Of a DNA stretch of 64,000 bases, positions 1 through 64,000 are shown piece by piece (the first letter of the stretch is position 1; every line of letters begins with the position of its first letter). The stretch is from positions 1,178,001 through 1,242,000 of the forward strand of contig NC_010525.1 in the NCBI RefSeq assembly GCF_000019805.1, in the 5' to 3' direction. The translations under genes and the position numbers were made by a program. The notes beneath the pieces are model-generated. The model was given only the letters and a program-made list of their open reading frames with translations, was not told the origin of the DNA and ran no database searches. The stretch is from Pyrobaculum neutrophilum V24Sta. GTDB taxonomy: Archaea > Thermoproteota > Thermoprotei > Thermoproteales > Thermoproteaceae.

Positions 1-119
1 TGAACTTAAAGACGGCCGCCAACTTCCCAGCGTTGGTGGCCAACGCGCTCATCGGAATTGCGTTGCTCTGGGGCTTGGCTGGACATCTTCTGTATAAATA
101 CAGGGTGGTATGGCGGTAG
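1..119 (+). CDS. ABC transporter permease, C-terminal fragment (truncated by window edge)
   Basis: An open frame enters from the left edge (codons in phase from position 3) and stops at TAG 117-119. About 38 residues remain. They are hydrophobic, with a segment like ALIGIALLWGLAGHLLYKY, and end in a basic tail, which fits the last membrane helix of an integral membrane protein. The stop overlaps the ATG of the next permease (110) by 10 nt. The usual partner of that gene in BmpC/YufQ-type nucleoside or sugar importers is a second permease, so I infer that this is permease subunit 1. The fragment alone is too short to prove the family. Confidence 0.6.
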   Translation, partial: NLKTAANFPALVANALIGIALLWGLAGHLLYKYRVVWR

Positions 120-976
120 AGCAAGCCGTTGCGCTGACCTCCGAGGCTCTCCGGAGCGCAACGCCTATTCTGCTGGCTACGCTTGGGGCAATCGTGGGGC
201 AGAGGGCCGGGGTGTTGAACCTAGCCCTGGAGGGGGTGGTCTATCTGTCGGCCGCGGTGGCGGCCGTGGTTGGCCCTCCCTGGGGCATCCCCGCCGCCGT
301 CGTTGTGGGGACGTTGTACAACCTGCTGTACTACTTCCTATCTAACGACCTTGCCATGAACCAGATACTTACGGGATTCGCCTTCACGATGGTTGGATAC
401 GGCGTGGGGTCTCAGATCGCTAAAGATGTAGTTGGGAAACCGGTGGAGACCTACGTGGTGCACGGCACAGAGGCCTACCTAGCCGCCGCGCTCGTCGCCG
501 CCGCCGTGTACTTTCTGCTCAAGAGCAGGCTAGGCCTCGCGATTAAGGCCTCGGGCGATGACCCCGCCTCGCTGGACTTAATCGGGGTCGACGTCTACAG
601 AGTGAGGAAGATAGCTGGGGCCGTAGAGGGGTTGCTGGCGTCTGTGGCGGGGGTCTACCTAGTGTATGTATACTACGGTAGCTGGAGCGAGCAGCTGGTG
701 GTGGGCTGGGGGTCCCTTGCCGTTATCACGGCCATGATCTCCCTGTGGTCGCCTCTGATCGCGGTGGGGGCCTCCATCGTGCCCTCCGTTTTTATGTCGC
801 TTTCATACGTGCTACAGAGGTACCTCGCCGTGTCGCCGTATCTGCTTAACGTAACGCCCTACGCGGTGACCATCGCGGTGCTCGCTATTGTACAAACCGT
901 CGCAGGTAGGACGAGGCTTAAGGCCGGCGTGCCGAGGTGGCTAGCGAGGCCGTACATAAGGGAGGAGAGGGCCTAG
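110..976 (+). CDS. ABC importer inner-membrane permease, BmpC/YufQ-like (nucleoside or sugar)
   Basis: A 288-residue polytopic membrane protein with roughly eight hydrophobic segments. Near residue 32 it has the sequence QRAGVLNLALEGVVYLSA, which matches the conserved G-x-x-N-L-x-x-E-G motif of the RbsC/BmpC permease family. It would form half of the membrane channel of an importer with the upstream permease, an ATPase and a lipoprotein receptor outside the window. The ATG at 110 overlaps the previous gene, so the two are translationally coupled. The family fit is good. The substrate (nucleosides, ribose or similar) cannot be read from this sequence. Confidence 0.85.
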   Translation: MAVEQAVALTSEALRSATPILLATLGAIVGQRAGVLNLALEGVVYLSAAVAAVVGPPWGIPAAVVVGTLYNLLYYFLSNDLAMNQILTGFAFTMVGYGVGSQIAKDVVGKPVETYVVHGTEAYLAAALVAAAVYFLLKSRLGLAIKASGDDPASLDLIGVDVYRVRKIAGAVEGLLASVAGVYLVYVYYGSWSEQLVVGWGSLAVITAMISLWSPLIAVGASIVPSVFMSLSYVLQRYLAVSPYLLNVTPYAVTIAVLAIVQTVAGRTRLKAGVPRWLARPYIREERA

Positions 977-1020
977 CGCTTCCGCGGAAAACTTTTTAAC
1001 CTGTGACAACCTGTCGTTAA

Positions 1021-1129
1021 GCCCCGGTAGCTCAGCCCGGTCGGAGCGCCCTGGGGCTCAGCCCCGCGCAGGCCTCGTAGCCGCTGGCGAGACAGCGGGA
1101 GGTCCCGGGTTCGAATCCCGGCCGGGGCT
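1021..1129 (+). tRNA. tRNA-Thr (anticodon CGT) with two introns
   Basis: The acceptor arms 1021-1027 and 1122-1128 pair perfectly and the discriminator is T1129. The D stem is GCTC/GAGC and the T arm is CCGGG-TTCGAAT-CCCGG. A normal anticodon arm forms only if two segments are removed: 1052-1071 (20 nt, non-canonical site 29/30) and about 1080-1093 (14 nt, canonical site 37/38). The mature stem is then CCCGC/GCGGG, with loop CTCGTA+A and anticodon CGT at 1076-1078. The acceptor and U discriminator suit archaeal tRNA-Thr. A TATA-like box (CTTTTTAACC) lies about 25 nt upstream. Exact splice sites can shift by a base. Confidence 0.92.
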
Positions 1130-1480
1130 TTAGAACAGCAACGCCCGGATTATCCTCCTGGCCTTAGCCCTCTTTATCTGCAACACGTAGAGGACTAGGG
1201 CTGAGGTAAACGCCAGGTTTATCGCCCAGGAGGCGAGCCTCAGTAGCCATAGGAGGTGGGTTAGGTGGAGCGGGGGGTTTAGAGAGCTGTAGAGGATCTG
1301 CGAAGCGGTTTCATACAGCAGAGGCCCGGCGACGGGCACCACGGAGAGGACGAGAGACGTTGAGAGCATGAAGCCCACGATGCCGTTCCACAGCAACGAG
1401 CGCGGCTCCTGGGTGGCGCCTAAGGTCAGCGCCAGGATGTAGGCGGTGGTCAACACGGCTAGGGCTAGGTAGAGCTTCAT
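1130..1480 (-). CDS. Small integral membrane protein, unknown function
   Basis: A 116-residue hydrophobic protein with three to four predicted membrane helices, including one at the very N-terminus, and a basic C-terminus (KRAKARRIIRA). I do not recognise a family. Its ATG overlaps the TGA of the 33-codon gene upstream (ATGA), so both are read from one transcript. Its stop codon begins one base after the tRNA-Thr discriminator on the opposite strand, so the two genes abut tail to tail without overlap. Confidence 0.6.
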   Translation of the reverse strand: MKLYLALAVLTTAYILALTLGATQEPRSLLWNGIVGFMLSTSLVLSVVPVAGPLLYETASQILYSSLNPPLHLTHLLWLLRLASWAINLAFTSALVLYVLQIKRAKARRIIRALLF

Positions 1481-1578
1481 GTCTCCTCAAGCCTTTCGAT
1501 GAGCCACTGAATTATGTGGCCATGCGGCGTCCCCGGCCTCCTGGGGAGTTGCTCGAGGCACCTCTTGAGGGCCTCCAT
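1477..1578 (-). CDS. 33-residue small protein, translationally coupled to a membrane protein
   Basis: An ORF starting ATG at 1578 encodes 33 residues beginning MEALKRCLEQLPRRPGT and ending with an acidic amphipathic stretch (QWLIERLEET). Its TGA overlaps the ATG of the following gene as ATGA. An AT-rich box (ATATAAATAAATT on this strand, 1592-1604) lies about 22 nt before the start, which is the spacing seen for leaderless genes throughout the window. That promoter fit plus the stop-start overlap support a real small gene. No function is recognised. Confidence 0.5.
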   Translation of the reverse strand: MEALKRCLEQLPRRPGTPHGHIIQWLIERLEET

Positions 1579-1589
1579 GGAGGGCGTTT

Positions 1590-1604
1590 GTAATTTATTT
1601 ATAT
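1590..1604. promoter_or_regulatory. Shared AT-rich promoter box between small ORF and polB3
   Basis: GTAATTTATTTATAT lies between the ATG at 1578 (minus strand) and the GTG at 1620 (plus strand). It can be read as a TATA box on either strand, about 20-22 nt from each start codon. No other AT-rich box is present between the two genes. Confidence 0.45.
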
Positions 1605-1619
1605 GAGTTTTGTGGTTCT

Positions 1620-3974
1620 GTGGAACTTAAGATCTGGCCTCTAGATGTGACGTACGCGGTGGTCGGCGGGTACCCCGAGGTGAGGGTCTTCGGGTTGACG
1701 GAGGGGGGAGGACGGGTGGTGTTGGTGGATAGGTCCTTCAAGCCCTACTTCTACGTCGATTGCCCAACCTGCGAGGTAGGCGTTGTGAAAAGCTCGCTGT
1801 CGCGGGTGGCCCCCGTGGATGAGGTATCTGCGGCTGAGAGGAGGTTTCTAGGCCGGCCGAGGAGGTTCCTGATGGTGGTTGCACGTGTGCCCGAGGACGT
1901 GAGGAGGCTGAGGGAGGCGGCGGCGCAGATACCCGGCGTGGCCGGCGTATACGAGGCCGACATCCGTTTCTACATGCGCTATATGATTGACGTGGGGCTT
2001 CTCCCCTGTAGTTGGAATAGGGCTGAGGTGGAGGGGGGCGGCAAAGTGGGGGGATTGCCCCAGTACACGGTGGTCCAGTGGCTGGGGCCCGCCGGGGGGT
2101 TTCCGCCTCCGTTGCGGGTTCTGGCGTTTGATATAGAGGTGTACAACGAGAGGGGTACGCCGGATCCTGCAAGGGATCCCGTGGTGATGATCGCGGTGAA
2201 GACAGACGACGGTAGAGAGGAGGTTTTTGAGGCCGAGGGAAGGGACGACCGAGGCGTCTTGAGGTCCTTCGTCGAGTTCGTCAAGAGCTACGACCCCGAC
2301 GTAGTAGTGGGCTACAACTCAAACGGCTTTGACTGGCCTTATCTCGCGGGGCGGGCGAGGGCAATCGGCGTACCGCTTAGAGTTGATAGGCTGGGCGGCC
2401 TCCCACAACAGAGCGTATATGGGCATTGGTCCATCGTGGGGAGGGCGAACGTGGATCTATACGGCATCGTAGAGGAGTTTCCAGAGATTAAGCTGAAGAC
2501 TCTGGACCGCGTCGCCGAGTACTTCGGCGTGATGAGGCGCGAGGAGAGGGTTTTGATACCGGGCCACAAGATCTATGAGTACTGGAGAGATCCGGGGAAA
2601 AGGCCTCTGCTTAGGCAGTACGTTCTTGACGACGTGCGGTCTACCCTTGGTCTTGCGGATAAGCTCCTGCCGTTTTTAATACAGCTCTCCTCCGTATCTG
2701 GTTTACCGCTTGACCAAGTGGCGGCGGCGAGCGTTGGCAACAGGGTGGAGTGGATGCTTCTTAGGTACGCGTACCGCTTGGGCGAGGTGGCCCCGAACAG
2801 AGAGGAGAGGGAGTACGAGCCGTATAAGGGGGCCATCGTGCTTGAGCCGAAGCCGGGGATGTACGAAGACGTGCTTGTGCTCGACTTCTCCTCCATGTAC
2901 CCCAACATCATGATGAAGTACAACCTGTCGCCGGATACATACCTAGAGCCCGGCGAGCCGGATCCGCCCGAGGGCGTAAACGCGGCGCCCGAGGTGGGAC
3001 ATAGGTTTAGGAGAAGCCCCCTCGGCTTCGTCCCCCAGGTGTTGAAGAGCTTGGTGGAGCTTAGGAAGGCGGTAAGAGAGGAGGCTAAGAGGTACCCCCC
3101 AGACTCGCCGGAGTTTAGGATCTTAGACGAGAGACAACGCGCCCTCAAGGTTATGGCCAACGCCATGTATGGATACCTGGGCTGGGTGGGGGCCCGGTGG
3201 TACAAGCGGGAGGTAGCCGAGTCTGTGACGGCTTTTGCCAGAGCGATCCTAAAAGACGTTATTGAACAGGCTAGAAGGCTGGGCATCGTGGTTGTATACG
3301 GCGACACAGACAGCCTATTTGTCAAAAAGCATGTGAACGTGGATAAGCTCATCCAGTACGTGGAGGAGAAGTACGGCATAGAGATAAAGGTGGATAAGGA
3401 CTACGCCAAGGTGCTTTTCACGGAGGCCAAGAAGAGGTACGCCGGCTTGTTGAGAGATGGGCGTATAGACATAGTGGGGTTTGAGGTCGTGCGGGGGGAC
3501 TGGAGCGAGCTCGCCAAAGAGGTACAGCTGAAGGTCGTGGAGATAATTCTGAATTCGAGAGACGTGGCGGAGGCCAGACGACGCGTGACACAATACGTCA
3601 GGGAGATAATAGAGAGACTTAGGGAATACAAATTCAACGTAGACGACTTGATTATATGGAAAACCCTGGATAAAGAACTGGGGGAGTATAAGGCGTATCC
3701 GCCTCACGTCCACGCGGCGTTGATTTTGAAGAGGCACGGCTACAAGGTGGGGAAAGGCAACATGGTGGGCTACGTAGTTGTCAAAGGCGGAGGCAAGATC
3801 TCTGAGAAGGCGCTCCCCTACATCCTCCTAGACGACGTGAAGAAGATCGACGTCGAGTACTACATAGAACGGCAGATAATACCAGCCGCTTTGAGAATCG
3901 CGGAGGTAATTGGAGTTAAGGAGGCCGACTTGAAAACTGGAAAATCCGAGAGATCCCTACTCGACTTTTTCTAG
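1620..3974 (+). CDS. polB: Family B DNA polymerase, PolB3 type
   Basis: A 784-residue replicative-type polymerase with 3'-5' proofreading. Exo I is AFDIEVY (D171, E173), Exo II is NSNGFD (D238) and Exo III is YVLDD (Y334, D338). The polymerase motifs are LDFSSMYPNI (D422) and YGDTDS (560-565). The C-terminus SERSLLDFF resembles a PCNA-interacting peptide. The length matches characterised Pyrobaculum PolB enzymes (about 785 residues). The start is GTG at 1620, about 20 nt after the shared AT box. The gene converges on dnaG, with a 4-nt overlap of the two ends at 3971-3974. A second polymerase, PolB1, is encoded at 36.4 kb. Confidence 0.96.
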   Translation: MELKIWPLDVTYAVVGGYPEVRVFGLTEGGGRVVLVDRSFKPYFYVDCPTCEVGVVKSSLSRVAPVDEVSAAERRFLGRPRRFLMVVARVPEDVRRLREAAAQIPGVAGVYEADIRFYMRYMIDVGLLPCSWNRAEVEGGGKVGGLPQYTVVQWLGPAGGFPPPLRVLAFDIEVYNERGTPDPARDPVVMIAVKTDDGREEVFEAEGRDDRGVLRSFVEFVKSYDPDVVVGYNSNGFDWPYLAGRARAIGVPLRVDRLGGLPQQSVYGHWSIVGRANVDLYGIVEEFPEIKLKTLDRVAEYFGVMRREERVLIPGHKIYEYWRDPGKRPLLRQYVLDDVRSTLGLADKLLPFLIQLSSVSGLPLDQVAAASVGNRVEWMLLRYAYRLGEVAPNREEREYEPYKGAIVLEPKPGMYEDVLVLDFSSMYPNIMMKYNLSPDTYLEPGEPDPPEGVNAAPEVGHRFRRSPLGFVPQVLKSLVELRKAVREEAKRYPPDSPEFRILDERQRALKVMANAMYGYLGWVGARWYKREVAESVTAFARAILKDVIEQARRLGIVVVYGDTDSLFVKKHVNVDKLIQYVEEKYGIEIKVDKDYAKVLFTEAKKRYAGLLRDGRIDIVGFEVVRGDWSELAKEVQLKVVEIILNSRDVAEARRRVTQYVREIIERLREYKFNVDDLIIWKTLDKELGEYKAYPPHVHAALILKRHGYKVGKGNMVGYVVVKGGGKISEKALPYILLDDVKKIDVEYYIERQIIPAALRIAEVIGVKEADLKTGKSERSLLDFF

Positions 3975-5182
3975 GCAACCTTCTGAGTGAGCTTTTCGAA
4001 AGTTATTATCTTCATGTCTTCCGGCACCTTGGTCAACGGGCCTACCCTGGCTGTTACTATGACTTTCACCCCCTTCTTCGCGGCTAAGTCCACTATTCTC
4101 TGTGTCACTATGCCGTCCATCACAATGGCGTAGAAGGAGTCTCCCTCCCCCGTGAGGAAGTCGGGTAGCTCTCTAACGGGTAGCTTTTTCACAAGTCCCC
4201 AGTTGGCGTCGTATATCTCGGCCTCCAGTGTCCCAAGCATCTCCTCCACCTTCTTCGACATGTCGAAGGGGAACTGTATAGGCGCTTCCGCCGGAGGCGG
4301 TTGCTGTTGCGTGGGTTGAGCCGGCGCCTCCGTCTTCTCGCCTGCGGCCTTCTGCTGGGCTAGCCACTCCTCTAGCGTGACCTTGTTCCTCAGGGCCTTC
4401 GCTATCTCTTTTGCCGTTAGTTGCTCTACCTCTTTGCCCGGAGGGGCTCTGGCTATATAGTCTATGTGCGCCACCTTCAACAGCTCTCTGAGGACGAGTT
4501 CTCCTCCCTTGTCGCCGTCGATAAACACCGTCACCGACTTCTTCTTGCTTAGGTCTATTACGGTCTGCGGGATACCCCTGCTTATGCCCTCTATCGCAAT
4601 CACGTTTCTATACCCGTGTTTTACCAAGTTTACAACGTCGGCTCTGCCCTCGACTATTATCACGGAGTCTGACTTCTCTACGTCGGGGCCTGCGGGGAGC
4701 TTTTCGGGGCCGTACTCCACTATCTCCGCCTTGGCGACGTCTTCCTTTAGCTTTTCAATGATTTCTTTTGTGTCGGGGAGGATCTCCTCTTCGATCATCT
4801 TTACGAGCTCTTTCGCCTTTTCAATTATCCTCCTTCTCTTCTCCTCGCGCAGATCCTTGATCTCAAGCACCTTTATGTTGGCGAGATAGGGCCCCACCCT
4901 TTCTATGCTCTCTATCAAAGCCGCTACCAGCGCCGTCTCGTAGCGGTCTAGGTTGCTGGGTATGTAGATCTTGGCCTTTGTCTTGCTGTTTTTCTCGAAT
5001 ATGTCCACTTCTATTCTCCCTATGCGGCCCATCATCTGGAGCTCTCTTAGGTCCATGTCTTTGCCAAGTAGTCCCTCAGTTTGTGAAAACAAAGCCCCTA
5101 TGATGTCTGATTTATCTACGCTTCCGTTTACCTCTATCTGAGCGACGATCATGTACTTAGCCACTATGGTTAAGGCACCCAT
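3971..5182 (-). CDS. dnaG: Archaeal DnaG-like primase (Toprim)
   Basis: A 403-residue DnaG-type protein. The central Toprim domain contains SVIIVEGRADVVNL (catalytic Glu) and VTVFIDGDKGGELVL (DxD), about residues 165-250. The N-terminal part has the archaeal DnaG pattern, and a Pro/Gln-rich linker (PAQPTQQQPPPAE) precedes the C-terminal domain. Archaeal DnaG is known both as a primase and as a subunit of the RNA exosome, whose core is encoded at 50-52 kb. I chose ATG 5182 rather than the upstream GTG 5203, because the TATA box (TTTATAAAG) is about 25 nt before the ATG and almost touches the GTG. Confidence 0.95.
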   Translation of the reverse strand: MGALTIVAKYMIVAQIEVNGSVDKSDIIGALFSQTEGLLGKDMDLRELQMMGRIGRIEVDIFEKNSKTKAKIYIPSNLDRYETALVAALIESIERVGPYLANIKVLEIKDLREEKRRRIIEKAKELVKMIEEEILPDTKEIIEKLKEDVAKAEIVEYGPEKLPAGPDVEKSDSVIIVEGRADVVNLVKHGYRNVIAIEGISRGIPQTVIDLSKKKSVTVFIDGDKGGELVLRELLKVAHIDYIARAPPGKEVEQLTAKEIAKALRNKVTLEEWLAQQKAAGEKTEAPAQPTQQQPPPAEAPIQFPFDMSKKVEEMLGTLEAEIYDANWGLVKKLPVRELPDFLTGEGDSFYAIVMDGIVTQRIVDLAAKKGVKVIVTARVGPLTKVPEDMKIITFEKLTQKVA

Positions 5183-5321
5183 GTGTGCACCTCTATACTG
5201 CACTTTATAAACTCTTTGTCCACGGGAGTTTGGCGGCTTAGAGGGCGCGTGGACGGCGGGAGGCCGGCCTTGTGTCGTAGTTGCCGTTTTATTTTATAAA
5301 CCCCTGGGTCTGTTTTGCGAG

Positions 5322-6197
5322 ATGTTGAGAGTTCTGCGGCAGGTTGGCGATGTTGTACACAGGGCGTTGAAATACGCAATAGATCTGGCGCAGGCGGAGA
5401 CGCCGGTTTTGGAGATCTGTGAAAAGGTAGAGGGGTTCATAAGGGCTAACGACGCGAAGCCCGCGTTTCCCGTTAATGTAAGTATCAATGAGGTGGCGGC
5501 GCATTACACGGCGAGAAGGGGGGATGTCCTCAGGCTTCCGAAGACGGGCGTGGTGAAGATCGATGTGGGCGCGCAGAGGGATGGCTATATTGTTGACGCC
5601 GCCGTGACTATCGCCGTCGGCCCCGTGTTTTCGAACTTGGCTAAGGCCGCGAGAGCGGCGTTGGAGACCGCGTTAGGCGCCGTCAAGCCGGGGGTTAAGG
5701 CGTGGCAGGTGGGCGAATCGGTGGAGAGGGTCATCAAGAGCTTTGGGTTTAACCCGATATACAACCTCACAGGCCATAAGATCGAGCGGTACATACTGCA
5801 TGCGGGGTACGTCGTGCCCAATTACCCGGACAAGACAGCTTCGCAGGCGTTTGCCGTCGGCGATGTGTATGCCGTAGAGCCGTTTGCCACAAACGGGGAG
5901 GGCTATGTGACAGATGGGAGAGATATCACCATATATAGGCTCGTCCGCATGAGACACAAGACGCATCAACACGTCATCGATGTGGTAAGCGCCGAGGCCG
6001 GACCTCTGCCGTTCTCTCCACGATGGTTTCCACAGCTCTCCGATGCCGATATAGAGAGCGCTCTGAAGGCCGGCGTGTTGCAGGGGTATGAGGTGTTGGT
6101 GGAGAGGTCGAGGGGGTATGTCGCACAGTTTGAAGACACCGTCTACGTGAGCGAGGACGGGGCTGTGCCTCTTGCGCGGACGTTGGAGCTTCTGTAG
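5322..6197 (+). CDS. map: Methionine aminopeptidase, type II
   Basis: A 291-residue metallopeptidase that removes initiator methionine from nascent proteins. The metal ligands are visible in order: D in VKIDVGAQ, D in IVDAAV, H in LTGHKIE, E in AVEPFA and E in AQFEDTVYV. The helical insert typical of the type II (archaeal/eukaryotic) form is present. A TATA box (TTTTATAAA, 5292-5300) precedes the ATG by about 25 nt. The gene is divergent from dnaG; the roughly 140 nt between them holds only the two promoters. Confidence 0.95.
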   Translation: MLRVLRQVGDVVHRALKYAIDLAQAETPVLEICEKVEGFIRANDAKPAFPVNVSINEVAAHYTARRGDVLRLPKTGVVKIDVGAQRDGYIVDAAVTIAVGPVFSNLAKAARAALETALGAVKPGVKAWQVGESVERVIKSFGFNPIYNLTGHKIERYILHAGYVVPNYPDKTASQAFAVGDVYAVEPFATNGEGYVTDGRDITIYRLVRMRHKTHQHVIDVVSAEAGPLPFSPRWFPQLSDADIESALKAGVLQGYEVLVERSRGYVAQFEDTVYVSEDGAVPLARTLELL

Positions 6198-6262
6198 CTC
6201 CTGCGGGAGGCCTTTTTGTCTCATCGGCGTAAAGTTTTTATATACACAATTTTTGTAAAGCC

Positions 6263-7909
6263 ATGAGCCAGGCGGTGTTAACCCAGATAGGCGGCGTGCC
6301 AGTGCTAGTGTTGAAGGAGGGCACGCAGAGGGCTTTCGGCAAGGAGGCGCTCAGGCTTAACATAATGATAGCCAGAGCAATTTCCGAGGTAATGAGGACG
6401 ACGCTGGGTCCAAAGGGTATGGACAAAATGCTCATCGACTCCCTCGGCGATATAACGATCACGAACGACGGCGCGACGATCTTAGACGAGATGGACGTAC
6501 AACACCCCATAGCGAAGCTGCTCGTAGAGATCTCGAAGTCTCAGGAAGAGGAGGCTGGAGATGGCACCACGTCGGCGGTTGTCCTCGCCGGGGCTCTCCT
6601 CGAGGAGGCTGAAAAGCTTCTCGATAAGAACATCCACCCGACGGTGATAGTAAGCGGATTTAAGAAGGCGCTTGACGTGGCGACTGAGCACCTACGCAAG
6701 GTCGCCGTCCCCGTGAACAGAAACGACGCCGATACCCTGAAGAAGATCGCGATGACGTCCATGGGAGGCAAAATATCCGAAACTGTGAAGGAGTACTTCG
6801 CCGACTTGGCCGTGAAGGCGGTGCTCCAGGTCGCCGAGGCCAGAGATGGGAAATACTACGTCGACCTTGACAACATCCAGATAGTGAAGAAGCACGGCGC
6901 TTCGCTCCTCGACACACAGCTGGTATACGGCGTTATCGTGGATAAGGAGGTCGTCCACGCCGCCATGCCTAAACGCGTGGTAAACGCCAAGATAGCGCTA
7001 CTTGACGCCCCGTTGGAGGTGGAGAAGCCTGAGATAGACGCCGAGATTAGAATAAGCGACCCGCTTCAGATGAAGGCCTTCCTTGAGGAGGAGGAGAAGA
7101 TCCTGAAGGGGTATGTGGACAAGCTCAAGGCTTTAGGCGTAACCGCTCTGTTTACCACCAAGGGCATAGACGACATCGCGCAGTACTACCTAGCCAAGGC
7201 GGGTATTCTCGCCGTGAGGAGGGTCAAGCGTAGCGACATAGAGAAGCTCGTCAGAGCAACGGGAGGGAGACTTGTCACAAGCATTGAGGATCTCACCGAG
7301 GCCGACTTGGGCTTCGCCGGGCTTGTCGAGGAGAGGCGCGTCGGCGATGAGAAGATGGTGTTTGTTGAGCAGTGCAAGAACCCGAGGGCCGTCTCCATAC
7401 TTGTGAGAGGCGGCTTCGAGAGGCTTGTGGACGAGGCCGAGAGAAACCTCGACGATGCGCTCTCCGTCGTGGCCGACGTCGTGGAAGAGCCATACATACT
7501 ACCCGCCGGAGGAGCCGCCGAGATCGAAGCTGCTAAGGCGGTGAGGGCCTTCGCCACAAAGGTGGGTGGGAGAGAGCAGTACGCGGTTGAGGCCTTCGCA
7601 AGAGCTCTTGAGGCTATACCGAAGGCCCTCGCCGAGAACGCAGGTCTCGACCCCATCGACATATTGACTGAGCTCACACACAAGCACGAGCAGGCCGACG
7701 GCTGGAAGTACGGCCTCGACGTGTACCAAGGCAAGGTGGTAGACATGGCGGCGCTTGGCCTCATAGAGCCTCTGACAGTTAAGCTCAACGCTCTAAAGGT
7801 AGCGGTAGAGGCTGCGTCGATGATCCTCAGGATCGACGAGATTATAGCCGCATCTAAGCTAGAGAAGGAGGAGAAGAAGGAGGAGGGAAAGAAGGAGGAA
7901 TCTGACTAG
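6263..7909 (+). CDS. ths: Thermosome subunit (group II chaperonin)
   Basis: A 548-residue ATP-driven folding chaperonin subunit. It shows the ATP-site motifs LGPKGMDKML, NDGATILDEM and GDGTTSAVVLAGALLE near the N-terminus, and ends in a charged tail (EEKKEEGKKEESD). The promoter TTTATATAC at about 6238 is 25 nt from the ATG. A T-tract directly after the stop (7911-7915) may end transcription, but it also belongs to a decayed gene copy that begins there. Confidence 0.97.
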   Translation: MSQAVLTQIGGVPVLVLKEGTQRAFGKEALRLNIMIARAISEVMRTTLGPKGMDKMLIDSLGDITITNDGATILDEMDVQHPIAKLLVEISKSQEEEAGDGTTSAVVLAGALLEEAEKLLDKNIHPTVIVSGFKKALDVATEHLRKVAVPVNRNDADTLKKIAMTSMGGKISETVKEYFADLAVKAVLQVAEARDGKYYVDLDNIQIVKKHGASLLDTQLVYGVIVDKEVVHAAMPKRVVNAKIALLDAPLEVEKPEIDAEIRISDPLQMKAFLEEEEKILKGYVDKLKALGVTALFTTKGIDDIAQYYLAKAGILAVRRVKRSDIEKLVRATGGRLVTSIEDLTEADLGFAGLVEERRVGDEKMVFVEQCKNPRAVSILVRGGFERLVDEAERNLDDALSVVADVVEEPYILPAGGAAEIEAAKAVRAFATKVGGREQYAVEAFARALEAIPKALAENAGLDPIDILTELTHKHEQADGWKYGLDVYQGKVVDMAALGLIEPLTVKLNALKVAVEAASMILRIDEIIAASKLEKEEKKEEGKKEESD

Positions 7910-7910
7910 G

Positions 7911-8072
7911 TTTTTCACGTCTTTCTCCAGGCCACTACAATCAATAACACTACCAACATTATTGCTATGTCTTTATGTAATTATTAGATGAGGTACTACC
8001 ACCGCTATTGAGGGGGCGTAGGGTACAATCCTGACTTCACCGTTTTGTGTTTTATACTGTAGAGGGGGGCGG
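7911..8072 (-). pseudogene. Decayed copy of the 3' end of the 179-aa membrane-protein gene
   Basis: About 162 nt here align with 11604-11772, the C-terminal coding end of the intact gene at 11608-12147. Shared blocks include TTTTTCACGTCTTTCTCC, GGCTACAATCCTGA (here GGGTACAATCCTGA) and TTTATACTGTAGAGGGGGGC, in the same order and orientation. The copy carries many substitutions and gaps, has no start codon and no continuous frame, and ends abruptly at about 8072. The two copies are direct repeats bracketing the island 8073-11603. Confidence 0.8.
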
Positions 8073-8138
8073 TTATACGTAAATATGGCCTGTGCCTCTG
8101 CAGAAGGTGATTTCGGGAGGTGGCGCCGCAACTAGGCT

Positions 8139-9704
8139 TTAAGTACTATTAAGCCGCCGGGCCTCCACCAACTTAGCGACTCCGCCGGACACCTCTATAA
8201 TTTTCGTGGCGTACTTCGCCGCCGTAGACCGATGAGATATAACTACGACTATAGGAACAACTTTTCTCAACGCATCCAGCACCCTCTCCTCCACCTCTTG
8301 GTTTAGGCCGGAGGTCACTTCGTCCAACACCAGTAGCTGGGGTTTCCTCAATAGAGCTCTCGCTATCAGTACTCTCTGTCTCTGGCCTTCTGAGAGCTCT
8401 GAGCCCCCCTCGCCGCATTTTTTGTCCAGCGGGAAGTCTATCTGGGCTAGCTCGGCGGCTCTCCTCACCTCCTCCTCTGGGAAGTCCTCCCAAAGCGTGA
8501 TGTTCTCACGTACAGTGGCGTCGAAAATATAGTCGTCGTTACCCACGTAGATGGCCCTCGGCGCCTTGATCTCCCCCTCCAGAGGCTTTACCAAGCCCGC
8601 CAAGGCCTTTCCCAACGTCGACTTACCGCTACCAGTAGGCCCGCGCACCCACACGAAATCCCCCGGCCTAAAGACGACGTCAGCGCAACGCAACACCACA
8701 GTTCCGTTGTAGCCCAGCGTAACTCTCTCAACTACTACATGCGCTTCTCCACGCGCTGGCGCTTCAGCCACAACAGCGTCGAGGTGCGGGGCTACTCTTT
8801 CAAACGACCTCTTGAGCTGGTAGTATGAACCTGATTTCATCACTATTTGGGCAAGCGGCTCAAATGCCTCTACCAGAAGGGTTCTCATAGCTACGGCCGC
8901 GCCGACGGTGGCAACTCCCTGTAGTGAAAGGAGCAGACCGAGGCCGAAGGCGAGGTTAGGCACGCCGTATGTGATGGCGTTGGCGCCGAAGCCGAGGGAT
9001 TTTGAGTATAGCTCATACTTTTTGTACCCGGCGAGCCACCTCTCCGAGGCCTCCAGCAGGATTTTGGGCAAGGCCCTCACTCCGGCTCTGTAGAGGCTGT
9101 GGGCCCCGTCCACGACCTCCTTAATTCGCCTAAACCACTGGCTGTAGAGCTCCCTCTCCCTCCTCCCCCACTCCAATATGGGCGGCCCAAGCTTCTTCGC
9201 CACTAAGAGGTACAAAGCTATTAAGGGGGCCACGAAGATGGTGATCTCCGGCGATATGTAGAGCGACGCGGCCACCACGGCTAAGAACCTCGCCGCCTGC
9301 AGAGCCACGTCCAGCGGCAGGGCGAGGTACAACACCACGTTAAGGACGTCACCGCTTATCCGCGACAGAACCTCCCCCCTGCTGTTGCCGGGGGATAGAA
9401 CAGTCGAGTGGACTATGCGGTGCGACACGTCGATGATAGCTCTCTGCGTCCACACCGCCGCTCTGTACTCAGAGAGGAAATTTAAGACGGGTATTGAAAA
9501 GGCGATTCCGACAACGGCGGCGATCTGGAGGACCAGCGCGCTGGCGTCTCTGACCCCGTACACCACCGCGTCGATGACTTGCTTGATGAATAACGCCTGG
9601 ACAACGCCGAGAATTATCATGGCGCCCCACAGCGAGAAAATTACCACCTCGTCTATCCAATACCTCTTTGTAAACTCAAGAACGTAGTACCAATAACTCT
9701 TCAT
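8139..9704 (-). CDS. ABC exporter, fused membrane and ATPase domains
   Basis: A 521-residue half-transporter. Residues 1-300 form a six-helix exporter membrane domain and residues about 325-521 the nucleotide-binding domain, with Walker A GPTGSGKST, signature LSEGQRQR, Walker B LLVLDEVTS and a switch His (VVISHR). No N-terminal peptidase domain is present. It would work as a dimer to export a lipid, drug or peptide. Its ATG overlaps the TGA of the SPASM-like gene upstream (ATGA at 9701-9704), so the two are translationally coupled, which makes a small modified peptide one possible cargo. That substrate is inference only. Confidence 0.88.
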   Translation of the reverse strand: MKSYWYYVLEFTKRYWIDEVVIFSLWGAMIILGVVQALFIKQVIDAVVYGVRDASALVLQIAAVVGIAFSIPVLNFLSEYRAAVWTQRAIIDVSHRIVHSTVLSPGNSRGEVLSRISGDVLNVVLYLALPLDVALQAARFLAVVAASLYISPEITIFVAPLIALYLLVAKKLGPPILEWGRRERELYSQWFRRIKEVVDGAHSLYRAGVRALPKILLEASERWLAGYKKYELYSKSLGFGANAITYGVPNLAFGLGLLLSLQGVATVGAAVAMRTLLVEAFEPLAQIVMKSGSYYQLKRSFERVAPHLDAVVAEAPARGEAHVVVERVTLGYNGTVVLRCADVVFRPGDFVWVRGPTGSGKSTLGKALAGLVKPLEGEIKAPRAIYVGNDDYIFDATVRENITLWEDFPEEEVRRAAELAQIDFPLDKKCGEGGSELSEGQRQRVLIARALLRKPQLLVLDEVTSGLNQEVEERVLDALRKVVPIVVVISHRSTAAKYATKIIEVSGGVAKLVEARRLNST

Positions 9705-10162
9705 ACGTTCTTTGTTAGTAATTCGATATTCTGACCTACTTTGGTCAAAGTGTTAGTTTTAGCAAATTCATAAACCACGCTGAGCATGCCATCATATATA
9801 AGCCTTAGATGTTCTTTACTATTTTCTACTACCTCTTCTGTGTTTTTAAGTGGACATTGTTCAAAGAGCATCTGTGTATAATCTTTAATTAGCACTTCAG
9901 GTAAAATTTTCCTCACAATATATTTATAATTTTGATTTATTTCTTTAATATTATTATGTAACAAGTTGCCTATGCACCCCTTGGACTCGGTAATTAACAA
10001 ATTGCATGTAAAAACGTCGCCATTTGGCGCAATAGATAAAAATTTTTGTCCTGTCTTTATGTCTACTTCTAGAAACGACTGGGAAAAGGGATGATAAACC
10101 ACCCATGCATCTCTATCAATTTTAGAAGGTCCTAATACGTGGTAAGTGGTGCTGGTGATCAT
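9701..10162 (-). CDS. SPASM-like protein lacking a radical SAM domain
   Basis: A 153-residue protein. Residues about 38-75 (FLSIAPNGDVFTCNLLI, then GCIGNLLHNNIKEI) resemble the SPASM/auxiliary Fe-S domain found at the C-terminus of radical SAM peptide-maturation enzymes, where PNG-x-V-x-x-C is followed by GN(I/L). Cys residues occur in FTCN, KGCIG and EQCPLK. The CxxxCxxC radical SAM motif is absent, and the 250 nt upstream hold no such domain in any frame. The DNA is clearly AT-richer than its neighbours, suggesting transfer or decay. The intact frame and ATGA coupling to the ABC exporter argue that it is still expressed. Confidence 0.5.
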   Translation of the reverse strand: MITSTTYHVLGPSKIDRDAWVVYHPFSQSFLEVDIKTGQKFLSIAPNGDVFTCNLLITESKGCIGNLLHNNIKEINQNYKYIVRKILPEVLIKDYTQMLFEQCPLKNTEEVVENSKEHLRLIYDGMLSVVYEFAKTNTLTKVGQNIELLTKNV

Positions 10163-10249
10163 ACCCTTCAGATGTTACAAACCTAAAATACAATGTCTAG
10201 TAACTACTACTGCAGTTGATATTGTAGTTGCAAAACCCATTATAAAAAG

Positions 10250-10348
10250 TTATTGGTAAGGCGACAACATGCCGACGACAATAAAAATCGCAGTAGTGGA
10301 ACTAAATACGCAGATTAAAGAAGCGCTACTGTTCTGTTGCTGATTCAT
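10250..10348 (-). CDS. Possible 32-residue peptide upstream of the SPASM-like and ABC exporter genes
   Basis: An ORF from ATG 10348 encodes 32 residues beginning MNQQQNSSASLICVF, followed by a hydrophobic stretch (AIFIVVGML) and ending SPYQ. A TATA-like box (AATTTATGA, 10371-10379 read on this strand) lies about 27 nt before the ATG, matching the leaderless pattern of the window. It is in the same orientation as, and just upstream of, the SPASM-like and exporter genes, where a precursor peptide would be expected. It overlaps the opposite-strand ORF at 10269-10343. No homology is recognised. Confidence 0.3.
   Translation of the reverse strand: MNQQQNSSASLICVFSSTTAIFIVVGMLSPYQ
10269..10343 (+). 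CDS. Possible 24-residue peptide ending Cys-Cys
   Basis: An ORF from ATG 10269 encodes 24 residues: an amphipathic MPTTIKIAVVELNTQ stretch, then IKEALLFCC and a stop. A strong TATA box (TTATAAAAA, 10240-10248) sits 25 nt before the ATG, the exact leaderless spacing used by annotated genes in this window. It lies antisense inside the 32-residue ORF described at 10250-10348. The promoter is the best argument for a transcript here. Whether the product is this peptide or an antisense RNA cannot be decided from the sequence. Confidence 0.35.
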   Translation: MPTTIKIAVVELNTQIKEALLFCC

Positions 10349-10413
10349 TGCGTGTGGACAAGGGCAAAAATCATAAATTAATTAAATGAAAATAGAAAAT
10401 ATTTTTTTATCTC

Positions 10414-11148
10414 TTAACTTTCTACACATATACCTTTCATATTTTCTATTATATTATCAATTATTTTTTCTATTATGCTATTTCCGCTCCTTGTCTCTCT
10501 TACATATTCCTTTATCAGCTGGGTAGCTTTGCAGTATGCCTCTTCCCAGCTCAGCGCTGTCATTTTCTTAAGTACGTAGAGTAGAAATGTAAAGAAGCCG
10601 TAGGCAGGTTCATAGTAGCCTAAGCTTTCCAGACCAACTCCACGTATCCACTGTAACCTATTCTCGTCCTCCGGCACCAGCACGACGCGGTAGAAGAGGA
10701 GGCTGAGCCTCGGCCACTCCCCCAGCCTCGCTAGGTGGGGATCCATATTCTCCCTCGCCTTTAAATCTAGCTCTATCAGCCTCGTAAAGGCCTCATGTCT
10801 TTTCGTCCTAAAGGGCAGGGTGATGTAGAGCTCGTCGCTTAGGTATACGCCGTCTTTCCTAGCCAGAAGTGGGGTGACATGGCCGAAGTTCTCCGCGACG
10901 AAGTCCTCCGTGAGGTAGCCCAGCTCCAGCGTCTTGGACAAGTCCTTGAGCTTTATTAGGTGTTCCCGCCCGAGTCTAATCGCCTTCACCACCCCCTCTG
11001 CCTCTAGTCTATACACGACGTCTCTCACAGTGCTGTAGGGGGCGTTTAGCAAGCGGGATAGATTACGTAGCGTTGTGTCTACATCGTGGTGTTTTATAAA
11101 GAGTAGTTTAACTAACCTCTCCTCAAGACCGCTGGCGCTACGTCTCAT
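10414..11148 (-). CDS. Winged-helix protein with unknown C-terminal domain
   Basis: About 244 residues from ATG 11148 (an upstream ATG at 11154 is also possible). Residues about 10-70 form a winged-helix DNA-binding domain (VDTTLRNLSRLLNAPYSTVRDVVYRLEAEGVV). The remainder is unrecognised and ends in an Ile/Asn-rich helix. The gene overlaps the 3' end of the small winged-helix gene upstream, so they form an operon. The last 100 nt and the DNA beyond are AT-rich. It is probably a regulator of the island genes. Confidence 0.65.
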   Translation of the reverse strand: MRRSASGLEERLVKLLFIKHHDVDTTLRNLSRLLNAPYSTVRDVVYRLEAEGVVKAIRLGREHLIKLKDLSKTLELGYLTEDFVAENFGHVTPLLARKDGVYLSDELYITLPFRTKRHEAFTRLIELDLKARENMDPHLARLGEWPRLSLLFYRVVLVPEDENRLQWIRGVGLESLGYYEPAYGFFTFLLYVLKKMTALSWEEAYCKATQLIKEYVRETRSGNSIIEKIIDNIIENMKGICVES

Positions 11149-11416
11149 AGCCATCTACAAACGCCTTACATATCTCCAGGTCTCTGACTCTGTACAGCTT
11201 AACTCTGCCGACGGGCACCTCCTCGACGAGGCCAAGCCCGCACAGCGAGTCCTCTGCCTTGTACCTGCCGCCTAGCCCCCTCAGGGCCCCTAGGACGTTT
11301 TCGTAGCTGGCGCCTACGGCGTCTGCTATCAGCGCTGGGTAGGCCGACTCTGGGTAGATGGAACAGAGGTATTTCAACACATCTCTCTTCACTCTGCTCC
11401 TCCTGAGGGCCATCAT
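11138..11416 (-). CDS. Small winged-helix transcription regulator
   Basis: From ATG 11416 this gives about 92 residues beginning MALRRSRVKRDVLKYL, with an HTH core (PALIADAVGASYENVLGALR). It may instead start at in-frame GTG codons at 11461 or 11473, adding 15 or 19 residues; the TATA box at 11482-11489 would place a leaderless start near 11461. Two tandem copies of a 10-bp palindrome lie between that TATA box and the gene, the classical position for an autoregulatory operator. The 3' end overlaps the second winged-helix gene. Confidence 0.65.
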   Translation of the reverse strand: MMALRRSRVKRDVLKYLCSIYPESAYPALIADAVGASYENVLGALRGLGGRYKAEDSLCGLGLVEEVPVGRVKLYRVRDLEICKAFVDGYET

Positions 11417-11456
11417 GGCTCTGCCGTATCCCACCCCCCTCCACGACACTGCTGTG

Positions 11457-11478
11457 ATCACATGATCAATCACATGAT
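11457..11478. promoter_or_regulatory. Tandem palindromic operator, 2 x ATCACATGAT
   Basis: ATCACATGAT occurs at 11457-11466 and again at 11469-11478, a 12-bp period. Each copy is a palindrome (ATCA-N2-TGAT). They lie immediately downstream of the TATA box TTATAAAT (11482-11489) of the minus-strand winged-helix operon, where a bound dimer would block initiation. The likely ligand is the winged-helix protein encoded just downstream. Confidence 0.6.
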
Positions 11479-11607
11479 TACTTATAAATTTTTCGCTGGT
11501 ATGGGATTCAACGGCTTTTAGAACGGGAGGGCTCTTATTACCTTCCTGGCAATTTTCAAGTGTAGAATATTAGCGCAGTGGTGAAGGCAATGTTTATGAT
11601 TAGTTTT

Positions 11608-12147
11608 TCACGTCTTTCTCCAGGCCAGTAGTATCAACAACACTGCTAGCGTTATTACCAAGTCTTTTGTGATGATGAGGTGGGGTAGCGCCACGGCTAT
11701 TGAGGTGGCGTAGGCTACAATCCTGAGCTTAGACTTCAGAGTTTCGTGTTTTATACTGTAGAGGGGGGCGGCCGCGTCTACGGCCTTTCTTTCTCTTCTT
11801 ACGAGCGGGTCTTCTACGGTTGGTTCACGTGCTAGCCTTTCTAGAAACTCTCGGGCGTTGTAGCTGTCCTTCAGCTTTGCGAAGTATGTCTTCACCCTTA
11901 GCTCTTTCTCCGGCGCCGCAAGGAGTTTTCTAGCTTTTTTAGCGCCTCTTTTGGCCAGCTCTCGGGAGATGAGGAGCCCCGCCGCCAGTGTGGCCGTGGC
12001 TAGGTACTTTAGCGATGGGTTGAGTACGACAGCTATCCCGCTCGTCATCACGCTTGTCAAAGACGTAATCGATAACACGAGAACCAGCTTGTTGTAGGTT
12101 TTTTCTTCTATCTCCTGTATTTTCTGCGCGATGTAGTCACTTAACAT
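11608..12147 (-). CDS. Membrane protein of a secretion/pilus-type operon
   Basis: A 179-residue protein. Two hydrophobic segments lie at residues about 20-60 (LVLVLSITSLTSVMTSG and following), a charged Lys/Arg/Glu-rich region at 65-125, and two helices at the C-terminus (about 145-175). This layout loosely resembles a shortened TadC/GspF-type platform protein. Its ATG lies inside the end of the secretion ATPase gene (12137-12147 overlap), so the platform role is inferred mainly from context. A broken copy of its 3' end is at 7911-8072. Confidence 0.6.
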   Translation of the reverse strand: MLSDYIAQKIQEIEEKTYNKLVLVLSITSLTSVMTSGIAVVLNPSLKYLATATLAAGLLISRELAKRGAKKARKLLAAPEKELRVKTYFAKLKDSYNAREFLERLAREPTVEDPLVRRERKAVDAAAPLYSIKHETLKSKLRIVAYATSIAVALPHLIITKDLVITLAVLLILLAWRKT

Positions 12148-13165
12148 ATATATCGATCACCCTTCTTTCTATCCTCTTGCCGTAGGTTTTGGAGAGCTGT
12201 ATAATCGCTGTGTTTTCTACCTCTACGTACTTCGCCAGCCTTCTCAGCGCGCCTTCAACGCTGGTGGAGTGCATAGTAGCGAGGGTCTGTATTCCCATTT
12301 CCGTAGCTGTTCTAAAAGCGTGGAAGTGATCCTCGTACTGAAGCTCCCCGACGAATATTACGTCTATGTTCCTGTTGAGAGAGGCGTAGACCTCACGCAT
12401 CTTGTTGACGTTATGGATCTTTATCTGGTTCTTGTCGGGATCCTCCTCGAACTCGTCAGCCTCGTCTATATAGACCCTCTGAAGATTTGGGGGGATTATA
12501 TCGTCGAGAGCAACCAAGAGGGTGGTTTTCCCAGAGCCTGGGGGCCCCGTCACGACTATGTGCTTTCCTTCTCTCACATATCTGTAGATCTCCTGTAGCT
12601 GTTCCAATGTGAGAAATCCGCTTTTTAGGAGGTCGCCGATTCTGAGCTTTTTTCTGTGTATCCTGACGTATGCTTGCGGGGAGGGCACCACGGGCGGGAG
12701 GTCCAGGGAGATGCGCATCCTCACCTCGCCGATTCTTATGCCGAATCTGAGGGAGGGGGTCGCCGTCGTTAGCTCAACTCCCTTGAGGTAGGCAAGCCTC
12801 ATGAGGTTTTTCACGAGGCGCAACGTGGCGACTTCTTGCCCCTTTTCTTTTCCGCTTCTTCTCGTTATGTAGATCGGCCTCCCCGGTATCAGCAGGAGAT
12901 CCTCCACATCGTCTTGTTCAAGATACGGCGCAAGCTCCTCCAGCCCCACTGTGGCGAGCGTCGCCCTAAGCGCAGCGCTTCCCTTTATCTTCTTGAAGAG
13001 TCCGTATCTGAAGTCCAACGTGGCGTCTAGGTCTCTCTTGAAAATCCTGGATGCCAACTTCACAACGTCCTCGATTTCCTCCTCCGTGAAGTTGCACAGG
13101 CCTTTTTCTCTGCATGAATAGCGACACTCGGCGCACTCCAGTATTCTAGTCAGTAGCTGGTACAT
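12137..13165 (-). CDS. Type II/IV secretion or pilus assembly ATPase (GspE/TadA/VirB11 family)
   Basis: A 342-residue P-loop ATPase. An N-terminal Cys cluster (CAECRYSCREKGLC, residues about 11-24) could bind zinc. Walker A is GPPGSGKTTLL near residue 209, the Asp box and Walker B region are YIDEADEFEEDP and VIFVGELQYEDHF, and a His box is ATMHSTSVEG. It would drive assembly of a pilus or secretion system at the inner membrane. Genes on both sides overlap it: the mini-TFB gene upstream and the membrane-protein gene downstream. It is shorter than typical archaeal pilus ATPases (about 500 residues), and no pilin gene is visible nearby. Confidence 0.82.
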   Translation of the reverse strand: MYQLLTRILECAECRYSCREKGLCNFTEEEIEDVVKLASRIFKRDLDATLDFRYGLFKKIKGSAALRATLATVGLEELAPYLEQDDVEDLLLIPGRPIYITRRSGKEKGQEVATLRLVKNLMRLAYLKGVELTTATPSLRFGIRIGEVRMRISLDLPPVVPSPQAYVRIHRKKLRIGDLLKSGFLTLEQLQEIYRYVREGKHIVVTGPPGSGKTTLLVALDDIIPPNLQRVYIDEADEFEEDPDKNQIKIHNVNKMREVYASLNRNIDVIFVGELQYEDHFHAFRTATEMGIQTLATMHSTSVEGALRRLAKYVEVENTAIIQLSKTYGKRIERRVIDIYVK

Positions 13166-13625
13166 AGCGCCTAAGCCTGGACACGGTGTCTCTCACGGTG
13201 AACTTGCTTATGTTCACCAGAGCGGCTATATCGCGCTTGTGTACGTGGTACCTCGCCCTTTCTGTGGCCAGGTATACCACAGCCGCCGCCACCGCCCTTG
13301 GGCTTTTGCCCTGGTAAGCTCTTTTGTCCAACACCGAAAAAAGCCGCATAGCCTCCTGTTCTATTCCGGCAACGCCAAGCTCTCTTGCGATTTTTGAGAT
13401 GTAGAACTTTACCATGTCGCTGTATTTCATCTTCACGGTTTGTTTGTCCTCCTCCTCTAAGAGAGCTATAATGCGGCGGCTTTTAATTACCGGCGTAGCT
13501 AGCTTAACTCTGGGCGGCACCACCTCGTATCCCACAACCGTGCCGCACTCTGTACACACATACTCGCCGTCTCGCAACACTATTTTGTCAGAACTGCAGT
13601 ACGGACAAATCATGAGTCGTTGCAT
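13146..13625 (-). CDS. Miniature transcription factor B: zinc ribbon plus one cyclin repeat
   Basis: 159 residues, against about 300-330 for an ordinary TFB. The N-terminal zinc ribbon is ICPYCSSDKIVLRDGEYVCTEC (cysteines about 7, 10, 25 and 28). After a short linker there is a single cyclin-like repeat (residues about 68-155) with SPRAVAAAVVYLA and the HTH-like DIAALVNISKFTVRDTV, typical of the second TFB repeat. The first repeat is missing. It heads an operon with the ATPase and membrane-protein genes (20-nt overlap). ATG 13625 or ATG 13613 could be the start. Confidence 0.8.
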   Translation of the reverse strand: MQRLMICPYCSSDKIVLRDGEYVCTECGTVVGYEVVPPRVKLATPVIKSRRIIALLEEEDKQTVKMKYSDMVKFYISKIARELGVAGIEQEAMRLFSVLDKRAYQGKSPRAVAAAVVYLATERARYHVHKRDIAALVNISKFTVRDTVSRLRRYVPATD

Positions 13626-13737
13626 TCCTCTATCTTTTTAATCAATACCTTATAACAAGATATACGAAGAGAGAGTTTTCTAAAAGTTTTGAACTTCAGT
13701 CATCAACGTTTTTATACAGATTTTTACGAGCCGCCAC

Positions 13738-14052
13738 ATGGAGTTTTTGCTCGAGGTTTCTGACATCACCAACGATCTGCCAAACGTAATAAAACTCAGC
13801 GGTGAGGTAAATGCGACGATAGAGATACCGCTGGAAAGGCTAGGCGTTAGCCTGCAGAAAGGGGATAAAGTCAAGCTGGTCATACAAAGGGAGAAAGACC
13901 AAGACATGAAGAAGTATAAGATCTACGCATGGGGGATAGTCTACTACATCGGAGATGGCATCACCAGGATTTCCATAGGTGGACTACAGCTAGACATAAT
14001 GAAGGAGCTCCCCCTCCAGATAGGCGATAAGGTCTACATAGGAATCATATAG
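13738..14052 (+). CDS. rpo8: RNA polymerase subunit Rpo8 (Rpb8-like)
   Basis: A 104-residue beta-rich protein. The pattern LSGEVNATIEIPLERLGVS at residues 20-38, YKIYAWGIVYYIGDG and the C-terminal RISIGGLQLDI resemble Rpb8 proteins, whose signature near the C-terminus is SxGGLL. Crenarchaeal RNA polymerase is known to contain an Rpb8 orthologue. The TATA box TTTATAC (13711-13717) is 24 nt before the ATG. The assignment rests on motif resemblance and length. Confidence 0.7.
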   Translation: MEFLLEVSDITNDLPNVIKLSGEVNATIEIPLERLGVSLQKGDKVKLVIQREKDQDMKKYKIYAWGIVYYIGDGITRISIGGLQLDIMKELPLQIGDKVYIGII

Positions 14053-14246
14053 CCCACCTCTCCCCCTTCTACAACCCGCCTTCTCCAGAGAGCTCGGTGT
14101 ATCTACCAGCTCTGCGGAAGGGCTCGGCGGACGTAAAGGCCGTTGTGTCCCCCAAGGCCGGCAAATGCATGGCCGGGGTCCCTAGACAACGGGGGATTGT
14201 CGGCGAAGTGGACATAAGTTTAAAAACACATCCCCCGTCGTGCGGT
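14053..14246. other. 194-nt intergenic region with inverted repeats
   Basis: Between rpo8 and the Lsm gene. It holds GGCCGG copies around AAATGCAT (about 14157-14178) and C-rich and G-rich tracts (GTCCCCC at about 14147; CGGGGGA near 14190) that could pair. An open plus-strand frame runs into the Lsm gene, but the Lsm promoter (TTTAAAAAC at 14219-14227) lies inside it, so it is not N-terminal coding. No known RNA family was recognised. Confidence 0.3.
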
Positions 14247-14678
14247 ATGTCAACAACTCTAGCTGAAGCAAGCAAGCGGTTTGTCGCCGAGTTGAACAAC
14301 CTCATCGGTAGGGAGGTTCAGGTAGTCTTGTCTAATGGGGAGGTCTACAGGGGCGTGCTGCATGCGGTAGATAACCAGTTGAACATAGTGCTGGCCAACG
14401 CCGCGAGTAAAGCCGGGGAGAAGTTCGTCCGTGTGTTTATCATGTATAGATATATCGTTCACATAGACAGCGTCGAAAAAAGGATAGACCTGAGGGAGTT
14501 TGCAAAACACGCCGAGAAGGTTTTCCCAGGTATGGTTAAATATGTCGAGGAGACCAACACGGTCCTCATAGGGGACAAGGTGCGCGTCAGCGAAGTCGGC
14601 GTAGAAGGGGTAGGGCCCGTAGCCGAAAGAGCCAAGAGGCTGTTCGAGGAATTCCTCAAGTCGAAGGGAATTGAATGA
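14247..14678 (+). CDS. Sm-like archaeal protein with C-terminal extension (SmAP3 type)
   Basis: 143 residues from ATG 14247. Sm1 is REVQVVLSNGEVYRGVLHAVDNQLNIVLANA (read in two parts, residues about 20-50) and Sm2 is FIMYRYIVHI. The remaining 70 residues form a second domain. Pyrobaculum SmAP3 is known to have this Lsm-plus-C-terminal-domain form. It binds RNA as a ring. The upstream ATG at 14097 was rejected because the TATA box TTTAAAAAC is 24 nt before 14247. Confidence 0.88.
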   Translation: MSTTLAEASKRFVAELNNLIGREVQVVLSNGEVYRGVLHAVDNQLNIVLANAASKAGEKFVRVFIMYRYIVHIDSVEKRIDLREFAKHAEKVFPGMVKYVEETNTVLIGDKVRVSEVGVEGVGPVAERAKRLFEEFLKSKGIE

Positions 14679-14682
14679 TTTT

Positions 14683-17421
14683 TTAGTCCCAGAAGGCCCT
14701 GGTCGTGGAATACTGTCTTTCGGCGTCCAAGATGGCGCTCCAGAGGTCGGCGCCTTCGAAGACCTTGTTTAACACTCTAATCGCGGTTTTTGGGCCAACG
14801 CCGTGCGCTAGCTGAATTATGACTCCGGTTTTTCCATGCTCTAGCACAATTGAGGCGCTCTGCTGTAGATGCTCCAGGAGCCTCCTCTCCTCGGCGCTGA
14901 GCTTCTGCCTAAGCTTGTGCTTGTTTAAAACCTGCCGGGCCTTCTCCAGGTCCACCCCCTTCACGACGGCCAGAGCCCTCATCCCGCACCTCTGACAGCT
15001 GACGTCCTCCGGGATCATTGACGCGCGGGCTGTGAAAGTCCAGCCGCAGTTGAGACACAGAAGAGTTGCGAATTTGTTCAATATCCTCTTCCTCGCCAAA
15101 TCGGCGAGGGTCTCCCTTGAAAGCCCTCTGAAGGTGAAGTCCAGCCTAAGCGCCTCTTCTAAAATGGGCCTCTCCAACAATGTGGGCTTAGCCAAACGCC
15201 TCACCACGATCTGTAGCTTTCCCCCGGAAATCCTCTCCACAAGATCCAGCAACGCTTTCACATCCAGCTTCTCCACAAAGATCTCGTTCAACGTCTCTAT
15301 CCCAGGTACGTCGTCCATATATACGTCTACTAACTTAGACGGGACATCCTCCGCCTCCTTCGACACTAGACCAACCCTCCTAGCCACTTGGAGAAATCTA
15401 TACCTAAACATCCTGGAGCTTTTCACGGCGTTTCTCAACGTTCTAAAGATGAACTCGGGGGGTCTCTTAAGCATCTCCTCGAGCGCGTTTACGGGCACGT
15501 GGTCTCTAAAGATGAGCAGGACTCTGTAGGCGTCTGCCCTATAGCCGACCGGTCCCACGTACCCCGAGAGGGCGTGGGATAGGTAGAGACCCAGCGCCTC
15601 GTTACCCTTAGACCCTAGGCAACTGTGCAATACGGCGTATTTCCCACCAACGATGTGTATATGTAATCTGTCCGACATCGGCACGAGATCCGGCTCTAGA
15701 CCTTCGAGATCCGCCTCCAGATCGCCCCGGCCCTCTAGAGCCTCCCTGAGGAGATCTGCACGCTTTGTGCATACCTCCTGTGCCACCTGCCGCGGGACCG
15801 GTATCTGCTCGCCTATCCACGAGGGGAGGGCTCCCGTGATGTCGAAATCGGGGTATAGATACACCGTCTCGCCTTCCTTCCTGGAAAAGACCCACACCCT
15901 CCCCGACAACACAATCTTAGTGCCTGGCTCAATAGCGTATACGAACTCCCTATCTAGTTGCCCCACGACTCTGCCGGTGGTCTCGTCCACCGCCCTATAG
16001 CTCTTCTCGTCTGGTATCGTGGACACCCCCTCGTAGTAGTAACGCACGCTTCCCCTCCTGGGCCTCAGCCCCCTCAGCAACCTATGTCTCTCCGCGAAGT
16101 CGAGGACGAGCTTGAGGTCGTCCTCGGTCAAGTTCCTGTAGGGGTGGGCCCTCTTCACCACCCGCATGACGTATCCAACGTCGATATCTCTCCCCTCTAC
16201 TCTAGCCTCCAGCGCTATGCCGACGATCTGGTGCACGAGGACGTCAAGCGCGTTTTCGTGGTATTCCACATCGTCTACTATCAAACGCGCCAGGGCCATG
16301 GCGGATATGACCTCAGACTCCAGCATGTCCTCTAGATCGGACGCCACTACGACTCCCCGCGAGATCTGTCCCAGCCTGTGGCCGCTTCTGCCTACTCTCT
16401 GGATCAGCTTAGCCACCTGGCGAGGCGAGCCGTATTGAATAACGAGGTCAACCTCGCCTATGTCGATCCCCAGCTCTAGGCTGGAGGTGGCAACCACGGC
16501 CTTCAGCTCGCCTCTCTTGAGCCGCTCCTCGACGGAAACCCTGTGCTCCCTAGACAGAGACGAGTGGTGGACCTCAACCACTGAACCTAGGAGGCTCCTC
16601 AGCCTTGACGCCAAGAACTCAGCGCCGTCTCTAGTATTCGTGAAAACCAACACTGCGCCTCCCGAGGATTTCACAAACTCGGCGACTTTCTTAACTCTGG
16701 CAACGGCCTCGGGCGTCGCGTCTAGCTTCTCGGCGTCTATGTAGTCCTCGTCGGTCGGCGTAGGCAAAACCACCTCTACCTCGAACTTCTTCTCCCCCGA
16801 CACGTCGACGATCTCCACCCTTCGACCGACGCCCCCTAGGAACTCAGCCACAAGCGCCGGGTTGCCCACCGTCGCGGAGAGCCCAACCCTCTGGAATTCG
16901 CCCGCCAGCTCCACGAGACGTTCAAGCCCCACCGCTAGCTGTACACCTCGCTTGCTCCCCACGAGCTCGTGTACCTCGTCTACAACTACGAAACGCACGG
17001 AGCTTAGGCTCCGCCGCAGGCGGCGGTGTAGGAGAAGTATCTGGAGGGACTCCGGCGTCGTAATTAAGATATCCGGCGGACGTGTCGCAAGCAATCTTCT
17101 CTCAGACTCAGGGGTATCCCCATGTCTAACCGCCATCGATAGCCCAAGGGCTTCTGCAAGCGCGTAGAGCCGGCGGAGGAGGTCGCGGTTTAGCGAGCGC
17201 AACGGCGTTATATAGAGCGCGCGGCCGCCCCCCTCCAACATCCTGGAAATTATGGGGAAGAGCGCCGCCTCTGTTTTCCCAAAGCCGGTGGGCGCGATTA
17301 TTAAAACGTGGGAACCCGATAAAACTGCGGGTATCCCCCTCTCCTGCGCCGGCGTGGGCTCCAGATAGCCCAGCTCCCTGATCGCCGCTTGTAGCCGGGG
17401 GTGCAACAGATCGAAAACCAC
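14683..17421 (-). CDS. lhr: Lhr-type superfamily 2 helicase
   Basis: A 912-residue large helicase-related protein. Motif I is APTGFGKTEAALFP, motif II VVVDEVHELVG, motif III GLSATVGN and motif VI YGSPRQVAKLIQRVGRSGH. The C-terminal half carries a Lhr-core winged-helix/extension region and a zinc finger, CLNCGWTF to CQRCG (residues about 800-825). Archaeal Lhr proteins unwind RNA:DNA hybrids and branched DNA and are linked to repair or RNA processing. GTG 17421 follows a TTTTTAAC box by about 25 nt. Its 3' end lies 5 nt from the Lsm stop. Confidence 0.93.
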   Translation of the reverse strand: MVFDLLHPRLQAAIRELGYLEPTPAQERGIPAVLSGSHVLIIAPTGFGKTEAALFPIISRMLEGGGRALYITPLRSLNRDLLRRLYALAEALGLSMAVRHGDTPESERRLLATRPPDILITTPESLQILLLHRRLRRSLSSVRFVVVDEVHELVGSKRGVQLAVGLERLVELAGEFQRVGLSATVGNPALVAEFLGGVGRRVEIVDVSGEKKFEVEVVLPTPTDEDYIDAEKLDATPEAVARVKKVAEFVKSSGGAVLVFTNTRDGAEFLASRLRSLLGSVVEVHHSSLSREHRVSVEERLKRGELKAVVATSSLELGIDIGEVDLVIQYGSPRQVAKLIQRVGRSGHRLGQISRGVVVASDLEDMLESEVISAMALARLIVDDVEYHENALDVLVHQIVGIALEARVEGRDIDVGYVMRVVKRAHPYRNLTEDDLKLVLDFAERHRLLRGLRPRRGSVRYYYEGVSTIPDEKSYRAVDETTGRVVGQLDREFVYAIEPGTKIVLSGRVWVFSRKEGETVYLYPDFDITGALPSWIGEQIPVPRQVAQEVCTKRADLLREALEGRGDLEADLEGLEPDLVPMSDRLHIHIVGGKYAVLHSCLGSKGNEALGLYLSHALSGYVGPVGYRADAYRVLLIFRDHVPVNALEEMLKRPPEFIFRTLRNAVKSSRMFRYRFLQVARRVGLVSKEAEDVPSKLVDVYMDDVPGIETLNEIFVEKLDVKALLDLVERISGGKLQIVVRRLAKPTLLERPILEEALRLDFTFRGLSRETLADLARKRILNKFATLLCLNCGWTFTARASMIPEDVSCQRCGMRALAVVKGVDLEKARQVLNKHKLRQKLSAEERRLLEHLQQSASIVLEHGKTGVIIQLAHGVGPKTAIRVLNKVFEGADLWSAILDAERQYSTTRAFWD

Positions 17422-17449
17422 GCGGTTCCGCCGCCGGACAGTTAAAAAC

Positions 17450-18055
17450 TTAATGAGGCCACTCCAGGGACTTCAAGATCTCAGGTATCCTCCTCTTCGC
17501 CTCCTCCCTCAGCTCGTCGTAGTAGTTTCTGCCAGTGGGGTCTATCATCACCGTCAGCGGCCCGAAGTTCTCCACCTCAAGAACCCACATGGCCTCGGCT
17601 ACGCCCAGGTCTAGCCAATACACGTCAACAACCCTCTTTATCGCCTTCGCCGCAAGGACTCCAGCCCCTCCTGTGAATATAGCGTAGGCGGCCGTATATT
17701 TCTTCATGGCCTCCGCGGTCCTCCTCCCCATCCCCCCCTTGCCCACCACCAGCTTCACCCCCAGCCTCTCGATCACATCTGCCTCAAAGGCCTCCATCCT
17801 CGCCGAGGTGGTGGGCCCCATGCTTATCACCTCCCACCCCCTCTCGGTCTTTCTCACGACAGGCCCCGCGTGGTATATAACGCCGCCTCTTAGGTCCACC
17901 GGCAACGCCTCTCCACGCCCTATATGCTCCAACATCCTCTTATGCGCGGAATCCCTAGCGCTGACCACAACCCCGCTTATGTAGAGCGTATCGCCGACCC
18001 GGAGCTTAGCCACATCTTCGCTAGAGAGGGGCGTTTTCAAACTGTATGTGGCCAT
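17450..18055 (-). CDS. Fumarate hydratase class I, beta (C-terminal) subunit
   Basis: 201 residues from ATG 18055. Landmarks are VGDTLYISGVVVSARD, GPTTSARMEAFEADVI, VVGKGGMGRRTAEAM and MIDPTGRNYYDEL, all typical of the swivelling domain of class I fumarase/tartrate dehydratase. It pairs with the alpha subunit encoded divergently at 18129 to hydrate fumarate to malate in the citric acid cycle. A TTATAAAC box lies about 25 nt before ATG 18055; the longer upstream reading (18085) is rejected on that basis. Confidence 0.92.
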   Translation of the reverse strand: MATYSLKTPLSSEDVAKLRVGDTLYISGVVVSARDSAHKRMLEHIGRGEALPVDLRGGVIYHAGPVVRKTERGWEVISMGPTTSARMEAFEADVIERLGVKLVVGKGGMGRRTAEAMKKYTAAYAIFTGGAGVLAAKAIKRVVDVYWLDLGVAEAMWVLEVENFGPLTVMIDPTGRNYYDELREEAKRRIPEILKSLEWPH

Positions 18056-18128
18056 GTTGGAGGCTCGAGCCCGCGTTATAAACATTCCCGGTAGAGTAAT
18101 AGATTTTAATCCACGTCAGCATAGCGGC

Positions 18129-18995
18129 ATGCTGGAGCACGTCATTCTCAAAGCCGCTAAGGAGGCCATCATACGGGCAAGCGTCGGCCCCGCCCTAGAT
18201 GTGGCATCCGCGCTGAAGAGAGCCAAAGAGGAGGAGGAGGCCGAGGCGGCTCGGATACAGCTATCGGCCATATTGAAAAACATTGATCTTTCCACGGACA
18301 AAAAAGCGGCAGTGTGTCAAGACACCGGCTTCCCAAACTTCTATGTAAAACTGGGTGACCGCTTCCCCGTGAGAAGCAAGATATACGACATATTGACACA
18401 AGCGCTTAGAGAGGTCACAAGGGAGCTACCGCTGAGGCCCAACACGGTCCAGCCCTTCACCGAGAAAAACCCAGGCGACAATACGGGGGTGGGAGCTCCC
18501 TGGTTTGAGGTTGAGCTATTCGACGGGGATTACCTAGAGTTCTACTACGTGCCCAAGGGCGGAGGAACCGAGCTACCGAGCAAAGCCTTCACTCTGCCCC
18601 CAGGCGTCGCCATGAAGGAGCTACCCCGCCTGGTTCTAGAGGCCGTCGTCGACGCCGGGCCTATGCCTTGTCCGCCTGTCATCGTCGGCGTGGGCATAGG
18701 CCCCTCTGTGGACATAGCGGCGAAGTTGGCTAAGAAAGCCGCGGCGCTGAGACCGGTGGGCTCGCGCCACCCGGAGCCCGAGGTTGCAAAGATGGAGGAG
18801 GAGCTACTAAGGGCTATAAACAAACTCGGCATAGGAGCCCACGGGGTTGGGGGAAGGATCACAGCACTAGACGTACACATCGAGTACATCTACCGACACC
18901 CCGCCGCGTTTTCAATAGGGATAGTGTTTTCCTGCTGGGCCACCCGCCGCGCCGGCGCCAGGATCTACCCAGACGGGAGGTACGAGATCCTCTAG
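18129..18995 (+). CDS. Fumarate hydratase class I, alpha (N-terminal, Fe-S) subunit
   Basis: 288 residues from ATG 18129. The three cysteines expected to hold the catalytic [4Fe-4S] cluster are in VCQDTGFPNF, GPMPCPPVIVG and FSCWATRR. NPGDNTGVGAPWF and PKGGGTELPSKAF are also family motifs. It forms an enzyme with the divergent beta subunit. A TTTTAAT box at about 18104 is 23 nt before this ATG, so the upstream in-frame ATG at 18048 is unlikely. The 3' region to 19076 holds nothing recognisable. Confidence 0.93.
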   Translation: MLEHVILKAAKEAIIRASVGPALDVASALKRAKEEEEAEAARIQLSAILKNIDLSTDKKAAVCQDTGFPNFYVKLGDRFPVRSKIYDILTQALREVTRELPLRPNTVQPFTEKNPGDNTGVGAPWFEVELFDGDYLEFYYVPKGGGTELPSKAFTLPPGVAMKELPRLVLEAVVDAGPMPCPPVIVGVGIGPSVDIAAKLAKKAAALRPVGSRHPEPEVAKMEEELLRAINKLGIGAHGVGGRITALDVHIEYIYRHPAAFSIGIVFSCWATRRAGARIYPDGRYEIL

Positions 18996-19076
18996 CCCCC
19001 TCTCACGCCGTCTGTGAAGGGGATCGCGGCAGGCGGCTTGCAGCGGCCTACGTAGCCGTTGAGGGGCGCGGGATTA

Positions 19077-19229
19077 CTAGGCCGAGTACTTCTCAAGTAG
19101 CCTCTCAACGGCGTATTTTATCGCGTCTCCCCTGTTTTTGAAATAGCCGCTTGTGACGAGCCTATCTACCTTCCTGATGAGGGCCTTGGGCAGGATCACG
19201 GTGGTGACGTTGGATCTCTCGTACTCCAT
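19077..19229 (-). CDS. Ribbon-helix-helix DNA-binding protein
   Basis: 50 residues from ATG 19229 (MEYERSNVTTVILPKALI, then RKVDRLVTSGYFKNRGDAIKYAVERLL in two helices). This is the CopG/MetJ-type ribbon-helix-helix fold: one beta strand for DNA contact and two helices. The upstream reading to 19409 is rejected because its TATA box (TTTATAG on this strand, 19250-19256) is 24 nt before ATG 19229. The promoter interlocks with that of the divergent flavin reductase-like gene, a likely target. Confidence 0.8.
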   Translation of the reverse strand: MEYERSNVTTVILPKALIRKVDRLVTSGYFKNRGDAIKYAVERLLEKYSA

Positions 19230-19256
19230 ATATATAGAGGGGGCCATGTCTATAAA
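19228..19256. promoter_or_regulatory. Interlocking divergent promoters
   Basis: The plus-strand TATA box ATATATATA (19228-19236) overlaps the start codon of the minus-strand RHH gene (19227-19229). The minus-strand TATA box (CTATAAA on plus, 19250-19256) directly abuts the plus-strand start GTG 19258. Each promoter therefore occupies the initiation site of the other. Confidence 0.6.
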
Positions 19257-19257
19257 T

Positions 19258-19686
19258 GTGGCATGTGAAAATTCGCCGCTACCGACCCCCGTGCTCGTAG
19301 TGGTGGTGGCCGACCACGGCGCCGTGGTGGGGTGGCCGCTTGTGATACCGGGCGAGCCCCCGACGGTGGCTATCCCCCTCCACAAGAACAGAAAGACGCT
19401 GGAGCTCATCAGAAGACACCGCGTGTTTTCCGTGAATCTTGTGAAAGACGCCGATAGGGCGTATGAGGTCTTCGGGAAACCCGGCGAGCGGAAGTTGGAG
19501 AGGTGGGGTTCCGTCGCGCCGTGTAGAGCGCTGCCTTGTTTAACGCTTGGCGACGCCTCTAGAGCCGTCGAGTGCCTATACCAGGGGGAACACGACGTGG
19601 GGGACCACGTTATCGTGTTCTGTAGCGCCGTCGCGAGCTACGGATGCGGCGACTACGCCGTTTGGGACCCCTGCCGCCGGCGGTAG
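19258..19686 (+). CDS. Flavin reductase-like FMN-binding protein
   Basis: About 142 residues. The N-terminal PTPVLVVVVADHGAVVG, followed by PPTVAIPLHKNRKTLELIRR and VFSVNLVKDADRAYEVFG, fits the split beta-barrel flavin reductase-like family, shortened compared with the usual 170-200 residues. GTG 19258 is 26 nt from the TATA box; the in-frame ATG at 19246 is only 14 nt away. The C-terminus has several Cys (CRALPCL, CLYQG, FCSA, YGCGD), possibly structural. The substrate is unknown. Confidence 0.65.
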   Translation: MACENSPLPTPVLVVVVADHGAVVGWPLVIPGEPPTVAIPLHKNRKTLELIRRHRVFSVNLVKDADRAYEVFGKPGERKLERWGSVAPCRALPCLTLGDASRAVECLYQGEHDVGDHVIVFCSAVASYGCGDYAVWDPCRRR

Positions 19687-19700
19687 CGGCTAAACCGCGG

Positions 19701-19982
19701 TCAGCCTCCAGCGGCGGGGGGTATAAAGACCACCTCGTCGCCCTCCCTTAACGCGGTGGCTAGGCCGTTAAGCCACTCCACAGCTCTGCCGTTGACCAGA
19801 ACGTTGTACATGGGCTTTAGACCTCCGCTCTCGTCCAACAACTCAGACTCAAGTCCTCTGAAGCGCGAGTCCAGGATCTTTATGAGGTCTCTGACAGACG
19901 AGCCCTCAGGTATCTCCACCTCCGTCTTGAGAACCCCGGTCCGCTCGTACAACGTTGCCAGGAACTTCACCCTCACCTTCAC
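19701..19982 (-). CDS. MoaD/ThiS-family sulfur carrier
   Basis: 93 residues from GTG 19982 (MKVRVKFLATLYERTG), a ubiquitin-like fold ending in the diagnostic Gly-Gly (FIPPAAGG). As a thiocarboxylate it would donate sulfur for molybdopterin/tungstopterin synthesis or act in tRNA thiolation. GTG 19982 is 23 nt from the TATA-like ATATATAT (20002-20009), while the upstream ATG 20003 lies inside that box. It sits next to the QueD-like pterin-family gene. Confidence 0.88.
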   Translation of the reverse strand: MKVRVKFLATLYERTGVLKTEVEIPEGSSVRDLIKILDSRFRGLESELLDESGGLKPMYNVLVNGRAVEWLNGLATALREGDEVVFIPPAAGG

Positions 19983-20018
19983 ATGTGAAACGGCGCCTTC
20001 CATATATATCCTTATGGG

Positions 20019-20399
20019 CTACCTCTCGAAGTAGAAACAAGGCGATCCCAACCCGCTTTCGCACACCCGCACCCAACTCGCGCCCATCAGCTCAGCTATG
20101 TACTTCGCCAAACACTCCCCGCTCACGCCCGGTTGTCCACACGGCACTGTATATACGCCCGAGGGTTCAAGCGGCGGGTTTTCGAGAGGGGAGGCTAGGT
20201 ACTTCCCGTCTATCGAGGCTAGAAGCGCTCTGAACTTATCCCCCGCCTCTGCGGCGTCCACTACCACATCTGTATAACCTTCTCTACATATGCCCACCGT
20301 GATCACGTAGTCGTGCCCATGTATCCGGGCCCACTTAGGCGAAAAAGAGGGGTTATGAGCCACAGACACGCTTCCCTTCAGCTCCACGCAGGTTCTCAT
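20019..20399 (-). CDS. 6-pyruvoyl-tetrahydropterin synthase / QueD-family protein
   Basis: 126 residues. Zinc-binding His are visible in SVAHNPSFS and HGHDYVITV, and the GECLAKYIAELM stretch corresponds to the usual PTxENLA region, though it is altered. Family members convert dihydroneopterin triphosphate to carboxy- or pyruvoyl-tetrahydropterin in 7-deazaguanine (archaeosine) or folate-like synthesis. The gene is divergent from the Fe-S HhH protein, with the AT-rich box TTTATTTATTAA (20414-20425) between them. Confidence 0.8.
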   Translation of the reverse strand: MRTCVELKGSVSVAHNPSFSPKWARIHGHDYVITVGICREGYTDVVVDAAEAGDKFRALLASIDGKYLASPLENPPLEPSGVYTVPCGQPGVSGECLAKYIAELMGASWVRVCESGLGSPCFYFER

Positions 20400-20429
20400 G
20401 GCGGCGACATAGCTTTATTTATTAACCAT

Positions 20430-21332
20430 ATGCCAGCCGTGGAAACGATAGACGTAGATAGGGCCGAGGCGGTTGCCGGCATCCTGAAGAGTCTAAAGCC
20501 CAATAGGGATAGCTACTTAGACAGCCGCTTCTACCCGCCTCCAGAAGACCCGGTGGAGGATCAGCTCGCCTTCTTCGTGACGATGGTAGCCATAGACCAC
20601 AGGACCAGCCTCTGGGAGCCCTTTGAAGGCCAGATCGCAGGTGAGTTCTTCCACGGGGCAGACGCCCTATATAGGCTGGGCAGGCTGGCGTACGACAGAG
20701 GCTTCTTCAAGGCGGAGAACCTCGCCGGGCTTACGCCCGACAAGGCCGAAGCCCTGCTCTCGCTGGGGGGGAAAAAGATCTGGGACTTCAACGTCAGGGT
20801 GCTTCTGATGAGAGACGTGGGCCGCAAGGCGGCGGCCCGCGGAGGCTTTGAGAAGATGGTCTCAAGGGAGAGCATCTCCGGACTTCGCAGATCGTTGGAG
20901 GGCCTTAGAGCCTATGAGGACCCGGTGGGAAAGAAGGCGCTACTACTCGCCAAGTTTCTCGACGGGAGGAGGCTGGCGGATTTTAAAGACCTCGAAGAGG
21001 CCGACGTGCCGGTGGACAACCACCTCTCCAGAGTTGCCTACCGGCTCGGCATCGTGGACATAAGCTTCGACTTCTTAGAAAGCGGCGCCGAGGTGACGCG
21101 CGAGGAGGACGTCAGACTTAGGGAGGTGGTAAAAACCGCGTGGAGGATCGTGGCTAAATTCGCAGACGTACACCCCTTCGCCCTAGACGACTACCTCTGG
21201 AACTTCGGACGTCGGGTATGTACAAGAGATGCGCCCAGGTGCCAAAGCTGTCCGTTCAAGGACATGTGTAAGGCCTACTCCCTCTCGCGGTTTCCGCCAG
21301 AGCATCTACACCTCTTGACGTGGTACTACTGA
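20430..21332 (+). CDS. HhH-GPD-like protein with endonuclease III-type [4Fe-4S] loop
   Basis: About 300 residues. The C-terminal half resembles endonuclease III/MutY: YEDPVGKKALLLAKFL (degenerate helix-hairpin-helix), PVDNHLSRVAYRLGIV (matching the catalytic-Asp region VDTHVxRV) and CTRDAPRCQSCPFKDMC, a perfect C-x6-C-x2-C-x5-C cluster motif. The N-terminal 130 residues are not typical of known glycosylases. It is probably a base-excision or modified-nucleoside N-glycosylase. The start may be GTG 20439, better spaced from the TATA box than ATG 20430. It overlaps the next gene by 1 nt. Confidence 0.65.
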   Translation: MPAVETIDVDRAEAVAGILKSLKPNRDSYLDSRFYPPPEDPVEDQLAFFVTMVAIDHRTSLWEPFEGQIAGEFFHGADALYRLGRLAYDRGFFKAENLAGLTPDKAEALLSLGGKKIWDFNVRVLLMRDVGRKAAARGGFEKMVSRESISGLRRSLEGLRAYEDPVGKKALLLAKFLDGRRLADFKDLEEADVPVDNHLSRVAYRLGIVDISFDFLESGAEVTREEDVRLREVVKTAWRIVAKFADVHPFALDDYLWNFGRRVCTRDAPRCQSCPFKDMCKAYSLSRFPPEHLHLLTWYY

Positions 21333-22297
21333 TGAGGGTCAGATCCGTCACCCTACACCTCGGGTGGAGCGACGACCTCTCCATCGCGGAGAGGTTTTTA
21401 GACGCCGCCAGAGAGGCAGGAGCCCTAACTCTGCGCGTGTCCGTCTCGCCACCTCCGCCTAGATACGCCGAGGAGGTTATCAATAAATTGAAAAATCTAG
21501 GGGCCGAGTACATATCCGCGTTACATCTCTACTACGGTGCAGAGGATCTCCACAGGCTCGTGTCGCTTTATGGAGTCTTCGGAACTCTAAACGACGTCGT
21601 TGAGTATCTGAGGTTCCTAAAGATCATACACTTAAAGGGCGAGGTTCACCTATCGCGTTACGTCTCCCTCTTAGTGGGGGAGCCCACCTACAACTCCCCC
21701 TACTTTCCGGCCTCTATCACAACAGAGCGCGGGATCTCGATATCGCTCCTCTACCCCAACGACCTGGAAAAGATAGAGGATGTCGAACGCGTGCTGAAGA
21801 GGGGGGAAGACGTCGGTAGATACATCGCGGAGACCTTAGGCCTGAAGTTCTTGGGCGTAGACGGGTCGCTCTCTCCGTGGGGAGAGGAGAGCGTGGCAAG
21901 GGCCGTGGAGAGGCTTTTCGGCGTAAGGCTGGGCGATGTTGGATCGCACCACGCCATCTACACCTTAAACAAGGCCATCGCGGCGGCTAGCGTGAAAAAA
22001 GTCGGTTTCAACGAGGTGATGCTCCCGCTGGCCGAAGACGAGGAGCTTAAGCGGCTGGTTGTAGAGGGCGCGCTTGATTTAGCAAAGCTCGTCAGCTATA
22101 TACCGGTGTGTGTTCCAGGCCTCGACATGGCCCCGATCAAGGTAACAGATTGGGGGAGGCTGAAGCGGCTGTTGTACGACGTGGCCTCCCTGGCCACATC
22201 GAAGCGCCGACCTGTCGGCGTGAGGATTTTCCCGGTTGAGGTCGACGAGTACTACGTAGAGGGCTTTGGCAAAACGCCCGCACTAGATTTAACCTAG
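21332..22297 (+). CDS. DUF711/UPF0210 family protein
   Basis: About 321 residues from ATG 21332, which shares a base with the upstream TGA (TGATG). FLGVDGSLSPWGEESVARAVERLFG, read in part, is the family hallmark, along with LNKAIAAASVKKVGFNEVMLPLAED. The fold is related to glycyl-radical-like proteins, but the biochemical role is not established. It is co-transcribed with the Fe-S HhH-GPD gene. Its stop codon lies within an inverted repeat. Confidence 0.75.
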   Translation: MRVRSVTLHLGWSDDLSIAERFLDAAREAGALTLRVSVSPPPPRYAEEVINKLKNLGAEYISALHLYYGAEDLHRLVSLYGVFGTLNDVVEYLRFLKIIHLKGEVHLSRYVSLLVGEPTYNSPYFPASITTERGISISLLYPNDLEKIEDVERVLKRGEDVGRYIAETLGLKFLGVDGSLSPWGEESVARAVERLFGVRLGDVGSHHAIYTLNKAIAAASVKKVGFNEVMLPLAEDEELKRLVVEGALDLAKLVSYIPVCVPGLDMAPIKVTDWGRLKRLLYDVASLATSKRRPVGVRIFPVEVDEYYVEGFGKTPALDLT

Positions 22298-22300
22298 TGC
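22280..22300. promoter_or_regulatory. Inverted repeat enclosing the ASCH-gene TATA box
   Basis: GCACTAG (22280-22286) and CTAGTGC (22294-22300) are perfect 7-bp arms around ATTTAAC, the TATA-like box of the gene starting at 22313. The repeat also overlaps the DUF711 stop codon. It can act as an operator or, as RNA, as a terminator-like hairpin. Confidence 0.5.
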
Positions 22301-22312
22301 AGTTGCCTAGGT

Positions 22313-22882
22313 GTGATACGGCACCTGATGCTCTCCTCTAGGTACGTTAAAATGTTGCTGGAGGGTAGGAAGAGGAGCACAGTTAGACCTGGCGTTCTCC
22401 GGGTGTCGGACAGGCTGTACATCCACAGCAGAGGGCGTATCGTGGCCGTGGCGGAGGTCTCCGAGGTTGTGTATAAACGCGTCGCCGATCTCACGGAGGA
22501 GGACGCCCTTGTAGACGGCTTTAGAAGCAGGGAGGAGCTACTCCGGTTTCTAAAGAGGCGATACCCCGGCATCAGGGAAACCTCCACCGTGACGATAATT
22601 AGGTTTAGAGAGGTGAAAAAGGTGGACATGCCGGAGGACTCCTTCTACGGCGGGCTATCGCCGGTAGAGATCGCGGCTATGGCTTTAAACAGACTCAAGC
22701 TAGACAGGCGGGAGGAGCGGATTCTAAAGGCCGTAGTGGAGGCGGGTAGCTTACGCAAGGCATCGCTCAGGCTGTTTGGCACAGTAGAGAAGAGGGGCAT
22801 AATCAGGAGGGTCTTGAGGAGGGCCGCCTCGAGGCTTTTCGAGGAGCTAGGCGGCAGAGACGCGGAGGGGGCGGGCGCTTAG
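22313..22882 (+). CDS. ASCH-domain protein with C-terminal helical domain
   Basis: 189 residues. The first 105 form an ASCH (PUA-like) domain: MLLEGRKRSTVRPG, then RGRIVAVAEVSEVVYKRVADLTEEDALVDGF, given here in part. The basic C-terminal 80 residues are helical (RREERILKAVVEAGSLRKASLRLFG), suggesting nucleic-acid binding. ASCH proteins bind RNA or modified nucleosides. The start is GTG 22313, 26 nt after the TATA-like centre. It overlaps the 3' end of nurA by 4 nt. Confidence 0.75.
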   Translation: MIRHLMLSSRYVKMLLEGRKRSTVRPGVLRVSDRLYIHSRGRIVAVAEVSEVVYKRVADLTEEDALVDGFRSREELLRFLKRRYPGIRETSTVTIIRFREVKKVDMPEDSFYGGLSPVEIAAMALNRLKLDRREERILKAVVEAGSLRKASLRLFGTVEKRGIIRRVLRRAASRLFEELGGRDAEGAGA

Positions 22883-24060
22883 AAGCGGCCTGCGAGTCTT
22901 TTTTGGGCGTTTGTAGGCCACATGATGTATGCGAGCGAATCCGGCGTCTTCGTAAGCAACGCCGTGAGCACGGCCTCCACGAGGTCTTGGCTCACTCTCA
23001 CATACTGATCGACCGAGTCTAGGATCTGGGGGAACCCCGTGACTGTTGAGGCCGTCGAGGCGAGATACGATATTACGTTGTCGACCCCCAACGCCCCGAA
23101 GTCCAGCACCTCCACGCGTATGGCCGTCTTGTGCCCCGGCGGTACGTAGTACGCCACCTCGACGTCTCCCAGGTGGCGGAGGTTGGGGTAGTCCCCCGAC
23201 TCGAGAACCCTTCTGAAGTTTATGCCAAATTCCCTAAGCCTGTTACACAGCCTCTCTCCCCGCTCGCTGAGCTTTACGGCCTCGCCGCCGGCGCACCTCA
23301 GAATGTGGTCCCTCTCGGCGCGGCCTTCGCATTCGGCGTAGTGCAGCTGCGCCCACCGGGGCAGGATGTCTCTCAGTTTTCCAAGGACTAGGTATTCGCC
23401 TTGTCTCAAAACCGCGGAGGCGGCGATTTTGTCGTTCACAGGCAGGCATCTGCCCGCCGCCACAGAGAGGTACCTAGATCTGACCCTTTTTACAACCCCC
23501 ACAACCGTCGTTCTGCTTTGAGCTGCCGCCCTCAGCATCCTGTCTACAGCCCTGTTTACCTCCTCGTATCTGCCGCCCCTCGCGGCGAGGTTATACGGGA
23601 GGGGGTGTAGGGCTATTTCGCCGTCTAGCAACAGGAGGTCTAGGCTTTTCCTGCCATTGGCCTTAGCCTCCAAAAGCCTCGCCGCCAGCCGCTTCTCGAG
23701 CAACGACGAGAACCTAGACACATCCCCCTCTCTGCTATCGCTGAAGTAGACGGCGCCTGTGAGATATCTGTCCTGTACCCCCTTTACAACCCCTACATAG
23801 CCGTACGCAACAACTGTGAAGACGCCGCCTATCAATTCAAGAGGCGGAGAGCCGTAGGAGGAGTCCACGGCGTATACGTCGAACTGGCGTGGGGCGCCTA
23901 TCTCCCTAGGCTGCACCCTATCCCTCAGGGCGGAGAGCTCCTCCACCAACTTCCGCAGCTGCGTAAGCCTCTGGGCGTACCTCTCCAGGTCGTGTCTCAG
24001 GGCGACAAGGAGATCCGGCTCGATCCAGTAGTCTAGAGTCTCGGCGTCGTGTAGCGCCAT
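22879..24060 (-). CDS. nurA: NurA 5'-3' nuclease
   Basis: A 393-residue nuclease. The catalytic Asp motif VYAVDSSYGSPPLEL lies near residue 65 and a second acidic motif LLLLDGEIALH near residue 150. NurA works with the HerA ring translocase, encoded directly upstream (3-nt gap), to resect DNA ends in homologous recombination. In many archaea these two flank Mre11 and Rad50, which are not present here. It is the last gene of a five-gene unit starting with geranylgeranyl reductase. Confidence 0.92.
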   Translation of the reverse strand: MALHDAETLDYWIEPDLLVALRHDLERYAQRLTQLRKLVEELSALRDRVQPREIGAPRQFDVYAVDSSYGSPPLELIGGVFTVVAYGYVGVVKGVQDRYLTGAVYFSDSREGDVSRFSSLLEKRLAARLLEAKANGRKSLDLLLLDGEIALHPLPYNLAARGGRYEEVNRAVDRMLRAAAQSRTTVVGVVKRVRSRYLSVAAGRCLPVNDKIAASAVLRQGEYLVLGKLRDILPRWAQLHYAECEGRAERDHILRCAGGEAVKLSERGERLCNRLREFGINFRRVLESGDYPNLRHLGDVEVAYYVPPGHKTAIRVEVLDFGALGVDNVISYLASTASTVTGFPQILDSVDQYVRVSQDLVEAVLTALLTKTPDSLAYIMWPTNAQKRLAGRF

Positions 24061-24063
24061 GTG

Positions 24064-25419
24064 TTAAACCTCCCTGGTCTTGATCAAGATAGGCTTGCGC
24101 AACGGGTTCATGAGACCGGCAACGAAGAACTCCCTAGGCTGTAGCTGCGCCAAAACGCTCTCGTTTATGTCCGCAAGGTCTAGGTATGTCGATATCTCTC
24201 TGACGTCGGTAGGCGCCGTGAGCCTGGAGAAAAACACCGTCCCCAGGTTGGCTCTTATGGAGGGGTCTATGTCTCCGACTATCCGCTGGCTGGCGAGCAC
24301 CACCGAGAGACCCCACTTCCTCCCCTCCCTCACCGTTGTCTCAATCGCGTCTTTAGATATTGTCCACGTCTGGGGGGCGTAGTTCTGGGCCTCATCTATC
24401 ACAAACACGGTGTTGGCGGATGCCTTCCCCCTCTTGACTCTGGCCCACGCCGCTTCGATAACCGACGCAACGATTGCCTGTTTTACGGAGAGGTCCGTGT
24501 CGTAGCTTAGGTCCACCACCACGGGGGTTGAGCCTATGGAGAGTATGTCATCTGGCGACTTCACCCTGTTGTTGAGCTCTTCGAAAAAGGCGCTGTCCAC
24601 GAGGTGCTTGAGGTACAGCTCCACCTTCTCAATCGTCGAATCTCTCGCGCCAAGTCTCTTCATCACCCTCTTGACGTGGGCTATGAAGGCGTCTTTCGAC
24701 CACCTACCTTCGTATGTCATAGTGGCGATCTCTAGGTACTCGCCGTGGGTCTGCCACTGGAGCTGCGCTACTCTAGCTATGACCGAGGCCAGGATGTTGG
24801 GAGGGATCTTAACCTCGGTGGATTTCACCACGGCGGAGTAGTGGGGGGCGTAGTCCACGCCGGTGTGGTCAAACACCACCACCCTGTAGCCCCTCGCCGC
24901 GAGCTCGTTCACCAACGCCCTTACCAACCTGGACTTCCCCACGCCCGTTGCGCCGAAGACGCCGACGTGGTGGGTTATATATCGGACATCTAGGGGCAAC
25001 GCCCAGCCGGAGTACTTGTGCGCCCCAACGTATATGTAGTCGCCTTTGAGAGCCCCCTCCAACAGCGAGGCGTCTAGTAGATAGACCTTGGAGCCGGGGG
25101 TTACAACGTTTGTAACCTCGCCAACCCGGCCGTCTCTCACGGCGATGTAGGGCTTCACGATGGCGGAGGTATACGGCAGTAGTATGCCGTAGTCCACCAT
25201 CTCCGGCTTGTCCACGTAGGGGGTCCTAACTCTGTCTCTAATTACAGGCTCTAGCTTCGTGATTCTCCTGAGGAAACCGACGACGACCTCCCCGGGGTTC
25301 TCCCGATCTACTACACCCACTAGCTGTTCTTCTACGGCGTAGCGCTCCGCGTTTCTGTATATCTGGACCGGTATCGCCCCCACCGTGGCGCCGCTTACCA
25401 CAATCCCAAGCTCCCTCAC
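24064..25419 (-). CDS. herA: HerA hexameric DNA translocase
   Basis: A 451-residue FtsK/HerA-type ATPase. An N-terminal HAS-barrel domain (residues 1-130) comes first, then Walker A GVFGATGVGKSRLV near 160, Walker B TVFVIDEAQNYAP near 345, and an arginine-rich sensor region (VLASQRIVGDIDPSIRANL). It pumps DNA into the NurA nuclease. It lies 11 nt after the riboflavin kinase gene and 3 nt before nurA, so all are probably on one transcript. Confidence 0.95.
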   Translation of the reverse strand: MRELGIVVSGATVGAIPVQIYRNAERYAVEEQLVGVVDRENPGEVVVGFLRRITKLEPVIRDRVRTPYVDKPEMVDYGILLPYTSAIVKPYIAVRDGRVGEVTNVVTPGSKVYLLDASLLEGALKGDYIYVGAHKYSGWALPLDVRYITHHVGVFGATGVGKSRLVRALVNELAARGYRVVVFDHTGVDYAPHYSAVVKSTEVKIPPNILASVIARVAQLQWQTHGEYLEIATMTYEGRWSKDAFIAHVKRVMKRLGARDSTIEKVELYLKHLVDSAFFEELNNRVKSPDDILSIGSTPVVVDLSYDTDLSVKQAIVASVIEAAWARVKRGKASANTVFVIDEAQNYAPQTWTISKDAIETTVREGRKWGLSVVLASQRIVGDIDPSIRANLGTVFFSRLTAPTDVREISTYLDLADINESVLAQLQPREFFVAGLMNPLRKPILIKTREV

Positions 25420-25430
25420 GTTCCCCTATC

Positions 25431-26066
25431 CTAGTCAAGATATATCTCTATCTCCACCTTATCCCCGTCTCTCAAGCCTAACGCCTCGCGGAGCTTCACG
25501 GGGGCGATCACCTCTACGACGTCGGTCGGATGGTGCGTCCTCTCCGGCATCACCACGGCGCCCTCTATATCCCTTATCCTCGCCCGGAAGGCCTTCACGG
25601 CGCCGTATGTCCTAACCCCATCTGAAAAGCCGGGGATGTGGACGCCCGGGAGGCTGTCGAGGTACCTCCTATACGCCATCGACTTTGGGTCTAGCTTCAG
25701 ATTTAACGTGCCGGGATACGGCGTAAACCCCAGTAGCCGCTCAACCGCGCGTCTGTAGCCTTCGAGGGACATATAGAAGGCCCCCTCCCCCAAGCCGCTT
25801 ACCACCTGCCCAAGGAGCTTGAGGGACGCTATGTTGAAGTAGATCAGGAGGTCCCTAAGCACCGAACTGAGGAGGTCTTTCCCCCTCTGGCTCAGCTTAA
25901 CCACCGGCCCCTCCTCGACGTATCCCCCCTCCCTCAAGTGCCTAAGGAGCTTGTAAAGCCCCTGGCGTGTTAAGCAAAGCCTTCTCGCGGCTTCAGACAC
26001 CGGGAGGCCCTCAACCGAGGAGACGGCTATTAGATCCCCCACGAGCCGCCTATCTACGCACTCCAT
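25431..26066 (-). CDS. ribK: CTP-dependent riboflavin kinase with N-terminal HTH
   Basis: 211 residues. The N-terminal winged helix (residues 8-75; SEAARRLCLTRQGLYKLL) is followed by the archaeal RibK barrel, with GLGEGAFYMSLEGY, FTPYPGTLNLKL and KVEIEIYLD. It makes FMN from riboflavin using CTP. The fused HTH suggests it also regulates flavin genes, as known for archaeal RbkR proteins. It overlaps the upstream aldolase gene by 13 nt. Confidence 0.92.
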   Translation of the reverse strand: MECVDRRLVGDLIAVSSVEGLPVSEAARRLCLTRQGLYKLLRHLREGGYVEEGPVVKLSQRGKDLLSSVLRDLLIYFNIASLKLLGQVVSGLGEGAFYMSLEGYRRAVERLLGFTPYPGTLNLKLDPKSMAYRRYLDSLPGVHIPGFSDGVRTYGAVKAFRARIRDIEGAVVMPERTHHPTDVVEVIAPVKLREALGLRDGDKVEIEIYLD

Positions 26067-26623
26067 AGCTTTGAGGCGATGAGGCTGTAGAGCGTGGCCT
26101 TCGCCACGTCTGACACAACCTCTGCCCTGTTGACAGCCTCGGCAAGATCCCTCCCAACCGTCACAACGCCGTGTCTCTTTAACACGGCTGCGTTACGCCG
26201 CTCCAACGCCGATGCCACGGCCTCCGCCAACTCGGCCGTGCCGGGTTGGATATACGGCACCACGGCTATCTCGGTCCCAAGCTGCAACTCCGCCTCAGAG
26301 AGAAGCGATGGGTTTAGCCTCTCGGCGAGCACCGTCGGCAGTATGTCGTGTACGTGCACCACGGCGTTTACGTCTGGGCGTCTCCTGTATATAGCCACAT
26401 GCATACGCCACTCGCTAGTCGGCTTGAGGCCTCCCTTGACTACCCTCCCCTCGAGGTCGATCCAGACAAGGTCGTCCACAGTTAGAAAGGGCTTGGGGCG
26501 GGTTGTGGGGGTGACCAAGACCTTATCTCCCACGCGCAACGAGACGTTGCCGGAGAGCAGAGTTAGATAGCCTCTCTCGTACAAAAGTTTTACATATCGT
26601 AAAAACTCCTCCTCTACCCCCAT
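26054..26623 (-). CDS. Class II aldolase/adducin-family sugar-phosphate aldolase
   Basis: 189 residues. SGNVSLRVGDKVLVTP, LKPTSEWRMHVAIYRRRPDVNAVVHVHD (in part) and LKRHGVVTVG give the zinc-binding His pair HVH and the later His of L-fuculose-1-phosphate aldolase-like enzymes. In archaea such aldolases serve sugar-phosphate or cofactor-precursor metabolism; the position just before ribK may hint at flavin- or F420-related lactaldehyde chemistry, which is inference. It lies 1 nt after the reductase gene. Confidence 0.85.
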   Translation of the reverse strand: MGVEEEFLRYVKLLYERGYLTLLSGNVSLRVGDKVLVTPTTRPKPFLTVDDLVWIDLEGRVVKGGLKPTSEWRMHVAIYRRRPDVNAVVHVHDILPTVLAERLNPSLLSEAELQLGTEIAVVPYIQPGTAELAEAVASALERRNAAVLKRHGVVTVGRDLAEAVNRAEVVSDVAKATLYSLIASKLWSA

Positions 26624-26624
26624 C

Positions 26625-27986
26625 CTACTCAGCCGGCAGAGGCCCTAGCCCGATTTTCTCGCGGAACTCGTTGTACTTATCCACCACCCTGCTGTGCCAC
26701 CGCTCTAGCTCAGCCCTCTCGCCTGGGTAGGCCAGGTAGAGATCCCCTATCTCCTTGGCGTACTGGATAGACGTGCTGAGCTTTTTCAACAAGGCAGGTC
26801 TGCCGATGAACTGCATCATCACCCTCAGCTTGTCGACTATGGATATGTTCGTACCCTTCGCCGCCAGGTGGTATATCTCGTCCTCGTTGAGGATCTTCCG
26901 GGAGAGCCCGAAGTTGAGGTCGTCGTTGTCGAGAGTCTGAAGCATGAGGCGTAAGACGTCGAGCTGAGCCTGCCTATACCCCCACTCCCTCATGTAGAGG
27001 AGGTTGTACTCCCACAGCGCCTTCTCCGAGAAGTCCCCCGCCTCAAAGGCCTTCGATATAGCTCTAGAGGCGAGCTCCGCCGTGAGCAACGCTTGGCCGA
27101 TCCCGCCGCCGTGTATCGGGTTGACCGCGGCGGCCGCGTCCCCAAGCGCAACTATCCCGTTCCCCACCAGGCTCTTCAGCGGTCTTCTCGTCGGTATGAA
27201 CCCTCCCCCGATGTGGTACTTGCCCTTTATCTTAAACCGCGGCAGTATATACCTCTCGTAGTTCGTCCTCGGGTTCTGCTTCAGTATCCCCCAAATCCCC
27301 AACCCGACGTTGAGCATCGTGGCGCTCCTCGGAAAGATCCACCAGTAGCCCCCAGGCGCCGTGACCATGTCAAGATATATCTTGATGTACTGCGGAGAAT
27401 CCAGAGGCTCCTCCACGTACACGATTTCCCTATAGGCGTGGGAGACGTCCTCAGGATGAAGCGGCTCCGAAATAGGCCAGCCCGCCAGCTTGCTCCTCAA
27501 CACGGCGGCTGATCCCGAGGCGTCCACCACCACCTTCGCCGCAAACTCCTTAGGGCTACCCGTCCTCCTCTCCACAGCCCTTACGCCCACCACCGCCCCG
27601 TTGTCGACTAGGGGGGTCGTGGCCGTGTGTCCCTCGTATAGGACGGCCCCGGCCTTCACCGCCTCCTCAACCAACCACTTCCCCCACGCAAATCTATCCA
27701 GCACGTAGCCCTCCCCCTTTATGACAAGCCTGGTTTTCTCGTCAGGACTTATCAGCTCCACGCCTTCGATCTTGTTCTGAAACACCTTGGGGTTGGGGGT
27801 TATGTGCCTAGAGATCCTCTCCACGTGGTGTAGGCCTAGCCCATCGCCGCAGGTCTTAACCCCTATCTCCTGGCCGCTTTTAGACTCGAGGAGGGCGACC
27901 CTAAACCCGTTCTTGGCGAGGAGGTACGAGGCAAAAGCGCCAGCTGTCCCAGCCCCCACTACAACAACGTCAAATCTCTCTACCAT
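26625..27986 (-). CDS. Digeranylgeranylglycerophospholipid reductase-family flavoprotein
   Basis: A 453-residue FAD enzyme. The N-terminal Rossmann motif is VVGAGTAGAFASYLLAKNG; GDGLGLHHVE and GDAAAAVNPIHGGGIGQAL are the FAD-binding motifs of geranylgeranyl reductases. It saturates the isoprenoid chains of archaeal ether lipids. It heads the operon: TTTTTTAATAT, overlapping the stop of the preceding gene, is about 26 nt before its ATG. Confidence 0.9.
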   Translation of the reverse strand: MVERFDVVVVGAGTAGAFASYLLAKNGFRVALLESKSGQEIGVKTCGDGLGLHHVERISRHITPNPKVFQNKIEGVELISPDEKTRLVIKGEGYVLDRFAWGKWLVEEAVKAGAVLYEGHTATTPLVDNGAVVGVRAVERRTGSPKEFAAKVVVDASGSAAVLRSKLAGWPISEPLHPEDVSHAYREIVYVEEPLDSPQYIKIYLDMVTAPGGYWWIFPRSATMLNVGLGIWGILKQNPRTNYERYILPRFKIKGKYHIGGGFIPTRRPLKSLVGNGIVALGDAAAAVNPIHGGGIGQALLTAELASRAISKAFEAGDFSEKALWEYNLLYMREWGYRQAQLDVLRLMLQTLDNDDLNFGLSRKILNEDEIYHLAAKGTNISIVDKLRVMMQFIGRPALLKKLSTSIQYAKEIGDLYLAYPGERAELERWHSRVVDKYNEFREKIGLGPLPAE

Positions 27987-28016
27987 CGAGGGGGAGATGC
28001 GTTGGATATTAAAAAA

Positions 28017-28694
28017 TTAGAGCTTGAGGACGTCGCCAGGCTTCATTATGTACACCTTAGCCCGCGACACCGCCTCCACCCTCGCCTTGAAATCCTCGGG
28101 GTCTTGTCTAATAAGCGGGAAGGTGTTGTAGTGCATGGGCACCACCCTCCTAGGCCTCAGAAACTGCGTAGCTATGGCGGCCTCGCGCGGCCCCATGGTA
28201 AAGACGCTACCTATCGGCAACATCGCCACGTCTATGTCGTACAACTCCGCTATCAGCTCCATATCTCTAAACAAGCCCGTGTCCCCGGCGTGGTACACCG
28301 TCCCCTGGGGGGTAGCTATTACGAAGCCAGACGGCGCACCTCTGTTCGCCGTGTGTAATGCAGGGGTCATGTAGACCTCCACGCCGTCTCCCAACTTTAT
28401 GGTGCCGCCTATGTTCATAGGCACAGTCTGCGCCTCGGGTATCCCCTTCTCGGCGACCTCAAGAGTTAGCTCGTATGTCCCAACTATCGGCGCGCCGGCG
28501 GCCTTGCTTATATCCACGGCGTCGCCCATGTGGTCGAAGTGGTCGTGCGTTATCAAGATGTGGGTTGGCCTCATGTTGGCAACCTCCTGTGGGGAGGTGG
28601 GCGACAGGGGGTTGGAGATCCAAGGGTCGATCAAGAGCTTCAGGCCCTGCACCTCCACCATAAACGCCGAGTGTCCAAACCACCTAATCTGCAT
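28017..28694 (-). CDS. Metallo-beta-lactamase-fold hydrolase (UPF0173)
   Basis: 225 residues beginning MQIRWFGHSAFMVEV. It has the zinc motif THDHFDHMGDA, then GTYELTLEVAEKG, HAGDTGLF and PMHYNTFPL, in the order seen in the UPF0173 metal-dependent hydrolases. The substrate is not known for the family. ATG 28694 has a GATATAAG box 23 nt upstream. Its stop overlaps the promoter of the next operon. Confidence 0.88.
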   Translation of the reverse strand: MQIRWFGHSAFMVEVQGLKLLIDPWISNPLSPTSPQEVANMRPTHILITHDHFDHMGDAVDISKAAGAPIVGTYELTLEVAEKGIPEAQTVPMNIGGTIKLGDGVEVYMTPALHTANRGAPSGFVIATPQGTVYHAGDTGLFRDMELIAELYDIDVAMLPIGSVFTMGPREAAIATQFLRPRRVVPMHYNTFPLIRQDPEDFKARVEAVSRAKVYIMKPGDVLKL

Positions 28695-28714
28695 AAACCG
28701 TGGTAGCTTGGAAC

Positions 28715-28954
28715 TTATATCTTTTTCTTTAGGTCTAGCCTAAGCGCGTGGGCGTGAGGCGCGTAGACCCTAACGGAAAACCCCCTCTCGAGCTCTTTCA
28801 CTATTTCCGAGAGCACCCTCCACTCCACCGGCTTCACGAGATATATCTTGAGGTGGTAGGTGTCGGTGGCAGGTGCGTAGCTCCACTTCACGTATCTCAC
28901 GTAGCCTCCGCCCAGCCTTCTTACCAGCTCAGCCACCTTCTCAAACTCCTTCAC
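28715..28954 (-). CDS. Small hypothetical protein
   Basis: 79 residues from GTG 28954 (MKEFEKVAELVRRLGGG), mixed alpha/beta, with YVRYVKWSYAPATDTYHLKIYLV and a Lys-rich end. No family recognised. GTG 28954 is 23 nt from TTTATAAAG (28974-28981); the alternative GTG 28966 is too close to the box. The frame is intact and codon use matches its neighbours. Confidence 0.55.
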   Translation of the reverse strand: MKEFEKVAELVRRLGGGYVRYVKWSYAPATDTYHLKIYLVKPVEWRVLSEIVKELERGFSVRVYAPHAHALRLDLKKKI

Positions 28955-28983
28955 GCCTTTAACCACCTAGGCCTTTATAAACA

Positions 28984-29388
28984 CTACCGGAAGTACTCCT
29001 CCAACCTCGCGGAGAAGAGCGACTCTAGGAAAGCCCTGAGCTCCACGCTCTTCTCGTACTCCTCCCTGTCCACCTTCTCCCTTGCCTCCAGCACTCTCCA
29101 GGGGTCTCGCCCGTATTTGACCAGGAGCAGGGGCCGGCCGCCGGCACGTCTCGCGAACTCCACGAGCTTTTCCAGCTTCTCCGGCTCTAGCCTTATAGGC
29201 GAAGCTTTGGAACGGTATTTTACCTCAAACACCAACACCACCCCTCGGCATATAGCCACTATATCTGGGACGTACCTCTTCCTCACCCCGCCCCCTGAGG
29301 AACAGCCTCTCAACACGGCACAGCCACGCTCCCAGAAGTAGTTAGCCAGCTCTCTCTCCTTGGCTGAGCCCTTGCGTTTGACGCTCAT
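28984..29388 (-). CDS. hjc: Holliday junction resolvase Hjc
   Basis: 134 residues from ATG 29388. KGSAKERELANYFWERGCAVLR holds the conserved Glu, and YVPDIVAICRGVVLVFEVKYR the catalytic PD...E-x-K core of archaeal Hjc. It cuts four-way DNA junctions late in recombination. ATG 29388 overlaps the TGA of the upstream gene, with GGAGG just before it. It is third in the TBP operon. Confidence 0.93.
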   Translation of the reverse strand: MSVKRKGSAKERELANYFWERGCAVLRGCSSGGGVRKRYVPDIVAICRGVVLVFEVKYRSKASPIRLEPEKLEKLVEFARRAGGRPLLLVKYGRDPWRVLEAREKVDREEYEKSVELRAFLESLFSARLEEYFR

Positions 29389-29870
29389 AGGACCTCCACC
29401 TCCCTGTATACGTCGCATAGGAGTTTTTCCACCACGTCGCATCTAGCGCAGTCGCAACGGACCGCGCCTTTCACGATCTGTTCAACTAGGTGCGGGTCGA
29501 ACGCCCCCGCGTCTAGAACTACGCCGTCTATGGCTCTGCCGAGTAGCGCCTTCAGCTCGCGCCTGCTTCTTACGTAGTAGAGGCCCGGCCCCCTATATTC
29601 GCCCCCTGGGTACACCGGAATTACGTTGCCCCTACGGATGGGAAGCCCCCACGCGTATATGACCGCGTCTGGCTTAAGCTCGCGCGCTAGGGCGAGCCAG
29701 ATCCTGCTTCTGGCTTTTAAGGCCACCGCGCGGCTCTTCCTCAACGCGGCGTAGAGGCAACGAAGGTCGTCCCCCACCAGGGGAATCACTCTGGGGTCGG
29801 GCGGTTCACATGTAGGCGTAATCTGGGGGAGATCTACGTCGATATACCTCTCGCTGTAGATGTAGATCAC
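29385..29870 (-). CDS. Hypothetical protein between TBP and Hjc
   Basis: 161 residues from GTG 29870, which overlaps the TBP stop (GTGA). The N-terminal part is beta-rich with an Arg-rich middle (SRAVALKARSRIWLALAREL). A Cys cluster CDCARCDVVEKLLC near residues 139-152 could bind metal. I recognise no family. Tight coupling on both sides links it to TBP and Hjc expression. A nucleic-acid role is possible but unsupported. Confidence 0.55.
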   Translation of the reverse strand: MIYIYSERYIDVDLPQITPTCEPPDPRVIPLVGDDLRCLYAALRKSRAVALKARSRIWLALARELKPDAVIYAWGLPIRRGNVIPVYPGGEYRGPGLYYVRSRRELKALLGRAIDGVVLDAGAFDPHLVEQIVKGAVRCDCARCDVVEKLLCDVYREVEVL

Positions 29871-30460
29871 AACTCCTCCTCGCCCTCTTCGGCTTCGCCC
29901 TCCTCTATGTACAATACGCCCAGGTCCTTGAGCTGGTTGTAAAGCTTCTGAACCGCCGTAGCCACGTCCTTCTCAGACTTAGCGCCTGTGCACACTATCT
30001 TCCCGGAGCCGAAGATGAGGATGACCACCCTCGGCGAAGACATCCTGTAAATGAGGCCGGGGAACTGCTCAGGCTCGTACATGGCGTTCTCCAACATAAG
30101 AACCGCCTGCTCTAGGTCGACCTCGGCGAAGAGGTTTCCGCTAGCCACAATGTTCTGTATCTGCACCTCGGGGTCGAAGGGCACATCCGCGCCGTGGTCC
30201 TTCAAGAGCTTCACTAGGGCTCTCACCGCGTTTTTTAAGTCCTCCTCGTTTTTAGCCCCCGTACACACCATCTTGCCTGTGCGGAAAATTAGGGCGGAGA
30301 TCCTGGGCTTGGTAAGCCTAAGTATTAAGCCGGGGAATTGATCAGGGTTGTACTCGGCCATGGTGAGCCTTTCGGCGAGTTTTTCAAGGTCTAGCTCGAC
30401 CCCTAGGTTGACGGTGGCCACAATGTTTTCAATGCGGTATGACGGCCCTTTTGAGGCCAT
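29867..30460 (-). CDS. tbp: TATA-binding protein (TBP)
   Basis: 197 residues from ATG 30460 with the two-fold TBP repeat: IENIVATVNLGVELDLEKLA with FPGLILRLTKPRISALIF, then IQNIVASGNLFAEVDLEQAV with FPGLIYRMSSPRVVILIFGSGK. It ends in an acidic tail (EEGEAEEGEEEL). It binds promoter TATA boxes and recruits TFB. The functional TATA box is ATATTTAAATAT (30479-30490), 25 nt before the ATG. A second TATA-like TTTATAAA sits closer to the start, where TBP could bind without initiating. Confidence 0.97.
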   Translation of the reverse strand: MASKGPSYRIENIVATVNLGVELDLEKLAERLTMAEYNPDQFPGLILRLTKPRISALIFRTGKMVCTGAKNEEDLKNAVRALVKLLKDHGADVPFDPEVQIQNIVASGNLFAEVDLEQAVLMLENAMYEPEQFPGLIYRMSSPRVVILIFGSGKIVCTGAKSEKDVATAVQKLYNQLKDLGVLYIEEGEAEEGEEEL

Positions 30461-30466
30461 ACGCGA

Positions 30467-30490
30467 ATTTATAAACCCATATTTAAATAT
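30467..30490 (-). promoter_or_regulatory. Double TATA element of the tbp promoter
   Basis: Read on the minus strand, ATATTTAAATAT (30479-30490) is centred 25 nt before the tbp ATG and TTTATAAAT (30467-30475) only about 11 nt before it. The inner box cannot place initiation correctly and would compete with the initiation complex, a possible autoregulatory site. Confidence 0.45.
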
Positions 30491-30555
30491 CCCTAGTTTA
30501 AAATAGCGTAGACGGCTCCTCATTAAGTTTAAATATCTCCGCAGTCGTATCCCAC

Positions 30556-30897
30556 ATGGGAGGGAAAAAGAGACCTACTCTTAGCCAGCTGGCGAAGAAG
30601 GCCGAGAAGGAGAAGGTCCAGCAACAGCCGCAGAAGGGCAAGAAAGAGGTAAAGAAGGAGGAGGCCCAGGCCAAGAGGACAATACAGACGCTTGATGAGA
30701 AGGTCTTTCAGACCATCGCCAAGGAGGTCCAGAGCCTAAAGGTTGTAACCCCGTACGAGGTCGCCTCGAAGTACGGGATAAAGATGTCCATAGCGTTTAA
30801 GGTTCTTAGGAACCTGCGCGACAGGGGAGACTTGGTCCTAGTATCGAAGGGGCATAGGACCGAGATCTACGTGCCGGCCGGAAAGGCTAAAGCTTAA
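30556..30897 (+). CDS. rps25e: Small-subunit ribosomal protein S25e
   Basis: 113 residues. A Lys-rich N-terminal tail (about 45 residues) is followed by the winged-helix S25e core: LDEKVFQTIAKEVQSLKVVTP, YEVASKYGIKMSIAFKVLRN and KGHRTEIYVP. TTTAAATAT lies about 25 nt before the ATG. It is divergent from tbp; its last 11 nt overlap the end of the convergent gene. Confidence 0.93.
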   Translation: MGGKKRPTLSQLAKKAEKEKVQQQPQKGKKEVKKEEAQAKRTIQTLDEKVFQTIAKEVQSLKVVTPYEVASKYGIKMSIAFKVLRNLRDRGDLVLVSKGHRTEIYVPAGKAKA

Positions 30898-31489
30898 TAT
30901 CGCCTCTTCTCACGAGCTTCCTCAGGTTGACCACCCCCTCCTCCCTGAGCTCGACCACGTCCGCAGATCTGAGGATTTCGAGGGCGGCCCTCACCGCCCT
31001 ATGTTCGACCTTCGCAAGCCTTGACACGTCCTCGACAAGTCTGATGACTCCCACGCTGGGGTATATAGAGAGGTAGTTCATCAAAGCGTCTATGACGGCC
31101 TCCGCCTTGGATCTATCAACCCTGGCCTCCTCCGCGAGTAAAGCCACTAGGGAGCCCCAGCTCGCCTCCTCCCTCTTCTCCTCGACTTTTGTCTCTTGGG
31201 GCTTTGGGGGTTGCGAAACGGCGGCAGGCCTCTGCTCCGGCGGCTGTTGTTGCTTCTGCTCCTGTCGCTTGGGCTGTGGCTGGGCCAACTTAGGCGTCTG
31301 CCTCCTCTGTTGCGGCGCTTTCTGTCTCGGAGCTGCCGTTAAGCTCTCGGTTAGGGGGAGGGCCAAGTTGCCGAAAACCGCCTCGGGGCCCGAGGTTAGA
31401 CAGCCGGTTTTTGCACATATGACGGACTTGGCTAGGACGCCTAGAGCTTCCTGTCTAACCTTGCCGGCCTTGTAAAGCTCAGTGAGCAC
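30887..31489 (-). CDS. Hypothetical protein with Pro/Gln linker and C-terminal HTH
   Basis: 200 residues. A short N-terminal helix (ELYKAGKVRQEALGVLAK) is followed by a low-complexity Pro/Gln/Lys linker at residues about 55-105 (KLAQPQPKRQEQKQQQPPEQ) and a helical C-terminal domain resembling a winged helix (SRLAKVEHRAVRAALEILRS). No family recognised. The GTG start at 31489 is about 21 nt from TTTTTATC. A small winged-helix gene lies 27 nt upstream. Confidence 0.6.
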   Translation of the reverse strand: MLTELYKAGKVRQEALGVLAKSVICAKTGCLTSGPEAVFGNLALPLTESLTAAPRQKAPQQRRQTPKLAQPQPKRQEQKQQQPPEQRPAAVSQPPKPQETKVEEKREEASWGSLVALLAEEARVDRSKAEAVIDALMNYLSIYPSVGVIRLVEDVSRLAKVEHRAVRAALEILRSADVVELREEGVVNLRKLVRRGDIKL

Positions 31490-31516
31490 AGATATACGCC
31501 AGGGGGGAGATAAAAA

Positions 31517-31741
31517 CTATGCCTCCTTGGCCTCGACGAGCCGCCAGTAGGCGATCTTCCCCCTCTTCACCTCTTTAACCACGTTCTCCTTCTCCAAAAG
31601 CTTCAGTATGTAGAATATCTGGGAGTGGCTAAGCCCAGTGAGCTGGATCAGTCTGCTGGTCGTTAACTCTCCGTAGGTCTTAAGGTACTCAATGATCTGC
31701 TCCTTACGTTCAAACACCTTGTCAGTCTGCCTCCTCGGCAT
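31517..31741 (-). CDS. Small winged-helix DNA-binding protein
   Basis: 74 residues. KEQIIEYLKTYGELTTSRLIQLTGLSHSQIFYILKLLEKENVV (residues 13-55, shown to mark the helices) is a MarR/ArsR-like winged helix with a basic wing (KEVKRGKIAYWRL). It is likely a local transcription regulator. The upstream promoter is weak or unclear. Confidence 0.75.
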   Translation of the reverse strand: MPRRQTDKVFERKEQIIEYLKTYGELTTSRLIQLTGLSHSQIFYILKLLEKENVVKEVKRGKIAYWRLVEAKEA

Positions 31742-31817
31742 GTAGGATGGCGCCTCTGGGCTTTTTTCACTGCCGTTGAAAAAAAGTAATACCCTAACCG
31801 TCTCTGAGTATGGCCAC

Positions 31818-32873
31818 TCAATACTCGAAGAGCTTTATCATCTTGCGCATCTTGAGGTACTGGGCGTAGTCTACGTAGATCTTGTCGCGTAGCATCGCCT
31901 CGACGGTGGGCACAGCCGCGTTTTGTCTCTCCTTTATGAGGTCGGTGGCGGAGAAGACGTACGCGTTAGACCCAGCCCCGCTTCCAAACGTCACCACCAG
32001 TATCTTGTCGCCCGGCTTAGCTTGGTCCAACACCTTGGCGAACCCCATGAGCGCCGATGCGTTGTATGTGTTTCCAATGTGCGTCACCACTATCCCCGGC
32101 TTTACCTTTTCCATGGGTATATTAAGTGTCGAGGCCGCCCGTACGGGGAATCTCCCGTTTGGCTGATGGAACACCGCATATGCGAAGTCCGAGGGTTTGT
32201 ACCCGTACGCGGCCATCAGCCCCCTCGCGGCGTTGATCACGTGGCGGAAGTAGGCGGGTTCGCCGGTGAAGCCTTCGCCGTGCATGGGATACGGCGAGCC
32301 TTCCCTTCTCCAGAAGTCCGGCGTGTCTGAGGCGTAGGCGTACGCCGCCTCAAGCTCCGCAGCCACCCCCTCTCTGCCCACCACCAGAGCCACTCCGCCG
32401 CTACTAGCGGAGTACTCCAGGTGCTCCCCGGGCTCTCCCTGCGACGTGTCGGCGCCGACGGTCATGCCGTATTCCACCTTCCCCGACTCCACTAGCCCAA
32501 CCGCGGCCATCAACCCCTCGCTCCCGGCCTTACATGCAAACTCCATGTCGACCGCGAAGACGTTGTTGGAAAGGCCAAGCGCGTCGATTAAGATGGAGGA
32601 GATGGGCTTTACGGCGTATGGCTTAGACTCTGTGCCTACGTACACTGCCCCTATCCTTCTGGGGTCTAGGGTAGCCCTCCTCAGCGCCCTCCTGGCGGCC
32701 TCGACGGCTATTGTCACGGCGTCTTCGTCTATACCCTCAACGCTCTTCTCATCGACGAGGTATAGATCCACGATGCGGAGCGGGTCGTCGCCCCATATCC
32801 GCGCCACCTCCTCCGTCCTTATCCTGTACTTCGGTATATATGCCCCCCAGCTGACAACGCCGACGCGGCCCAT
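31818..32873 (-). CDS. 3-hydroxy-3-methylglutaryl-CoA synthase, archaeal type
   Basis: 351 residues from ATG 32873 (GTG 32879 overlapping the upstream stop is also possible). The nucleophilic Cys is in [11 protein letters not shown] (about residue 113), the acidic residue in [13 protein letters not shown], and His in [10 protein letters not shown]. It condenses acetyl-CoA with acetoacetyl-CoA. Archaeal HMG-CoA synthase is known to sit in a complex with a thiolase and a DUF35 protein, which are the two genes upstream here. Confidence 0.94.
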
Positions 32874-32875
32874 GG

Positions 32876-33274
32876 TCACTCTACCGGCCGGAACTTATAG
32901 CCGTACATCACAAGCCCATGTTTCCCGTCTACCACAACCCTCCGGAAGACCGTCTCCACCTTCGTGCCTGGGGTCAGCTTATTGGGCTGGGCGTCTATGA
33001 TCTGGCCGGTTACTCTTACGCCGTTTGCCAACTCCACGATGCCTATGATCAAGGGCTTCTGTTTGAGGAAGTCAGTCCCCACTTGGTAGAGCACGGTGAA
33101 CTCGACGAGTTTTCCCTCTCGCGGCAACTCCACGTTTTCCAGCTCTAGGGATCCACATCTACATCTAACCACGGGCGGGAAATACGTAGCGCCACATTTC
33201 TTACACCTCTTCGCGACGAGGCGGTAGTACTGGGGGATGTTCCTCCAGTAGATTGGGACAGACTCGTGTTTCAT
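32876..33274 (-). CDS. DUF35 zinc-ribbon/OB-fold scaffold of the thiolase-HMGCS complex
   Basis: 132 residues. The N-terminal helix [11 protein letters not shown] and zinc ribbon [18 protein letters not shown] are followed by an OB-fold ([13 protein letters not shown] onwards). DUF35 proteins bridge acetoacetyl-CoA thiolase and HMG-CoA synthase, channelling the CoA intermediate. TATAAAAGC about 25 nt before the ATG gives it a promoter in addition to any read-through from the thiolase gene. Confidence 0.92.
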
Positions 33275-33308
33275 ACGTCGGCTTATAGCGTTTTGCTTTT
33301 ATACTTTG

Positions 33309-34415
33309 TCATAACGCGACTACTGCAACGGTCGAAAACCGATCAACACCTCCCATGCTGTGTATAACGCCGTAGCTTCCATCTACGCGTTTGAACTCCC
33401 TGCCGAGGAGTTGCCAAGCCACCTCCACCAGCTGGTAGACCCCCGTGGCGCCAAGCACGTTGCCCCTCGACTTAAGCCCCCCGCTGAGGTTTACCGGTAG
33501 AGCGCCGTCTTTCACGGCGGCTAAGGCGCCGCCCTTCTGCGCCATGCCTAGACCCTCCACCGCCAACACACCCAGTATGGAGAACGAGTCGTGGACTTCG
33601 GCTGTGGCGATGTCCCTAGGCGTGATCTTTGCCTTTTTAAAAGCCAGCTGCGATGCATCGCGCAGGCTGTATAAAACGTCGTAGTCCTCTCTTGCGTTAA
33701 ACGGCGTAGAGTTTGTGGAGGCGGATACCGACAAGAGGCGGGGTCCGTCTTTCCTGTTGTTACACAACACCGCCGCAGCCGCCCCATCGGCGAGAGGGCC
33801 TATGTCGTATAGACGTAGCGGCTCGCTTACAAGCTCGCTGTTTACCGCATCCTCTAGCTTGACCTGCCTCCTCAGGTAGGCATAGGGATTGCCAACGCCG
33901 TTATTGTGCATCAACAAAGCCCATTGCGCCAGATCTTCATACCTGTATTCATACTTCTTGAGATACATCTTCGCCATCAAGGCCGCTTGCGATAGGGGGG
34001 TAACGCCGAAGTACCTCTCGAAGTAGGTATCGACCACGGCAGCGTATATGTCCTGCTGTTGGTTTGACAACACGTCGTTGGGTTTATCTACGCCCACTAC
34101 CGCGACGCAGTTGTACTCCTCGGACTTGAGCAAACCATAGGCCATGGAAATGGCGGCGCCTCCGGAGCCGTCGCCGTTTTCGACCCTAAACGCCGGAGTT
34201 TTGTTAAGCCCAAGCGACTCAAGTATGTAGGAGCCGAGGAGCTGTTGCCTCTCGGCAAGTTCGGCGGTCGAGGAGGCCACCAACACGGCGTCTACGTCGA
34301 CTCCGGCGTCGCCTATGGCCTTTTCCAACACCTCGGCCGCCATGTCGTCTATGTTCTTGCCGTAGTGTCTGCCGACTGGGTGAAGCGCCGCGCCTACTAT
34401 ATATACGTCTTTCAT
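33309..34415 (-). CDS. Thiolase-family protein (acetoacetyl-CoA thiolase position) lacking the usual nucleophilic Cys
   Basis: 368 residues with thiolase architecture: an N-terminal VYIVGAALHPVGRHYG, HDSF near residue 270 and GVIHSMGGVDRF (catalytic His region) near the C-terminus. The nucleophile loop, normally CASG, reads VENGDGSGGAAISMAYG, with no Cys. As first gene before DUF35 and HMG-CoA synthase, its expected job is acetoacetyl-CoA formation. The missing Cys implies a different mechanism, a binding role, or a divergent subfamily. It is divergent from HMG-CoA reductase, with its own TATA box. Confidence 0.85.
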   Translation of the reverse strand: MKDVYIVGAALHPVGRHYGKNIDDMAAEVLEKAIGDAGVDVDAVLVASSTAELAERQQLLGSYILESLGLNKTPAFRVENGDGSGGAAISMAYGLLKSEEYNCVAVVGVDKPNDVLSNQQQDIYAAVVDTYFERYFGVTPLSQAALMAKMYLKKYEYRYEDLAQWALLMHNNGVGNPYAYLRRQVKLEDAVNSELVSEPLRLYDIGPLADGAAAAVLCNNRKDGPRLLSVSASTNSTPFNAREDYDVLYSLRDASQLAFKKAKITPRDIATAEVHDSFSILGVLAVEGLGMAQKGGALAAVKDGALPVNLSGGLKSRGNVLGATGVYQLVEVAWQLLGREFKRVDGSYGVIHSMGGVDRFSTVAVVAL

Positions 34416-34451
34416 CGAAGAGTTTTAAAGCCAAGATATTAAAAATTTCCA

Positions 34452-35639
34452 ATGGAAGTTAAGCTTCACGAGTTCGAGAAGATATACGGCGACGCCAACA
34501 AAGCCGCGGAGGCGCGCCGACAGTACCTGGAGAAGGTCACAGGCGTCAAGCTGGAGAACATCGGCAAGACCGTGATAGACCTAAACACGGTGGTGGGCCG
34601 CAACATAGAGAACGTGATTGGCGCGGTGCAGGTGCCGGTGGGGGTCGCGGGTCCTTTGTTAATCCACGGCGATTACGCCCGCGGCCAGTTCTACATCCCC
34701 TTGGCCACCACCGAGGGCGCTCTGGTGGCCTCGGTAAACAGAGGGGCTAAACTCATCACAGAGTCCGGCGGAGCTAGAGCGAAGGTTTTGAGAGACGGCA
34801 TGGCTAGAGCCCCGCTCTTCAGACTCCCCTCTCTCATAGACGCGGTGGAGTTCGTCCAGTGGATAAACCAGAACGTGGAAGAAATAAAGAAGGCCGCGGA
34901 GTCTACGACGAGCATAGGAAGGCTGAGGGAGATACAGCCATACGTCGTAGGCAACTACGTGTGGCTTAGGATGGTTTTCTTCACCGGCGACGCCATGGGC
35001 ATGAACATGGTCACCATAGCGTCAGACGCCGCCGCGAGATACATACAGGAGAGGTTTCCAAAGGCCAAGCTCGTGGCGTTAAGCGGAAACCTCTGCGTAG
35101 ACAAGAAGGCCAACGCGGTGAACTTCCTCCTGGGGAGGGGGAAGACTGTGGTTGCCGAGGCGGTTATCAAGAGGGAAATCCTCCAGAGGATGGGGGTCAC
35201 GCCTGAGGAGGTGCACGAGGTGAACATCAGGAAGAATCTGCTGGGCTCGGCGCTGGCGCACTCCTACGGCTTCAACGCACATTTCGCGAACATAGTCGCA
35301 GCGGTTTTCATCGCCACCGGCCAAGACGTAGCTCAGGTGGTCGAGTCCAGCATGGGCATCACGTCCACCGAGGCGAGGGAGGAGGGGCTCTACATCTCCG
35401 TCTTTCTACCAAGCCTGGAGGTGGGCACCGTCGGCGGCGGCACCAGACTGCCGACGCAGAGGGAGGCCCTGGAGCTACTCGGCGTCGCTGGCTCGGGAAA
35501 CCCGCCGGGCACCAACGCCCTCAAATTCGCCGAGATCATCGCGGCGGCGGTGCTCGCCGGCGAGGCAAATCTGCTCATCGCCCTAGCCCGGAACGAGCTG
35601 GCGTCGGCACACGAGAGACTTGGGAGAGCTAAGAGGTGA
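34452..35639 (+). CDS. HMG-CoA reductase
   Basis: 395 residues making mevalonate, the committed step to archaeal lipids. The catalytic residues are visible: Glu in ATTEGALVASVNRG, Lys in CVDKKANAVNF, Asp in ATGQDVAQV and His near the C-terminus in LASAHERLG. TTTTAAAG is 25 nt before the ATG. The promoter is interleaved with that of the divergent thiolase gene, so the whole upper pathway is likely co-regulated. Confidence 0.96.
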   Translation: MEVKLHEFEKIYGDANKAAEARRQYLEKVTGVKLENIGKTVIDLNTVVGRNIENVIGAVQVPVGVAGPLLIHGDYARGQFYIPLATTEGALVASVNRGAKLITESGGARAKVLRDGMARAPLFRLPSLIDAVEFVQWINQNVEEIKKAAESTTSIGRLREIQPYVVGNYVWLRMVFFTGDAMGMNMVTIASDAAARYIQERFPKAKLVALSGNLCVDKKANAVNFLLGRGKTVVAEAVIKREILQRMGVTPEEVHEVNIRKNLLGSALAHSYGFNAHFANIVAAVFIATGQDVAQVVESSMGITSTEAREEGLYISVFLPSLEVGTVGGGTRLPTQREALELLGVAGSGNPPGTNALKFAEIIAAAVLAGEANLLIALARNELASAHERLGRAKR

Positions 35640-36048
35640 GAGATTGGCTTATCTTGTGGGCGAACTGCCGTATCTTGGGAAGTAGGTTCTCTATGTGCCA
35701 AAGCGGGTTTACGAACACTATAAGCCACCCCCTCTTGTTTGGAAGCTCAAAAATGCCGACTTTGTAGTTCGCGTATTTCACCGTCACGTAGTTGAACTCG
35801 CCGAGGCTCTCGTCTTGGTTCTGCTTAATTATGTTTATTATCTCTATGAGGTTTGTAACCTGGCGCAACGTTTTCGCGGTCAAGGTGTTGGGCAGGTGAT
35901 GTATAAGAGGGACGCCTCGCTCGTCTAGGATAGTAACCCCGTGTATAGCCTCGTTTATTATCTCGGTTACTATCACCCTTTTCAAGTCCGTAGCCGCCGA
36001 GGTCTTGTTGTCCGTCTTATGCGGCGAAACGTAAATTACCACGAACAT
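35629..36048 (-). CDS. Hypothetical protein, possibly roadblock/LC7-like
   Basis: 139 residues. HGVTILDERGVPLIHHLP, NLIEIINIIKQNQDE, FNYVTVKYANYKVGIFELP and WLIVFVNP follow an alternating strand-helix order that resembles Roadblock/MglB domains, which bind small GTPases in archaea. No GTPase gene lies adjacent. The 3' end overlaps HMG-CoA reductase by 11 nt (convergent). The family assignment is tentative. Confidence 0.5.
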   Translation of the reverse strand: MFVVIYVSPHKTDNKTSAATDLKRVIVTEIINEAIHGVTILDERGVPLIHHLPNTLTAKTLRQVTNLIEIINIIKQNQDESLGEFNYVTVKYANYKVGIFELPNKRGWLIVFVNPLWHIENLLPKIRQFAHKISQSLTS

Positions 36049-36089
36049 ACGTGTACAAGCTGTTTAAAAGCTTTTATATGGCTGTGTGA

Positions 36090-36340
36090 AAAGGACGTCT
36101 TTTCCATCGACCCGGACCGTTTGTCTCCAGGCGGCCATAGCTGATCTTGACCCACGCCTAGGGACTTTCTCCTCGCCCACGCCGTCATGGGCATCCACGA
36201 TACCTCAGGCATGGGGCGGGGTGACCCTCCGCGGATGCTCTCCTTTCGAGCTGAGGTGGGAGCTGGGAGGCGGCTGTGCTGGACATGTACGCTGTTCTGC
36301 GTCTCCTTTTAGCCCATCCTCGCCCTAAAGGGCGGGGCTC
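36090..36340 (+). mobile_element. Probable remnant of an IS200/IS605-type element (3' end)
   Basis: A 341-nt gap without an intact gene. The right part carries CCTCGCCCTAAAGGGCGGGG (36317-36336), an 8-bp stem with a TAAA loop, very like the right-end hairpin of IS200/IS605 elements. The frame ending at the TAA within this hairpin reads AWGGVTLRG and then a degraded tail, resembling the C-terminus of crenarchaeal TnpB proteins. No TnpB catalytic motifs, TnpA or left end are present. Confidence 0.45.
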
Positions 36341-36389
36341 CAGTTTGTAATACGGCTAACGGTTTTTAACCACAAGCTACGACAGTTAT

Positions 36390-38954
36390 GTGGCCGAGTT
36401 TGAGGAGAACTTTGAGGAGTTTGAGGAGGAGGTTAAGGAGTACGAGGGGGAGGCCATAGAGGAGGGGAAGATAAAGGGCGTTGTGTCCAACTCTATCCCG
36501 CCGTCGATCGTGCTCTCTATAGTGTATGATGGAACCGAAGGGAAGGCGTTGGTCAAGCTCTACGACCCGGTTAACGACGTCGTCTACTACTGGTACGACA
36601 ACAGCGGACACAAGCCTTACCTAATAGCGATGAAGACCCCCGAGGAGCTGGTAGAAAAACACCCAGAGGTCTTACGTCACCCCGGCTTCAGCCACTTAGG
36701 GATAGAGGAGAAGTACGACGCGTTGCACGACCGCAAGGTCGTCGTTACGAAGGTATACGCCAAGGACCCACTGTCGGTTGGCGGGGGGAAAAACTCGCTT
36801 AGGGATATCATAGGCGAGACTTGGGAGTCGAGGATAAAGTACCACCATAGCTACCTCTTCGACAGGAACATCATCCCAGGGATGTGGTACCGGGCGAACG
36901 GCAACGGGCTTACGCCGCTGGAGATCGCGATACCCGAGGAGGTGAAGTCGTCGCTGGGCAACATATTCAAGTCTGAACACGCCAAGGTGGCCGAGGAGTG
37001 GATACCGCTTTTCCAAGCCCCAGTTCCACACATCAGAAGAGTGGCGATAGACGTGGAGATATACACGCCGCAGGAAAACAGAATCCCGGACCCCAAGGAG
37101 GCTGAGTACGAGGTTATCTCGGTAGCGCTTGTGGGGAGCGACGGCCTAAGACGCGTCTTGATGCTACGTAGGCCAGATGTCGAGGCGGAGCTAAGGTATA
37201 GGCCCGACTATGAGATAATGTTCTTCGACAGCGAATACGACCTGCTTAGGGAGGTTTTCAAAACCATCGTGCAGTACCCCATAGTTGTGACCTTCAACGG
37301 GGACAACTTCGACCTGCCGTATCTATACAACAGAGCCGTAGCCCTCGGTATACCGAAGGAGGAGGTGCCGATAGCCGTGAAGAGGGATTACGTCAGCGTG
37401 GCCCCCGGCGTCCACATAGATATGTTTAAGTTCTTCGCCATAAAGGCCGTAGAGGCCTACGCCTTCGGCGGCGTCTACAGAGGAGAGAGGGGGCTCGACG
37501 GGATAGCTTACGCGATACTCGGCGTGGGCAAGGTCGAGAGGCAGAAGAACGTATCTAGGATGGGGTACTGGGAGTTGGCCGAGTACAACTACAGAGACGC
37601 CTTGATCACCCTATACTTCACCTTGTACAACGGCGAGATGGTAATGAAGCTGATAATGTTGCTGTCCAGAATAGCCAAAATGCCCATAGAAGACATCACG
37701 AGATCCCAAGTCTCAGCGTGGATCCGAAACATGCTGTACTATGAACACAGAAGGAGGGGGTGGCTTATCCCCAACAAGGAGGATATCCTAAGGGAGAAGG
37801 GGTCTGTCCACACAAAGGCGATAATCAAGGGCAAGAAATACGCAGGCGCCGTTGTGTTGGATCCGCCGCTCGGCGTGTTTTTCAACGTCTACGTGTTAGA
37901 CTTCGCCTCTCTGTACCCCTCCATAATAAGCAAGTGGAACCTCTCCTACGAGACCGTGAACTGTAGACAAGACGCCGAGAGGCCTATACCCGAGCTACCC
38001 CATACCATATGCCGCGATAGGCCGGGGCTGACGAGTACCCTGGTGGGAATACTCAGAGACCTCAGAGTTCACGTGTATAAGAAGCTGGCTAAGAAGGCGC
38101 CTACGCCAGCCGAGCGGCAGCTCTACGACGTAGTCCAGAGCGCCATGAAGGTCTTCATAAACGCCTCATACGGCGTTTTCGGCGCCGAGACCTTCCCCCT
38201 CTACTGCCCGCCCGTGGCGGAGCTCACCACGGCGCTTGCTAGATACATAATGACGAGCACGGTGCTCAAGGCCATAGAGCTTGGCATGATCCCTGTCTAC
38301 GGAGATACAGACTCGCTATTTCTGTGGAACGTAACTGAGGACAAGATAAAGCGGCTTGTGCAATACGCCGAGGAGATAGGCATAGACATCGAGCTAGACA
38401 AGATCTACAAATTCGTCATGTTTAGCGGGAGGAAGAAGAACTACCTCGGCGTGACAAACGATGGAAGCGTCATAGTGAAGGGGATTGTGGCTAAGAAGCG
38501 CAATGCGCCGTTGTTTGTAAAAGAGCTAGTCGAAGAGATCATAGACAACCTAAAGAACATAAATAACGTAGATGATATGGTCAAGGTGAGAGATGTTGTA
38601 ATATCTATGGTGAAAGACACCGAGGCTAAGATCAGAGAGAAGAAGATCACCCTTGATAAACTCGGCATAAAGATGGTCTTAAGCAAAAACCTAGACGAGT
38701 ACACCAAGAACAAGCCGCAACACGTGAAAGCCGCCGAGCAGTTGGTCAAATACGGCATACCCGTGGGGAGGGGAGACGCCATTATATTGATAAAGACGAA
38801 GGACGCCGTCGGCGTTAAGCCCATACAGCTGGCACGCGTGGATGAAATAGACGAAAAGAAGTACATGGAATATGTAAGCACGTCCCTTGAACAGATCCTC
38901 GAGGCGATGGGGGTCTCGATAGAGGAACTACGGGGTGCTATGAAGCTACTCTAG
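36390..38954 (+). CDS. polB: Family B DNA polymerase, PolB1 type (main replicative polymerase)
   Basis: 854 residues with an acidic N-terminal tail. The exonuclease motif RRVAIDVEIYTP, FNGDNFDLPYL, and the polymerase motifs VLDFASLYPSI and YGDTDSLFL mark the B-family core, with a large insert-free palm. The length and sequence type match crenarchaeal PolB1, distinct from the PolB3 at 1.6 kb. Start GTG 36390, 23 nt after GTTTTTAACC. Its end overlaps the convergent acidic-tailed gene by 9 nt. Confidence 0.95.
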   Translation: MAEFEENFEEFEEEVKEYEGEAIEEGKIKGVVSNSIPPSIVLSIVYDGTEGKALVKLYDPVNDVVYYWYDNSGHKPYLIAMKTPEELVEKHPEVLRHPGFSHLGIEEKYDALHDRKVVVTKVYAKDPLSVGGGKNSLRDIIGETWESRIKYHHSYLFDRNIIPGMWYRANGNGLTPLEIAIPEEVKSSLGNIFKSEHAKVAEEWIPLFQAPVPHIRRVAIDVEIYTPQENRIPDPKEAEYEVISVALVGSDGLRRVLMLRRPDVEAELRYRPDYEIMFFDSEYDLLREVFKTIVQYPIVVTFNGDNFDLPYLYNRAVALGIPKEEVPIAVKRDYVSVAPGVHIDMFKFFAIKAVEAYAFGGVYRGERGLDGIAYAILGVGKVERQKNVSRMGYWELAEYNYRDALITLYFTLYNGEMVMKLIMLLSRIAKMPIEDITRSQVSAWIRNMLYYEHRRRGWLIPNKEDILREKGSVHTKAIIKGKKYAGAVVLDPPLGVFFNVYVLDFASLYPSIISKWNLSYETVNCRQDAERPIPELPHTICRDRPGLTSTLVGILRDLRVHVYKKLAKKAPTPAERQLYDVVQSAMKVFINASYGVFGAETFPLYCPPVAELTTALARYIMTSTVLKAIELGMIPVYGDTDSLFLWNVTEDKIKRLVQYAEEIGIDIELDKIYKFVMFSGRKKNYLGVTNDGSVIVKGIVAKKRNAPLFVKELVEEIIDNLKNINNVDDMVKVRDVVISMVKDTEAKIREKKITLDKLGIKMVLSKNLDEYTKNKPQHVKAAEQLVKYGIPVGRGDAIILIKTKDAVGVKPIQLARVDEIDEKKYMEYVSTSLEQILEAMGVSIEELRGAMKLL

Positions 38955-39353
38955 CTCCTCCTCTTCGGCGGTTAGATTCGTCACAACCCCCCTCAAAATC
39001 TCGTCGGTTGTGGCGTCGTCTATGTAGGGAAAGACCACCGTGGCGTCTCCCACCTGTAGATTCTCGCCGGCCCACTGGGCTCCGTGTACAATCTCGAAGA
39101 TGGGCAACGTCACCTCGACCTTGTCCTCTATCCTTTTTGGGGAGTACTTCCTCACCTTTTCCAGAAGCTCCCTCGGCAGAGGCGCCGGGTAGGAGACCGA
39201 GTAGAAGTCTCTTAAAACGATGAAATCCGACGCGGTGGGGTCCCAAGACTTCAACAACTCAGCCGCCACGTCTTTTACGGCATTGAACACGTCTTTGTTG
39301 ACCACCTCCTTGTTTAACACCGCGCCTTTGGAGATCTTGGCCACGACGCTCAC
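38946..39353 (-). CDS. Hypothetical protein with acidic C-terminal tail
   Basis: 135 residues from GTG 39353, chosen because TATTTAAAT (39374-39382) is 24 nt upstream. The upstream GTG 39365 would be too close. KEVVNKDVFNAVKDVAAELLKSW and VFPYIDDATTDEILRG are its main stretches, and it ends AEEEELE. No family recognised. In Sulfolobus, PolB1 has small acidic-tailed binding proteins; the location against polB1 makes that worth testing, but I see no sequence proof. Confidence 0.5.
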   Translation of the reverse strand: MSVVAKISKGAVLNKEVVNKDVFNAVKDVAAELLKSWDPTASDFIVLRDFYSVSYPAPLPRELLEKVRKYSPKRIEDKVEVTLPIFEIVHGAQWAGENLQVGDATVVFPYIDDATTDEILRGVVTNLTAEEEELE

Positions 39354-39383
39354 GACGTTGGCCACCTCTTGCTATTTAAATTT

Positions 39384-39944
39384 TCAGGAGCCTCTCAGGC
39401 CCGCCGCGATGCGGGCCATGCGGTAGACCGCGGCGATGTTGACTAGAGCTATATATAGATATAGCATGGGGCTCTGTAGTTGCGGCGCTACTTCCCCCGC
39501 CACCGCCGTCAGAAATAGGTACGCCACACGTTCTCCCCTTTCCATAAATCCGACCCCGCGCACCTCCAGCCCTAGGGATTCGCCACGGCATCTGGCGTAG
39601 CTTATGGCAAACGTCCCCAAGAGCCCTAGATAGAGAGCCAGCGGGTCGGCTTGGCGTAGGAAGTACAGGAGGTAGGCGGCGTCTGAGTACCTATCCATGA
39701 AAGAGTCTAGAAACGCCCCCCTCCTCGTGGCGACGCCTTTGCTTCTCGCCACCGCCCCGTCGAGGCCGTCTAGCAAGCCGGAGAGCAGTATATAGAGCCA
39801 CGGGGGGTGGCCGAAAAACAACACCAGCGGTACGCCGGCCCAGGCAACCAGGGCAGACAGAGCTGTTAAAACGTTTGGGCTCAGCGGTATGTACCTCCCT
39901 ACTCTGTCCATGTTTACATACCTCCTGAGCTTCTCAGAGACCAC
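39384..39944 (-). CDS. CDP-alcohol phosphatidyltransferase (archaetidylinositol-phosphate synthase-like)
   Basis: A 186-residue membrane enzyme. The catalytic signature D-G-x2-D-G-A-x-A-R-x8-G-x3-D-x3-D is present as DGLDGAVARSKGV then RRGAFLDSFMDRYSD. Several membrane helices follow. It transfers CDP-activated archaeol to an alcohol such as inositol phosphate, making polar lipid head groups. GTG 39944 has GATAATTAG about 26 nt upstream, overlapping the stop of the SPOUT gene. Confidence 0.92.
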   Translation of the reverse strand: MVSEKLRRYVNMDRVGRYIPLSPNVLTALSALVAWAGVPLVLFFGHPPWLYILLSGLLDGLDGAVARSKGVATRRGAFLDSFMDRYSDAAYLLYFLRQADPLALYLGLLGTFAISYARCRGESLGLEVRGVGFMERGERVAYLFLTAVAGEVAPQLQSPMLYLYIALVNIAAVYRMARIAAGLRGS

Positions 39945-39962
39945 GGCGGGCTGAGTCCACAG

Positions 39963-40454
39963 CTAATTATCTCTATCGAGCCTGAGCTTGGACAGCCTCC
40001 AGGCCACGTAGACTGCGGCTTGCCACGACATATACGGCGTAGGACCTAGGGAGATCCAGACCGCATGTTTTGCCAAAAACGCCTCGTCCTCGGAGGACAG
40101 CCCGTCGTGATCTCCGAAGACGTATAGGGCATCCCCCTCCAGAGGTACCTCCGAGATGTCCCGCCCCCTCTCGTGTAGGTAGTAGACGCGCCTGTAGCTG
40201 TTGACCACGGACCTTAGATCCGTCTTTAAGGCCTGCGTCGAAAGGAGCCACGACGCTATCTCGCGGCTCCGCCCTTTGTGGGGGGAGACGAGGTGGTATG
40301 TAGTGCCGTCGCAGAGCATGATGTAGACCTCCCGCGCGCCGCCTCTTAAGGCCTCTACGGCGAAGTCGATAAGTACGTCGAAGCGCCCCTTGACGAGGTT
40401 GTGTGGATCTATAGACCAGGGGCAGGCGACGTCGCTCTTTATTAAAAAGCTCAA
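39963..40454 (-). CDS. SPOUT-fold RNA methyltransferase-like protein (TrmY-related)
   Basis: 163 residues. The C-terminal YVFGDHDGLSSEDEAFL and VWISLGPTPYMSWQAAVYVAW fit the knotted SAM-binding end of SPOUT methyltransferases of the DUF358/TrmY group (N1-methylpseudouridine 54 in tRNA). The N-terminus differs from classical TrmY. The start is TTG 40454 overlapping the S26e stop (TTGA), so it is coupled to a ribosomal protein gene, consistent with RNA modification. Confidence 0.65.
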   Translation of the reverse strand: MSFLIKSDVACPWSIDPHNLVKGRFDVLIDFAVEALRGGAREVYIMLCDGTTYHLVSPHKGRSREIASWLLSTQALKTDLRSVVNSYRRVYYLHERGRDISEVPLEGDALYVFGDHDGLSSEDEAFLAKHAVWISLGPTPYMSWQAAVYVAWRLSKLRLDRDN

Positions 40455-40747
40455 ATGACCTGTTGCAGAGGTATCCTCTTCTTCCTCTCCTCCCTCGGCC
40501 GTACCTTTATGATTCCGAAGAACACGGCGCAGTTTATGCAGTACGTCTTTGTGACAAGGTAGCGGGATATGATGACTCCCTGCTTCTCAAGCTCCCTCGC
40601 CAGATCGGGCGGCACCGGGGAGTAGGGGACGGTTAGCCTAACGGATTTAGATCTAGGCGTTATTTTCCCACAGTTGTCGCAGTGGACGTATGGCTCCCTC
40701 CCCTTGTCGCCCTTCTTTCGACCTCTATTCTTCCTCTTTTTTGGCAC
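40451..40747 (-). CDS. rps26e: Small-subunit ribosomal protein S26e
   Basis: 98 residues. A basic N-terminus (KKRKNRGRKKGDKG) leads to the zinc site CDNCGKITPRSKSV and CINCAVFFGIIKVRPREERK of S26e. It binds near the mRNA exit of the 30S subunit. GTG 40747 has TTTTAAAAC 24 nt upstream. Confidence 0.94.
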   Translation of the reverse strand: MPKKRKNRGRKKGDKGREPYVHCDNCGKITPRSKSVRLTVPYSPVPPDLARELEKQGVIISRYLVTKTYCINCAVFFGIIKVRPREERKKRIPLQQVI

Positions 40748-40789
40748 AGCGCTACCATCTAAACCGTTTTAAAATTTTTCGCTTTGGGC

Positions 40790-42253
40790 CTAATAGCGCT
40801 CTGAAAGCCTAAGCCAGAGCTCCGCCCGCCTCTCGCCACACGCCAGATCGCGCGCGTCGTAGCCCCCAATGGATGCCTCGGAGTCCATGGGTATGCCGAG
40901 CGCGTCTGCGCCTAATAGCTCCTGTATCTTCATGCCGCACTGGTTGTCGCCGCTCCAGGGCACCTCCACTACCTTCCCCTCCTTGATAGCTTTTTTCGCC
41001 TCCTCAAGACTCTGGACTTTAACGATCTTGCTTCTGAGCTCCTCCCAAGCTCTCCTGCGGAGGTTGTCCTCCACCGCCTTCATGAGCTCTCTCACAGCGT
41101 CTACCAACTCGCCTAGCGCAACGGCGTATTTCTCCAAGGTATCTCTCCGCGTCACCACGACCTGCCTCTTTTCCACATCCCGTTTTCCTACCTCGAGGCG
41201 CAGGGGGACGCCCTTGAGCTCCCAGTAGTAGAACTTCCACCCAGGCGTTTTATCCCTCCTATCGTCTACATGTAGGCGGAGCCCAGCCCCTTTTAGAGCG
41301 GCGACGACCTCCTCTACGAACTTCATCACAAGCGGCATCTCCTCGTCGCTGTAGTATATCGGCACCACGGCTATCTGGATGGGGGCTAGTTTAGGCGGTA
41401 GCGTTGTCCCTCCGTCGTCGCCATGTGTTATAAGCATAGCCGCTATGCTTCTCTCTGAGATCCCGTAGGAGGTCGTGTGGGCTAGTTTCCGCGTCCCATC
41501 GGCGTCTAGATAGGTCACCTCGAACACCCTAGTGAAGTTTGTGCCGAGGTAGTGCGCAGTCCCTATCTGGAGCGTTCTGCCGTCTGGCAACACCGTGTCA
41601 AAGGCTATGGTGTATTCAGCGCCGGCGAACTTATCCCAGTCCGGCCTTTTGTTTATCATATAGGCTAGGCACATCTCGTCGAAAATTCTCTTGTATATCT
41701 CGACGGCTTCGCGGACCTGACGCTCCGCGTCTTCTCTATCTACGTGGACGGTGTGCGCCTCCTTAAACATGCTGATCTCCCTCAGCCGTATCATCGGGTG
41801 CGTCATCTTCGTCTCGGCTCTAAACACGCTCACTATCTGGTACAGCCTCAGCGGTAGGTCTTTATAGTCTTGGATCCAGAGTTTCACCATCGGCATTATC
41901 GCCGTCTCTGAGGTAGGCCTTAGGACAAGTCTCTCGCCGCCCTCGCCGCCTTTAGATACCCAGAACACCTCCTTCTCGAATCCTCTTATGTGTTGCGACT
42001 CTTTGCCAAAGAACTCATACGGTATAAAGACCGGAAAGAGCACCTCCTCGTGCCCGGTCTCGTCGTGTACGCGCCTGATCAACTCTTCCACGTTGCGCCG
42101 CAACTTCATGCCGTAGGGCCGCCATACGTAGGCGCCTTTTACGGGATATCTAACATCGTAAAGCTCGGCCTCTCGGAGAAGCCAGTGGAACCACTCTATT
42201 ACGTTCTTCAGCTTCTCCTTCGGGTGAGGTCTAGCAGATCTCAGGAGCTCCAT
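40790..42253 (-). CDS. proS: Prolyl-tRNA synthetase, archaeal/eukaryotic type
   Basis: A 487-residue class II synthetase. Motif 2 region [20 protein letters not shown], proline-site [15 protein letters not shown], and the C-terminal zinc-type extension ending LWLRLSERY are consistent with the archaeal form. It charges tRNA-Pro. TTATTTAAC lies 24 nt before the ATG. It follows S26e on the same strand but has its own promoter. Confidence 0.96.
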
Positions 42254-42303
42254 GCCGGTGTGTAAGGGATCTCGTTAAATAATTTGCCGCCTCAACAGCG
42301 CCG

Positions 42304-43068
42304 CTAAGCCCTCCTCGCGGCTATGATCCAGCCTGTGTGAACTACGTCGAAGGTTTCGGGGCGTAGCTCGCCTGGGATGGGCTTCCAACGGCGTATAGAC
42401 ACCTCCTCTACCGATATAAGGAGGAGGCCGTTTTTCCTCAGCGCCTCTATGGACTTCGACATGTGTTCTACGGTGGTTGAGAAGATGGCAAGCGTGCCTC
42501 CGGGCTTTAGGATCTCCAGCGCGTTTCCCACCGCGTTCCAGGGGTCGCCCATGTCTAGCACCACTGCGTCTACACTAAGCGGTCCGAAGCCGCTCTCCAC
42601 CACGTCCCTTAGCTGCAGTTCTACATACTGGTCAAGGCCGGCGATTTTTATGTTTCTCACTGCTATTCTTAGGTGCTCAAGCCTCTTCTCAAAGCTGTAG
42701 ATCACCCCCCAAGGTCTTACGTACCAGGCCAAAACGGCGGTTAAAAAGCCAGAGCCTGTGCCAGCCTCGGCGACTACCGAACCAGGCCCTATGGAGGCGG
42801 CTTTTAGGATGTATAGGGCGTCCTTTGGATATATGGCTTGGGCCCCTAGGCGGAATCTGTGCTCGATGACGTCGAATACTGTAGCCGGCAGCGCCTTGAA
42901 TCTAACGCCCAGCGATGTGGTGATAAACGCGCCGTGGGGTAGCCCCACCGCCTCGTCGGTATCTATGTAGCCTCTCACAGTCTGGATCTTCCCACTCCCC
43001 ACCCGGGCCACCGTCTTGTAGCCTCCACGCTCTTCGACGAAAAGAGCCCAATCGCCTTTCTTAAACAC
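42304..43068 (-). CDS. trmI: tRNA (adenine-N1)-methyltransferase TrmI
   Basis: 254 residues. A small N-terminal beta domain is followed by the SAM-binding motif VAEAGTGSGFLTAVLAW near residue 100 and catalytic VVLDMGDPWNAV. Archaeal TrmI methylates A57/A58 of tRNA, stabilising it at high temperature. GTG 43068 is 25 nt after GTTTTAAATAG, which lies within the end of the preceding gene. Confidence 0.93.
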   Translation of the reverse strand: MFKKGDWALFVEERGGYKTVARVGSGKIQTVRGYIDTDEAVGLPHGAFITTSLGVRFKALPATVFDVIEHRFRLGAQAIYPKDALYILKAASIGPGSVVAEAGTGSGFLTAVLAWYVRPWGVIYSFEKRLEHLRIAVRNIKIAGLDQYVELQLRDVVESGFGPLSVDAVVLDMGDPWNAVGNALEILKPGGTLAIFSTTVEHMSKSIEALRKNGLLLISVEEVSIRRWKPIPGELRPETFDVVHTGWIIAARRA

Positions 43069-43085
43069 GGGGAGCTACGCCGCCT

Positions 43086-43574
43086 CTATTTAAAACTTGC
43101 CACAGTCCACCGCCTAAAGTACCGCATGACCGTCTCAAGATCTCTATCCCCCCTAGACGCCGCAGCTCTAAAACTGGCCAGGAGGATGTTCCCCTCGTCG
43201 TATCCAGCCGCGATGCTTGCGACGGCAAGCGGCACCACCACCTCCCCCATGGCTTTATACAACGGCTCGCCGCCTTGGGTTCTAAGCGCTACGCAGAGCT
43301 GATACAGCTCAGGCATGAGGTCAAGCAACAACTCGCACTTCGGGGCCCCCCCGAGTCTCATCCCGATTGTGGAGTTCACAAGGACGTCTGGGGCGTCGCT
43401 CCCTATCTTAGCCGCGAGGAAGGAAAGCATCTCGGGCTGGATAACCCGTATGAGGCGGCGCCTCAACAAGCTGTGGGGAGGTAGTATAGAGGTGTTCACC
43501 AGGGCTAGGTAGGCGAACTCCGCCGCGAGCCCCCTCAAGACGCGTCTCACCCTGCTTTCGAGGAGCGGGAGCAC
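43086..43574 (-). CDS. Hypothetical helical protein
   Basis: 162 residues from GTG 43574, which is 22 nt from TATATATA (43592-43600); the upstream GTG 43589 lies almost in that box. The protein is Leu/Ala-rich and probably all helical (RVLRGLAAEFAYLALVNTS; ELYQLCVALRTQGG). No family recognised. It precedes trmI, whose promoter sits in its last codons. Confidence 0.55.
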   Translation of the reverse strand: MLPLLESRVRRVLRGLAAEFAYLALVNTSILPPHSLLRRRLIRVIQPEMLSFLAAKIGSDAPDVLVNSTIGMRLGGAPKCELLLDLMPELYQLCVALRTQGGEPLYKAMGEVVVPLAVASIAAGYDEGNILLASFRAAASRGDRDLETVMRYFRRWTVASFK

Positions 43575-43708
43575 GCCTAAACGCTCCACGCCTTATATAT
43601 AGCCGATGTCTAGACGGCGGCGGGTGTAAACGCCGTCAACAGCCGAGGCAAGGCCCTTGTCTGTAGAACGGCCACGAAAGTTTAAAAACGTGTTCTTTAT
43701 GATGTGCA

Positions 43709-43806
43709 GGGCCCGTAGCTCAGTCAGGATAGAGCGGCGGAGGACCCAGCCAGGTCCGCCGTGCCTCCTAAGCCGTAGGTCGTGGGTTCGAATCCCACCG
43801 GGCCCG
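43709..43806 (+). tRNA. tRNA-Arg (anticodon CCT) with a non-canonical intron
   Basis: Acceptor arms 43709-43715 and 43799-43805 (GGGCCCG/CGGGCCC), D stem GCTC/GAGC, and T arm GTGGG-TTCGAAT-CCCAC. The anticodon stem closes (GCGGC/GCCGT) only after removing about 23 nt at 43740-43762, an intron at position 29/30. The loop is CTCCTAA with anticodon CCT at 43767-43769. The intron contains GGACC...GGTCC, able to form the helix of a bulge-helix-bulge. TTTAAAAAC is about 24 nt upstream. CCA follows the discriminator G43806 in the DNA. Confidence 0.93.
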
Positions 43807-43814
43807 CCACCACC

Positions 43815-44444
43815 TCATCGCCTTTCCACGTAACGTCCCGAGGCTCTGATCCGGGCGACCTCCTTCTCCACGACGGAGGCCCTCGGCCCCATCTCATCTC
43901 TGTATCCGTTCCAAAACAGCTGCCTCAGCTCCTCCGCTCTATCTCCGTAGAGATCCAACGTCCTCAACAAGACGTTTACATCTCTGGCCATCAGAACCGC
44001 GGTCTTGCGGCTCCACCCAGCCCTCGCCTCGCCTAGGCCGAAGTCGATGAAATATAGCTCTCCGCCAGATTGGATTATATTCGTCGGCGCTAGGTCCCCG
44101 TGTATCAGCCCCGCCTTGTGCATCTTGCCCACGTAAGCCCCCGCTCGTAGTAAAACGTCGAAACGGCCTCTATTCAACAAATCGCGTAGGTTCTCCCCCT
44201 CGATGTATTCCATAACGATAGAGGCCTTCTCGGGGTCGAAGAAGTAGACCGAGGGCACCCTAACCCCTGCCGTATATGCTATGTACATGTTACGGACCTC
44301 GTTTATGGTTCTCCTCCTCCTGATCAAGTAGTCCAGCGTCTGATCCCTATACGTCTTTGGCTTTCTCCACTTCAGCACGGCCCTTATCCCGAACCAGTCC
44401 ACGAGGTAGATCTCGGCCTCTGCGCCTTTTGCGATGAGGAGCAT
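43815..44444 (-). CDS. bud32: Bud32/PRPK kinase-ATPase of the KEOPS complex
   Basis: 209 residues from ATG 44444. MLLIAKGAEAEIYLVDW, the Lys in AVLKWRKPKTYR, IHGDLAPTNII and YFIDFGLGEARA are the motifs of this atypical small kinase. KEOPS makes the t6A modification of ANN-decoding tRNAs. Pcc1, another KEOPS subunit, is at 48.9 kb. The start is set by the palindromic TATA box 44464-44473, 24 nt away. Confidence 0.93.
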   Translation of the reverse strand: MLLIAKGAEAEIYLVDWFGIRAVLKWRKPKTYRDQTLDYLIRRRRTINEVRNMYIAYTAGVRVPSVYFFDPEKASIVMEYIEGENLRDLLNRGRFDVLLRAGAYVGKMHKAGLIHGDLAPTNIIQSGGELYFIDFGLGEARAGWSRKTAVLMARDVNVLLRTLDLYGDRAEELRQLFWNGYRDEMGPRASVVEKEVARIRASGRYVERR

Positions 44445-44463
44445 CCGGGGGACCCGGCCAAGG

Positions 44464-44473
44464 AATTTAAATT
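44464..44473. promoter_or_regulatory. Perfectly palindromic TATA box serving two divergent genes
   Basis: AATTTAAATT is its own reverse complement. Its centre is about 24 nt from the bud32 ATG (44444, minus strand) and 22 nt from the GTG of the radical SAM gene (44491, plus strand). No other AT-rich box is present between the two genes. Confidence 0.65.
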
Positions 44474-44490
44474 CATGCGTGGTATATCTC

Positions 44491-45612
44491 GTGAGCTGGC
44501 TACTGTATAGACCGGATGCGGTCACCGTGTGGGAAAGCGCTACAGTTAGGGAGAGGTTGGCGTGGTACTCCGCTGTCATGCGCAACCGGGCTCCCGCCAA
44601 GTACCACATAGCGGCTAGGCTGGAGGCGCCTCGGGATTACAGGGAGATGGATGGGGGAGAGCTCTGGAGACTACACGAGGAGTTGGGGAGGAATTTCGAC
44701 GAGGAGTGGCGCCGCCAGAGGGAGAGACCAGACCCAACTCTGGCAAAAAGGGAGCTCCCGCCGGCATCGTTTCTTGACGTGAAGATAGAGCTCGCCAGGA
44801 GGCAACTGAGGCGCTGTATGCTCTGCGAGAGGAGGTGCGGCGTCGATAGAACCACGAGGAGGGGGGCGTGTCTCCTCGACCACAGGCCGCGCGTCGCCAG
44901 CTTCTTCCACCACCTAGGCGAGGAGGCCCCGCTTGTGCCGTCTGGCACGATCTTCTTCGCCGGGTGCAACTTCCGCTGTGTCTACTGTCAGAACTGGGAT
45001 ATCTCACAACATCCAGAGGCGGGCGTCGAGGTCACCTCGGAGTCGCTCGCGGCGATCCAGATAGGGCTGAGGGAGGAGGGCGCTAGAAACATAAACTGGG
45101 TAGGCGGCGAGCCTACCCCCAATATTCCGTACATCCTAGAGTCGATGAAGGTTCTGGCGTCGCGGGGAGTCAACGTGCCTCAGCTATGGAACTCAAACAT
45201 GTATCTAACGCCCGAGGGTCTATCCCTGATACTCCACGTTATGGACATATGGCTTCCCGACTTCAAATATGGAAACGACGGTTGCGCCCTGCGCTACTCG
45301 GTAGCCCCTAGGTATTGGGAGGTGACTACCAGGAACTTCGAGGTTTTATGTAGGAGACGTGAGGATATTATAGTCAGACACTTGGTTCTGCCGGGCCACC
45401 TCGACTGTTGCACAAAGCCGGTCTTAAGGTGGCTCGCCGAGAACTGCCCCCACGCCCTCGTCAACATAATGGATCAGTACAGACCTGACTATCTAGTTCC
45501 CAAGTTGGAGAGATATAGAGAGCTCAGGAGGAGGGTGTCCGAGGCCGAAATAGAGGAGGCGTACCGCTACGCAGACTCCCTAGGCCTTGCCTGGAGAGAG
45601 GTCAGCAGGTGA
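44491..45612 (+). CDS. Radical SAM protein, PflA-like (COG1313 group)
   Basis: 373 residues from GTG 44491. An N-terminal Cys group CMLCERRCGVDRTTRRGAC precedes the radical SAM motif FAGCNFRCVYCQNWDISQ (CxxxCxxC), followed by NWVGGEPTPNIPYIL and DIWLPDFKYGNDG. The group resembles pyruvate formate-lyase activating enzymes, but its target is unknown. The start is fixed by the shared TATA palindrome; a longer frame from 44434 would begin upstream of it. Its last 33 nt overlap the next, convergent gene. Confidence 0.88.
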   Translation: MSWLLYRPDAVTVWESATVRERLAWYSAVMRNRAPAKYHIAARLEAPRDYREMDGGELWRLHEELGRNFDEEWRRQRERPDPTLAKRELPPASFLDVKIELARRQLRRCMLCERRCGVDRTTRRGACLLDHRPRVASFFHHLGEEAPLVPSGTIFFAGCNFRCVYCQNWDISQHPEAGVEVTSESLAAIQIGLREEGARNINWVGGEPTPNIPYILESMKVLASRGVNVPQLWNSNMYLTPEGLSLILHVMDIWLPDFKYGNDGCALRYSVAPRYWEVTTRNFEVLCRRREDIIVRHLVLPGHLDCCTKPVLRWLAENCPHALVNIMDQYRPDYLVPKLERYRELRRRVSEAEIEEAYRYADSLGLAWREVSR

Positions 45613-46506
45613 CCTCGAAAATATGTAGAGCCTGCTGGAGGTAGCCGCGTCGTGTTTAACCTCGACCTTGCCGGTGAGCATAAGCACGGCTGGTATGTAG
45701 GGACTCTCCTCTATTTTCCTCCTAGTCTGCGGCTCCCTCAGCGCCACACGCCATTCGTCGTGTATTTTCGCAGGCGGCGCCATCCTCAGAGCCCTCTCCA
45801 ACAGCTTTGCCGTCGTCTTGATGCATCTCCCCTGGGGGCAGTCTTGCCCGGCCGCCGCCACCCTAACTGCGTAGTAAACCATCGGTATCGTCAAGCCCAA
45901 CCCCACCACGGGGTCTCTGAAAATTACGGCGGAGCGGTTCCTCAGATGCGAGATCAGACGCCACATGAGGTGGGAGACGGCGTCTGGATCGTCTACATCA
46001 AACGCCCCGCTTCTTATCACCCAATCCGCTATGTCCTCCTCGTCGTCTTTGTCCACACGTAGAGACCTCAGCCTGGTTATTACGTCGAAGTAGCGGCCGT
46101 CTCTACCTCCTCCTATGACCTTCGAGTTCAACATCTCTATAGGCTTGCCGCCCGTAAACAGCTTCTCTAAGCCCTCTACCTTACTGCAGCTGTATATAGA
46201 GACGGCGGTTGAGTTGCCCAACGCCACCGATCTCACCAGCGGCGGGCCGGCCGCGAGACACTCCCTATCTCCCTCTAGCTTATACAGCGCTGTGTGTAGC
46301 CTTGGCGCATATCTCACCTCGGCGCCGTAGTTATCCATAGCCTCCAACACGGCAACCTTGTTAAACACGGGACCCGACGTCACTACTGAAAGCTTCACTC
46401 TCTGTGCCAGCGCTAGCACGCCGAGACCTCCCAAGGGGCTTGAGACCGCGAGCACCTTCTTGGGCTTCGCGAACTCTAGACACTCCGACAGAGTTGTGCA
46501 GATCAC
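45580..46506 (-). CDS. Hypothetical protein, possibly Thermoproteales-specific
   Basis: 308 residues. The N-terminus has a nucleotide-binding-like stretch (KKVLAVSSPLGGLGVLALAQRV) and later VIFRDPVVGLGLTIPMVYYAVR and a Cys pair (GQDCPQGRC). No family recognised. AATTTATAAAC is about 24 nt before GTG 46506. Its 3' end overlaps the radical SAM gene by 33 nt on the opposite strand. Confidence 0.55.
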   Translation of the reverse strand: MICTTLSECLEFAKPKKVLAVSSPLGGLGVLALAQRVKLSVVTSGPVFNKVAVLEAMDNYGAEVRYAPRLHTALYKLEGDRECLAAGPPLVRSVALGNSTAVSIYSCSKVEGLEKLFTGGKPIEMLNSKVIGGGRDGRYFDVITRLRSLRVDKDDEEDIADWVIRSGAFDVDDPDAVSHLMWRLISHLRNRSAVIFRDPVVGLGLTIPMVYYAVRVAAAGQDCPQGRCIKTTAKLLERALRMAPPAKIHDEWRVALREPQTRRKIEESPYIPAVLMLTGKVEVKHDAATSSRLYIFSRSPADLSPGKA

Positions 46507-46551
46507 AGCTCTGTGTAATAACGCTGTTTATAAATTACGCGCGCCGGCAGC

Positions 46552-46710
46552 CTAACCTTTCTTCGAGAGGTACTGCGCGTATATGGGACACCCGTTGCCT
46601 CCGCCGTTGCAGTACTTCTCAAGCTGGGCCCTCCTCAGCCGCCACTCCTCAGGAGGCATCAACACACACCTTACGCCGTCTGCCGTCGACCGGTACATGG
46701 GACAGCGCAT
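46552..46710 (-). CDS. 52-residue Cys-rich (probably zinc-binding) protein
   Basis: An intact ORF from ATG 46710 encodes 52 residues, starting MRCPMYRSTADGVRC. Four cysteines at 3, 15, 34 and 41, two of them in CP pairs (RCPMY, GCPIY), suggest a zinc or Fe-S site. EEWRLRRAQLEKYC is helical. The TATA-like TTATTTAA (46731-46738) is 25 nt upstream and is shared with the divergent zinc-ribbon gene. ATG 46716 is also possible but less well spaced. Confidence 0.6.
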   Translation of the reverse strand: MRCPMYRSTADGVRCVLMPPEEWRLRRAQLEKYCNGGGNGCPIYAQYLSKKG

Positions 46711-46730
46711 GTCCATATACCAGGCTAAAG

Positions 46731-46738
46731 TTATTTAA
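46731..46738. promoter_or_regulatory. TATA box shared by two divergent Cys-rich genes
   Basis: TTATTTAA is nearly palindromic. Its centre is 25 nt from ATG 46710 (minus) and 24 nt from GTG 46758 (plus), the two correct leaderless distances. Confidence 0.55.
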
Positions 46739-46757
46739 TGCTGATGTTTGGGCAACT

Positions 46758-47300
46758 GTGGAATGCGACGTCGTCCTAAGCTATCTAAAAGAGCGGGGAG
46801 TGGCCGGGAGCCGCCGGAGGCTTGACTTCGTCGCCGCGGTTGCCGGCTCTCTCCAGATAGGCTTCTGGTGCCCCCGGGAGGATTTCCCGAACTTCGACGA
46901 TATAGAGGACGCCCGGAAAACCCTTGACCTCGACCACACAGATGTACTAGTGGTCGTGGCCTACAGGCCGTACGTAATCGTAGATTACCTGAACTCGCTC
47001 ATGGAGAGGGCCAGCCGTTGGTACGGCGTCCAGCTTCACACCAAACTCCTCGGCGTGAGCTCCGTGGAGCTCGAAACCGGCCTAGAGGAGGCGCTAGGCC
47101 GCGCCTTTGTGGAAAAGCCGAATAAGCTCGGGACGGCGATTAAGACAGAGTATGTGTGTCCACACTGCGGCAGAGACGCCCTCGGCCTATATAGACAAGA
47201 GAGGTACTTCTCCAGGAAATACCGCGGTAGAGTCATAGAGGGGATATACGCTTGTGCCAGCTGCGGATTCAAGATCCGGCGCGTTGAACTCCTCGACTAG
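46758..47300 (+). CDS. Hypothetical protein with C-terminal zinc ribbon
   Basis: 180 residues from GTG 46758. The middle region has DLDHTDVLVVVAYRPYVIVDYL, probably a nucleic-acid or nucleotide-binding alpha/beta domain. The C-terminus is a zinc ribbon (YVCPHCGRDALG and YACASCGFKIRR). The frame extends upstream to 46404, but that would be antisense to the neighbouring small gene and would cross the promoter. The 3' end overlaps the DHH gene by 4 nt. Function unknown; an RNA- or DNA-associated role is inferred from the ribbon. Confidence 0.6.
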   Translation: MECDVVLSYLKERGVAGSRRRLDFVAAVAGSLQIGFWCPREDFPNFDDIEDARKTLDLDHTDVLVVVAYRPYVIVDYLNSLMERASRWYGVQLHTKLLGVSSVELETGLEEALGRAFVEKPNKLGTAIKTEYVCPHCGRDALGLYRQERYFSRKYRGRVIEGIYACASCGFKIRRVELLD

Positions 47301-48184
47301 GCCATTCTCGCGTTTCTGTCTATCTTCTTCACCACGTCGCGTAAGATGGCGGGTAACTGCCCCTTCTTAGCCTGTATGTGCAACACCGCCACAGCCGCCT
47401 CCCTGTGTCCGCCCCCCGCGCCCAGCGATTTAGCCAACGTTGCCACGTCATACCTACGCGACCTCATTACTATGTGAACCCCGTCCTTTTTCCTAGATGC
47501 CACAAGAGACACGTCGCAGCCCACGGATATGAGAAGCGAGGCCAGATCCGCCTCGTAGGCGCCGACGTAGGACGTACACACTATGCCGGCGGAGGTCTCG
47601 TATATCTCCAAGCGCTGCATGCCCTTGAGCAACGCGAAAGTCCTCTGTCTAGCCGTGCTCTCCCCGCCTTCGCCTACGGCGTCTCCAAGCGTGCCGCCTG
47701 TTTTCTCAAGGAGGGAGGCCAAGAGGCGGAGGGTTCTGGCGTCGGCCCTCTTCAGCTTGCCCGTGTCGGCGTAGATGCCTAGAATGGCGAGCTTGGCCAC
47801 GTCGGGAGGTATTTCTACGCCGGCCTCCTCGGCGAGCTCCAGAGCGATCTCTGTACAACTCGGCCTATCTAGCGAGATGCCAGGTATGTCGTCTCCCACG
47901 GCGTGGTGGTCCACCTTGATGAAGCTCTTGCTCATGGGGGGAACCTGATTTAGCGACGCCACGTCGGCTAACACGTACATATCCACATCTTGAGGCAACG
48001 CCTCAGTGCAACCCCCGAGGGGAGACCCCTCTGGACACGACACTGCGACTACGGCGACGCCTAGCTTCGCAAGGACGAGCTCCAACACCTTCGCACAAGC
48101 TAAAGCGTCGGCGTCTGCCCTCCTGTGTGTAACGATGGCTACCCTGGCGGAGCTTCCCAGTAGCCCTCTTAGTTTTTCCAACAT
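47297..48184 (-). CDS. DHH-DHHA1 family phosphoesterase
   Basis: 295 residues. Metal-site motifs THRRADADALACAK, DMYVLADVASL and VDHHAVGDDIPG, then the C-terminal DHHA1 motif LGAGGGHREAAVAV. Such enzymes degrade short oligonucleotides (nano-RNases or RecJ-like). It is the last gene of the exosome superoperon and overlaps the DUF3194 gene by 16 nt, consistent with finishing RNA decay started by the exosome. Confidence 0.92.
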   Translation of the reverse strand: MLEKLRGLLGSSARVAIVTHRRADADALACAKVLELVLAKLGVAVVAVSCPEGSPLGGCTEALPQDVDMYVLADVASLNQVPPMSKSFIKVDHHAVGDDIPGISLDRPSCTEIALELAEEAGVEIPPDVAKLAILGIYADTGKLKRADARTLRLLASLLEKTGGTLGDAVGEGGESTARQRTFALLKGMQRLEIYETSAGIVCTSYVGAYEADLASLLISVGCDVSLVASRKKDGVHIVMRSRRYDVATLAKSLGAGGGHREAAVAVLHIQAKKGQLPAILRDVVKKIDRNARMA

Positions 48185-48441
48185 CTCCCAGCCTCCTTGC
48201 TATCCAGCGGCCACCCCCTCTCCTTTATTAGATCAGCGATGCAGATGCCCAACTCGGCGGCTTCGTCGGCGATCCGTTGGAGGTATGCATCGTCTACCAA
48301 CACGCTGGCTTCTATGTCCACCTCCACCTCTACGCCTTCTTCGGCAAAGGAGACGAAAACCGTTACGTTTTTTACCGCGTCTCCCAACTTCCTCTCTATA
48401 TACCTAACGACCTGGGCCGATATGTACTCGGCCTCATCCAT
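48169..48441 (-). CDS. DUF3194 family protein
   Basis: 90 residues (MDEAEYISAQVVRYIE), with VFVSFAEEGVEVEVDIEASV and a C-terminal WPLDSKEAGRCW. This small archaeal family typically lies between prefoldin beta and the DHH gene in the exosome superoperon, as here. Function unknown. ATG 48441 is preferred over the TTG one codon earlier. Confidence 0.75.
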   Translation of the reverse strand: MDEAEYISAQVVRYIERKLGDAVKNVTVFVSFAEEGVEVEVDIEASVLVDDAYLQRIADEAAELGICIADLIKERGWPLDSKEAGRCWKN

Positions 48442-48445
48442 CAAC

Positions 48446-48826
48446 CTAGGACCCTCCCTTGGCGGCCTCCTGGGCTCCTCCCCTCAGCTTGCCCAGCTCC
48501 TTGTTTATCTCGTCTCTAAGTTTGTCGATCTGCTCCCTTAACATGGACTCTTGCCTAGTCAAGGTCTTCGCGTGGAGCTCCAAAAGCTCCTTCCTCTCCT
48601 TAAGCTCTTGAAGCGCGGCGTCTTTCGTCTGAGGTATGAGGAAGTTGCCCACGCTCTTGTAGATCTTGGCGTCTTGCGGGAGCTTTTCGATCTCCGCGAG
48701 GGCCTTCTCCACCTCCTTAAGCTCGGCCTCGTACTGTTGTTTCCTAAGGAGGACGCTCTGTAGCTGTGCCTGCGCCTGGTTGAACCTGTTTACCAAGTCT
48801 TGCAAAGAGGGCGGTATCTGAGCCAT
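48446..48826 (-). CDS. pfdB: Prefoldin beta subunit
   Basis: 126 residues: a long coiled coil (QLQSVLLRKQQYEAELKEVE), a beta hairpin (IYKSVGNFLIPQ) and a second coiled coil (LHAKTLTRQESMLREQI). It is the tentacle chaperone that passes unfolded proteins to the thermosome. TTTATATAG is 25 nt before the ATG, giving this part of the superoperon its own promoter. Confidence 0.95.
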   Translation of the reverse strand: MAQIPPSLQDLVNRFNQAQAQLQSVLLRKQQYEAELKEVEKALAEIEKLPQDAKIYKSVGNFLIPQTKDAALQELKERKELLELHAKTLTRQESMLREQIDKLRDEINKELGKLRGGAQEAAKGGS

Positions 48827-48856
48827 CGGCTTCTTACTGAACCTTCTATATAAACG

Positions 48857-49069
48857 TTATTTAAGGGCGGCTACCTCCTCAGCGATGTACAAAGCCCGCA
48901 TGGCGGTGTGTAGAAGCGACCTAAGGCTGGAGGCGTCGGCCGCCTCCGCCACTATTTTACCCCCGGCCACATACAGGCGCCCTCTGGCGAAACGCACCTC
49001 TCCCTCGAGGATTTTGAACACCCTAATCGCCAGCTCGTCCCCACCTACGTCGATCTCAAGCCTATACAT
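48857..49069 (-). CDS. pcc1: Pcc1, KEOPS dimerisation subunit
   Basis: 70 residues. An N-terminal strand pair (YRLEIDVG; VRFARGRLYVAGG) and helices (ASSLRSLLHTAMRALYIAEEV) match the short archaeal Pcc1 fold. It dimerises the KEOPS t6A complex, with Bud32 at 43.8 kb. It overlaps the Brix-domain gene by 8 nt, a usual arrangement in archaeal exosome superoperons. Confidence 0.8.
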   Translation of the reverse strand: MYRLEIDVGGDELAIRVFKILEGEVRFARGRLYVAGGKIVAEAADASSLRSLLHTAMRALYIAEEVAALK

Positions 49070-49601
49070 GTCTATAAACGATCTTTTCGATCTTAAGCAT
49101 AGACGCCCTAGGGCCGAGGTCGGGGCCTAGAAGCTCCACCACGTAGCCGTCCCCGCTCCTGATGAGGATCACGGTGTCGAAGCGCCCCCTCGCCGCCTCG
49201 AGGTCATACATTATGGGGTAGTGGAAGACCTCAGCCAACACGTCGCCGACCTCTCCACCAGCTAAGTCAACTATGACGGCCGTTTTGGCGCGCGGCCTTC
49301 TAGCCACGTAGACTGGGAGCTCTCGCCTGGTCCTTATGCCCGAGATCTTGAGCATATACGGCCTCCACGCCCTCTGTGCCACGTCGTAGAAAAGAAGGGC
49401 GGAGGGCATGCCCCTCCTATCCCATATGAACAAGATGTATCGAGCTTCCGCAATCGCCGCCTCCTCAAGAAGAGCCATAAAGGGCTTCTTACCTCTAACC
49501 ACCTTGTCGGTCCCCGGCAGGGAGTTTACAAGGTCGTTAACCAACTCAAGGGTCTTCTTGGAGGGGAGCCTGGAGGTTGTTATCAAAACGCGAACCCCCA
49601 C
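49062..49601 (-). CDS. Brix-domain (Imp4-like) ribosome biogenesis protein
   Basis: 179 residues. MGVRVLITTSRLPSKKTLEL, LVNSLPGTDKVVRGKKPFM and IWDRRGMPSALLFYDV are typical of archaeal Brix proteins related to Imp4/Rpf. It probably binds pre-rRNA during ribosome assembly. GTG 49601 follows the L37Ae gene by 24 nt, and the 3' end overlaps pcc1. Confidence 0.88.
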   Translation of the reverse strand: MGVRVLITTSRLPSKKTLELVNDLVNSLPGTDKVVRGKKPFMALLEEAAIAEARYILFIWDRRGMPSALLFYDVAQRAWRPYMLKISGIRTRRELPVYVARRPRAKTAVIVDLAGGEVGDVLAEVFHYPIMYDLEAARGRFDTVILIRSGDGYVVELLGPDLGPRASMLKIEKIVYRHV

Positions 49602-49625
49602 GGCGCGGGGAGGAACCCGCTGGCT

Positions 49626-49931
49626 CTACCTCGCTGTCTCTCTCCAACGCGCCTTCTGCGCCTCCACCTCTTTCAGCTCCTCGGGAGCGAGGGCTTTGCC
49701 CATAATCGTTTGAGGTGTCCACGCGCCTCCCGCAAAGGTAAAGCCGCACTTGGGGCATTTCCAAATTCCAAAGGCGATTCTCTGCAGCCTTACCAAAGAT
49801 CTACAGCTTGGACACCTGTGTTTACCCCTCTGCTTCACCTCTATGGCGGTTATCTTACGCCTAATCCCCATTCCGTATCTAGCGCCGTATCTACCCGCTG
49901 GCCCAACGATCTTAGTATGGCTAAACGGCAT
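49626..49931 (-). CDS. rpl37ae: Large-subunit ribosomal protein L37Ae
   Basis: 101 residues. GRYGARYGMGIRRKITAIE and a zinc ribbon CPSCRSLVRLQRIAFGIWKCPKCG (in order) identify L37Ae. TTTATAAAG is 24 nt before the ATG, so this gene has a promoter of its own inside the superoperon, 63 nt after rrp42. Confidence 0.94.
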   Translation of the reverse strand: MPFSHTKIVGPAGRYGARYGMGIRRKITAIEVKQRGKHRCPSCRSLVRLQRIAFGIWKCPKCGFTFAGGAWTPQTIMGKALAPEELKEVEAQKARWRETAR

Positions 49932-49994
49932 AGAGCCGCTCGATAAGCTACTTTATAAACTTTTCCAAGTGATACAGACCTACGGCCAGAGGGC

Positions 49995-50816
49995 TTAGAT
50001 GCCGGCGTTCTTTAGAAACTCGGCGTATTGGCCCCTCCCCTTCCAAGCAAGATCCAGCGCCGCCTCCAGCTCCTGGGGGGCGAAGGCGCCTATGGTCTTC
50101 TGCGCCGCCACGATACGGTCCTCAGATATCGTGAAGGTTATACGGCCGTCTAAGCTGAGCTCCTCCTCCAACGTTGGGTCGAGCAGGAGGACGCTTCCTA
50201 TTTTGCCGATAGACACCGCGATGGGCGCTTTGTTTAAGTCCACGGGCAACGGCGTTTTGTTATTGCGGTCCAGTTTAACCCCCTGCTCCTCTTTAACGAC
50301 GGCGGGTAGCTGCGTGTTCTTCAGCGCGGCGACAGCGGCTAGGTTAGCGGCATCTACCAAGTTGCCGTCGTCGTTTATGACGTATAGGTCTACCCACAGT
50401 ATATACGCCTTGCCCCCCTCCACGGCTAGCTTCTTGAAGTCCACGTAGCCGCAGTGCCTGATGCCGCGGTCTACAACTCTGGCGAGCTCTATAGCCGACT
50501 CGTCTGGAGGCCCAACCTCGGTATAAGGCGAGGCGTGAGGCAACACCTCGGCGCTGACGACTAGCACCCCCTCGTCGGGGGCGTCGGGGAAGGGCTGCCC
50601 AAGCCCCACCTTTACTCCAGCCACTACATGTGTCCTCCCGAGCTTCACCTCGGCGGAGCCGTCGGCTGTTTTAACAACGCCTGTTCGTATCTCTACGCTT
50701 CTGACTCTCTCCGGCTCTCTCCCGTCTACCCTGTATCTCGTCGCTAGAAGCCTCTTGATCTGCTCCCTCCGTAGGTAGGAGATAAAGCGTTTGCCGTACG
50801 GCGAGATGGAGGCCAT
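49995..50816 (-). CDS. rrp42: Exosome subunit Rrp42 (RNase PH fold, non-catalytic)
   Basis: 273 residues of RNase PH fold. GRTHVVAGVKVGLGQPFPD, ELARVVDRGIRHCGYVDF and AANLAAVAALKNTQLP match archaeal Rrp42. It lacks the catalytic Asp and forms the hexameric 3'-5' RNA exosome ring with Rrp41. The gene follows rrp41 by 1 nt. Confidence 0.96.
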   Translation of the reverse strand: MASISPYGKRFISYLRREQIKRLLATRYRVDGREPERVRSVEIRTGVVKTADGSAEVKLGRTHVVAGVKVGLGQPFPDAPDEGVLVVSAEVLPHASPYTEVGPPDESAIELARVVDRGIRHCGYVDFKKLAVEGGKAYILWVDLYVINDDGNLVDAANLAAVAALKNTQLPAVVKEEQGVKLDRNNKTPLPVDLNKAPIAVSIGKIGSVLLLDPTLEEELSLDGRITFTISEDRIVAAQKTIGAFAPQELEAALDLAWKGRGQYAEFLKNAGI

Positions 50817-50817
50817 G

Positions 50818-51558
50818 TCACCTCCCGTAGATCTCCTCTGCTATCGCCATGTATCTGTTCTTCAAAGCGTCGCGGGCCTTCTGATATACGAACTCGGCGC
50901 CTTTAACGGCGAGGTTGAGGGCCTCCAGAAGCTTGTCCCTGCCCCATGCTCCGTCTAGCTGCAGAAGGGTGTACCTCCTCAGATTCGGCATATAGCCCAC
51001 GGGGAGGTCCCCCTCGCCGTATTGGTCCTCAAGGCCGTTTAAATCGAGCACAACTGTGCCGTCAACCAACCCCACCGACACGCCTATGACGAGGTCCCTC
51101 ATGTATATCCCAGCATCGGCGAGGGCTAAAGACGCGGCGGTTAGCGATGCCACACGGGTGGAGCCGTCTGCCTGAAGGATTTCGATGAACACGTCTATCC
51201 TAGACCTGGGGTACTGCTCCAGCATGACCGCCGGCTCTAAAGCCTCCCTCAGGACCTTACTTATCTCGATCTCCCGCCTAGAGGGCGTCGGGCTCTTGCG
51301 CTCGTCTTTTGTGCTAAACGGCGCCATGTGGTACCTCACCCGCATGACCCCTCTATCTGGTAACGAGAGGTGCCGCGGGTGCATCTCCCTAGGCCCATAT
51401 ACGGCGGCCACGGCGGTTGTAGCGCCGTAGGAAACCATCGCGGATCCGTCAGCATTGCTGATGACCCCAACGGAGATCTGAACCTCCCTCATCTGGTCGG
51501 GGGCTCTGCCGTCTGCTCTTACGCCCCCCTGGAGCAACGGCACAGGAGGTTTCTTCAT
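50818..51558 (-). CDS. rrp41: Exosome subunit Rrp41 (catalytic RNase PH)
   Basis: 246 residues. QGGVRADGRAPDQMREVQI, ADGSAMVSYGATTAVAAVYGP, PSRREIEISKVLREALEPAV and the catalytic-region DLNGLEDQYGEGDLPVGYMP mark active Rrp41. It performs phosphorolytic RNA degradation and tailing. It lies between rrp4 (19-nt gap) and rrp42. Confidence 0.96.
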   Translation of the reverse strand: MKKPPVPLLQGGVRADGRAPDQMREVQISVGVISNADGSAMVSYGATTAVAAVYGPREMHPRHLSLPDRGVMRVRYHMAPFSTKDERKSPTPSRREIEISKVLREALEPAVMLEQYPRSRIDVFIEILQADGSTRVASLTAASLALADAGIYMRDLVIGVSVGLVDGTVVLDLNGLEDQYGEGDLPVGYMPNLRRYTLLQLDGAWGRDKLLEALNLAVKGAEFVYQKARDALKNRYMAIAEEIYGR

Positions 51559-51577
51559 AGCGCGTCTCCTCCACCGC

Positions 51578-52294
51578 CTACTTATAGTTTTCGGGCGCCT
51601 TTGTAGAAGCCGCCCTCCACTTCTCGATTTCTGCCTTCACTCTGTCTGTAAGCCCCATCACGTGGCTCTCCGTCTCGATCTTCTTGATCAGACTGGCGAG
51701 AAACACCTCATCTCTCGCATCTTTACATCTGGCCCAGATTCTGCCGTTTTGCCCAACCACTATGTCGCAGCTCAGCTCCATAAGCGTGTTCAACATGCTG
51801 CCCTTTTTCCCAATCACCCGGGGGACCTTGACCGGGGAGATCTCCACCACCGTCCCCCGCTCCACTTTGCCCACCCTCTCCTCCTTAAGCGTGAGTATGA
51901 CCGGGTATTCGTCGGTCAGATCCACATCTTTCACCTTAGCCACAACGACGTCGCCGATGTTGAGGAAGGTGGTCAACGGCGTGGTTTCCAAGTCCACGTG
52001 TCTATGAAGCGCTTCGCTGACGGGTAGATAGGCGGGCATGAAGGATCTTATGTCGACCTCCCACCCGGTGGCCAACACGTCTGTGACGTATCCCACGACT
52101 AGGTCGCCCTTCTTTGGCCTGTAGGTGCCTTCAAGTGGAACAATGACTACTACGTCGTCTCTAAACTCGACTAGCCCAACCACTAGGCTTCTGTATCGCC
52201 CGTTGTCTAGAAAAACCGGGCCCTCAACCTTGCTATCCGCCGTGGCTACCACGTCGCCTGGAAATATGAGCTGGCGGGGGGTCACGAAGTACAT
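51578..52294 (-). CDS. rrp4: Exosome cap subunit Rrp4 (S1 and KH domains)
   Basis: 238 residues. An N-terminal domain (RQLIFPGDVVATADSKVEGP) is followed by S1 (residues about 60-135) and KH (GTVVEISPVKVPRVIGKKGS). It guides RNA into the exosome ring. Its ATG overlaps the SBDS stop (TGATG). Confidence 0.95.
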   Translation of the reverse strand: MYFVTPRQLIFPGDVVATADSKVEGPVFLDNGRYRSLVVGLVEFRDDVVVIVPLEGTYRPKKGDLVVGYVTDVLATGWEVDIRSFMPAYLPVSEALHRHVDLETTPLTTFLNIGDVVVAKVKDVDLTDEYPVILTLKEERVGKVERGTVVEISPVKVPRVIGKKGSMLNTLMELSCDIVVGQNGRIWARCKDARDEVFLASLIKKIETESHVMGLTDRVKAEIEKWRAASTKAPENYK

Positions 52295-52992
52295 CAGTAC
52301 ACTATCTCCAGGATCCTAATATCTGCATCCCCGTGGGTTATGTCGTTCACCCTTGAAATTAACATGTCCTGTATACCCGCAGGCATCTCCAACACGGCCT
52401 CCCAAGAGCCGTCTGGCCTATATCTCTCGCTTACTATCTTCGCCATCTTAGCCACCAAGCCCTTAACCCTCTGCGCATGACTCGACGAGACAGATAGGGA
52501 GACTCTAGCCGTGGCGACCTTTATCGGGATGATCCTCTGTATCTCCTTGAGCACCTCCTGCACCTGCTCCTCCACCGACTTGAAGGGGTCTATAGATACG
52601 CGGGCTTGCTCTATCGCGTTTTCAACTCTCTGGGGAGGCACCGGCGTCTTAGTCCTAACATCGATGCAGTTGCGGGAGATCCACTCCACAATCTGCCTCT
52701 TCTTGTCCTCGACGAGCTTCCTCCTCTGCTCAGAGGTTAGAGGTATCTCGCCCTCCTTTATTATTATCTCGGCGATCTTTCTAACGTCGGTGGTGCCGAA
52801 GGCCTTCTTTAGAGACTGCTCCGACGCGCGCAGGCCCTTCTTGGCGTCTTTGTATATCTCCTCGTGTATGAGCACCTTGTCTATTCCCAGAGGCTTTCCC
52901 AGCTTCAGCTCTAACGCCGCGTCGGGATCTATCAGAATTTCGAAATGGTCGCCGCCTCTGTCAAGTTTAGCAACGGCCACCTTCTTGGTCAT
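52294..52992 (-). CDS. SBDS/Sdo1 ribosome maturation factor
   Basis: 232 residues. VAKLDRGGDHFEILIDPD, LIHEEIYKDAKKGLRAS and three-domain architecture match archaeal SBDS. It releases the anti-association factor aIF6 from the large subunit. It heads this part of the exosome superoperon, with TTTTAAATA 25 nt before the ATG. Confidence 0.95.
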   Translation of the reverse strand: MTKKVAVAKLDRGGDHFEILIDPDAALELKLGKPLGIDKVLIHEEIYKDAKKGLRASEQSLKKAFGTTDVRKIAEIIIKEGEIPLTSEQRRKLVEDKKRQIVEWISRNCIDVRTKTPVPPQRVENAIEQARVSIDPFKSVEEQVQEVLKEIQRIIPIKVATARVSLSVSSSHAQRVKGLVAKMAKIVSERYRPDGSWEAVLEMPAGIQDMLISRVNDITHGDADIRILEIVY

Positions 52993-53054
52993 CGCCTAGA
53001 TCTCTCGACCGTATTTAAAACTTAACTCAGTCAGCTATGAGGCGCAGAGGGAGG

Positions 53055-53924
53055 CTAGACGCATCTGGCGATTTCTAGGATTTTCGTCGCGACATCTATA
53101 GCGTCTATCCCAAAAACGTAGGCGTTGGGCTCTATCCCGCGGCCGCCTGAGTCGTAGACCACGTCGAAGATCCCCCTCTTGAAGACGGACGCCACGTTTG
53201 TAATTATCTCCTCCTCGCTGTTGCTGGGACCCACCTCCGCCGTCTTCAACCTACCCCTTACACAGTCCAGTCCCACATATGCGATGTTTGCAACGGCCTT
53301 AACCTCGCTGTGTATTTTGTTAACCTCCTGAATCAACGAGGTTAAGAACTTGGAGACGTTGGGCTTAGGTCTTCCCCTGGCCACGAGCTGGTTCCCCTCT
53401 ACGTAGATCCTCCCCGGGAATCCTACGCCGCCCTCTAAGCCCAACTCTACGATGTTCGTAAGCACCTTGGGAATCAGCTTGTGGCATCTGTCGCATCTAC
53501 GGAGGATCTCAAACGCCGTTTCTACCCTCCTAGCCGTCTCGGTATATATCTGGACGTCTCTACAGATCTCGCAGTTCTGTAGCACCGGGTAGGTTGCCCT
53601 GTGGAGTGGGCAGAGCTTAAGCGTTGACAGCAACGTAAGGCCGTAGTTGTTGACGTAGCGCAACACCTCCTCAGGGCTTGCCGACTCCACGAGACTGGCC
53701 GCCGATCGGAGCAACCTCTCCAGCTCCCTCTTGTCTATCACCTTGAGGAGCTTTTCCTCGTAGATATCCCTGGGGTTCTTCAGATAGGCGCTGACAGCCG
53801 GCTGCGAGATCCCCAGCAACTGGCCTATCTTGCTCTGTGAATAGCCCCTCTGCGCCAGCTCATGCGCCAACAGCCCCTTAAGCGGCGCTATAAACACCTC
53901 GACTAGGAACTCTACAGGTACCAC
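53055..53924 (-). CDS. HTH-ThiN regulator, ThiR-like
   Basis: 289 residues. The N-terminal HTH is GYSQSKIGQLLGISQPAVSAYL (residues about 27-48). The C-terminal 120 residues resemble the ThiN/thiamine-phosphate domain (VSKFLTSLIQEVNKIHSE; FDVVYDSGGRGIEPNAYVFG). ThiR-type proteins repress thiamine genes in archaea in response to thiamine phosphates. Between the domains are Cys pairs (LCPLH, NCEIC, RCDRC) that may bind a metal. It is divergent from the P-loop gene, with adjacent promoters. Confidence 0.78.
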   Translation of the reverse strand: MVPVEFLVEVFIAPLKGLLAHELAQRGYSQSKIGQLLGISQPAVSAYLKNPRDIYEEKLLKVIDKRELERLLRSAASLVESASPEEVLRYVNNYGLTLLSTLKLCPLHRATYPVLQNCEICRDVQIYTETARRVETAFEILRRCDRCHKLIPKVLTNIVELGLEGGVGFPGRIYVEGNQLVARGRPKPNVSKFLTSLIQEVNKIHSEVKAVANIAYVGLDCVRGRLKTAEVGPSNSEEEIITNVASVFKRGIFDVVYDSGGRGIEPNAYVFGIDAIDVATKILEIARCV

Positions 53925-53963
53925 GGTGCTACATTTTTAATTATATTTTAGAGTTTAGACGCG

Positions 53964-54887
53964 ATGGTTGACTACGTGGAGGTTGGCGTCGGCGACTCCA
54001 AGGCCTCTGCCCGTTTCACAGATGTGACGTTTATAACAGGCGTGGGCAAATCCACGTTCCTCGACATAATAAACCGTGTTGTTTCAAACATCGGAAAGAA
54101 GGTGCCGAAGACCTCCCAAAGCTGGAGCCTCTACCTACAGAGGGGCGACGTCTCCTACTACATCTCGGCGAGCAAATGGCGGGTGAGGCAGATAGTCTCT
54201 GTGAAGGGCGAGGAGGTGGTCTTCGAATACATCCCCACTAAGCCTATACACAGGCTTCTCAAGCCCATCGAAGTGGCTCTGACGTCTGCCGACGTGATAA
54301 TACCCATGGTTGAGACGCAGGAACACGTTTCTGTGGTGGCCGAGGAGGACATAGAGAGGGTCAACGGCCTTCTCGCCTCCGCCAGGAAGAGCCTCGGCGC
54401 TAGGGTATACATGTTGGGGCCCTACATAAGTCCAAGGTCTCTCGTAGACGCATCGGCGGTCCGCGTAGATAAGCTAGACCGCCACGCGCGGAATCTAGCA
54501 GGCGTCTTATCGTACCTAGCTCTGCACAAGCCCACAGCCTACGACTCCATCAGGGCAAGCCTCAGGAAGTTGGGCCTGTCGGTGTCTGTAGGCTTGGCGA
54601 AGCCCGGCAAAATAGGCGTCTTCGTCACCTCAAAAAACCAGAAGATGCCCCTCTCAAGAGCGCCCTGCTCTGTGAAGTATCTACTCTCCATAGCCACGGC
54701 GCTTGAGATGAAGCCCGATATCCTCCTGATAGACAACTTCGACTACTGCCTCACCCGCAAGGCGGCCGAGGTTCTTTCATCGCTGTTTAAACAGAAGCCG
54801 TCGAAGATCGTAGCAGAGATCCACAACGAAGATGTCGCAGATTGGCTCGACCTCCCCAACAAATCGATTGTTGAGGTGAGGCTGTAG
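53964..54887 (+). CDS. Compact ABC/SMC-like P-loop ATPase, unknown role
   Basis: 307 residues. Walker A near residue 25 is VTFITGVGKSTFLDIIN and Walker B near 255 is DILLIDNFDYCL, followed by VAEIHNED in the H-loop position. The ABC signature LSGGQ is not recognisable; PLSRAPCSVKYLLSIATAL lies in its place. There is no coiled coil or membrane domain, so it is not a transporter subunit in the usual sense. It may be a RecF/AAA21-like DNA or RNA ATPase. It sits opposite the direction of the superoperon. Confidence 0.65.
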   Translation: MVDYVEVGVGDSKASARFTDVTFITGVGKSTFLDIINRVVSNIGKKVPKTSQSWSLYLQRGDVSYYISASKWRVRQIVSVKGEEVVFEYIPTKPIHRLLKPIEVALTSADVIIPMVETQEHVSVVAEEDIERVNGLLASARKSLGARVYMLGPYISPRSLVDASAVRVDKLDRHARNLAGVLSYLALHKPTAYDSIRASLRKLGLSVSVGLAKPGKIGVFVTSKNQKMPLSRAPCSVKYLLSIATALEMKPDILLIDNFDYCLTRKAAEVLSSLFKQKPSKIVAEIHNEDVADWLDLPNKSIVEVRL

Positions 54888-54902
54888 ACGTATAGAAAAC
54901 GT

Positions 54903-55127
54903 CTACGCCACCAACTTCCTCACCTCTTCTATCACCTTCAGAACCTCATTTAGCTCAGCCATCTCCAACTTCACCAACTGCTCCGCCTCGTCTAGGATCT
55001 CCGGCGAGGGCCCCCCCACCTCAAACTCGTAAAGTATGTAGTTAACTATGGATCTCGCCCCCAGCCCCTCCAGCTCCTGAGACAGTTTTTTGAGTTTGGC
55101 TACGACGTCTTCAGGTAGCCTCTCCAT
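54903..55127 (-). CDS. Small helical hypothetical protein
   Basis: 74 residues, strongly helical and charged (EDVVAKLKKLSQELEGLG, ILDEAEQLVKLEMAELNEVL). GTTAAAAACC is 24 nt before the ATG, within the end of the COG1325 gene. No family recognised. The leucine pattern suggests coiled-coil dimerisation. Confidence 0.6.
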   Translation of the reverse strand: MERLPEDVVAKLKKLSQELEGLGARSIVNYILYEFEVGGPSPEILDEAEQLVKLEMAELNEVLKVIEEVRKLVA

Positions 55128-55141
55128 ATGGGCGACCTCCC

Positions 55142-55582
55142 CTAGGTTTTTAACGCTTTTCTTAGAGAGAGTAGGAAACTCCTCATGTCGTCAACCGCGA
55201 TGCCTCTACCTCTCGCCTCCACGTAGATCACGTCGTCGCCGTGGGAAATCCTCAGAACTCCTCTATACGCCTGCTGTTTATCCAACTTCACGTAGACCCT
55301 CCTCTCTTCGACCCCCGAGAGCAACAGCGTAAATTCAACGTCGTCTAGCCTCGCCACTAGCGATTTGACGGCCTCAAGCGCCTCGCAGTCGTGGAGCTTC
55401 AACTCCACTATCTGTATAGGGTTGCCGTGGTGCCCCTTGGCCGATCTCGCCACGTAAGGGCCCTCAGCCACGTTTTTCAAAGCAGCCAACACCTTGTCCG
55501 GATCCTCCGTGGCGTGTACATACACCCGCGCGTAGAAAAGCGAAATGGGGCGGCAATTCGCCTCGCGGTCGTTGGAACCCAC
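55142..55582 (-). CDS. COG1325 RNA-binding protein, predicted exosome-associated
   Basis: 146 residues from GTG 55582. ISLFYARVYVHATEDPDKVLAALKNV, read in part, and the conserved SAKGHHGNPIQIVEL identify the archaeal family linked by gene neighbourhood to the exosome. GTG 55582 is 25 nt from the TATA arm at 55604-55611; the frame reaches TTG 55627, which would lie upstream of the promoter. It lies outside the compact superoperon here. Confidence 0.8.
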   Translation of the reverse strand: MGSNDREANCRPISLFYARVYVHATEDPDKVLAALKNVAEGPYVARSAKGHHGNPIQIVELKLHDCEALEAVKSLVARLDDVEFTLLLSGVEERRVYVKLDKQQAYRGVLRISHGDDVIYVEARGRGIAVDDMRSFLLSLRKALKT

Positions 55583-55598
55583 GAGTTCTAGAACGTGA

Positions 55599-55625
55599 GA
55601 GGCATAAATACGTGGTTTATGCCTC
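55599..55625. promoter_or_regulatory. Perfect 10-bp inverted repeat with two TATA boxes
   Basis: GAGGCATAAA (55599-55608) and TTTATGCCTC (55616-55625) are exact reverse complements with a 7-nt spacer. Read on minus, the arm at 55604-55611 is the TATA box of the COG1325 gene. Read on plus, the arms would start transcripts near 55632 or 55643, where no protein gene begins. Confidence 0.6.
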
Positions 55626-55627
55626 AA

Positions 55628-55725
55628 GGCGGTGTCTACCGGGCGCCCGGCCCCGGCGATCCCACGCCCGGGCTGGATGCCGTGAAGGAGGAAGTCCCGC
55701 GGCGGGAGCAGACGACAGTGTTGGT
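55628..55725 (+). ncRNA. Candidate structured small RNA (unconfirmed)
   Basis: About 100 nt of GC-rich DNA between the inverted-repeat promoter and the TATA box of the gene at 55758. CCGGGC (55639-55644) can pair with GCCCGG (55666-55671), and TCCCG-CGG-CGGGA (55695-55707) is a perfect hairpin. No ORF with a suitable start is present, and no known RNA family was recognised. Confidence 0.3.
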
Positions 55726-55757
55726 CAACTATATAAACAAATAATATCGCGGATGGC

Positions 55758-56027
55758 GTGAGCGTATATGTGGTTCAGGCTGGAAACGCGCAGCTGGAGT
55801 GCGATATGGAGTATGCGGAGGGTAGAGACGTCATATGTCGACTATATGGGGTGGAGATGTCGTGCCTTGAGGACGCGGTTAGGAAGACAGGATTTCAGAA
55901 CTACATCAAGATAGAGGGCGACCGCTTCTACATATCAACCGCCATATTTAAGGCCGGAAGAACTCCCGGCGAGCTAATTAGAGAAATCGCAACGCTGTTG
56001 CGCCTCTGCCGTTCAGAAAACTCCTGA
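55758..56027 (+). CDS. Hypothetical 89-residue protein
   Basis: GTG 55758 is 25 nt after TATATAAA (55731-55738). The protein has four Cys (QLECDM, VICRLY, MSCLED, RLCRSEN) and a beta-rich core (YIKIEGDRFYISTAIF). No family recognised. GTTCAG-AAAACTC-CTGAAC overlaps the stop codon and could act as a transcription-ending hairpin. Confidence 0.6.
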   Translation: MSVYVVQAGNAQLECDMEYAEGRDVICRLYGVEMSCLEDAVRKTGFQNYIKIEGDRFYISTAIFKAGRTPGELIREIATLLRLCRSENS

Positions 56028-56436
56028 ACGGAACGCTTTAGATCCGTAATTTTTCGAAGTTGTAAGCGAGTTGGGTAGACGGAGAAATCTGAAATCCATG
56101 CGTCGACTTTCAGCGAGCTACTCAGGAATCTTCCCTGAAATGTGGTTGCCAACCGCGATATTTCCGCTGAAGGTCGCGTGGCATGCAGTTGAGGAGCGGC
56201 CGGAAATCCTTAACCTTGCCGCTGGGATGCACCTAGCCGCCAAGGAGTTCAAGTGCTCAAGGAAGTCACGAAACAAGAGGAGCCAAGCTCACGCCAAGGA
56301 GCCAGACTGCTTACGCGCTCCGGACAAGCGGGAGTTGACGCATAGGTTCTAAAAGCGGGAGCAAAGCCAACCCCTCGTCCGCGGCATCTCCGCAGGCAAG
56401 CCCCTCCCAGGGAGGCCGGGAGCCGCAAAGGGGGTC
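56028..56436. other. 409-nt region without a recognised gene
   Basis: The plus strand has an open frame (56071-56352, 93 codons) that is Arg/Lys-rich (KCSRKSRNKRSQ) but has no promoter at the usual distance and no recognised motif. CCTCCCAGGGAGG at about 56402-56414 forms a hairpin before the psmA stop. The region may be a decayed gene or mobile-element remnant; I could not identify TnpB motifs. Confidence 0.35.
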
Positions 56437-57162
56437 TTAGGACTTCTTGGGTAGTTTCGCCACCAGGGCGGCGACCTCTTCCTGCGTCATCTTCTTCATC
56501 TTTTTCTCCTCTACTGTGGCGTAGGCCACCTCGATGTTGCCGCTTTCTGTGATCTCCACCGCGGAGGCTAAGGCCTTTACAGCCAGCTCCACGCACTCGC
56601 CCATTCCCAAGTCGAATTTGTAGTTCTTCTCTAGGAATTCCGATATCGTTCCCGAGTCTGCGCCTATTGCCGTGGCGAAGTAGCCTATATATACCCCTGA
56701 GGGGTCCGTCTGAAATAGGCGAGCGCCGTGTCTATCCACCCCAGCCACCAACAGAGCTACGCCGAAGGGTCTGGTGCCGCCGAACTGCGTATACTGCTGT
56801 TTTAGATTGCAGACAGCCTTTGTTAGAAGCTCTATGTCGATCGGTTCGTCGTAGATAAATCTGTGACTGAGCGCCACATCTCGCGCGTAGTCTATTAGGA
56901 TCCTCGCGTCGGCGAGAAGGCCGGAGGGAGACGCGGCCACGTGTTCGTCGACAAGGTATATCTTCTCAAGGGAGGATGGGTCGAAGAGCGCCGAAATCTT
57001 CCTCTTCTCCGCCACGAGCACCACGCCGCTTCTACACTTCACGCCGACGGTAGGCCAGCCTCTTTTTACGGCCTCTCCCGCGTATTCCACCTGGTAGATC
57101 TTCCCCTCAGGCGAGAATATCGTTATAGCTCTATCGTAACCTGCCATTGCCGGCGGAAACAT
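56437..57162 (-). CDS. psmA: Proteasome alpha subunit
   Basis: 241 residues. The N-terminal gate and signature GYDRAITIFSPEGKIYQVEYAGEAVKRG and GTRPFGVALLVAGVD, read in part, are typical of archaeal alpha subunits, which form the outer rings of the 20S proteasome. It ends with a Lys-rich tail. ATTTAAAG is 24 nt before ATG 57162. In many archaea psmA starts the exosome superoperon; here it is about 3.4 kb from SBDS. Confidence 0.96.
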   Translation of the reverse strand: MFPPAMAGYDRAITIFSPEGKIYQVEYAGEAVKRGWPTVGVKCRSGVVLVAEKRKISALFDPSSLEKIYLVDEHVAASPSGLLADARILIDYARDVALSHRFIYDEPIDIELLTKAVCNLKQQYTQFGGTRPFGVALLVAGVDRHGARLFQTDPSGVYIGYFATAIGADSGTISEFLEKNYKFDLGMGECVELAVKALASAVEITESGNIEVAYATVEEKKMKKMTQEEVAALVAKLPKKS

Positions 57163-57199
57163 GGCCTAGCTATGTTGTGGCTTTAAATACGTTAGTATC

Positions 57200-57300
57200 T
57201 TGGGATAAGCCCTCTTGCGGCTTAACCGCTGGGAGTCCGCCGACGGATGTACTTCGGCCACCGCCTGCGCGCCGGGGGCCTCCTATCCAACCTGTCTAGT
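57200..57300. other. GC-rich intergenic segment with hairpins
   Basis: Lies between the psmA and top6B promoters. GCGG-CTTAA-CCGC (57217-57229) and CCGA-N10-TCGG (near 57240-57257) can form hairpins, and GGGATA (57202-57207) can pair approximately with TATCC (57284-57288). A TTTAAA box at about 57182 would suit a plus-strand start near 57209. No RNA family recognised. Confidence 0.2.
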
Positions 57301-57402
57301 GGCTACGTGTCGCCTAGCGGTTGAAACGTTCTCGTAGTGATTTTCCGGAGAGCGCCGAGTTCTCGCCGTCAAAAGCTTAATAATGTATTTGAAGGTGCCG
57401 AC

Positions 57403-58995
57403 ATGTCTTCGATGTATGCATACGAGGCTTTGCCTGTCGCGGAGTGGTTTCGGCGGAATAGGGAGCTCGCCGGGTTTCACAACCCGACAAGAGCGCTTTA
57501 TCAAACCATAAGGGAGCTCACGGAGAACTCCCTCGACGCCACCGAGACCTACGGCATCCTCCCCAATATATACCTTAGGATCAACGTAGAGGACGAACAG
57601 AAGGGGTGGGTGTCTGTATACGCCGAGGACAACGGAATTGGGATACCCGGCAACGAGATCCCTAACGTGTTTGGTAGAGTCTTCTATAGTAGTAAATATA
57701 GAATAAAGCAACACAGAGGCGTCTTTGGGCTAGGTCTCAAGATGGTGGTTCTCTACTCTCAGAGCACCACCAACAAGCCTGTGTTTGTACGCTCGGCGAC
57801 TTTGAAGTCCGATAAAATCTACGAGTTCCAAATCATGATAGATACAAACAGCAACAGCCCCATTATATTAGACAGGAGGGAGTACCCCAACAAGTACAGG
57901 TGGCACGGCACAGCCGTAAAGGTGTACCTAGAAGGGAACTGGCTAGCGGCTAAGAAGAGGATAGAGGACTACCTAAAGAGGACCGCCATAATAGCTCCCT
58001 ATGCCGAAATTGTGTTCAAGGGCCCCGACCTAGAGCTGTGGCTGAAGAGGAGGACGACGAAGCTACCTCCAGCCCCCAAGGAGGGGTTGCCGCATCCAAA
58101 AAGCGTAGACGTAGACACAATAAAGCAGATGTTGCAGGAGAGCAGGGGGATGACGCTGTTGGAGTTCCTCATGGAGAACTTCGACGCTGTGGGGGAAGGC
58201 ACGGCGAAGACCTTCCTCGAGTGGGCCGGGTTTAACCCCAACGCCAAAGCCACCGCCTTGACCCCGGAGGAGTTGGTGAGGCTCGTGGAGAAGATGAAGC
58301 AGTTCGAGGGGTGGCGCAGGCCGCGTTCAGACTGGCTGTCTCCCGTCGGGCCTGAGCTCTTGGAAATAGGCGCCAAGGCCATCCTAGGCGCCGAGGCCGT
58401 ATTCGCTGTGACCCGGAAGCCCGAGTCCTACGGAGGACACCCCTTCATAGTTGAGGCGGCGGTGGCGTGGGGCGGCCAGATACCGCCCGCCGACAAACCC
58501 CTGCTGTTGAGATACGCCAACAAAATTCCGCTTCTCTACGACGAGGGGGCCGACGTCGCTAGAAAGGTGGTCGACGAGTTCAACTGGCAGAACTACAAGG
58601 TTAAGTTCCCGGCGCCCCTCGCCGTTATTATACACGTCTGCTCCACCAAAATACCCTACGCCTCCGCCGGCAAAGAGGCGGTGGCGGAGGTTCCTGAGAT
58701 AGAGAAGGAGATGAGGTTGGCTCTAAGAGACGCGGCCAAGAAGCTGAGGCTCTACCTATCTAGAAAGGAGAAGGAGATGGAGCTTCTAAACAAGTACATC
58801 TCCTTGGCTAAATACGTCGACGAGATATCTCACAACCTCAACATAATTACCAAGCTGGATAGGGAGGCGCTTGCGAGAAGTCTCCACAAGCTCATCGAGA
58901 ACAAGATAGGGCTAACCGTGGAGGACCTCGTGAAGCACACCCTCTCGCTGTCGGCCCAACAGGAGGAGGCAAGCGCCCAGGAGGTCGCCCAGTAG
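57403..58995 (+). CDS. top6B: DNA topoisomerase VI subunit B
   Basis: 530 residues from ATG 57403. The GHKL ATPase motifs are TIRELTENSLDAT, YAEDNGIGIPGNE and GVFGLGLKMVVLYSQ; the transducer domain follows. With subunit A it forms the type IIB topoisomerase that relaxes supercoils and decatenates DNA. CTTAATAA is 24 nt before ATG 57403, which excludes the upstream ATG 57337. Confidence 0.96.
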   Translation: MSSMYAYEALPVAEWFRRNRELAGFHNPTRALYQTIRELTENSLDATETYGILPNIYLRINVEDEQKGWVSVYAEDNGIGIPGNEIPNVFGRVFYSSKYRIKQHRGVFGLGLKMVVLYSQSTTNKPVFVRSATLKSDKIYEFQIMIDTNSNSPIILDRREYPNKYRWHGTAVKVYLEGNWLAAKKRIEDYLKRTAIIAPYAEIVFKGPDLELWLKRRTTKLPPAPKEGLPHPKSVDVDTIKQMLQESRGMTLLEFLMENFDAVGEGTAKTFLEWAGFNPNAKATALTPEELVRLVEKMKQFEGWRRPRSDWLSPVGPELLEIGAKAILGAEAVFAVTRKPESYGGHPFIVEAAVAWGGQIPPADKPLLLRYANKIPLLYDEGADVARKVVDEFNWQNYKVKFPAPLAVIIHVCSTKIPYASAGKEAVAEVPEIEKEMRLALRDAAKKLRLYLSRKEKEMELLNKYISLAKYVDEISHNLNIITKLDREALARSLHKLIENKIGLTVEDLVKHTLSLSAQQEEASAQEVAQ

Positions 58996-59035
58996 GCGCC
59001 GCACAACTTTTTAAAAACTTGGAGTTGGGGCGGAT

Positions 59036-60139
59036 GTGACTAGCCGCTCGGAGTTTCTCAAGCGTTTGGAGAACTGGGGGGCGGATCTCGCCAAGGCGAT
59101 ACTGGAGTTGAAAGAGCCGGTGATGGAGATACCAGCTAGAACCCTTAGCAACACCATTTGGGACGAGAAGGCGAAGATGCTGAAGCTAGGCCCCGAGAAG
59201 ATGCACAGGAGGTTCCTAGACGTGAAGGAATCGCGTAGGTTTATGCAGACCGTGTTGATGCTTAGGCTTATCGTGGAGGCGATCAGGGAGGACGTGTACC
59301 CGACGATACGTGACCTCTACTACAACGGCAAGCATACGATAACGTTTAAAGACCCTCTGGGGAGGACACACAGGGAAAACACGTGGGATGAGCAAGCCGA
59401 ATCCAACGCCGTTATAGAGGACATAGAGGTGGCGGCCAATGTGCTTAGGGAGGAGATGGGCGTCTCGGCGGATGTGAAGGGGAAGATCGTGGGGCCGATC
59501 GTGGTTAGGTCGCAGGGCTACGAGCTAGACGCGAGCAAATTCGGAGAGACGGCGCTGAGCCTTCCCGTCAACGTAGATGGGCTGGAGATCGTGAAGGTGG
59601 AGGCGTCGTATGTGCTAGTCGTCGAGAAAGACGCAATATTCCAGCGTCTAGTTAGAGAGAAGTTCTGGAGCCAGGAAAGCGCCGTTTTGGTCACAGCCAA
59701 GGGCATGCCGGATAGAGCCACGAGGCGTTTCATCAGGAGACTTAACGAGGAGTACAAGTTGCCGGTCTACGTCTTGACAGACGGCGACCCCTACGGGTGG
59801 TACATCTACTCGGTGTACAAAAGCGGCTCTATAAAGCTTAGCTACGAGAGCGAGCGCCTCGCCACCCCCGACGCCAAGTTTTTGGGGCTGACAGCCACCG
59901 ACATAGACGCCTACAAGATTTCGGATAACTACGTCATCGCGGCTAACGACCGCGACATAAAGAGGGCGCAGGAGTTGCTGAGGTACCCCTGGTTCCAGAA
60001 GTCCGAGTGGACGAAGGAGATAAACCTCTTCCTGAAGAAGAAGAAAAAGGTCGAGATAGAGGCCCTCTCTACCCACGGCTTGAAGTTCCTACACGACTAC
60101 CTTAGAGACAAGATCAGAGGGCGGAAATTTATAGACTAA
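59036..60139 (+). CDS. top6A: DNA topoisomerase VI subunit A (Spo11-like)
   Basis: 367 residues. The catalytic Tyr is in TIRDLYYNGKHTI, and Toprim residues are in VVEKDAIFQRLV (Glu) and LTDGDPYGWYIYS (DxD). It cuts and rejoins DNA together with subunit B just upstream. GTG 59036 has TTTTAAAA 24 nt upstream, so it also has its own promoter in the 40-nt gap. Confidence 0.96.
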   Translation: MTSRSEFLKRLENWGADLAKAILELKEPVMEIPARTLSNTIWDEKAKMLKLGPEKMHRRFLDVKESRRFMQTVLMLRLIVEAIREDVYPTIRDLYYNGKHTITFKDPLGRTHRENTWDEQAESNAVIEDIEVAANVLREEMGVSADVKGKIVGPIVVRSQGYELDASKFGETALSLPVNVDGLEIVKVEASYVLVVEKDAIFQRLVREKFWSQESAVLVTAKGMPDRATRRFIRRLNEEYKLPVYVLTDGDPYGWYIYSVYKSGSIKLSYESERLATPDAKFLGLTATDIDAYKISDNYVIAANDRDIKRAQELLRYPWFQKSEWTKEINLFLKKKKKVEIEALSTHGLKFLHDYLRDKIRGRKFID

Positions 60140-60178
60140 CCAGAAATATATATTTATATATGTTGGCTATTTAGCCAT

Positions 60179-61186
60179 ATGCGAGGCGAAACCCGGCGTG
60201 TGCAACTAACCGGCGGAGCCACCCTTATCGTGAGCCTTCCGAAGGAGTGGGCGAAGCGTATATCTCTATCGCCGGGGGATGAGGTGATAGTCGTGACGCA
60301 GCCCGACGACACCCTGGCGATAATACCAAAGAAGTTGGGCCGCCGCGCCGGCGTCATAGCCGAGCTCGTGATAAACCAGCCGGTGGAGGTGGAGGAGGTC
60401 GAGAAACTGTTCATGGCTCTTTACATCGGCGGCGCTGAGACGATAGTTATTAAGTTCTCGCCATCGGCCATGGGGCTTAGGAGGCAGATAAAGGACTTCA
60501 TAAGGAGAAGGGTTATAGACATGGAGATCATGGAGGAGGCCAGCGATAAGCTGATAGTCCAGTCCATGGTTTCTGCCACAGAGCTGGCGGTGGTGGACAT
60601 AGCGAGTAAGATGTTGCGCCTGGTGCACAACATGTTGAACGACTTGGTGCAGGGCCTGGAAAAAGACGACATGGCTATGCTTAAAGACGTGATTGAGCGC
60701 GACGACGAGGTGGACAGGCTCTACTGGCTGATGGAGCGGCAGCTCAAGAGAGCTGCGATGTCTAGGTACATCATGCTGGAGCTCAAGATAGACGACCCCA
60801 GAGACCTCGTGGAATACGTCATAATAGCCAAGTCTATCGAGCGGATGGGGGACCACATATGTAGAATCGCGTATGTGAACCAGGAGGAGAAGATAGACGT
60901 GAGAGTGGTGGCGCCTATCTTATCCAAAGTGGCAGAGTTTTTAAGACAGGCGGAGGCGCTGTTGGGAGGCGACTCGACGCCTCAGAGGATAGCGGAACTC
61001 CAGAGAGAGATCACGCAATGGGGGCAGAAGGTGAGGCGGGAGGAGATACCGTCTGACCCCGCCACCTCTGTGGCTAAAGAAAGCGCGGTTAGAATAGGCG
61101 AGTACATAGGCGATATAATCGAGTCGCTTGGGCGCATCAGGCTAAAGGACAAGGCTATTTCGGTTGGCGAGAAGGTGGAGAGCTGA
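60179..61186 (+). CDS. AbrB-PhoU domain regulator
   Basis: 335 residues. The N-terminal AbrB/SpoVT-like swapped-hairpin DNA-binding domain is RRVQLTGGATLIVSLPKEWA with SPGDEVIVV. Residues 110-330 form PhoU-like helical repeats (RLVHNMLNDLVQGLEKDD; AKSIERMGDHICRIA). Archaeal members of this type are thought to regulate phosphate uptake. TATTTATATATG is about 24 nt before the ATG. No phosphate transporter gene is in the window. Confidence 0.88.
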   Translation: MRGETRRVQLTGGATLIVSLPKEWAKRISLSPGDEVIVVTQPDDTLAIIPKKLGRRAGVIAELVINQPVEVEEVEKLFMALYIGGAETIVIKFSPSAMGLRRQIKDFIRRRVIDMEIMEEASDKLIVQSMVSATELAVVDIASKMLRLVHNMLNDLVQGLEKDDMAMLKDVIERDDEVDRLYWLMERQLKRAAMSRYIMLELKIDDPRDLVEYVIIAKSIERMGDHICRIAYVNQEEKIDVRVVAPILSKVAEFLRQAEALLGGDSTPQRIAELQREITQWGQKVRREEIPSDPATSVAKESAVRIGEYIGDIIESLGRIRLKDKAISVGEKVES

Positions 61187-61218
61187 GAAACGCCTCGTAG
61201 AAGCCAGAGGTTTGGACG

Positions 61219-61707
61219 CTAGCTGTTGCACACGGCCACGACTGTGTATATGCTCTCGAAGAATAGGTGTAGCCGGGCGAGCCGTACCACTGTACACATG
61301 GGCCGTAGAGCCTCCATCACTAGATCTGCCCTTCCAAGCGAGCTAAAGGTGAGAACAACCTTGTGAGGCCTAGCGTACGAGATCCACCTCAGCAGTTTGG
61401 GCACAACGCCGGTGTCGTGTATCGCCGGGTCCACGGGCTCCTCGGGAGGTAGATACGGCAGGTTGGACACCACCACATCTCCAGCCCTCAGCGCGCTGGC
61501 GGCGTCGCCGCAGACGACGTCTACTCCTTTACACGTCTTACACGCCTCTGGATCTAGATCAACTGCGACGACATGCCGACATCTGCCCGCCAGCGACTTG
61601 GCCAAGATGCAAGTGCCCGTGCCCACGTCTATACATACGTCTCCGCCCTCGACGTCCTCAAGCGCTTCGAGGGTTAGATAGCTATCCTCAGCCGGCTGAT
61701 ACGGCAT
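61219..61707 (-). CDS. HemK/PrmC-like N5-glutamine methyltransferase
   Basis: 162 residues. It has a PAEDSYLTLEAL start, SAM-binding CIDVGTGTCILAKSLA and the catalytic SNLPYLPPEE (an NPPY variant). Short archaeal forms methylate the GGQ glutamine of release factor aRF1 (Mtq2-like). Its ATG overlaps the stop of the membrane-bound winged-helix gene (TGATG). Confidence 0.87.
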   Translation of the reverse strand: MPYQPAEDSYLTLEALEDVEGGDVCIDVGTGTCILAKSLAGRCRHVVAVDLDPEACKTCKGVDVVCGDAASALRAGDVVVSNLPYLPPEEPVDPAIHDTGVVPKLLRWISYARPHKVVLTFSSLGRADLVMEALRPMCTVVRLARLHLFFESIYTVVAVCNS

Positions 61708-62504
61708 CAGCGTATCGGGGCGAGGTAGAGGAGGGCGGGGGCTACGAAGAACACGAGCAACGTGCGGACAAGCACCCCCTCGTAGGTGCTACCGACCTCC
61801 AGCGAATACACGGCTGCGTATATGGTGGCGGTGAACAATAGGGCTATAAACAGAAGCACCTGCGACAACGTGATGAGGTGGGTGAGCTCCCACATGTGCG
61901 CCAGGTGGACGAGGGTTAGGTGGAGAGATGGATAGAGTGCAATAGGCGCCAGCCCCACAGCGGTTTTAGGAGGAGCTAGCCTCCCCTTTGAGAGCAAGTA
62001 AGTCGCTAGAAAAAGCGCCGCTATGGACAAGAGCGATACGGCTAGGGAGACCGTTTTTGAGAGCCCTATGGAGATGGGGAGGTTGTATCCCACGTAGGCA
62101 ACGCCCAATAGCGCGAGAGGCGGGCTTTGAAATGCGCCGATTGCCAAAGCGGCGGCCCAACCGATAACTAGCGTGTATGCGGCGATGTGGAGATACGGCG
62201 AAAGCAACAGCCACACCACCAGGGGGCGTAGGCCGACGACTGACAGAAAGCTTAAGGTCTTGAGAGGCTCCGCCGTCGCAATTATCGAGGCCGCCCTCTC
62301 CCCCAGTTCCGTTAGATAGACCATGGAGTCCTCCCTCTTCACCACGCCTAAGCTCTCCAGCGCAGATAGCTCAAACAATAGGGTGGAGGCGGAAATCCCA
62401 AGCGCCGCCCGTAGCTTTGCAAGAGTTAAAGGCCCCTCCCTATGTAGGAGAAGCACGATGTCCCGTCTCCTCCCAGCGGCTACGCCGTATAGAACGCGTT
62501 CCAC
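61707..62504 (-). CDS. Membrane-anchored winged-helix regulator
   Basis: 265 residues from GTG 62504, 23 nt after TTAATAATTT. The N-terminal 80 residues are a winged helix (GPLTLAKLRAALGISASTLLFELSALE, in part). The rest has about six membrane helices. This puts a DNA-binding domain on the membrane, as in some one-component sensors. A signal or target is not evident. It is translationally coupled to the HemK-like gene. Confidence 0.75.
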   Translation of the reverse strand: MERVLYGVAAGRRRDIVLLLHREGPLTLAKLRAALGISASTLLFELSALESLGVVKREDSMVYLTELGERAASIIATAEPLKTLSFLSVVGLRPLVVWLLLSPYLHIAAYTLVIGWAAALAIGAFQSPPLALLGVAYVGYNLPISIGLSKTVSLAVSLLSIAALFLATYLLSKGRLAPPKTAVGLAPIALYPSLHLTLVHLAHMWELTHLITLSQVLLFIALLFTATIYAAVYSLEVGSTYEGVLVRTLLVFFVAPALLYLAPIR

Positions 62505-62622
62505 GGCTAGATCACTCAAGGTTAATAATTTTAGTAGAGGCACCCTCAAGACTCCACGCTGGAGCGGTTGGGCGAACACTAGGGGCACAACTGTTAAAAA
62601 CCCGCGTTGTTCAGCCTAACCC

Positions 62623-62901
62623 ATGGCAACCGAACAAACGATATTGGTGGGCAAGAAACCCGCGACAAACTACGTAATTGCGACAGTAATGGCGTTCAAC
62701 GCCGGCGTCAAAAGAGTGGTGCTTAAGGCAAGAGGCGCGGCTATTTCGAAGGCGGTTTCTACCGCCGTGATGGTGAGAGACAGGTTCCTGCCTGGCAAGG
62801 TGCAGATAAAGGACATTAAGGTGCTCAGCGACAAGGTCCAGGGCCAGGGCGGTAGGGAGAGGACAGTTGCTGCCGTCGAGATAGTACTCGAAATGGCGTA
62901 G
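62623..62901 (+). CDS. alba: Alba DNA/RNA-binding chromatin protein
   Basis: 92 residues. VGKKPATNYVIATVMAFNAG, LKARGAAISKAVSTAVMVRD and the C-terminal strand hairpin GQGGRERTVAAVEIVLEMA are typical of Alba. It coats DNA and binds RNA. TGTTAAAAAC is 26 nt before the ATG. Confidence 0.97.
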   Translation: MATEQTILVGKKPATNYVIATVMAFNAGVKRVVLKARGAAISKAVSTAVMVRDRFLPGKVQIKDIKVLSDKVQGQGGRERTVAAVEIVLEMA

Positions 62902-62933
62902 TTGTTTTTTCTGCGACTCACGGACCTTTTTAG

Positions 62934-64000
62934 ATGTCGCTGGCCGACGTCGTAAGAAAGCTCTCAAACGTCCAAGTCTACGGCCCTCCCTACGGCGAAT
63001 TCACGGTAGCCCGGATCCTTAAGGAGTCGGAGGGCCGGTGGACCCCCGTCTTTGAGAGGGTGGGAGAGGGCTTCACCGGCGTTGGAAATATCGTAGATAC
63101 AAGGGAAAAGCTGTACTCCTACCTAGGCGTAAAAAGCGACGAGGAGGCTTATACGAAGTTGTTAAACGCGGAGGAGAACCCGGCAAATCTAGAGACCGCA
63201 TCTACGTGGAGGGACATGTATAGGGAGGTCGAGTCTCTGTACGATCTGCCTATGGTGCGGTATTACGAGAGAGAGGCGAGGCCGTACATCACCTCAGGCG
63301 TTGTGGTAGGGGTGGGCCAAAGCGGTGTTATGAACGCCTCTATTCACCGGTTTTCTCCCATTGGGGCGAGGCGGGCGGTGGTGAGGTTGGTCCCGAGGCA
63401 CCTCTACCAGATCTACAGGTCCGCTGTGGAGAAAGGCGTGGAGGTCCCCGTGGCGGTGGCCTGGGGGGTACATCCACTGGTTCTGCTGGCCGCCGCCTCC
63501 TCGCCCTCCTTCGGCGTGTTTGAGCTCGGCGTTGCAGCCCGCCTCATGGGGGGGCTGAAGGTCGTCGAGTTGGAAAACGGGGCTGTGGCGCCGTTTATGG
63601 CGTCGGTGATAGTGGAGGGCTATCTGACGCGGGATATGGCCGAGGAGGGGCCCTTCGTGGATATAGTCGGCGTTTACGACAGGGTGAGGCTCCAGCCAGT
63701 GGTGCGGGTGGAGAGGATCTACGTGCTGCGGGAGGGGGCCTACGTCCACTACCTGTTGCCGGCTGGACTTGAACACATGTTGCTCATGGGGTTTGAAAAA
63801 GAGGCGAGGATATGGAGAGCCGTGAGGTCCGTGGCGCCTAGGGTGAGGAAGATCAGGTTGACTAGAGGAGGCTTCGGCTGGCTTGTAGCCGTGATTTCTC
63901 TGGAGAAGTCCGTAGAGGGCGATGCGAAAAACGCGCTTCTAGCGGCGTTTGCGGCTCACCCCAGCCTAAAAATCGCGATTGCGGTAGACAGCGACGTGGA
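62934..64000 (+). CDS. UbiD-family decarboxylase (3' end cut by window edge)
   Basis: An open frame from ATG 62934 runs off the right edge (355 codons seen of about 450). VVVGVGQSGVMNASIHRF, VPVAVAWGVHPLVLLAAA and SFGVFELGVAARLMGG match the prenylated-FMN decarboxylase UbiD. Archaeal members include anhydromevalonate phosphate decarboxylase of the archaeal mevalonate pathway. The family is clear but the substrate is not. It lies 32 nt after alba and may be co-transcribed with it. Confidence 0.88.
   Translation, partial: MSLADVVRKLSNVQVYGPPYGEFTVARILKESEGRWTPVFERVGEGFTGVGNIVDTREKLYSYLGVKSDEEAYTKLLNAEENPANLETASTWRDMYREVESLYDLPMVRYYEREARPYITSGVVVGVGQSGVMNASIHRFSPIGARRAVVRLVPRHLYQIYRSAVEKGVEVPVAVAWGVHPLVLLAAASSPSFGVFELGVAARLMGGLKVVELENGAVAPFMASVIVEGYLTRDMAEEGPFVDIVGVYDRVRLQPVVRVERIYVLREGAYVHYLLPAGLEHMLLMGFEKEARIWRAVRSVAPRVRKIRLTRGGFGWLVAVISLEKSVEGDAKNALLAAFAAHPSLKIAIAVDSDV

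Follow-up and report, generated by a model that had tools for sequence, protein, structure and literature searches.

A SPASM-like protein beside an archaeal ABC exporter is probably the relic of a radical SAM peptide maturase

Background

What is the role of a SPASM-like protein that lacks a radical SAM domain and is encoded directly ahead of an ABC exporter? The question is posed by a locus of Pyrobaculum neutrophilum V24Sta, located in a 64,000-nucleotide stretch of contig NC_010525.1 (positions 1,178,001 to 1,242,000), referred to here as the window. An earlier note took the succession of a short peptide ORF, a SPASM-like ORF and an exporter as a possible minimal RiPP locus. For the SPASM-like protein, it considered cooperation with a radical SAM enzyme from another locus, a binding remnant, or a decaying gene. 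The elements concerned are as follows:

10250..10348 (-), candidate peptide ORF of 32 aa with an ATG start, indistinguishable from chance
9701..10162 (-), putative maturase remnant of 153 aa: about 37-40 N-terminal residues fused in frame to a SPASM-like segment and a C-terminal tail
10037..10054 (-), deletion junction zone (protein residues ~37-42) from the alignment with P0002, the joint being approximate
8139..9704 (-), complete ABC half-exporter of 521 aa (TMD and NBD; Pfam ABC_membrane and ABC_tran)

Results

The 153-aa ORF

The ORF reported at 10162..9701 (-) is indeed present as an open frame; a frame of 153 codons was obtained by chance at the local composition in 0/20,000 cases. Its stop (9704-9701) forms the described ATGA overlap with the exporter start. 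The local GC content is 34-37% against 55-60% in the surroundings, in agreement with the claimed AT-richness, and GC by codon position is 0.41/0.27/0.33 in the AT-rich coding sequence beside the 32-aa ORF. The proposed SPASM resemblance barely passes the Pfam profile check: the marginal match to PF13186 (residues 38-82) scores 22.0 bits with a cut-off of 21.5, and NCBIfam yields weaker, sub-threshold matches to the SPASM parts of peptide maturases.

The CxxxCxxC motif is missing, as the earlier note had stated. The protein contains three cysteines (C53, C63, and C103), of which C53 and C103 align with C341 and C388 of the intact homologue P0002 described below, while the equivalent of C324 is gone; the auxiliary-cluster set is thus incomplete (P0002 has three SPASM cysteines, two of which persist). 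Given the absence of CxxxCxxC and the reduction of the SPASM cysteines to two, radical SAM chemistry by this protein is excluded on the basis of its sequence, and binding of an auxiliary cluster appears unlikely.

An intact homologue reveals the missing part

A genome of the same genus (G009) contains a homologous cassette (G009B) with one intact radical SAM/SPASM frame of 445 aa, P0002. Residues ~1-40 of the window protein correspond to the P0002 N-terminus (aligned 6-41, 57% identity) and residues 41-~151 to its C-terminus (aligned 41-149, 33%; score 129, equalled by 0/2000 shuffles). The N-terminal match stops at residue 40 and the C-terminal match begins at residue 41, although the matched segments lie ~850 bp apart inside the single P0002 frame. 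From the two terminal matches and the shuffle test it follows that the 153-aa ORF represents a P0002-type enzyme without residues ~40-325 (~285 residues), including the CxxxCxxC core. With good confidence, it can be regarded as the relic of a radical SAM/SPASM maturase that has lost its catalytic core by an in-frame deletion. Among the options of the earlier note, the remnant or decaying gene is thus the one favored by the intact homologue. The note had also named an observation that would count against its own reading, namely intact fusion homologues beside a frameshifted copy; such a homologue exists, but the window copy is internally deleted, not frameshifted.

P0002 itself scores 80.6 bits with Radical_SAM (CxxxCxxC being C93/C97/C100), and its SPASM end is weak and cysteine-poor (only C324, C341, and C388). 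Its best NCBIfam models are peptide maturases of the PapB (121 bits), DynA, and SCIFF type, all below their equivalog cut-offs, and its closest PDB match is 5wgg (E=6e-18). A low-confidence structure prediction (mean pLDDT 41.0) places three strands at the N-terminus, followed by helices; the strands would fit a leader-binding (RRE-like) fold, which is not put forward as an assignment.

The order of events could in principle be reversed, with an ancestral short form and a radical SAM core gained by insertion in G009. Short forms are indeed more numerous than intact ones, but the window protein keeps a SPASM segment that in P0002 runs on from the core, and the domains of P0002 come in the usual order for peptide maturases; an insertion is scarcely credible.

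As P0002 is the sole intact homologue found, the ancestral structure is inferred from one protein. Pattern scans of genome contigs and viral contigs, with a reach of close relatives, detected no relatives of P0001 or P0002. Plasmid matches obtained with tblastn were rejected as generic radical SAM proteins (~25% identity). Generic radical SAM matches across the class, which cover mainly the core, were likewise left out of the counts.

A partner encoded elsewhere

The 153-aa protein might instead provide its SPASM-like segment, which has been kept, to a radical SAM enzyme acting in trans, and the complete window genome (1,769,823 bp) does contain 27 Radical_SAM matches. This proposal of the earlier note finds no counterpart in that genome: a second P0002-like protein is absent, and similarity to P0002 extends past the generic core in the remnant alone. 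Other radical SAM proteins reach at best about 31-34% identity to P0002, over about 135-153 residues confined to the core. Moreover, the half that a partner would have to supply coincides exactly with what the window protein lacks in comparison with P0002, the operator pattern of the cassette occurs nowhere else in the genome, and the cluster-binding cysteines are incomplete. A partner in trans is therefore very improbable.

Maturase loss across cassettes

The gene order of the cassette is EarA-like HTH, second HTH, maturase (where present), and ABC exporter. Homologues of the 246-aa regulator define 11 loci in eight genomes of Pyrobaculum and its sister genus, and a homologous exporter adjoins at all 11. 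The maturase is intact at one locus (G009B) and a remnant at three (the window, G005, and G003B); none was detected at the remaining seven. The G005 remnant is a 60-aa ORF, the first 33 residues of which are 67% identical to the window protein, while its tail resembles the maturase tail marginally (P=0.06). The G003B remnant consists of the N-terminal 40 and the last 23 residues, with the deletion at a site orthologous to the intact gene; it is frameshifted, and its sequence reads as a joint that was in frame with the frameshift arising later. In all three remnants, the left edge of the deletion falls at P0002 codons ~37-45. As judged from these loci, relatives within Pyrobaculum have lost the enzyme repeatedly and mostly retained the exporter.

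In the trees of regulator and exporter, the cassettes fall into two types, A and B. Maturase traces occur in both, so the maturase either predates the split or was transferred between the types.

G003B (L071) and G009B (L005) occupy orthologous sites with flanks mostly ~95% identical. The ~400-bp block between their regulators and exporter, which is the peptide/maturase slot, is 52-78% identical, and the synonymous difference of their exporters is 0.15. Divergence of the block thus exceeds the neutral expectation since the split, which suggests that alleles have been exchanged in the slot in addition to deletion; such exchange is probable for this pair. By extension, the maturase block could be an exchangeable cargo slot in which allele recombination outweighs serial decay. 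The unequal divergence of the window cassette and G003A (86% aa identity for the exporter, 65% for the 246-aa regulator) points the same way, as does the AT-richness of the block wherever it is present. Limited pattern scans found no viral or other free copy, and a deletion would have to be assumed for the window copy in any case. Such a slot, which is compatible with a deletion relic, is a serious though tentative possibility.

A function for the short form

Could the shortened protein work without catalysis, binding a peptide for handover to the exporter or acting as a sensor, so that the core became dispensable and deletions were selected? The three remnants share the start of the deletion and an in-frame joint; their start points lie closer together than expected of random breakpoints, which counts against a simple relic. 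The N-terminal 33 residues are better conserved between the window and G005 than the exporters (57% identity), and the window protein still has an open frame. Stops arise in the 153-aa frame from about 5% of single substitutions, and an unconstrained frame would be open with P=0.35 after 0.05 substitutions per site and P=0.05 after 0.15. The open frame may thus reflect either a recent deletion or some selection, and an open, coding-like ORF that reflects selection would also speak against a non-functional relic. On the other side, the G003B remnant is frameshifted, no remnant was detected in seven of the 11 cassettes, the N-terminal conservation may be older than the deletions, and the structure prediction for the window protein is not confident (mean pLDDT 39.8). 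A functional short form is accordingly unlikely. It is somewhat less likely still that the maturase was repeatedly turned into a catalysis-free adaptor, in which the N-terminal strands and the tail would recognize cargo or sense it for the exporter. The maturase relic remains the preferred reading.

Regulators, promoter, and traces of insertion

The remaining elements of the cassette and its borders are:

10414..11154 (-), winged-HTH-like regulator of 246 aa, the conserved cassette partner (11 loci, eight genomes)
11138..11473 (-), EarA-like HTH regulator of 111 aa (PF07381, 72.7 bits), first gene of the cassette
11469..11488 (-), TATA box with the operator-like palindrome ATCANNTGAT, cassette promoter
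7910..8072 (-), decayed direct repeat of ~165 bp, a copy of the 3' end of the gene at 11608-12147

The palindrome immediately follows the first regulator gene's TATA box, an exact arrangement found once in the window genome; exact or near versions occur at most other cassettes. The EarA box TACATA, described in Methanococcus (PMC10665913), has no consistent placement in the cassettes. The original of the direct repeat (11603-11771, minus strand) belongs to a 179-aa gene that is conserved and single-copy in Pyrobaculum. The two copies are 81% identical, the outer one being decayed. As they bracket the cassette, it looks as if the latter was inserted at the 3' end of the 179-aa gene.

The exporter

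The 521-aa exporter has no match to a C39 peptidase domain. Its dN/dS is 0.10-0.14 between the window and G003A, G009A, and G005 (with synonymous sites saturated for G005) and 0.13 between G003B and G009B; the regulator values are 0.13-0.20. Purifying selection on the exporter is seen also in comparisons with maturase-less loci. Exporter homologues with internal stops are found at both loci of G001 (L070 and L075) and at the solitary locus of G002 (L076); in these genomes, the exporter itself is decaying. With purifying selection on it and broken copies in G001 and G002, the exporter is thus kept in most maturase-less genomes. It might serve as orphan immunity, a tentative assignment; otherwise, it would carry other cargo. 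The end of the maturase frame overlaps the ABC start in the window, G005, and G009B.

The candidate precursor peptide

The 32-aa ORF that the earlier note proposed as the peptide exists, but an ATG ORF of equal length appears in 21% of shuffled slots (P=0.21), and its codon-position GC (0.33/0.39/0.49) is unlike that of the adjacent AT-rich coding sequence. At the same place, G009B has a 34-aa ORF (P=0.07) of coding-like composition. The note had suggested checking whether homologues neighbor exporters and short ORFs: the exporter recurs at every locus, while the similarity of the 32-aa and 34-aa ORFs is at chance level (P=0.11). In G003B, the ATG region of the G009B-type ORF is missing. No candidate peptide has an NCBIfam match. 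The intact locus plausibly encodes a precursor peptide; one in the window is unproven.

Regarding the parts of a RiPP locus, the window has the exporter, and its modifying enzyme is not intact and has no paralogue in the genome. Since the peptide is indistinguishable from chance and cassettes with no maturase detected are the commonest form, the proposed minimal RiPP locus is unsupported; a decayed peptide locus is the likelier reading, ahead of a new minimal one.

Discussion

The ancestral cassette was probably an autoregulated operon in which two HTH regulator genes accompanied those of a small precursor peptide (unproven), the maturase, and the ABC exporter. Most of its descendants have a truncated maturase or have lost it, with the regulators and exporter held by purifying selection; in the window copy, homology shows that ~285 internal residues comprising the whole SAM-binding and catalytic core were removed in frame. 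The exporter may have stayed useful without the maturase, most simply by protecting the cell from the modified peptide of relatives, or by transporting a different substrate. A possible reason for the survival of in-frame remnants is that their translation supports that of the exporter, whose start codon shares nucleotides with the final part of the maturase frame.

P0002 shares with SPASM radical SAM peptide maturases (PapB/ranthipeptide, SCIFF, and DynA) the CxxxCxxC core, a SPASM-like end, and a neighboring exporter. It differs in scoring below every equivalog cut-off and in having three SPASM cysteines; the window copy differs further in that the catalytic domain is wholly missing.

Among Thermoproteales, a locus of G055 (L077, 5414-8446) encodes an intact cysteine-rich radical SAM/SPASM protein followed by an ABC ATPase and a permease, and is a candidate archaeal RiPP locus. 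It resembles the present cassette in that a radical SAM/SPASM gene directly precedes ABC transporter genes, and differs in its cysteine-rich SPASM part, its ABC-2-like two-gene transporter, and the lack of a homologue of the 246-aa regulator.

In pneumococcal blp cheaters, immunity or transporter genes survive alongside production genes that are broken or missing (PMC4517551), and orphan enterocin ABC transporters are kept without working production genes (PMC10598978). The likeness to such cheater and orphan-immunity loci concerns the evolutionary pattern only.

What appeared to be a SPASM system free of radical SAM enzymes thus becomes a peptide-modification locus of hyperthermophiles caught at differing stages of loss, with an intact maturase copy retained in G009. 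Repeated loss of the maturase together with retention of a regulated exporter is what one would predict where relatives produce a modified peptide and others have to withstand it. The pattern of loss renders peptide competition in Thermoproteales testable.
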